Source of the DNA: a virus
Virus record (IMG/VR): IMGVR_UViG_3300017773_000140
Span: 1-23,841 of that record
Strand: one strand, 5' to 3'
Length of the DNA stretch: 23,841 bases
The notes beneath the pieces are model-generated. The model did not search any database and had not been told where the DNA came from. It worked only from the letters and a program-made list of their open reading frames with translations. The position numbers were made by a program, and so were the translations under genes. Shown one piece after another: positions 1-23,841 of this stretch. Each line of letters starts with the position of its first letter. Position 1 is the stretch's first letter.

Positions 1-229
1 CAAAGAAAAGATCGTCACGAGTGGTAAGGTTGACACCACTAATGATAGTGCCTTCTTTATATACATTTGACCCAAATCTTTCTACTTGTTTTTGTAGAAT
101 AGTTTGAAGCTGAGTTAACTCTCTTGCTTGTACAGCTTTAGATGGCTTAAAGAGAATACGATTAAACTGCTTCTCTTCATTAAAGTCATCATAATACGGA
201 TCTACATTTAAGTTTTTGTTGATACCCAT
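1..229 (-). CDS. DUF4815-like phage structural protein (5' part only)
   Basis: Partial gene: the ATG is at 229-227 and the frame stays open to the left edge, giving 76 N-terminal residues. The protein begins MGINKNLNVDPYYDDF and continues with FKPSKAVQARELTQLQ and a segment reading VERFGSNVYKEGTIISG. I recognise this arrangement (NVDPYYDDF, then RILFKP, then QARELTQLQ) as the start of the DUF4815 family, large virion proteins found in T4-like marine phages next to baseplate genes. The gene follows gp8 by 19 bases, with a purine-rich stretch (GGGAAAGAGAA) just upstream as a likely ribosome binding site. Its place after gp8 is where T4 carries gp9 to gp12, so a baseplate-periphery or fibre-attachment role is likely but inferred. 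Function and full length cannot be seen here. Confidence 0.75.
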   Translation of the reverse strand, partial: MGINKNLNVDPYYDDFNEEKQFNRILFKPSKAVQARELTQLQTILQKQVERFGSNVYKEGTIISGVNLTTRDDLFF

Positions 230-248
230 GTGTTATATTCTCTTTCCC

Positions 249-2303
249 TTAAAAATCAAACGTGAATTTTATTTTTTCACTTTTATCTGCTTCTCTAGTG
301 ATAGGAGCAAAGTCTATAAAGTGTAAAAGATCACCACTATACACTTCGTACTCTCCATACACAATTTCATCTGCTATCTCATTATTTATACTGACTGAAG
401 ACGAAAGGTTATCTTTAATGTAGAATATACCCTTCTGTAGTTTATGTGCGAAGTTTCCATGATAGTCAACTAAATATATTTCAGTCTTGTCTACTGGAGT
501 GCCTATGTCATCTGTGGCTACATATCTCAACTCACTTATTCGAGCAGTTATGATATCTAGAGAGTAGTCATAGTTATTATCCGAAACATTCTGCTTAGTT
601 GTCGCAAATGCAACCTTTGCTACTCTAGAGCCGTCTATCTGACTTCTGTTTTGCATTGTGAATACTGTTCCAATCTCTCCACCCAAAACTCCCTCAGCTT
701 GGAACGCCGACCAATCGTCAGTTGTGGTCATATTGCCTTGATCTACAATAGTATAACTGACTCCATCAACAGCCGCCTGTATGTCTATCGTCTTGATATA
801 TTGCTCTACATATTGGTTTACCTTACCACCCTGATTTAGCGAATCACTTCTGCCGTCGGAATCAACTGGTGTCTGTAATTCATTACCAGGTAATCTAATA
901 ATCGCTCTGTTATCAAAAGAGTGCCCCAATGTTGGATTTGTTGGTATAGTAGATACACCATTAGCATCTGTTATTGTTGGATTTTTAAGTAGTCCGACAA
1001 TAGTATATGTGTTAAAGTCTGGAACGAACTCGTTTGCTCCATCAAAGTTAGTCACTAGAGCCAAACGACTCATTGCTAATTCAGAAATTGGATCTGAACC
1101 ATGGCCGCCCACAGGAGAAACAATTGCTCTAAGAATAGTTGGGTTATCAGCAACAGATTGTGAACCCTTCAAAAGCGGTGGATAGACTACTTCAGCAGTG
1201 GCGTGTTTATAGTGTCTTCCTCTCGACTCAAAAGCAACTCGCTTTAGTGTTCCAGTTTCATCCAAAACTCCATATGCTTTACAACGAAAGTCTTTTTTTC
1301 TGGCGTTGCTTACGCCTTCTTCTGTGTAAAACCCTAGTTTACTTGCTGATACATTAATCTTAATAACTAATTGACACTCTACGGGTCCGTCAACAGGAAC
1401 AAAACTATCTGTTGAGCCTTCGGGCATTCTAACGAAAAGAGTTAATTGATTACTACCAATTGAAGTAATAGAATCAACAACATCATACAAAGTACCAGAT
1501 GAGTTGTGACGTAAGTACATATTCTTGTATGCACCATCAACACTATACAATGCCCTGCCAGTTTTAGGCGTGGTAGACACAACAATTCTCTTTACTCCAG
1601 GTGTGGCAGAGTCGATAGAAGATATAGATTGAACAGAAGATGTGTTAGCAGAAGAGGTTGCCTCACCAAATAGATACTGACTAAACTGACCTTCGTATGT
1701 TGATTCTATTTTAATGTTAGATATATCTTCTTGCGCTTTCTTTGCGACTTCTGGATCACCATAAGATAACCCATCAGCACCTTGATAAGTTGGTAGTGGC
1801 AGGTGACTCCCAGTTTTGTACTGGTCAATCTCTGCTTTGTCCACAGTAAATAAATACTGCCAAACATATCCATCTTGTGTTGTTACCTTACTATAGACTG
1901 TATCGTCTACAGCGCCAGGCACTTCATAAGATATAGCACCATTATTGTTATCAATACATTTAAGTACCAGAAAGTTATTACTACCATCTTCTTGTACGGT
2001 AATCACCATATTTGAAGATTCTGTATTTTTGGCATCATCAAATTCATCATAAACTCTTCCGCTTTGATATGGGTTTTCCAGAAACATATATCTAGCATTG
2101 GCTTTGTTTATTTTGTTTCCAAATATAACCTTTCTCTGGAAGTCTCTCTTCTCGATTTGCGTGTTGTTGATTCCTGGCTCACCCTCAAACTCAATCCCAT
2201 CAAGAGATTGACTAGCCATAACATAAAAGTTATCAGTAGCCAATGAATCGAATAGACGATCAGTAGTTTCAACTTTAAAATTTTCTGTAATTATCTTTGC
2301 CAT
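249..2303 (-). CDS. 8: Baseplate wedge protein gp8-like, enlarged
   Basis: A 684-residue protein, about twice the length of T4 gp8 (334 residues). The N-terminal part (residues 1-175) has the pattern seen in marine gp8 homologues: NFYVMAS near 26, SGRVYDEFDDA at 81-91, TTQDGYVWQYLFTVDKAE at 141-158. The C-terminus (GDLLHFIDFAPITREADKSE, 658-677, then a short beta-rich end) matches the typical gp8 ending. Extra material sits between, including a Gly/Trp module at residues 508-552 that also occurs in gp53 and the gp7-like protein. In T4, gp8 is a wedge component that joins gp7 and gp10. The gene starts 14 bases after the YHYH gene ends, with AGAGAAAAG as probable ribosome binding site. The assignment rests on sequence patterns plus order (gp6, gp7-like, gp8). 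The role of the extra middle part is unknown. Confidence 0.82.
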   Translation of the reverse strand: MAKIITENFKVETTDRLFDSLATDNFYVMASQSLDGIEFEGEPGINNTQIEKRDFQRKVIFGNKINKANARYMFLENPYQSGRVYDEFDDAKNTESSNMVITVQEDGSNNFLVLKCIDNNNGAISYEVPGAVDDTVYSKVTTQDGYVWQYLFTVDKAEIDQYKTGSHLPLPTYQGADGLSYGDPEVAKKAQEDISNIKIESTYEGQFSQYLFGEATSSANTSSVQSISSIDSATPGVKRIVVSTTPKTGRALYSVDGAYKNMYLRHNSSGTLYDVVDSITSIGSNQLTLFVRMPEGSTDSFVPVDGPVECQLVIKINVSASKLGFYTEEGVSNARKKDFRCKAYGVLDETGTLKRVAFESRGRHYKHATAEVVYPPLLKGSQSVADNPTILRAIVSPVGGHGSDPISELAMSRLALVTNFDGANEFVPDFNTYTIVGLLKNPTITDANGVSTIPTNPTLGHSFDNRAIIRLPGNELQTPVDSDGRSDSLNQGGKVNQYVEQYIKTIDIQAAVDGVSYTIVDQGNMTTTDDWSAFQAEGVLGGEIGTVFTMQNRSQIDGSRVAKVAFATTKQNVSDNNYDYSLDIITARISELRYVATDDIGTPVDKTEIYLVDYHGNFAHKLQKGIFYIKDNLSSSVSINNEIADEIVYGEYEVYSGDLLHFIDFAPITREADKSEKIKFTFDF
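648..782 (-). repeat. Gly/Trp module in gp8-like protein
   Basis: Residues 508-552 of the gp8-like protein: DGVSYTIVDQGNMTTTDDW, then a short Gly-rich turn and GTVFTM. It follows the pattern G-x-x-Y-x-I-x-x-x-G-x-x-x-x-x-D-W ... G-x-x-F-x-x shared with copies in gp53 and the gp7-like protein. The similarity is at protein level; the DNA copies are diverged. Confidence 0.6.
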
Positions 2304-2317
2304 TTCTTTTCTCTATG

Positions 2318-3298
2318 TTAATCTAAAGTGCGTTGCTCTTTAGTGAATTCTCCTATTATGTATGGGTAAGCAGGAGTTGTAAGATTGTTATCGCTAAATG
2401 TTAAAAAGTATGCATATGTTCCACTCTGAAATTCTGGAGTTATACAATATCTTCCATTGAACACATCTAAGTCTGATCCTATAGACGAGTCATAAAAATA
2501 GTCTACAGTATATGTACCTCTGGGAGCAGAAAAAGTATCCGGTCTTCCAACCACGTTTTCCAATATGTCTTCACTCTTTAGTGCATATCCACTAGACATA
2601 ACCTTAACACCACTATCATTGTCTGGTGCATTAGCATTTGTAAATCCATAGGGTCCATAGATTGGATGCCCATCAAGCGCCCAGCCAACTATCTTAGAAT
2701 GACCCAATGGTAAACCATTTGATGATTCTACTCCATGTCGCATATAATCCGAACTAAAGCTACTATCATTAAAATAAGGACTAGATGTCTTAAATCTATT
2801 ATTAGGAGATAATGGTGTTCCGAACCCCTTAGTATAGAACGAACAACTTCTATACCTGTATTCGTTATTATCGCCTTCTGGTCTTCCGCCAGCTTGATCC
2901 AATGCGCTATTATCAGGAAACACTGCATCCCATCGCAAACCAGTTGGAGAAGGGTTGCCGCTACTTGGACTATAGTTCACTCCAGGTGGATATATAGGAA
3001 CACCATTTACTGTGACTCCTATAGCCCCATCATCGCTATAAACGCTCTGTGGAGTTGCTGCCGCAATATTTCTCATTCCTGCTCTATATCTAAAATTAAA
3101 ATTATGATCTTGGTCTTCTATTTGCTTGTCTCTAACCATAGCCGCATTAGGATCGTCTCCTATATCACGAGCAAACTTTCTTATCGAATTATCATTTACT
3201 GCTGTGTTAACGCTGAGGGTATTACCCACTCTCACGACACCGCCAGCACTAGCCGGAAAGGGGTCACCATCTGATTTTACTTTTAAAATTTTAGACAT
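2318..3298 (-). CDS. YHYH-family phage protein, baseplate cluster
   Basis: A 326-residue protein. The core (about residues 90-300) reads as a YHYH-family domain: GVTVNGVPIYPPG at 94-106, DQAGGRP at 134-140, HSKIVGWALDGHPIYGPYGF at 200-219, and RGTYTVDYFYD at 260-270 near the end of the core. The family name comes from a Tyr-His-Tyr-His motif after the GGHP-like segment. At the matching place this protein has YRYR (147-150), so both histidines are replaced. The N-terminal 90 residues look like a separate attachment region. The start codon overlaps the stop of the gp7-like gene by one base (TAATG), which suggests coupled translation. YHYH domains occur in marine phage structural clusters, but their biochemical role is not known to me. 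Its position between gp7-like and gp8 suggests a wedge-associated virion protein, which is inference. Confidence 0.72.
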   Translation of the reverse strand: MSKILKVKSDGDPFPASAGGVVRVGNTLSVNTAVNDNSIRKFARDIGDDPNAAMVRDKQIEDQDHNFNFRYRAGMRNIAAATPQSVYSDDGAIGVTVNGVPIYPPGVNYSPSSGNPSPTGLRWDAVFPDNSALDQAGGRPEGDNNEYRYRSCSFYTKGFGTPLSPNNRFKTSSPYFNDSSFSSDYMRHGVESSNGLPLGHSKIVGWALDGHPIYGPYGFTNANAPDNDSGVKVMSSGYALKSEDILENVVGRPDTFSAPRGTYTVDYFYDSSIGSDLDVFNGRYCITPEFQSGTYAYFLTFSDNNLTTPAYPYIIGEFTKEQRTLD

Positions 3299-6200
3299 TA
3301 TTCTTGAACCTTCTCAACAGTAACTGCGATATATCTTTGATCGTTATCTTGATCTGCATCATCGTTAACACCAGGTCCGTCTAGAATCAAGTCTTTGTTT
3401 TCAATATTTCCATTGACTGTATCTATTTGACCATTCAAACCAGTAACAGTAGACTCTGATTTTAAGATATCTTTTAGTAGTTCGAATCTGGTAATTACCG
3501 CATCAACATTAGACTCTAGTGTATTATTACTATTTATCAAAGGCGTACTAAACATTTTTGTACCAGAAACTCCAACAACATCTTTTACCAAAGGCCCATA
3601 GATTTCTGGATCGATCATAGAAGATATATCATAAGAGTATTCTTGATAATAATCATTGTCTGGGATTCTGGCACTTATTTCACTGGCAAAAGAGTTTTTG
3701 CTTTTCCATCTGCCCAAAGTCTTGCCTTGCCCTAAAACTCTTAACTGTGCAGAGCCGATAACTTTATTGTATCTGGGGCTTTCTGGCATTGTGTTTATTA
3801 TGTCAACAACTTCACCATCTTCGAACTTGTATCCTGTGTGACTTACAGCCAATTCAGTAATCTGTCCAGTGTCATAATAAGCAGGCCCGATGACATTAGC
3901 ATTGGCGCCCATAGGAAGAGATTCTCTATCTCTTTTGAGTGCCATAATGTTTCTATCTTGTGCCCTAATGTTTACTGGTAAAGTTTGGTCAAATTCATGA
4001 AAACTCATATGTCTGAAGTAGAAATCTTCTTCTTCTCTTCTTACAAACTCTGCTCGAACTTCGTATGTCTCATCAACCAGTTCAAAAGTTGTTGCGCTTA
4101 AAGAATATGTAATCTGGGAATTAGCAACAGCAACACTGGCAGGTATTGCGGCAATCTGCTCAGGGGTATACTGAAGACTGTAATTCACATCTGATGATTC
4201 TAAGATTCTCTCTTGCGTTACTATTTCGCCTGGGCTTAATGTAAAATCAGATGAATCAAAGTTGACAATGTAGTCTTGTTTATTGAATCTTGCTATTACG
4301 TCATTTACAACACGAACGCCGACATCATTTTCATAGTCTGTTCCTGGTCTATCTTCTGTCAACTCAGCAATACTTCCTAGAGTAAACGTGACCTTATTAA
4401 ACGCATCTCGATACTCTGTGTTTGCAGTTTCTAGACCCGGACCAGATAGATCGTAAACACCATCTCTGAATATGTCTGCACCACTTGAGTCTTGAATAGA
4501 GATCGTATCCAATGCAATATCAGAAAGTAAGTCAGTAATAATAGTAACAGTTTCTTCATTATCTACTTTATTGATTTCGAAAGAAGAACTGTCATTGAAT
4601 GCGCCGATGTTCATACACCTAACTGTTTGATCTGGCTTTCCGTTAATCAAACCAATAAACGAAACATTGTTACCTAGACCGGTAGATGGAAGTCTGTCTC
4701 TTTCTTGCGACCCCGCCATTACTGGGTCTGTCATCATACCTTCCATATTATATGTACCAAGTTTAATATTGGAAGTTTCTGCTACAACTTGACCAGTATT
4801 TGCATCTGTAGTGAGATATGTTATAGGCGATGATACTTGATCATTTACTTTCAAGTGATCTAGTACGATACCTGTTCCAGTTATTTCTTCTGTTGGCTCA
4901 AGTGCAGTAAACTTTTTATTATGCTGAAGTAATGCATGAGGGTCGACTGCTTTAGGAGTTCCATATGTTTTTACTAAATTGTGAGGTCCTGTTTGAACAT
5001 TTTCATCTTGATAACGAACAAGGTTGTTATCAAATAACTCATAACTTGTATAAAGCTGAATATGGTCATTATCCAGTTTTTTGATGAAGTAAACTCCATC
5101 GTCTAAAGTCTGAACTCCACCAACAAGTCCAATCTGACCAGTACCCTTTGTAAGTGTAACTTTATCTTGGCTTTCAAATCCATGATCAGCAATGTTTATA
5201 GAATGATTAAGAGTGGTGTCACTCGGTCTAACTGTACCAAAAACATTTAGTCCATCAAACTGCTGTGTGATTACTGGCATAGCTGGCACAGGATATGCGC
5301 CAATAAATCTATCTCCAACTTGAGGAGTCGAGTCGCTATCAGCACCACTCCATCCAAGTTTACTCCAATCAACAGGACTCATCTCTCCTAGATCATGAAT
5401 AAAATACGTTCTTCTTGCTGTCAGCGCACTTGCCGCCGCGGCTCCACTAAGAGCATTTACTCTCAAAGTTGCATCTGTGTTTAGTGGTAATCCTAGACTA
5501 ATCCACTCAGCATATGAAGTAGTACCCAGATCAAACAAAACATATTCTTTACCAGTAACCAAATTACATTTGATAGATGTACTAAATCCATCTGAAGAAT
5601 AATTCGTTGGAGCAAGAGGAATGTGATATGCATCGTATTGCTCGTAGTTTGGAGTTCTTCTTCTTGGGTGAGCCATTCCGTCTGCAAGGGGAAGTCCAGT
5701 AGCTATATCATCAGCAGGGAACTCTGCCGAAACTAGATCAGGGTATAGTGGTGGAGTCTCAAGAGAAGCACCAATAGTTAGCTGTGGTAAAATTGAGTTA
5801 AATGATAACCAACGATATAGTCTAGCAAGAATTTGCTTATTATTAGCAAAAACTGCATCATGTCTAGCAAGTGTTGTCGGTGTTACACTAGCCGGTGTCT
5901 GACCTTCAATCGTTACAAAATGTAAGTCTGCATCAGCAAATTTAAAATCAGTACCAATCATTCCCTTTTCTGCACCAATCAAATTCCAGTCAGCTTCTGT
6001 AAGAGTAGTTCCTGGGTGGACAATCGTATAGAATTGTCCATTTTCAAGATCACCTAAAGATAGATTCATGAAGCCACTAAGACCTAGAGTATCATTAGCA
6101 CTACCATTTCCACCTGGTCCTGCGGGAACTGGAGCGATTGTTGGCATACGATCAGCAGTTTCTGCTTGAAGAAGCGTGTTGTTCACAACGCCAGTACCAG

Positions 6201-7674
6201 ATAGAGGTGGAATGTCTCCACCAGTTCTAATTATAGCATTAATTGTCTCTACATTATTAATTAGTTCAGCATCTTGAATACCATTGTTTACGCTCTGAAG
6301 AAACTTAAATACAATTTCAAAGTCTCTGTCATTTACCTTTACTGATGGTTGTGATAAGTCACCATCTTGACTGTCTCCAGTAAAGTTACCCAATATATTA
6401 CCATTGTCGTCTGGTAGCTTGTTGTATATTTCTTTAACCTGATCTGACTTTTCTGGTGGAACTTGGAATACTCTACTGGCGGCATTATTATTAAATTTAG
6501 CAAGGGCATTAAAATAGTTATCGTAAAGCACATTACGAACTTGTCCATTTGCATTGGTGTATGTATCAGTAAGATAGTCAAACACATCATCTCTCAGAGA
6601 CCTAGTTTCAATGAAAAGCATTGGGTGTCTGTAATCGACAACTCGTGCCGCACCAGTTACACTATAATGAACTCCATTTGCTACTCTGTTATCATGGTCT
6701 ACAGTTGACCCAGGAAAGATGATTGTATCTCCACCCTTAATATCTAATACCTGATCATTATGTAACACAATTACTCTGTTACTTACAGCAATGTCATTGA
6801 AGTATTCATCAGTGAGACTAAACTGTAGTGTCCCAGGTTTGATATATCCAAATCCACCATCTACGATTTCGTAGTCAATACTACCAATAGACTCTGAACT
6901 CACCTCTGCTATTGTGCCTGTTGCACCAAGACCATTTTTCCTTGATGCTAAAAGTACTTCGTCACCAACTCTGTTTGATGGTAGTCGATTTGCATTAGAT
7001 ACTTCAATACTCGATATCGAACCATTAATAAGTTTACCCACGTTGACAATAGTTTCTACGTTTTCGTTATCAGCAGAGATAACCTCAAGCGAGTCGTTTA
7101 CAGTAAACTTACCTTTAAGATTAGACATATAGACAATGGGGGTGACAGAGCCACTGATATTAACAAATACAATATCATCGACAAACGCAGAAGCAGACGA
7201 CAAGTCACCACGAATCGTATTACCACGCCTTATAGGATATCCACCAACATCAAAGACTGACTTCATCTCAAGAAACTGTTCACCGCCCCATAGTGAGTCA
7301 CTTGGTCTAAAGATGTTTCTAGATGGATATTGAATTTCAATGTTCTCATTAAAGAACATACGGAACAATAGTTGTAAACTTTCTTCTGTACCCTTTCTTA
7401 CATAGAAGTCTTTAATGTGTTTAAGAATAAAACGAACATCTACACTAGGCTCGAATGGTAAACCAGAAAGATACTTCTTCTTATAATAGACAAGAAAGCT
7501 ATTGAGAGTTTTATCAATGTCACCTATTTTGGGAACATCACGAGTAATCTTTTCATCAAGATGCTTATAATAAGCCTCGATAAATTCAACGAAGACCTCG
7601 TTATTCTCACGATAGACAGCAGGGAACTGGCTCGCTATGTCAGAATAGATATTGTCTCTTACTTCAACGGGCAT
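3298..7674 (-). CDS. Giant baseplate wedge protein, gp7-like by position
   Basis: A 1458-residue protein (T4 gp7 is 1032). The N-terminal 130 residues carry a pattern known from large marine T4-like baseplate proteins: QFPAVYRENNEVFVEFIEAY at 16-35, VRKGTEESLQLLFRMFFNE at 92-110, then IEIQYPSRNIFRPSDSLWGG at 112-131. After that the chain is a string of beta-rich modules. Gly/Trp modules lie at 543-582, 704-733 and 751-795. A segment with the HGF-x-x-x-D-x-V ... DGVYFI-x-x-x-DNDHIQL pattern lies at about 823-878, a motif common in phage tail proteins. The C-terminal 250 residues include YYDTGQITELAVSHTGYKFE, typical of wedge proteins. It follows gp6 with a one-base gap and precedes YHYH and gp8, the place of gp7 in T4. 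I call it gp7-like from order and size; direct homology to T4 gp7 cannot be claimed from reading alone. Confidence 0.68.
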   Translation of the reverse strand: MPVEVRDNIYSDIASQFPAVYRENNEVFVEFIEAYYKHLDEKITRDVPKIGDIDKTLNSFLVYYKKKYLSGLPFEPSVDVRFILKHIKDFYVRKGTEESLQLLFRMFFNENIEIQYPSRNIFRPSDSLWGGEQFLEMKSVFDVGGYPIRRGNTIRGDLSSASAFVDDIVFVNISGSVTPIVYMSNLKGKFTVNDSLEVISADNENVETIVNVGKLINGSISSIEVSNANRLPSNRVGDEVLLASRKNGLGATGTIAEVSSESIGSIDYEIVDGGFGYIKPGTLQFSLTDEYFNDIAVSNRVIVLHNDQVLDIKGGDTIIFPGSTVDHDNRVANGVHYSVTGAARVVDYRHPMLFIETRSLRDDVFDYLTDTYTNANGQVRNVLYDNYFNALAKFNNNAASRVFQVPPEKSDQVKEIYNKLPDDNGNILGNFTGDSQDGDLSQPSVKVNDRDFEIVFKFLQSVNNGIQDAELINNVETINAIIRTGGDIPPLSGTGVVNNTLLQAETADRMPTIAPVPAGPGGNGSANDTLGLSGFMNLSLGDLENGQFYTIVHPGTTLTEADWNLIGAEKGMIGTDFKFADADLHFVTIEGQTPASVTPTTLARHDAVFANNKQILARLYRWLSFNSILPQLTIGASLETPPLYPDLVSAEFPADDIATGLPLADGMAHPRRRTPNYEQYDAYHIPLAPTNYSSDGFSTSIKCNLVTGKEYVLFDLGTTSYAEWISLGLPLNTDATLRVNALSGAAAASALTARRTYFIHDLGEMSPVDWSKLGWSGADSDSTPQVGDRFIGAYPVPAMPVITQQFDGLNVFGTVRPSDTTLNHSINIADHGFESQDKVTLTKGTGQIGLVGGVQTLDDGVYFIKKLDNDHIQLYTSYELFDNNLVRYQDENVQTGPHNLVKTYGTPKAVDPHALLQHNKKFTALEPTEEITGTGIVLDHLKVNDQVSSPITYLTTDANTGQVVAETSNIKLGTYNMEGMMTDPVMAGSQERDRLPSTGLGNNVSFIGLINGKPDQTVRCMNIGAFNDSSSFEINKVDNEETVTIITDLLSDIALDTISIQDSSGADIFRDGVYDLSGPGLETANTEYRDAFNKVTFTLGSIAELTEDRPGTDYENDVGVRVVNDVIARFNKQDYIVNFDSSDFTLSPGEIVTQERILESSDVNYSLQYTPEQIAAIPASVAVANSQITYSLSATTFELVDETYEVRAEFVRREEEDFYFRHMSFHEFDQTLPVNIRAQDRNIMALKRDRESLPMGANANVIGPAYYDTGQITELAVSHTGYKFEDGEVVDIINTMPESPRYNKVIGSAQLRVLGQGKTLGRWKSKNSFASEISARIPDNDYYQEYSYDISSMIDPEIYGPLVKDVVGVSGTKMFSTPLINSNNTLESNVDAVITRFELLKDILKSESTVTGLNGQIDTVNGNIENKDLILDGPGVNDDADQDNDQRYIAVTVEKVQE
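5290..5565 (-). repeat. Two adjacent Gly/Trp modules in gp7-like protein
   Basis: Residues 704-733 (NLVTGKEYVLFDLGTTSYAE, then W) and 751-795 (TARRTYFIHDLGEMSPVDW, then SKLGW and VGDRFIGA). Both keep the aromatic-x-hydrophobic, DLG and Trp positions of the module found in gp53 and gp8. The first copy lacks the final GxxF element. Confidence 0.55.
5929..6048 (-). repeat. Gly/Trp module in gp7-like protein
   Basis: Residues 543-582: NGQFYTIVHPGTTLTEADWN, then LIGAEKG and GTDFKFA. This is the most complete copy in the window. It matches the general pattern GxxYxIxxxGxTxxxDWxxIGAxxxxxGTxFxA seen in many phage tail proteins. Confidence 0.62.
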
Positions 7675-7675
7675 A

Positions 7676-9433
7676 TTATGATTCCAATGGAGTTACTGTG
7701 ACTGTTACATCTTCACCACGAATCATAATGATACGATCTTTTGGTGGCTTGATATCTTTATTTACTGTGTTTGCCGTGAACTTAATTGCTTTGCCTGAGA
7801 ACGAACTGATTGTTAGATCAATAAGTTTAACGTCACCAGTTAGATAATCAACAGTTCCAACAATAGGCTTGAATACTCTCTCGGTGTTACCATCAGCAAC
7901 AGCAAGCATCATGTTACCTCGACCATCATCTTTACAAGTCACGACTTCATTCTCAACAGTGAATGGAGTACTTATAATAGCAGGTTGGAATGTATCAAAG
8001 CCATTGTCTTCATCAAATGGATATGGTTGAACTAGTTTCGTTTCAAACGAGAATGCCGGAGACTTAGTAATGTCTAGATCAGGCGAGTACTCAATAATAG
8101 GTTGAGTAAAGATATCAGTAGATACAATCGAAGGATCAAGACCATCTAGATAAGCCGCTAGTCTTGATTGTCTTAATGTCTTATTAAAGTCATTTAAATT
8201 CGTATTCTGATATTCTGTAACGGCAAGATCAACTTCACTTTGTATTTGACCCGGTGACTTACTTGTTAACTGTGGATCATATGTAATGCCTACATTTGTA
8301 TCTACAAACATAAACTTCGCAGTTAGAAAGATAGGCTCAATCGTTAGTGGAGTCTTATCAGATAGATAGCGTTTAAAGTTAGCAATCTCATAGTCAGCAA
8401 CACCCTCACCACCTACTACGTCAACAGAGATAATGACCTTACCAAACTGTGGTGGATAAATCTCATCACCACCATATACTGATATCGCCTGAATGTTAGG
8501 AAAACGAGAACGCAGTAGAGTCTCATAGTCTTTTCTTGTAATTGCTCTCTCTTGTACTTGAGTCGCCTTTGGTGCAAACGCTCGAATCGATTCAATATCT
8601 TCTGCATCTCTTCCACCCGAAGATGGTGAATGCACCACAACGTCTATCGAACTAGCGCCGCCAAAAGCGCCTAGAGTCAATGATTCGATGCCGTTGGCAT
8701 CGGCGCCGGAAGTTATTCTATACTCTGCTACAATAGAGTCAGTGACGATTGGCTGTTTACCAAACTTGTCCTTTCCGAACTGTACTGAATACTTCCCATC
8801 ATTCTCGGGCTGTAAATAGAATACATTGTCAACTTGTGCTACACCAGTTACATCAGAGCGATAAGTGTACTCAGTGCCATTGACAGTCAGTTCAAGACTT
8901 CGTGTGTCTATATTAGGGTTAGACAATACAGTGTCATTGATATTAATAGTTTCTTTTATTAAACGACCTTCATATACATCAATGTCCATAGTAAATACAT
9001 TATTGTTATTCGGGTCTCGTACAGCATTATATGCCTTATCTGTCAGAAGGTTATATGTCTTATTACCACAGCGACCAATTAATGGCAATCCCTTTGGTAG
9101 TGGAAAGTAGTTGCTATCTCGCCCAGGATATGATATACTAATAGTTGCTCTAGCAGTTGCACTACGTCTACTCGTAGGCAGATAGTTAAGTTCCTTTGCA
9201 TGAGAGATAACACTATTACGCTGTGTAGCACTATCAAGAAACATTTCACTAATAGCAACATTATAGTAATAGCTATTATAGAATGTGTTATACGATAGCA
9301 CATCTAATAGTACATTCATATTAGAGCCTTCGTAGTCATAGTCTTTAAACTGGTCTTGGCTCTTTAGAAATGTCTTGAGTTCTTCTTTAATAGCATCAAA
9401 GTCAAGATTTGTTGCCGGTGATATATCTGCCAT
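7676..9433 (-). CDS. 6: Baseplate wedge protein gp6
   Basis: A 585-residue protein (T4 gp6 is 660). The N-terminus has the gp6 pattern: FDAIKEELKTFLKSQDQFKD near 12-31, YEGSNMNVLLDVLSYNTFYN at 34-53, SATQRNSVISHAKELNYLP at 68-86. A baseplate-J-like middle (ATQVQERAITRKDYETLLRS near 290-309, then FPNIQAISVYGG) and a beta-rich C-terminus follow. gp6 forms the dimeric ring that links six wedges into the baseplate and works with gp25 and gp53 as the conserved wedge core of contractile machines. Its start lies one base after the gp25 stop, and its stop lies one base before the gp7-like start. The order 25-6-7-8 supports the call strongly. Confidence 0.9.
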   Translation of the reverse strand: MADISPATNLDFDAIKEELKTFLKSQDQFKDYDYEGSNMNVLLDVLSYNTFYNSYYYNVAISEMFLDSATQRNSVISHAKELNYLPTSRRSATARATISISYPGRDSNYFPLPKGLPLIGRCGNKTYNLLTDKAYNAVRDPNNNNVFTMDIDVYEGRLIKETININDTVLSNPNIDTRSLELTVNGTEYTYRSDVTGVAQVDNVFYLQPENDGKYSVQFGKDKFGKQPIVTDSIVAEYRITSGADANGIESLTLGAFGGASSIDVVVHSPSSGGRDAEDIESIRAFAPKATQVQERAITRKDYETLLRSRFPNIQAISVYGGDEIYPPQFGKVIISVDVVGGEGVADYEIANFKRYLSDKTPLTIEPIFLTAKFMFVDTNVGITYDPQLTSKSPGQIQSEVDLAVTEYQNTNLNDFNKTLRQSRLAAYLDGLDPSIVSTDIFTQPIIEYSPDLDITKSPAFSFETKLVQPYPFDEDNGFDTFQPAIISTPFTVENEVVTCKDDGRGNMMLAVADGNTERVFKPIVGTVDYLTGDVKLIDLTISSFSGKAIKFTANTVNKDIKPPKDRIIMIRGEDVTVTVTPLES

Positions 9434-9434
9434 G

Positions 9435-9842
9435 TTATCTTACCCTACTAAGATCGATTGTAATTGATGAGTCTCTGTTACTATTTATTACACTGAATAT
9501 AATCTCAACAGATATCTCATTTCTATCTACATTGCCCTGTACGACTACATCTTTTACTACAATGCGAGGCTCGTATGTTCTCAATGTTGTTCTTATGTTC
9601 TCTTTGAGTATTAGAATAGTATTAGGCGTAGCGAGTTCAAATAGACTACCTCTTATATCACACCCTATCTCTGGTTGCATTAATCGCTCTCCACGATCTG
9701 TCAACACAAGATTCTTTACACTTTCTTTTACAGCGGCTTCATTAACCTTTCGTGCAAGATCAGATCGACCTGGGATCTTCTCTAAATTTGATCCAAAGTC
9801 TGAAAAGAATTCTCTTGTTTTAGTTCTTGGTGTGATTGCCAT
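9435..9842 (-). CDS. 25: Baseplate wedge protein gp25
   Basis: A 135-residue protein, the usual length for gp25 (T4: 132). It shows the family pattern: an N-terminal helix (MAITPRTKTREFFSDFGSNL), DLARKVNEAAVKESVKNLVL at 28-47, TDRGERLMQPEIGCDIRGSL at 48-67, and the conserved Glu-Pro-Arg (EPR) at 91-93 followed by beta strands. gp25 seeds sheath polymerisation by handing its strand to the first sheath ring and is shared with type VI secretion baseplates. The gene lies directly upstream of gp6. The 39-base gap before it is one of the few real gaps in the leftward block and holds a variant late-promoter box. The ATG is followed by GCAATC and preceded by a weak GGAAC ribosome binding site. Confidence 0.93.
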   Translation of the reverse strand: MAITPRTKTREFFSDFGSNLEKIPGRSDLARKVNEAAVKESVKNLVLTDRGERLMQPEIGCDIRGSLFELATPNTILILKENIRTTLRTYEPRIVVKDVVVQGNVDRNEISVEIIFSVINSNRDSSITIDLSRVR

Positions 9843-9867
9843 TATAGTTCCTATCTATACCGTTATA

Positions 9868-9875
9868 TATTTATG
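9868..9875 (-). promoter_or_regulatory. Variant T4-type late promoter box before gp25
   Basis: CATAAATA on the minus strand, one base from the T4 late consensus TATAAATA, in the 39-base gap between the M15-peptidase gene and gp25. Initiation about six bases downstream would give a short leader before the gp25 start at 9842. The mismatch at the first base makes this tentative. Confidence 0.3.
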
Positions 9876-9881
9876 CGTATA

Positions 9882-12170
9882 TTATGAACGCTTCTTTCTA
9901 AATCCATCTATATCATGCTTCTCTGTAAGCTGTTTTATATCCACAAGTGCTTGTCCACTATATCCAGATACCCATGATCGTCGGGCACTCGTATCAAGAT
10001 GTATATGACTCTTATATACACCAATACCAGTAATACCTGCTCTACTAGCGGCTACGATAGTGTCATCTCTTTGTGCTTCTGTTACCTTAATGTCAACAGC
10101 ATATCCAGTGTTGTGTATTGTATTACCAATAGCACCCATACGCTTTGGATTACCACTCTTCTTTGTTCTACCAGAGATGATCTCATAACTATGCCCTGTC
10201 TGCTTCTGTACTCTTATTACTCGGGCTAATAGCTTATCACTTAGATTCTGAAACTCTTTATTAGATATTACCTTAGAAGAGAAGGTTATCTGTGGTGTTA
10301 AAAAGGTTGCTTCTGGATTACCCTGAAGAGCAAGTATATCTGACATCTCTTCTTGTGTAATACCCTCATTCGTAAGATAGTCTGCTTCTCTATTAGATGG
10401 GGGTGTGGATTGTTGCTTGGCGATAATCTTATCTTTCTTTGCCTTTCTATCTTCATCACTCACTCGTAAAGCACCATACTTAACTGCTTTCTGTGTGTTC
10501 ACAGCATTCTGACTTTTAAGTACAGCACTCTCACTAAACAAACTACCCGCAAATCTCTGCATCTTAATCGCCGGCGCCATGAGTATCATCTGTAGATCAC
10601 GAGCCATTTGACATAATCTAAACATAAGATTCGCAATGTTCTCTGGTGTAAGTCTCTCGAATGAAGAGGCTAACTCAGCAACTAGCTTCTCCATATCTTC
10701 TATCATACCCCTTACAGTAGCACTTTGCATATAGTTCTGTATGTCTTGTAGTATCTTACCTGCCTTCTTCATTACAGCCATTGATGCTTTAGCAACTCCA
10801 TATACAGCACCTAGTACAGCGGCAATAGCGGCTGTGGCTGCCTTTCTAGCGGCATTCACTGCTTCCTCAATAATCTGCTTGAGTATATCTAATAGTGTCT
10901 GTAGTATGCCCTTCTGTTTAATACTCTCGGCTAACTTCTTAACATCTTTCTCTAGTAGATTCTCGACTTGACTTAATAGTGCCTTGCCTGCTTTTACAAC
11001 AGCAAATACTTTAGTTAAGTCTTCTAGTATATCGTTATAAGCACCACATAGCTTACCTGTTAAGTCTTGACCAATATTACTTGCTAGATGAAAGTCTAAG
11101 TCTCCAAGTAAATTAGCTATGATAGTAGGAAAGATAGATACAGTACCACCTAAACCAAGTAGGGCAGCCTTGTCAGATATTGATAATCCGACACTCTGAT
11201 TATATGTTAGACCCGGGGCAGTTGCTCCTAATTGATTCAATGCATTTGGATTCACGCCACTCGTTCCACCAGTAACACCACCAATAGTACCCTGTAGTCC
11301 AGTAGCACCAACTCCAGTACCACCACCACTAGTAGTAGTACTACCTGCTCCACTAAATGCTCCACCATCTCCAGTACCAATACCACCAATAGTACCAACT
11401 CCAGTACCACCAACTCCAGTACCACCAACTCCAGTACCACCAGTACCAATACTAGTGTCAGTCTCTAGATTAATACCAGTTGTATCACCTGACCCTAATC
11501 CGGCACTACCAATAACACCACTTCCACCCCCAGTACCAGTTCCAGTACCAGTTCCATTCGCTCCAGTTCCAGTACCAGTACCACCTGATCCATCAGGGAA
11601 ATCTGACGTAGATAAACCTATATCGCTTTCTTCACTACCAACAGTACCATTAATATTAGTTAAACCTGATCCACTATCGACTTGTAAGTGGCTCTGTACT
11701 GACCCCTTTCCAAGCAATCCATCAATACTATTAGATAGATTTGCTGCCGCATCTGTGTCATCCTGTCCATCTCCACTACCACCAGACCCAGACTTCTTGG
11801 CATCTGCTAAAGTGGTTGAAGTATCGTTATATTCAGTCACTGCTTCAAGCAATTCTTCGGCATTCAGGTTATTATTGCCCACAAAATCAGCAATATCCGT
11901 AACAGAAACACCAGCATTTTCCTCTACACGATCTTTTACACGAGGGTAATCATCAATCACACTGTTCAAAAGTATGTTGTTAAGCCCCTTTGTAAGTGCT
12001 ACAAGCGAGTTTCTATTGCTATTATTAAGACTAGAAGCACTCTCATTAGCGAGTTTTTGAAGGTCTAGTATCGCATCTACGAGTGCCGATGAGTCTTCTT
12101 TAAGCAGTCCACCATCTCCGGCGCCTGCTCCACTTGCTAATGGCGTAGTATTATTACATTCAATACTCAT
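9882..12170 (-). CDS. Virion-associated M15-type peptidoglycan peptidase with Gly-rich linker
   Basis: A 762-residue, four-part protein. Residues 1-190 are polar and partly helical. Residues 194-305 are a Gly/Thr/Val low-complexity linker with tandem GGTGV and GTGTGT units. Residues 355-545 are strongly helical and Ala-rich, with a hydrophobic patch near 440-470. Residues 638-738 form a peptidase M15A-like domain: ISGRTKKSG at 665-673, zinc-site motif HNTGYAVD (H686, D693), then GIGVY at 715-719, HIHLD (H724, D726) and SW at 732-733. Enzymes of this family cut D-Ala-containing peptide bonds in peptidoglycan. The gene lies two bases after gp5-like, which has no lysozyme domain, so this protein probably supplies cell-wall cutting during DNA entry. 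A basic tail (GFRKKRS) ends the protein. The fold and zinc residues are well supported; the virion location is inferred from context. Confidence 0.8.
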   Translation of the reverse strand: MSIECNNTTPLASGAGAGDGGLLKEDSSALVDAILDLQKLANESASSLNNSNRNSLVALTKGLNNILLNSVIDDYPRVKDRVEENAGVSVTDIADFVGNNNLNAEELLEAVTEYNDTSTTLADAKKSGSGGSGDGQDDTDAAANLSNSIDGLLGKGSVQSHLQVDSGSGLTNINGTVGSEESDIGLSTSDFPDGSGGTGTGTGANGTGTGTGTGGGSGVIGSAGLGSGDTTGINLETDTSIGTGGTGVGGTGVGGTGVGTIGGIGTGDGGAFSGAGSTTTSGGGTGVGATGLQGTIGGVTGGTSGVNPNALNQLGATAPGLTYNQSVGLSISDKAALLGLGGTVSIFPTIIANLLGDLDFHLASNIGQDLTGKLCGAYNDILEDLTKVFAVVKAGKALLSQVENLLEKDVKKLAESIKQKGILQTLLDILKQIIEEAVNAARKAATAAIAAVLGAVYGVAKASMAVMKKAGKILQDIQNYMQSATVRGMIEDMEKLVAELASSFERLTPENIANLMFRLCQMARDLQMILMAPAIKMQRFAGSLFSESAVLKSQNAVNTQKAVKYGALRVSDEDRKAKKDKIIAKQQSTPPSNREADYLTNEGITQEEMSDILALQGNPEATFLTPQITFSSKVISNKEFQNLSDKLLARVIRVQKQTGHSYEIISGRTKKSGNPKRMGAIGNTIHNTGYAVDIKVTEAQRDDTIVAASRAGITGIGVYKSHIHLDTSARRSWVSGYSGQALVDIKQLTEKHDIDGFRKKRS
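11256..11591 (-). repeat. Gly-rich low-complexity coding repeat
   Basis: Within the M15-peptidase gene. About 15-base units (CCAACTCCAGTACCA on the plus strand, encoding GGTGV) occur in tandem near 11395-11443. Shorter CCAGTACCAGTT units (GTGT) occur near 11530-11582. The frame is kept throughout, so this is a coding linker of variable-number type rather than a non-coding array. Confidence 0.8.
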
Positions 12171-12172
12171 GT

Positions 12173-13714
12173 TTAGTCGTCTCCAGTTGCCATTGTGCTT
12201 GTTATAAACGTAGCTTGACGTTCTACAACAGGCGGTTTCTGTGCTTTACTTGGTGGTAATGTCCCGGGTGATACTACATTTGCTATCTCTGTAACAGATT
12301 CTTGGGCATCTTTCAAGTCTTTTTGAGCCCCTCTAGCACCCTCTGTATCACTATAATTACCACTAGCTGCCTCTGCGTTACCATCATTTAGGTGTACTTG
12401 AGCGCCTGTGACGTTAGCATTACCACCAGATTTGATGTTTGCTGTAGCACCTGCTACCATATCTGCTCTTCCACCGGCATTAATTGTAGCATGACTTCCA
12501 CTATTAATCGCAAACTTATCGCCTGCATTGAGTGATATATTCGTACCAGAGTCAAGGTGAATGATGTCTGGTGAGTTAATTTCGATGCCTTTATGACCCG
12601 CATCTGCATATGGAAGTAGTTGTTCTGACTCAGCAGGCGTACCTTTTGCTGTCATTTTAGTGTATGTTTCACTGAATATGTTCATTTTATATGAGTCAAC
12701 GTGGAAGTCTCCATGCAATGCTCTTACATAGAAGCCACCTAATGTCTTGTCATCTCCAGTCGCAAACTTCATATTACCCTTTGCGCCCATGTTAATATCA
12801 TCACTTGTAGCTAATACAGACACACCAGAAGCAGACATATTCGTCTTCACCCCCGCATGAAGGTTCATATTAGAGCGAGCAGTGACGTTAAAGTTCTCAC
12901 ACTCGATGTCAAGATCACCATTAATGAACACTTTACCACTACCAGTTTCTACCTTGAGTGACCAATCTTCTTGTACATTATGATGAGAAGAACCTGTAAC
13001 ATAGCTTGACAAGACCCCATCAGTTGTGTTATACTGATCACCAAAGGACTTAACAAATATAGTGCCGTTCGGATCAATCTGAAACACGGAGCCCGAACTG
13101 TGGGACATCAAAATGTAATCACTAGACTCTGCCTCATCACCATCACCCACTACAAGAAAGTTATCGCCATTCTTAGAGGCAAACACTCTATTGTTTAAAT
13201 TATTCTCGGGCATAGCAATAGGTGGTTCATCAAAGGTTTCTTCACTCAATGCCTGTGCTATCTCAGACTCTTGAGATGCTCTCTGTATTAAAGTCTGCCC
13301 TTTATCTAAGTCTTCACCGCCTTGATAACGATGTAATTCTGGCTTACCATAGTTGTGTACTGATTCTGGTGGTAGATATCCATCTTCACCTGCTTCTCCA
13401 GATAACCCTGGTACGTTAAGATGCATACCTGGCAGTCTACCAATGATCATAGGCTGTTGTGCTTCTCTACCATCAATAAAGAAACCAAATACCCAGTCAC
13501 CCACATTTGGTATGACTACTGATACACCATAAGTGCCATCTAGTACAGTTGCCCATGGTAAATCGCTTGTAGGCACACTGTCTTCGATATCATTACTCAC
13601 ACGAGGAGGGTGTATACCAAAGGCACGAACACGAACTCGCCCAGCATTCGTTCGGTCATGGTTATCTTCCACAACTCCAACGAAATGCAACATATTACTA
13701 AAGCCACCTGACAT
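12173..13714 (-). CDS. 5: gp5-like central spike / baseplate hub protein without lysozyme domain
   Basis: A 513-residue protein. Residues 8-96 form a gp5/VgrG-type OB fold: FVGVVEDNHDRTNAGRVRVR at 11-30, then GVSVVIPNVGDWVFGFFIDG at 63-82, and QQPMIIGRLPG at 86-96. After a linker, residues about 160-440 show short alternating beta repeats (SGSVFQID, GKVFINGDLDIE, INLNAG-like stretches, NIKSGGNANVTGAQVHLNDG) typical of the triple-stranded beta-helix spike. In T4 gp5 a lysozyme domain sits between these parts; none is present here, and there is no Glu-x8-Asp-x5-Thr type site in the linker. The C-terminal 60 residues are polar and probably disordered. The start codon overlaps the stop of a 28-residue ORF (TAATG), with GAGG eight bases upstream. 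The protein pairs with the gp27-like hub encoded just upstream. Confidence 0.85.
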   Translation of the reverse strand: MSGGFSNMLHFVGVVEDNHDRTNAGRVRVRAFGIHPPRVSNDIEDSVPTSDLPWATVLDGTYGVSVVIPNVGDWVFGFFIDGREAQQPMIIGRLPGMHLNVPGLSGEAGEDGYLPPESVHNYGKPELHRYQGGEDLDKGQTLIQRASQESEIAQALSEETFDEPPIAMPENNLNNRVFASKNGDNFLVVGDGDEAESSDYILMSHSSGSVFQIDPNGTIFVKSFGDQYNTTDGVLSSYVTGSSHHNVQEDWSLKVETGSGKVFINGDLDIECENFNVTARSNMNLHAGVKTNMSASGVSVLATSDDINMGAKGNMKFATGDDKTLGGFYVRALHGDFHVDSYKMNIFSETYTKMTAKGTPAESEQLLPYADAGHKGIEINSPDIIHLDSGTNISLNAGDKFAINSGSHATINAGGRADMVAGATANIKSGGNANVTGAQVHLNDGNAEAASGNYSDTEGARGAQKDLKDAQESVTEIANVVSPGTLPPSKAQKPPVVERQATFITSTMATGDD

Positions 13715-13800
13715 TACTTATCCTCTAGATACAAATAGATTGTATAACTTATTGATACTATTAACAAAATTCCCATAAGGTCGTTCCAAACCAAATTCAT
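13714..13800 (-). CDS. 28-residue predicted membrane peptide between hub and spike genes
   Basis: This tiny ORF exactly fills the gap between the gp27-like and gp5-like genes. Its ATG overlaps the hub stop (TAATG at 13802-13798) and its stop overlaps the gp5 start (TAATG at 13716-13712). The product starts MNLVWNDLMG, continues with a hydrophobic run (ILLIVSISYTIYLYL) and ends EDK: one short membrane segment with a charged end. The gp5 ribosome binding site (GAGG) lies inside its last codons, so its translation could couple the two genes. No family is recognised. It may be a real membrane peptide or only a translational bridge. The exact fit at both ends argues for real translation. Confidence 0.6.
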   Translation of the reverse strand: MNLVWNDLMGILLIVSISYTIYLYLEDK

Positions 13801-15155
13801 TACGTTAGTCCGCCCTTTGTAATCTTAATCTGTTGCTTATACACATCTCCACTAAACTCATTCATAACATTCAGTACGATGTATCTTCCAGACCTTTGCT
13901 GATCAATCTCTCTTGATCCTTTCGTAGTATGACTAAACTTATATAGTTCAAGATTAATCACCATGCCCGGATACAACTTAATACGCCCATTAATCTCAAT
14001 GTCAAGGGCATTCACATCAAAATGATAACTCACAATAGGCTTTGCTGTATAGTTCTCATAGAAGTGTTGATAAGGCTTCTTCATATCAGACTGCCCCATC
14101 GACTGCCCAATCTGTGGAAAGTCTGTAAGCAAATACTCCTCAGGCGCTGTGTTAAATGCCATGTACTTGTCAAGGAAGTTCTGCCTATGCGTTAGCTTAA
14201 CAGGCGATGGAAACTCTTTCTCTCCGACCTCAGTAGTGTAATCATACTGGCGTTCTATACGAGTCCTTGTCGTTGGGTCAAGTTCTGTTACGATGCGCCG
14301 ATAGGTCCCCTCTTTCATATCACGAAACGTATCGACCTTAGTGCCGTAACTGAAGTCGTTAACACTCTGTTGTGCTATCATTTGACCCGTTCCTGTGTTG
14401 TCTTCCACCGTGTTGTAGATAAAATAAAGGCGGTTCTTTTCTTCCTCGTCTAAGGCGTCAAAATCGCCATATTTTTCTACTAGGTACTCAGGTGTACAAA
14501 AGAAATACTTCTCTCTTGTCTCAAAGAATCTATATAATGCTGTTTTATTTCTTTCACTGTATGCCCTTCTAGATAAAAACTGCATTGCGGCATCTGCTCT
14601 CATGTTTGGTATGACTAGAGTCTGTTCTCCATCTGTTTCTTCTATGTCTATAGGCTTATTATTAGCCGGGTCTTCGCATTGCATGAAGGTATCATAGATA
14701 TCTTGTGCTATATCACTTATCTTTGTCTTATTATATGACTTTCTTATTGATCTTTGATCGCCTTGTAGCTTTGCAACTGAACAGAATCTTATTGTATACT
14801 TCATCATTCTATCATTAGTTGATGATGCGGGACCGATATCTTCGATGGCATATAGAAAAAATCTTTCCGTGGCGCTTTCACCAAAGAAGTCTTCGTAAGT
14901 AATCTCTATTTCTTCTTCCCCAATAAGAGGAACGTCTTCGAGCATATTGTCTGATTCTAAAACAACTGCGTATCCTGATATAAATGGATTGTCAATTGAC
15001 TCTGTGATACCCCAATTAACGATTGCCTTTGATAGTTCTACATATTCAGGCAGTGAATTATTCTCGCTATCCGAATTAATGTTCTCTTCTAATAGAGGTC
15101 TTACCTTAAAGTTTTTAAGAGTAAAGAATCCTGCCTGTGATGCTTGTCTAGTCAT
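13800..15155 (-). CDS. 27: Baseplate hub protein, gp27-like
   Basis: A 451-residue protein (T4 gp27: 391). The N-terminal 130 residues match the tail-hub pattern of T4-like phages: ELSKAIVNWGITESIDNPFI near 40-59, GYAVVLESDNMLEDVPLIGE at 61-80, EEIEITYEDFFGE, then MMKYTIRFCSVAKLQGDQRS near 118-137. A helical segment (YNKTKISDIAQDIYDTFM) and a beta-barrel half with a late-region ITKGG end follow. gp27 forms the trimeric hub that carries the gp5 spike and connects to the tail tube. The gene overlaps the end of gp53 by 8 bases and is followed by the small peptide and gp5-like genes, which supports the hub call. The C-terminal half is more divergent, so details of its fold are inferred. Confidence 0.78.
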   Translation of the reverse strand: MTRQASQAGFFTLKNFKVRPLLEENINSDSENNSLPEYVELSKAIVNWGITESIDNPFISGYAVVLESDNMLEDVPLIGEEEIEITYEDFFGESATERFFLYAIEDIGPASSTNDRMMKYTIRFCSVAKLQGDQRSIRKSYNKTKISDIAQDIYDTFMQCEDPANNKPIDIEETDGEQTLVIPNMRADAAMQFLSRRAYSERNKTALYRFFETREKYFFCTPEYLVEKYGDFDALDEEEKNRLYFIYNTVEDNTGTGQMIAQQSVNDFSYGTKVDTFRDMKEGTYRRIVTELDPTTRTRIERQYDYTTEVGEKEFPSPVKLTHRQNFLDKYMAFNTAPEEYLLTDFPQIGQSMGQSDMKKPYQHFYENYTAKPIVSYHFDVNALDIEINGRIKLYPGMVINLELYKFSHTTKGSREIDQQRSGRYIVLNVMNEFSGDVYKQQIKITKGGLT

Positions 15156-15909
15156 CTTTTAATATAGTCTCGAATTGTTTTAATAGTTTTGGTACAAGAC
15201 CTTTGTTGACTAATTCTATTTCTCTTTTGGCTTCGTTGGTGTCCCATTCATAATCATACACACGAACAGCAACAAATTCACGAGCCGGGTTAGTAATTGA
15301 TGTACCAACCACCTCGCCAGTATCAGCAAAGAATATATTTTCTCCATTAACTGCGGCAGTGAATGTATTACCAACAGTAGAGTTTGTTCCACCAGTTAAT
15401 AATAACCAGTTACTGTCTGATATTGTACCACGATTATTAATGGTGTATGTCTGACCTTTTATGATTTTATCAGCAGTAATAGTATGGCTATTACCAAGAG
15501 CAACAAATGATGCACGATTTAGGAATGTCTCGCTGTCATACTGACTCTTATAATGAACAATATTAGCAGAGATTGTTCTATCCATTGACCAATCCATAAC
15601 TTGTTGTCCTACATATCCAGACTGTTCGGCATACTGAGCAATAATATATTTGTGTAGATTCTCTTGAGACTTAGGCCATTCAGTATATGGATCAACAATA
15701 TCATTTGCCATGAGTACTAACCAAGCAAGAGATGGGTCGTCATAGTAATAATATGCTACATCTTCAGGTCTTTCCCCTTCTTTAACTGTGTATGACATAT
15801 AATCTAATACACCGTCTTGTATAATATCTCCAAGTCTTGCTCGTCTGGTAATATCTAGGGCTTCAACACCATTGATATTGACTGTTGGATAGTTTTTAAA
15901 ATAACTCAT
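15148..15909 (-). CDS. 53: Baseplate wedge protein gp53 with an inserted module
   Basis: A 253-residue protein (T4 gp53: 196). The first 125 residues carry the gp53 hallmark: YTVKEGERPEDVAYYYYDDP at 40-59, SLAWLVLMANDIVDPYTEWP at 60-79, a LysM-like arrangement in which the wedge core recognises gp6/gp25. The expected C-terminal part resumes at VAVRVYDYEWDTNEAKREIE (213-232) and ends with a helix (LVPKLLKQFETIL). Between them lies an insertion whose core (149-190) is a Gly/Trp module (KGQTYTINNRGTISDSNW ... GNTFTA) also present in gp7-like and gp8. The start overlaps the stop of the tube-cap gene by four bases (ATGA). The call is firm; the insertion is the unusual part. Confidence 0.9.
   Translation of the reverse strand: MSYFKNYPTVNINGVEALDITRRARLGDIIQDGVLDYMSYTVKEGERPEDVAYYYYDDPSLAWLVLMANDIVDPYTEWPKSQENLHKYIIAQYAEQSGYVGQQVMDWSMDRTISANIVHYKSQYDSETFLNRASFVALGNSHTITADKIIKGQTYTINNRGTISDSNWLLLTGGTNSTVGNTFTAAVNGENIFFADTGEVVGTSITNPAREFVAVRVYDYEWDTNEAKREIELVNKGLVPKLLKQFETILKDD
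15340..15465 (-). repeat. Gly/Trp module inserted in gp53
   Basis: Residues 149-190 of gp53: KGQTYTINNRGTISDSNW, then LLLTGGTNST and VGNTFTAAVNG. It interrupts the gp53 core between NIVHYKSQYDSE and VAVRVYDYE and shares its pattern with copies in the gp7-like and gp8 proteins. Confidence 0.62.
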
Positions 15910-17153
15910 ATTCTTGACCCCGCCATTCCAACTGGTAGTGGTGCAAACGCAACAGTATCATCACCAGGTATTCCCCCTGCGGCTATCATGTCATTAGTAA
16001 TTCCATCGTTATTTAATACTGATCTAGGTACAACAGACTCTGTGATTGTTCCATCTGGCAATGTTTTCGCTACAATTATTTCATCATTTGATTGTAGATT
16101 ACTAAAATCTTCTTCTGCTGAGTAAGAAGGCTCTTGTGCTTGCTGTATTGATGAGAGAGATTCGTTACTAATGTCACCAAATAATCTTTCATCGACAGCT
16201 TCTGCTGATAAATCACCGGCTTCGTTGTCAGCCGATGTATGAATATATGCTTCATTAAGTGTCATTGTAATACGAACTGCACTTGGCTTACCACCTTTTT
16301 GTATTGCTAATCCATTAGGGCTGTAGTCAATATTTAATTGTGAGATCATTGATGTCTTGAATTTAAAGAAATAATTCTGATCTAATCCCTGAAAGAATAT
16401 ATTTACCATTGCAGGGTATCTTAGAAGACCTTTATTAATTGCAGTGATCTCAGTTTCTGCTCCACCAATTGCACTATCTGTTTTTGGTAGTACCATTCTC
16501 TGTAATGTACGAATAATTGCTTTTAAATCACGAGACTCTTGTTCTGTCTCTGGTGATAATAACCATTCAAGTGAGTGTACTTTGAGATCAACACCCTTAA
16601 ATACAAGAGTGGCAAATGGATTTACTGCTGTACCACGACCTGCTCCTACTGCGTTAGCAATATCTGGGGCAATCTTTGCGGCACCAATTGCTGTTAAAAA
16701 GCCTGCGGCATCACCAACTTTACCTGCACCTGACTTCAATGCTGATAAATCACCAGTAACAGCATCACCAAGCGCACTACCAAAACCTCTAATACCACCT
16801 GTAACAGCACTTGCAATATCCGCCGCCGCACCACCAATGCTAGTATTACCAGATGCTACACCTGCGGCACCAGTAGCAATTACACCAATTTCATCACCTT
16901 GAACATTAATTTTAAATGAGTCTTGAATCTGCTTTGGAAGTGGTAATAATACTTCTGCTACTGGTGTCTCGACTGCACCTTTCGCACCCCCATAGGTATA
17001 CTCAAAGAATCGCATAAGAGTAGCATGGGCACCAAGATTTGATGGAAATTGTAAAATTTCTGTCGATTGTCCTCTCTCTTTTCGTCTGAGTGCGATATGC
17101 TGTTCAGGACTTGTTTTAAGTAAGTTGTCACCTGTACCCAAAAATTTAGCCAT
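15906..17153 (-). CDS. Tail tube cap / tube initiator protein (gp48- or gp54-like)
   Basis: A 415-residue protein. The N-terminal part has the tube-cap pattern: ILQFPSNLGAHATLMRFFEY at 33-52, then VLLPLPKQIQDSF at 68-80. A 90-residue Ala/Gly-rich insertion (about 92-175) follows. The tube-like core then resumes with NPFATLVFKGVDLKVHSLEW at 178-197, LLSPETEQESRDLKAIIRTL at 198-217, QRMVLP, and a strand region ending in VRITMTLNEAYIHT. The NP...F...F/W...P...E...II order is shared by gp48 and gp54, which sit on the hub and start tail-tube growth; I cannot decide between the two. It is the first gene of the leftward block, behind a perfect late-promoter box, with AAGGT as ribosome binding site. 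Its stop overlaps the gp53 start. The C-terminal 100 residues are acidic and less ordered. Confidence 0.8.
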   Translation of the reverse strand: MAKFLGTGDNLLKTSPEQHIALRRKERGQSTEILQFPSNLGAHATLMRFFEYTYGGAKGAVETPVAEVLLPLPKQIQDSFKINVQGDEIGVIATGAAGVASGNTSIGGAAADIASAVTGGIRGFGSALGDAVTGDLSALKSGAGKVGDAAGFLTAIGAAKIAPDIANAVGAGRGTAVNPFATLVFKGVDLKVHSLEWLLSPETEQESRDLKAIIRTLQRMVLPKTDSAIGGAETEITAINKGLLRYPAMVNIFFQGLDQNYFFKFKTSMISQLNIDYSPNGLAIQKGGKPSAVRITMTLNEAYIHTSADNEAGDLSAEAVDERLFGDISNESLSSIQQAQEPSYSAEEDFSNLQSNDEIIVAKTLPDGTITESVVPRSVLNNDGITNDMIAAGGIPGDDTVAFAPLPVGMAGSRI

Positions 17154-17166
17154 TTTTCTACCTTTA

Positions 17167-17174
17167 TATAAATA
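17167..17174 (+). promoter_or_regulatory. T4-type late promoter for the rightward block
   Basis: Perfect TATAAATA on the plus strand in the 64-base divergent gap. In T4 this box, read by RNA polymerase with the late sigma factor gp55, spans about -13 to -6, which would place initiation near 17180 and give a leader of about 38 bases before gp4. Confidence 0.7.
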
Positions 17175-17196
17175 AAATAAGTTAGTCTATGACAAT

Positions 17197-17204
17197 TATT
17201 TATA
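17197..17204 (-). promoter_or_regulatory. T4-type late promoter for the leftward block
   Basis: Perfect TATAAATA on the minus strand (TATTTATA as written), 22 bases from the plus-strand box and facing the other way. Initiation would fall near 17191, so the two transcripts would share about 12 bases at their 5' ends. It would drive the whole baseplate block starting with the tube-cap gene. Confidence 0.7.
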
Positions 17205-17217
17205 TGAGTTCTATAAG

Positions 17218-17670
17218 ATGGCAAAGTATAATCAGGGTAGATTTCGCCCACGAAACCCGACAAAGTATAAAGGCGATCCAACTAATATAGTATATCGTAG
17301 TGGTTGGGAATTAAAATTGATGAACTATTTAGATAAGCATCCACACGTTACGTTGTGGAATAGCGAAGAAATAGTCGTGCCATATCGTTCACCAATTGAT
17401 GGTAAGATGCATAGGTATTTTCCAGACTTTTATGTTGAGAAAGTATTTAAGGGTAAAAGAGAGAAGATATTAATCGAAGTCAAGCCGTATGCACAGACGA
17501 AACCACCTACTGTACAGAATACTAAAAAGAATAAGCCTACCAAGCGTTATTTAAATGAAGTTAAGACTTGGGGTACTAACTCAGCTAAGTGGAATGCGGC
17601 GGCTGAGTACTGTAAAGATAGAGGTTGGAAGTTTTCTATTATAACAGAGAATGAATTAGGAATCAAGTGA
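17218..17670 (+). CDS. 4: Head completion nuclease-fold protein gp4
   Basis: A 150-residue protein, the same length as T4 gp4. It has the family pattern: RFRPRNPTKYKGDPTNIVYR at 8-27, SGWELKLMNYLDKHPHV at 28-44, RYFPDFYVE at 66-74, ILIEVKPYAQTKPP at 84-97. These supply the PD-(D/E)XK nuclease residues E31, D70, E87 and K89, a TnsA-like arrangement. In T4, gp4 acts after packaging to prepare the filled head for tail joining, possibly trimming DNA. It is the first gene of the rightward block behind a perfect late promoter. The ATG at 17218 gives the expected N-terminus. All expected catalytic residues are present, so it is probably active. Confidence 0.93.
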   Translation: MAKYNQGRFRPRNPTKYKGDPTNIVYRSGWELKLMNYLDKHPHVTLWNSEEIVVPYRSPIDGKMHRYFPDFYVEKVFKGKREKILIEVKPYAQTKPPTVQNTKKNKPTKRYLNEVKTWGTNSAKWNAAAEYCKDRGWKFSIITENELGIK

Positions 17671-17675
17671 TACTG

Positions 17676-17683
17676 TATAAATA
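17676..17683 (+). promoter_or_regulatory. T4-type late promoter before the SNase gene
   Basis: Perfect TATAAATA in the 39-base gap between gp4 and the nuclease gene. Expected initiation is near 17689, about 20 bases before the start codon and just ahead of the AAGGA ribosome binding site at 17695-17699. Confidence 0.65.
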
Positions 17684-17709
17684 GATAATAAACACAAGGA
17701 AATTTAACA

Positions 17710-18153
17710 ATGTATGATTATAAATGTAATGTAGTTAAGATAGTAGATGGTGATACTGTAGATGTGGACATCGATCTAGGTTTTGGTATCTGGATGAGAA
17801 ACGAAAGAGTTCGTATCATGGGCATCGACACACCTGAATCAAGAACAAGAGATTTAGTAGAGAAGAAGTTTGGTCTAGCCGCAAAGGAAAGACTCAAGCA
17901 ACTACTAGGCGAATCAACAGTATTGCGTACACAAATCGCAAGAAATGGCGAAGACATGAAAGGTAAGTTTGGTCGTATTCTTGGTGACTTTGATGTATAT
18001 GATGCTCAGACTGATGCTGTAAGACCAGTCACAAAGATATTAATTGACGAGGGTCATGCTGTACTCTATTTTGGTGGATCAAAAGAAGAGATTCAAGAGA
18101 AGCATATGCTCAATAGACAAAGATTAATCGAAGAAGGTGTAGTAATACTCTAA
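17710..18153 (+). CDS. SNase-like (thermonuclease family) nuclease
   Basis: A 147-residue protein with the staphylococcal nuclease (OB-fold, calcium-dependent) pattern: VVKIVDGDTVDVDIDLGFG at 8-26, RVRIMGIDTPESRT at 33-46, KGKFGRILGDFDV at 85-97, LIDEGHAVLYFGG near 111-123. The expected active-site residues are visible: D15, R35, D40, T41, E43 and R89. There is no signal peptide, so it would act inside the infected cell or inside the virion. It has its own late promoter box and a good AAGGA site, so it is a late gene. It sits between gp4 and a conserved virion-assembly gene, and its stop overlaps the next start (TAATG). The substrate is not known. Host DNA breakdown is less likely for a late gene; a role in packaging or DNA trimming is possible. 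Confidence 0.88.
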   Translation: MYDYKCNVVKIVDGDTVDVDIDLGFGIWMRNERVRIMGIDTPESRTRDLVEKKFGLAAKERLKQLLGESTVLRTQIARNGEDMKGKFGRILGDFDVYDAQTDAVRPVTKILIDEGHAVLYFGGSKEEIQEKHMLNRQRLIEEGVVIL

Positions 18154-18752
18154 TGGCTGTACTGTTTGACGAAATACTTAACAAGGGCGTTCGGTCTGGT
18201 CAGGTACCTGCTCGTACTGCTGAGGCTCGTAATTGGTATCGTGATACAGCAAGAAAATATAAAACAGTAAAAGAGAATCAGTTCTTTGGTGGTAAGAATA
18301 AAGATCGTATGATGGGTAGACCATTACTTGGTGGTATGTACATGATGCTTTATGATGCTAAGACTAAAGCAAAACTACCATATTATGATAGAATGCCTTT
18401 AATCTTTCCATATAAACGAGTACCGGGTGGATTCATGGGGTTGAATATGCATTATCTACCACTACAGCTTCGTGCTAGATTGATGGATGCATTATACGAT
18501 ACAGCAAATAATGATAGATATGATGAGACAACTAAAATAAAAATTAGCTACAAGATACTAGACAAAGCGGCTAAGTATAAAGCGTTTCAGCCCTGTCTGA
18601 AAAGATACTTGAACTCGCAAGTTCAGAGTAAATTTATGTACATATATCCATCAGAGTGGGATATTGCACTATTCTTACCAACAGAGAGATTTGTTGGAGC
18701 AACAAAAGCAAGCGTATTTGCCGATTCAAGACGGCAGATCGGAAACGATTAG
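18153..18752 (+). CDS. Conserved marine T4-like head/tail completion protein (family known, role uncertain)
   Basis: A 199-residue protein that I recognise as a conserved family in marine T4-like phages: EARNWYRDTARKY at 24-36, GGMYMMLYDAKTKAKLPYYD at 60-79, PLIFPYKRVPGGFMGLNMHY at 82-101, LRARLMDALYD at 105-115, KPCVKRYLN-like FQPCLKRYLNSQVQSKFMYI at 144-163, PSEWDIALFLPTERF near 165-179, and a DSRR ending. The role is not certain. Position next to gp4 recalls T4 genes 3, 2 and 4, so a gp2-like DNA-end protector or a gp3-like tail completion protein are both possible, but I see no decisive motif for either. It contains no signal peptide or clear membrane segment. The start overlaps the SNase stop by one base. 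Confidence 0.65.
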   Translation: MAVLFDEILNKGVRSGQVPARTAEARNWYRDTARKYKTVKENQFFGGKNKDRMMGRPLLGGMYMMLYDAKTKAKLPYYDRMPLIFPYKRVPGGFMGLNMHYLPLQLRARLMDALYDTANNDRYDETTKIKISYKILDKAAKYKAFQPCLKRYLNSQVQSKFMYIYPSEWDIALFLPTERFVGATKASVFADSRRQIGND

Positions 18753-18760
18753 GTAAAGAC

Positions 18761-19540
18761 ATGGCTTTTAATATAAACAATTTAAACTCACAGATTGGTA
18801 AGCATGGTGTACAAAAGGGTAATCTATTTAGAATGACCATTACACCACCACCCGGTCTAATTGGTACGCAATTACCCACAGCTATGGAGTCGAGAGATTT
18901 ACAGTTCTTTTGTAGGGCTGTTACTTTACCAGAGTTTGATGTTCAGACTGATGAAGTTCAACCACAAGCATTTGGGCCTGTAGTTCGTAGACCAAGAACG
19001 CTAAACTTCCCTATATTGACAGCAGTATTTACTGTAGATGGCGACATGAAAATTCCAAGTTATTTTCATCGTTGGACACAACTTATAATTAATTATGACA
19101 ACACGAGTCAATATGGTTCATTAAATGGAGCATTGCCGTTTGAGATGGGATATAAGCAAGAGTATGCTACAACATTAACTGTTGATGTGTATAATGAGTA
19201 TGGTGAAGACATCTATACATATAAGTTCAGGAATGCTTATCCTATAAATGTTAGTGGTGTAGAGGCTGCTTGGGCGAACAATGATGAAGCACTAACGCAA
19301 TCTGTAGGATTTAGCTATGACATACTATCTGTAACTGGCGCATCTGTACCTAGACCGGGTCTTGGTGGAAGTCGTGATGTAGATGTGGTTAATCCATTCT
19401 CATCAACAGGCGCACCTGGATTTCAGTTAACTAGTGATTCAGAGCAAAGATTACAAGTAGCAGAAGAAAGAAATTATACTGAAGGTAAAGTGCTTACCGG
19501 TAGAGGGTGGAGATACCCGATAGGTCAAAGCGAAGAATAA
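18761..19540 (+). CDS. Tail tube superfamily protein (gp19/gp54-like)
   Basis: A 259-residue protein. The chosen ATG at 18761 gives MAFNINNLNSQIGKHG, typical for this family, and follows AGGTAAAGAC. An upstream in-frame ATG at 18656 would lie inside the previous gene and is rejected. The body has the tube fold pattern: NLFRMTITPPPG near 22-33, DLQFFCRAVTLPEFDV near 47-62, SYFHRWTQLIINYDN near 106-120, a strand TTLTVDVYNEYGEDIYTYKF, then NAYPINVSGVEAAWANNDEA and QSVGFSYDILSV. T4 gp19 (163 residues) builds the tube and gp54 (320) starts it; both share this fold. The 60-residue C-terminal extension after the core and the position near gp26 and the tape measure gene make a gp54-like initiator at least as likely as the main tube protein. 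No downstream terminator is seen. Confidence 0.72.
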   Translation: MAFNINNLNSQIGKHGVQKGNLFRMTITPPPGLIGTQLPTAMESRDLQFFCRAVTLPEFDVQTDEVQPQAFGPVVRRPRTLNFPILTAVFTVDGDMKIPSYFHRWTQLIINYDNTSQYGSLNGALPFEMGYKQEYATTLTVDVYNEYGEDIYTYKFRNAYPINVSGVEAAWANNDEALTQSVGFSYDILSVTGASVPRPGLGGSRDVDVVNPFSSTGAPGFQLTSDSEQRLQVAEERNYTEGKVLTGRGWRYPIGQSEE

Positions 19541-19570
19541 TTTATTATTTTATAATATAGGAGAAGTGAA

Positions 19571-20275
19571 ATGGGATTACCCAAGATTGACCTTCCATTA
19601 TTTGAGACGAAACTCGTCTCCACTGGAAGAAAGAAGATTAAATACAGACCGTTTACTGTAAAGGAAGAGAAGATTCTTCTAATTGCACAAGAGTCTGACG
19701 AAATTGATCAGGTTATACTAGCAATTAAGCAGATTATTGGTAACTGTTGCTCTAATGTTAATCCAGACGATCTACCGATGTTCGACATAGAATATCTATT
19801 AATGCAGATCAGAGGCAAGTCTGTCAACAATGTAATTGAGTTTCAGATAACTGACCCAGAGACAGAAAAACCAGTACTACTTGAGTTGGATATTGACGAA
19901 ATACAGATAGTCAAACCAAAGGGACATAGTAAAGAAATCGCTATCAGTGATGAGGCATTCATTGTGATGAAATATCCACAATTGACTGAAGTAACTACTA
20001 TGCTGAATCCAGAAAAAGAGCAAGCAGACAACATCTTTGATGTTATGCTATCATGTATTGAGTCTGTAGTAGAAGGTGATACTGTATATAATCTAGACGA
20101 CTTTACTAAAGAAGAAGTAATGGAATTTGTTGAGTCTTTCTCGACAGAGACAGTTGAAGGTGTTAAAAATTTCTTTGAAACAATGCCTGTATTGAAGTGC
20201 GAGAAAGAGTATGTTAATGCTAATGGCGATAAGAAGAAAGTGGTTCTGGAGGGTGTCGAAACTTTTTTTATCTAG
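19571..20275 (+). CDS. 26: Baseplate hub/tail chaperone gp26 (T4_baseplate family), zero-frame product
   Basis: A 234-residue protein of the T4 gp26 type (T4: 208). Pattern: GLPKIDLPLFETKLVSTGRK at 2-21, KIKYRPFTVKEEKILLIAQE at 22-41, AIKQIIGNCC near 51-60, LPMFDIEYLLMQIRGKSVNN at 67-86. In T4, gp26 is required for hub assembly. The gene sits upstream of the tape measure gene, as tail assembly chaperones do in other tailed phages. AGGAG lies eight bases before the ATG, in a 30-base AT-rich gap containing TATAAT. The gene ends at a run of seven Ts followed by TAG; a -1 frameshift there would extend it by 57 residues (see the separate entries). The zero-frame product would be the more abundant form. 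Confidence 0.87.
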   Translation: MGLPKIDLPLFETKLVSTGRKKIKYRPFTVKEEKILLIAQESDEIDQVILAIKQIIGNCCSNVNPDDLPMFDIEYLLMQIRGKSVNNVIEFQITDPETEKPVLLELDIDEIQIVKPKGHSKEIAISDEAFIVMKYPQLTEVTTMLNPEKEQADNIFDVMLSCIESVVEGDTVYNLDDFTKEEVMEFVESFSTETVEGVKNFFETMPVLKCEKEYVNANGDKKKVVLEGVETFFI

Positions 20276-20333
20276 TGTTGTGCCATATCAGCTTGGGAAC
20301 ATACTATAAGACGATGTTCGCCATGGCTCAACA
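20263..20333 (+). promoter_or_regulatory. -1 programmed ribosomal frameshift signal
   Basis: Slippery heptamer T-TTT-TTT at 20263-20269, in phase with gp26. Spacer of six bases (ATCTAG, 20270-20275), which contains the zero-frame stop. Then a hairpin: TGTTG (20276-20280) pairs with CAACA (20329-20333), one T-T mismatch, GCCAT (20282-20286) pairs with ATGGC (20323-20327). An inner stem GGGAACAT (20295-20302) pairs with ATGTTCGCC (20314-20322) with one bulged G, closing an 11-base loop. Heptamer, spacer and stem fit the standard -1 frameshift design. Confidence 0.82.
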
Positions 20334-20442
20334 TCATAAATATAGTATCGCAGAATTAGAAAATCTAATGCCATTTGAACGAGATTTATATGTTGATATG
20401 CTGTTAGATTACATAGAAGAACAAAAAGCTAAAAATCGATAA
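20269..20442 (+). CDS. -1 frame extension of gp26 (gp51-like / lambda T-like)
   Basis: After slippage the -1 frame runs 57 codons to TAA at 20440-20442, giving a 290-residue fusion with the first 233 residues of gp26. The tail reads YLVLCHISLGTYYKTMFAMA, then QHHKYSIAELENLMPFERDL, then YVDMLLDYIEEQKAKNR. This short helical, Tyr/Met-rich segment with PFERDLYVDML resembles the small second ORFs that follow tail chaperones in other phages. The frame is open from 20233. The last 39 codons could start from ATG 20323, but no ribosome binding site precedes it, which argues for the fusion. T4 gp51 also acts in hub assembly; kinship is by position and function, not proved. The stop overlaps the next ORF start (TAATG). 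Confidence 0.78.
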   Translation, partial: YLVLCHISLGTYYKTMFAMAQHHKYSIAELENLMPFERDLYVDMLLDYIEEQKAKNR

Positions 20443-20453
20443 TGGAGTATAAA

Positions 20454-20777
20454 ATGAGCGAAGAAACAAAAGCAGAAGTATTTCACCCTGCTGATACAAA
20501 TGGTGATGGACAAGTAAGTAAGCAAGAAGAAGCGTTGTATCTTGAGTTTAAACGCAAGGAACTTGAAGATGCTGATGCTATGCGTGATGCACAGCGTAAC
20601 ATGACATGGTTTGCTCTTGGTGGTTTATTACTCTATCCATTTGCTGTTGTTTTAGCATCTCTCGCAGGCTTAGATCAAGCACAAGAAACGCTAGGTGATA
20701 TGGCACCGACATACTTTGTCGCTGTTGCCGGTATCGTTGCGGCATTCTTTGGCACACAAGCAATGAAGAAGAAGTAG
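20454..20777 (+). CDS. EF-hand protein with two predicted membrane segments (holin-like)
   Basis: A 107-residue protein. Residues 14-25 (DTNGDGQVSKQE) form a perfect EF-hand calcium loop: Asp at 1, Asn at 3, Asp-Gly at 5-6, Ser at 9, Glu at 12. A charged helix (about 26-49) follows, then two hydrophobic segments (51-73, starting TWFALGGLLLYPFAVVL; 85-103, APTYFVAVAGIVAAFF), and a Lys-rich end (KKK). This two-segment layout with a basic end is holin-like, but a holin role is unproved. GGAG at 20444-20447 lies six bases before ATG 20454, so this start is preferred; an upstream ATG at 20442 overlaps the previous stop and would add four residues. It sits between the gp26 chaperone and the tape measure gene. 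Its place in a tail-assembly operon makes a tail- or membrane-entry role as likely as lysis timing. Confidence 0.72.
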   Translation: MSEETKAEVFHPADTNGDGQVSKQEEALYLEFKRKELEDADAMRDAQRNMTWFALGGLLLYPFAVVLASLAGLDQAQETLGDMAPTYFVAVAGIVAAFFGTQAMKKK

Positions 20778-20786
20778 GAGTAGATT

Positions 20787-20903
20787 ATGGACCCAGTAGA
20801 AGCGTGGAACTCGTTATCATATTTTGATGGTGTACTATTCACTGTCTGGTTAGGCACTATGTATTACGGAAAAAACTTAATCGATCAATGGTTCGGAAAA
20901 TAA
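20787..20903 (+). CDS. 38-residue membrane-type peptide upstream of the tape measure gene
   Basis: ATG at 20787, TAA at 20901-20903, with GGAG at 20777-20780 six bases upstream of the start, a good ribosome binding site. The product reads MDPVEAWNSLSYFDGVLFTV, then WLGTMYYGKN and a short polar and aromatic end (LIDQWFGK). The middle (about 13-28) is hydrophobic and aromatic and could enter a membrane. No family is recognised. It lies 9 bases after the EF-hand gene and 6 bases before the tape measure start, so it is part of the same operon. Confidence 0.65.
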   Translation: MDPVEAWNSLSYFDGVLFTVWLGTMYYGKNLIDQWFGK

Positions 20904-20909
20904 AAACAA

Positions 20910-23555
20910 ATGGCTGAAGATACACGACCCGATGCTGACTTTAGCGAGTCGGCACCACAAACAGCAAAAGAGTCAATGACTCCAGTTGCTGATGCGATAA
21001 AAGAAAGTATCGAAGCCAGAAAGCAAGAGGTCGGAGATAAAAAAGAGAAGAAAGGTCTTGGTAAATTCTTTTCTTTTGGCGACTCAACAAAAACTATTCT
21101 TGAGTCTATCGAAAAGTCGATGTTTATGCAAACATCTTTCTTGGAAGAGATCAACACTAACCTAAAAGAATCAAACTTATTCGATAGAGAGTCAGCAGAA
21201 GATGCTGAAAGAGCCGCTAATCTTGCTAGAGTTGGTGAGGATATAGCTACACCAGGAGCCCCTGAAGAGTCTAAGCCTGAATCAGAAGATAAAAATCTAC
21301 TTGATAAACTCAAAGATTCACTTGGTGATCTAAAATCGAAGGCATCTGATGCCGCTTTCGGTAAAGAAGAAGACAGTTTCTTCAAAAAATTCCTTAAAAC
21401 TGGCGCAACAGTACTTGGTGGTGGTCTTATTGCCGCAGGGTTCACTGATAGTATAACCAATAAAGCATTAAAGAAAGTAGGTGTAAACGAAGAAACTGCT
21501 GACAAAGTATCTAAGACTGCAGGCGATTCAGTGGGAGTTGGTACTTCAGCCGGATTGACTGCAATGGCACTCAATAAGTTTGGGTTGCTCGGTAAAATCG
21601 GATTGAAAGTTGGTGGTCTTAAAGCGTTTGCTACAGCCGCAGTTGCAAAAGTAACTTATGATGCAATTGGTGAGTTAGATGTTGACGATGATGGAAAGAT
21701 TCTAGGAATAAAGAAAGAACTTGTTCAGGGTATTGGTGGTGGTCTTGCCGGCATAGCTACCTTTATGGGAGCAGGTAAAGCATTTGGTGCTGTTGGTCTG
21801 GCACTGAAAGCAGGAATGGGCGCAGTCAAGAGTAAACTTGGTGCTAATGTTAAGGCGCCTAAAGTTAAGATACCTGGAATGCAGGGTGCTAAAGTACCTG
21901 GCAGTGTACCCAAAACACCAACTCCGAAACCACCAACTGTCAAAGCATTAAAGGCTCCCACAGCAAAATTACCTAGTGCTACTACCATTACCACAAGTGG
22001 TAGAGCAACTGCGGGTCGACCGCAAACAGTCAAGGGCGTAATGCAAGCCATGACAAAAATAAATCCATTGACAGCACTCAAATACGCTAAGTTTTTTAAG
22101 ATAGGCGCACCTTTAGCGGCTGTCATACCTGCTCTTATCGAACCTGCAATGGCTATCTATAATGACGAACCCGATTCAGTTATTAGAAAGCAGACTGCAG
22201 GCGCACTTGGTTCTATTGGTGGTGCGGCACTTGGTACTATAGCAGGCGGTAGTTTGGGTACTATGATGTTCCCGGGTCTTGGATCAGCTATTGGTGGTGG
22301 TATTGGTGGATTACTTGGCGCACTTAGTGGTGAGTGGTTAATCGAAAAGATGACAGGCGCATTGTTTGATGGTGATGACTTAGACGAGAAAGAAGTAAAG
22401 AGTGAGGTTAAGAAAGATACAAAAGTAAGAGGTGTCCCTAAAGGTGGTGCGCCAAAAGAACCAGAATCTAAATCTGTCTCTGCTAAAGTAGGCGCTAAAA
22501 TCACTGATCTTGGTGATATGGAACCGACTAGCGAACAGAAAGTTGCTGATGCTCAAGTAAAGGCTGATGATGCAGGTAAAGCACTATCAGATTTTGAGTC
22601 TACTGCTAAGTCTGCTAAAACTGTTCAGAAAGCAGATGAATTTGGTGACATGATTGATACAGTTGTCTATGATGATGCCGCAGAGCAAGCACAGTTCGAC
22701 AAATTAAGTGATGCTAAGTTTGATGCTGATTATGCTGTAGAAGATGCGACATCAGAGATGATTACTGGAGATTCATTCGATGTCCCGGGTCAATTTGAGA
22801 AGTTAGTGTTCTTACAAGATAAAGGAGTCTTACCTGAGGGCAAGAGTCAGATAGTGATGGGCAAATTCGTAGATGGTCCTCTATCAGGTATGACACCAGA
22901 TGAAGCCATTTCGATGTATGTTACACAAGAAGCATCTACTCAAAAAGCCTCCGCAGAATTTAAGGCTGGCGATAAGAAGGCTATACCTAAGATAGCACCA
23001 GACATGACTAAGCCAAAAACAGCAGATGGTAAAATACCCGCTAAAGTGACACCTGCAGAGGCGTTTTTGCCGAATAATGTTGCAACTGGTGATGATATGG
23101 GGCTATCTGTAGAAGAAGCAGAGAAGCAACTTGCTGATGCGAAAGGGGCGTTTGCTCAAGCAGAAGAAGACGGCTCTATATATGAAGGGTTTAGACAAGA
23201 TGAACTTCAAGCAGACATACAATTCGCTGAAAAAGACCTTGCAGATGCTAATGCTCGTGCGGCAGCCTCTGGTGACTTTGTTAAGAGAAAGCCTGAGCCA
23301 GTGAAAGGTATCATGGAAACTTCAGGTCTTCAGTCTGCTCCAGAAAAACTAATGACTAAAGCTAAAGTAATATCAGAAGAACAATCAGACAAAGACAAAC
23401 AAGCATCAATGGCAGTTCAAAATAATATTAGTCAAGGTGGCGATACATCTAACGTGACAACTGTTGGTGGAAACACTTCTAACGTCAACATCATCAAGGG
23501 TGGTGGTGCAAGTTCACTCGCTAACGCTCACCTACCAGTACCACAGTCAATCTAA
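20910..23555 (+). CDS. Tape measure protein (gp29-like)
   Basis: An 881-residue protein (T4 gp29: 590). Evidence is its length, composition and place after the chaperone gene with the frameshift. The N-terminal 170 residues are charged and helical. Hydrophobic Gly-rich stretches follow at about 165-185, 275-307, 395-420 and 431-472 (the last reads GSIGGAALGTIAGGSLGTMM and continues with repeated GG pairs), a glycine-zipper style fit for membrane insertion. A Pro-rich segment (about 315-350) separates the first from the second half. The C-terminal 300 residues are acidic, helical and Ala-rich, ending in a Gly/Asn stretch and LPVPQSI. Tape measure proteins set tail length and help DNA enter the cell; at about 0.15 nm per residue this one would suit a tail near 130 nm. 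No enzyme domain was recognised. The start has only a weak GGA signal. Confidence 0.78.
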   Translation: MAEDTRPDADFSESAPQTAKESMTPVADAIKESIEARKQEVGDKKEKKGLGKFFSFGDSTKTILESIEKSMFMQTSFLEEINTNLKESNLFDRESAEDAERAANLARVGEDIATPGAPEESKPESEDKNLLDKLKDSLGDLKSKASDAAFGKEEDSFFKKFLKTGATVLGGGLIAAGFTDSITNKALKKVGVNEETADKVSKTAGDSVGVGTSAGLTAMALNKFGLLGKIGLKVGGLKAFATAAVAKVTYDAIGELDVDDDGKILGIKKELVQGIGGGLAGIATFMGAGKAFGAVGLALKAGMGAVKSKLGANVKAPKVKIPGMQGAKVPGSVPKTPTPKPPTVKALKAPTAKLPSATTITTSGRATAGRPQTVKGVMQAMTKINPLTALKYAKFFKIGAPLAAVIPALIEPAMAIYNDEPDSVIRKQTAGALGSIGGAALGTIAGGSLGTMMFPGLGSAIGGGIGGLLGALSGEWLIEKMTGALFDGDDLDEKEVKSEVKKDTKVRGVPKGGAPKEPESKSVSAKVGAKITDLGDMEPTSEQKVADAQVKADDAGKALSDFESTAKSAKTVQKADEFGDMIDTVVYDDAAEQAQFDKLSDAKFDADYAVEDATSEMITGDSFDVPGQFEKLVFLQDKGVLPEGKSQIVMGKFVDGPLSGMTPDEAISMYVTQEASTQKASAEFKAGDKKAIPKIAPDMTKPKTADGKIPAKVTPAEAFLPNNVATGDDMGLSVEEAEKQLADAKGAFAQAEEDGSIYEGFRQDELQADIQFAEKDLADANARAAASGDFVKRKPEPVKGIMETSGLQSAPEKLMTKAKVISEEQSDKDKQASMAVQNNISQGGDTSNVTTVGGNTSNVNIIKGGGASSLANAHLPVPQSI

Positions 23556-23744
23556 ATCTCTTTTCTTGCGAGTCAGTGTAGTTTCTACATTGTCTTGCTT
23601 GAGAAGTTCCTCAAGTTGCTCCACCGAAACATAATCTAAGTCCCAGTGATTGCAGATATCGTTGCGATATCGTGTATGGTTCTTGTCAGAACTTTTTGAC
23701 TTCTTTCTATTGAAATAGTCTATCAATCGATTACATATTTTCAT
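23547..23744 (-). CDS. Small hypothetical protein, convergent with the tape measure gene
   Basis: A 65-residue protein starting MKICNRLIDYFNRKK. The middle is rich in polar and charged residues, and a helix-like segment (YVSVEQLEELLKQ) lies near 38-50. GAGG eight bases before the ATG supports the start. The stop overlaps the end of the tape measure gene by nine bases on the opposite strand. No family is recognised. It lies just downstream of a leftward terminator, so it would need its own promoter or read-through; no clear promoter is visible in the 24-base gap. The good ribosome binding site favours a real gene. Confidence 0.55.
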   Translation of the reverse strand: MKICNRLIDYFNRKKSKSSDKNHTRYRNDICNHWDLDYVSVEQLEELLKQDNVETTLTRKKRDLD

Positions 23745-23768
23745 ATAAACAACCTCTTATTTTAAATT

Positions 23769-23795
23769 AAAAAAAGGGGCGCATCCTTGCACCCC
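23769..23795 (-). terminator. Leftward intrinsic terminator
   Basis: On the minus strand the RNA forms an 8-base-pair stem (GGGGUGCA with UGCGCCCC, one G-U pair), a four-base AGGA loop, then seven Us (the A run at 23769-23775). On the plus strand the G-U pair becomes a C-A mismatch and there is no U run, so it works leftward. It would end transcripts of a gene beyond the right edge. Confidence 0.75.
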
Positions 23796-23841
23796 ATAAA
23801 CCCTAGTTTGAGTTTTGACCAATCACCTTAGTCTTCCGCTA

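Follow-up and report, generated by a model that had tools for sequence, protein, structure and literature searches.

The window analysed here, the whole 23,841-nt stretch of IMG/VR virus record IMGVR_UViG_3300017773_000140, carries a gp26-like gene on the plus strand at 19571-20275. Its 234-residue product matches PF12322 (T4_baseplate, E=4.2e-56), the same model matched by T4 gp26, as well as phrog_150 (E=2.2e-59), and is probably the short form of a tail assembly chaperone (TAC-N). The gene ends in ...GAA ACT TTT TTT ATC TAG, which places the heptamer T_TTT_TTT (20263-20269) in the zero frame, one codon ahead of the TAG stop (20273-20275). The -1 frame is free of stops from 20233 to 20439 and closes at 20440-20442, so that slippage on the heptamer would add a tail of 57 residues (20269-20442 with its stop codon). 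A Shine-Dalgarno-like GGAGGG (20248-20253), a probable 5′ stimulator, lies 9 nt upstream of the slippery site. Downstream, an outer stem pairs 20275-20285 with 20324-20334 around a single T-T mismatch, and an inner stem, seen in the MFE fold and variable among relatives, pairs 20294-20302 with about 20313-20322; together they fold at about -18 to -20 kcal/mol. The original prediction of a programmed -1 frameshift had placed the end of gp26, the seven-T run, the -1 frame and its 57 codons exactly where we find them, and the hairpin it described, beginning about 6 nt past the heptamer, is also present.

A tail tube gene (phrog_45, E=3.6e-34) lies directly 5′ of gp26, and an 881-residue ORF at 20910-23555 (+) occupies the position of the tape measure gene, with a weak match to a tape measure family (phrog_794, E=1.5e-3). 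Two small ORFs separate the -1 tail from the 881-residue ORF. The first (20442-20777, 111 residues) lies between the chaperone and the tape measure position and combines two probable membrane segments with an EF-hand-like loop (DTNGDGQVSKQE; PF13202, E=0.001); from its sequence it looks like a holin-like protein with a calcium-binding motif. The second (20787-20903, 38 residues) adjoins the tail genes and matches phrog_9048, a family of unknown function, at E=1.4e-10. Elsewhere in the window, a minus-strand gene at 9882-12170 encodes a 762-residue protein that contains a long repeat rich in Gly, Thr and Val and matches an M15-type peptidase at its C-terminus (phrog_25247, E=4e-12).

Scans of IMG/VR together with phage records gave 251 loci with 217 distinct gp26 proteins, which fall into 99 clusters at 70% identity; further scans with Vibrio and Aeromonas gp26 as queries added few new loci. 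An in-frame T_TTT_TT[C/T/A] (131, 83 and 1 sequences, respectively) lies near the stop in 215 of the 217, and the heptamer is kept in all 99 clusters. The two sequences lacking it come from an RB49-type phage and an Acinetobacter phage, both of which encode the long form in a gene of its own. The gap of one codon between heptamer and stop is the same in 204 of the 215. Beyond the stop, the -1 frame stays open for 155-203 nt in every complete case (212/212), against a median of 22 nt for the +1 frame, and the next ORF begins no more than 30 nt from the stop of the tail in all 97 clusters that have one (in 76 this ORF is long or is cut by the contig end). Four phages read separately, KVP40, Sinorhizobium phiM7, Rhizobium RL2RES and S-MbCM6, share the heptamer and the -1 arrangement. 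In Methylophilales phage Melnitz-2 the stop abuts the heptamer (TTT TTT TAA; L084, 3187-3196), a compact variant of the site.

The heptamer is not a by-product of codon usage. Its first Phe codon is TTT in 215 of 215 sequences, always preceded by T, compared with 71% TTT (1715/2428) at other Phe codons, and only 11 of 235 internal Phe-Phe pairs read T TTT TTY. The -1 frame itself evolves as a protein: substitution is 0.38-0.48 at its third positions and 0.05-0.20 at its second positions, and the first 16 codons beyond the slip show the same pattern. A lone homopolymer at a frame junction might by itself suggest a chance T run or a sequencing or assembly error. The same junction recurs, however, in isolate genomes and in many assemblies, 215 distinct sequences in all, which excludes sequence error and leaves this explanation with a negligible probability.

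What the -1 frame encodes is evident from T4. Taken by itself, the tail, a gp51-like TAC-C domain, matches phrog_634 (gp51, 'baseplate hub assembly catalyst') with E=1.1e-23, nearly the score of T4 gp51 itself (E=1.2e-23), and a profile built from the tails matches residues 207-244 at the C-terminus of T4 gp51, albeit within a small target set. The record of phage KVP40 already remarks that its small ORF resembles the C-terminus of T4 gp51. Residues 1-201 of T4 gp51 also match PF12322 (E=3.9e-52), and the protein matches phrog_150 from end to end; it is therefore a gp26 paralogue joined to a tail of the -1 type. When gp26 and the tail of the window are fused virtually, the match to phrog_150 runs unbroken over 1-278 and scores 222.5 bits, compared with 202.2 for gp26 alone. 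Since T4 gp51 is a gp26-like domain plus this tail, the predicted fusion would correspond to gp51 (TAC-NC) and gp26 to TAC-N. These matches support the proposed tie between gp26, gp51 and the lambda G/GT scheme.

AlphaFold models gp26 with confidence (pLDDT 90.7), and the best-probability match of the model in the PDB, the HK97 chaperone 2ob9 at rank 3, is not significant (E=0.54), so that comparison of gp26 gives no confirmation of a TAC fold. In sequence searches of the PDB, neither the gp26 alignment nor the tail alignment recovered a relative. The original prediction had also called for comparing the tail with T4 gp51; the sequence profile bore out the relationship, and the fold search of the PDB, made with a low-confidence model of the tail, returned no matches.

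The slippery site is flanked by two further elements. An SD-like tetramer begins 13 nt 5′ of the heptamer in 85 of 99 clusters, and the Glu codon at this site is GAG in 46 of 71 cases versus 15 of 62 at other Glu-Gly pairs (Fisher p=4e-6). On the 3′ side, a scan of 60-nt windows across the 99 cluster representatives placed a strong folding excess at one position alone, immediately 3′ of the heptamer (mean z -2.58, 62 of 99 below -2), with z-scores of about 0 away from it. The excess persists (mean z -2.80) against sequences recoded synonymously so that the protein of the -1 frame is unchanged; a control region gave -0.06. Within the clade of the window, 89.9% of cells in the outer stem are paired (columns 13-23 with 62-72 of alignment A2), compared with 25-43% when the arms are slid, and four pairs covary. 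In the stem, TTG...CAA becomes CTG...CAG jointly (33 and 15 of 54 rows), both substitutions being synonymous (Fisher p=6e-10, uncorrected for phylogeny). We took the pairing figure from a count on the named helix in place of RNAalifold, which recovered 5 of the 11 outer-stem pairs from the unweighted 54-sequence alignment, probably because a minority of sequences has another local hairpin. Some relatives and cyanophages do form a different, more local hairpin at the same starting distance. The signal thus looks tripartite, with an SD-like element 9-10 nt upstream, the heptamer, and a predicted stem from about 6 nt downstream.

Frameshift signals of the dnaX and IS911 type have the same layout, with an SD-like element about 10 nt 5′, a heptamer and a downstream stem. 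They differ in using A_AAA_AAG where the window has a poly-T (Phe) heptamer, and the gene is unrelated. The nature of these elements also bears on whether the fusion could arise during transcription, by polymerase slippage on the T run. Runs of seven Ts are indeed present in the clade of the window. Transcriptional slippage usually requires longer runs, however, and 131 of the 215 relatives have TTTTTTC, where the run stops at six Ts and its codon phase is exactly X_XXY_YYZ. An SD-like element suits ribosomes, not polymerase, as does a conserved RNA stem placed at the spacing typical of ribosomal signals, and we regard the transcriptional route as very unlikely.

Most database records annotate the second ORF as a separate small gp51, which would be translated by stop-start coupling (TAGTG or TAATG) or from an internal start. 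The original prediction had noted an internal ATG in the -1 frame and overlooked a GTG at 20275 that overlaps the zero-frame stop (TAGTG); an ATG or GTG occupies that site in 50 of 215 relatives. In about a third of the relatives an ATG lies no more than 9 codons from the slip, which makes a degree of independent initiation possible there, and cyanophage records annotate an internal ATG start. The second ORF nonetheless has no conserved start, and the GTG itself is not conserved. No ATG, GTG or TTG occurs in the first 18 codons in 26 of 99 clusters, and 48 of 99 have no ATG there. Candidate starts have SD matches of at least 4 in only 14 of 215 relatives, and the SD-like element of the window, with about 21 nt between it and the GTG, is poorly positioned to direct a start of the second ORF. 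Moreover, conserved residues sit 5′ of the annotated starts, and independent initiation has no need of an invariant heptamer. A separately initiated gp51 is therefore improbable. The -1 tail is unannotated in the records of Aeromonas phages CC2 and AsFcp_4 and Synechococcus phage S-MbCM6 (L086 3223-3391, L088 3220-3387 and L256 1525-1703), and many cyanophage records begin gp51 at an internal ATG; in both cases the frameshift appears to have misled the annotation.

The frameshift reading of the original prediction thus has several lines of support: the heptamer, the open -1 frame and the protein that it encodes are conserved, the stem shows compensatory synonymous changes, folding peaks sharply beside the heptamer, and no alternative start is conserved. 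Judged from the sequences, gp26 and the -1 ORF are very probably one gene with two products, made by -1 ribosomal slippage at T_TTT_TTT. Most ribosomes would terminate at the TAG at 20273 and release the 234-residue TAC-N. A minority would slip back one nucleotide on the heptamer, with tRNA-Phe re-pairing on UUU in both the P and A sites, aided by GGAGGG 9 nt upstream and the stem-loop about 6 nt downstream. These ribosomes would read on to 20439 and produce a 290-residue TAC-NC with a helical C-terminal domain homologous to the T4 gp51 C-terminus. If the roles are those of lambda gpG/gpGT (PMC5009743), TAC-N would bind the tape measure protein and coat it through the N domain, whereas the long form would use its C domain to recruit tail tube subunits. 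From the signals, conservation, covariation and homologies observed, we infer that frameshifting occurs here, that it is a minority event, and that the products act as chaperones.

Frameshifting in T4-like phages is not a new idea, and the original prediction does not stand as a novelty. The 2022 article of Vladimirov, Gautam and Davidson (Virology 566:9-15) is said to identify TAC genes in T4-like phages, and its abstract reportedly describes frameshifting as conserved in several T4-like groups, with T4 using genes 26 and 51. In the passages of two later papers that cite it, the work is credited with poly-T -1 frameshift signals in the TAC-N genes of T4-like phages (PMC12846349) and with the short gene and fused long gene of T4 (PMC10885494). 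Since TAC genes and poly-T signals had already been reported in T4-like phages, the window is a well-supported further case. Our analysis shows its conservation across a large T4-like group with a complete set of predicted control signals.

A 2016 review of recoding describes the G-T frameshift as widely conserved, with T4 excepted (PMC5009743). As in lambda G/GT, the window has a short and a predicted -1 extended tail chaperone encoded at one locus, here beside a putative tape measure gene. The slippery sequence here is T_TTT_TTY and not that of lambda, sequence homology is undetectable, and a downstream stem and SD-like element are present in contrast to the lambda site. In phage Adele (Vandenendeviridae/Andersonviridae), TAC-N likewise ends in a conserved poly-T motif, GTTTTT, where a -1 frameshift takes place (PMC12846349); the phage families and the motif differ from those here.

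The T4 genes 26 and 51 encode the same proteins as the window, with TAC-N in the gp26 family and TAC-NC as gp51. T4, RB49 and Acinetobacter phages have two separate genes, whereas the window and most relatives have one gene with a frameshift; no separate gene 51 with its own gp26-like N domain was found at the window locus (23.8 kb fragment), which has the frameshift arrangement only. In an unrooted tree of N domains, the T4-type gp26, T4-type gp51 and frameshift genes are each split off by a branch (support 97/94, 100/100 and 94/89, respectively). KVP40 and CC2 belong to the family of T4, yet have the frameshift arrangement of the cyanophages. The simplest reading is that frameshifting was replaced once by duplication in the T4/RB49 line; because the tree is unrooted, a single replacement is something we infer. 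The broader proposal is that the three-part signal, whose stem kept a fixed spacing while being rebuilt in different forms, within the limits set by coding, among marine phages, cyanophages and further lineages, is ancestral in T4-like phages and was replaced once by the T4/RB49 duplication. We consider that proposal evenly poised between right and wrong.

With these findings, T4-like phages of a large and abundant marine group belong firmly to the scheme of frameshifted tail chaperones. The frameshift accounts for the puzzling 'gp51' of 40-60 residues that stands beside gp26 in databases. Among the relatives, the stems and slippery sites also form a natural series in which the evolution of a frameshift signal inside coding sequence can be measured. 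Finally, our data suggest that T4, the textbook phage, is the exception, in which one recoded gene was split into two.
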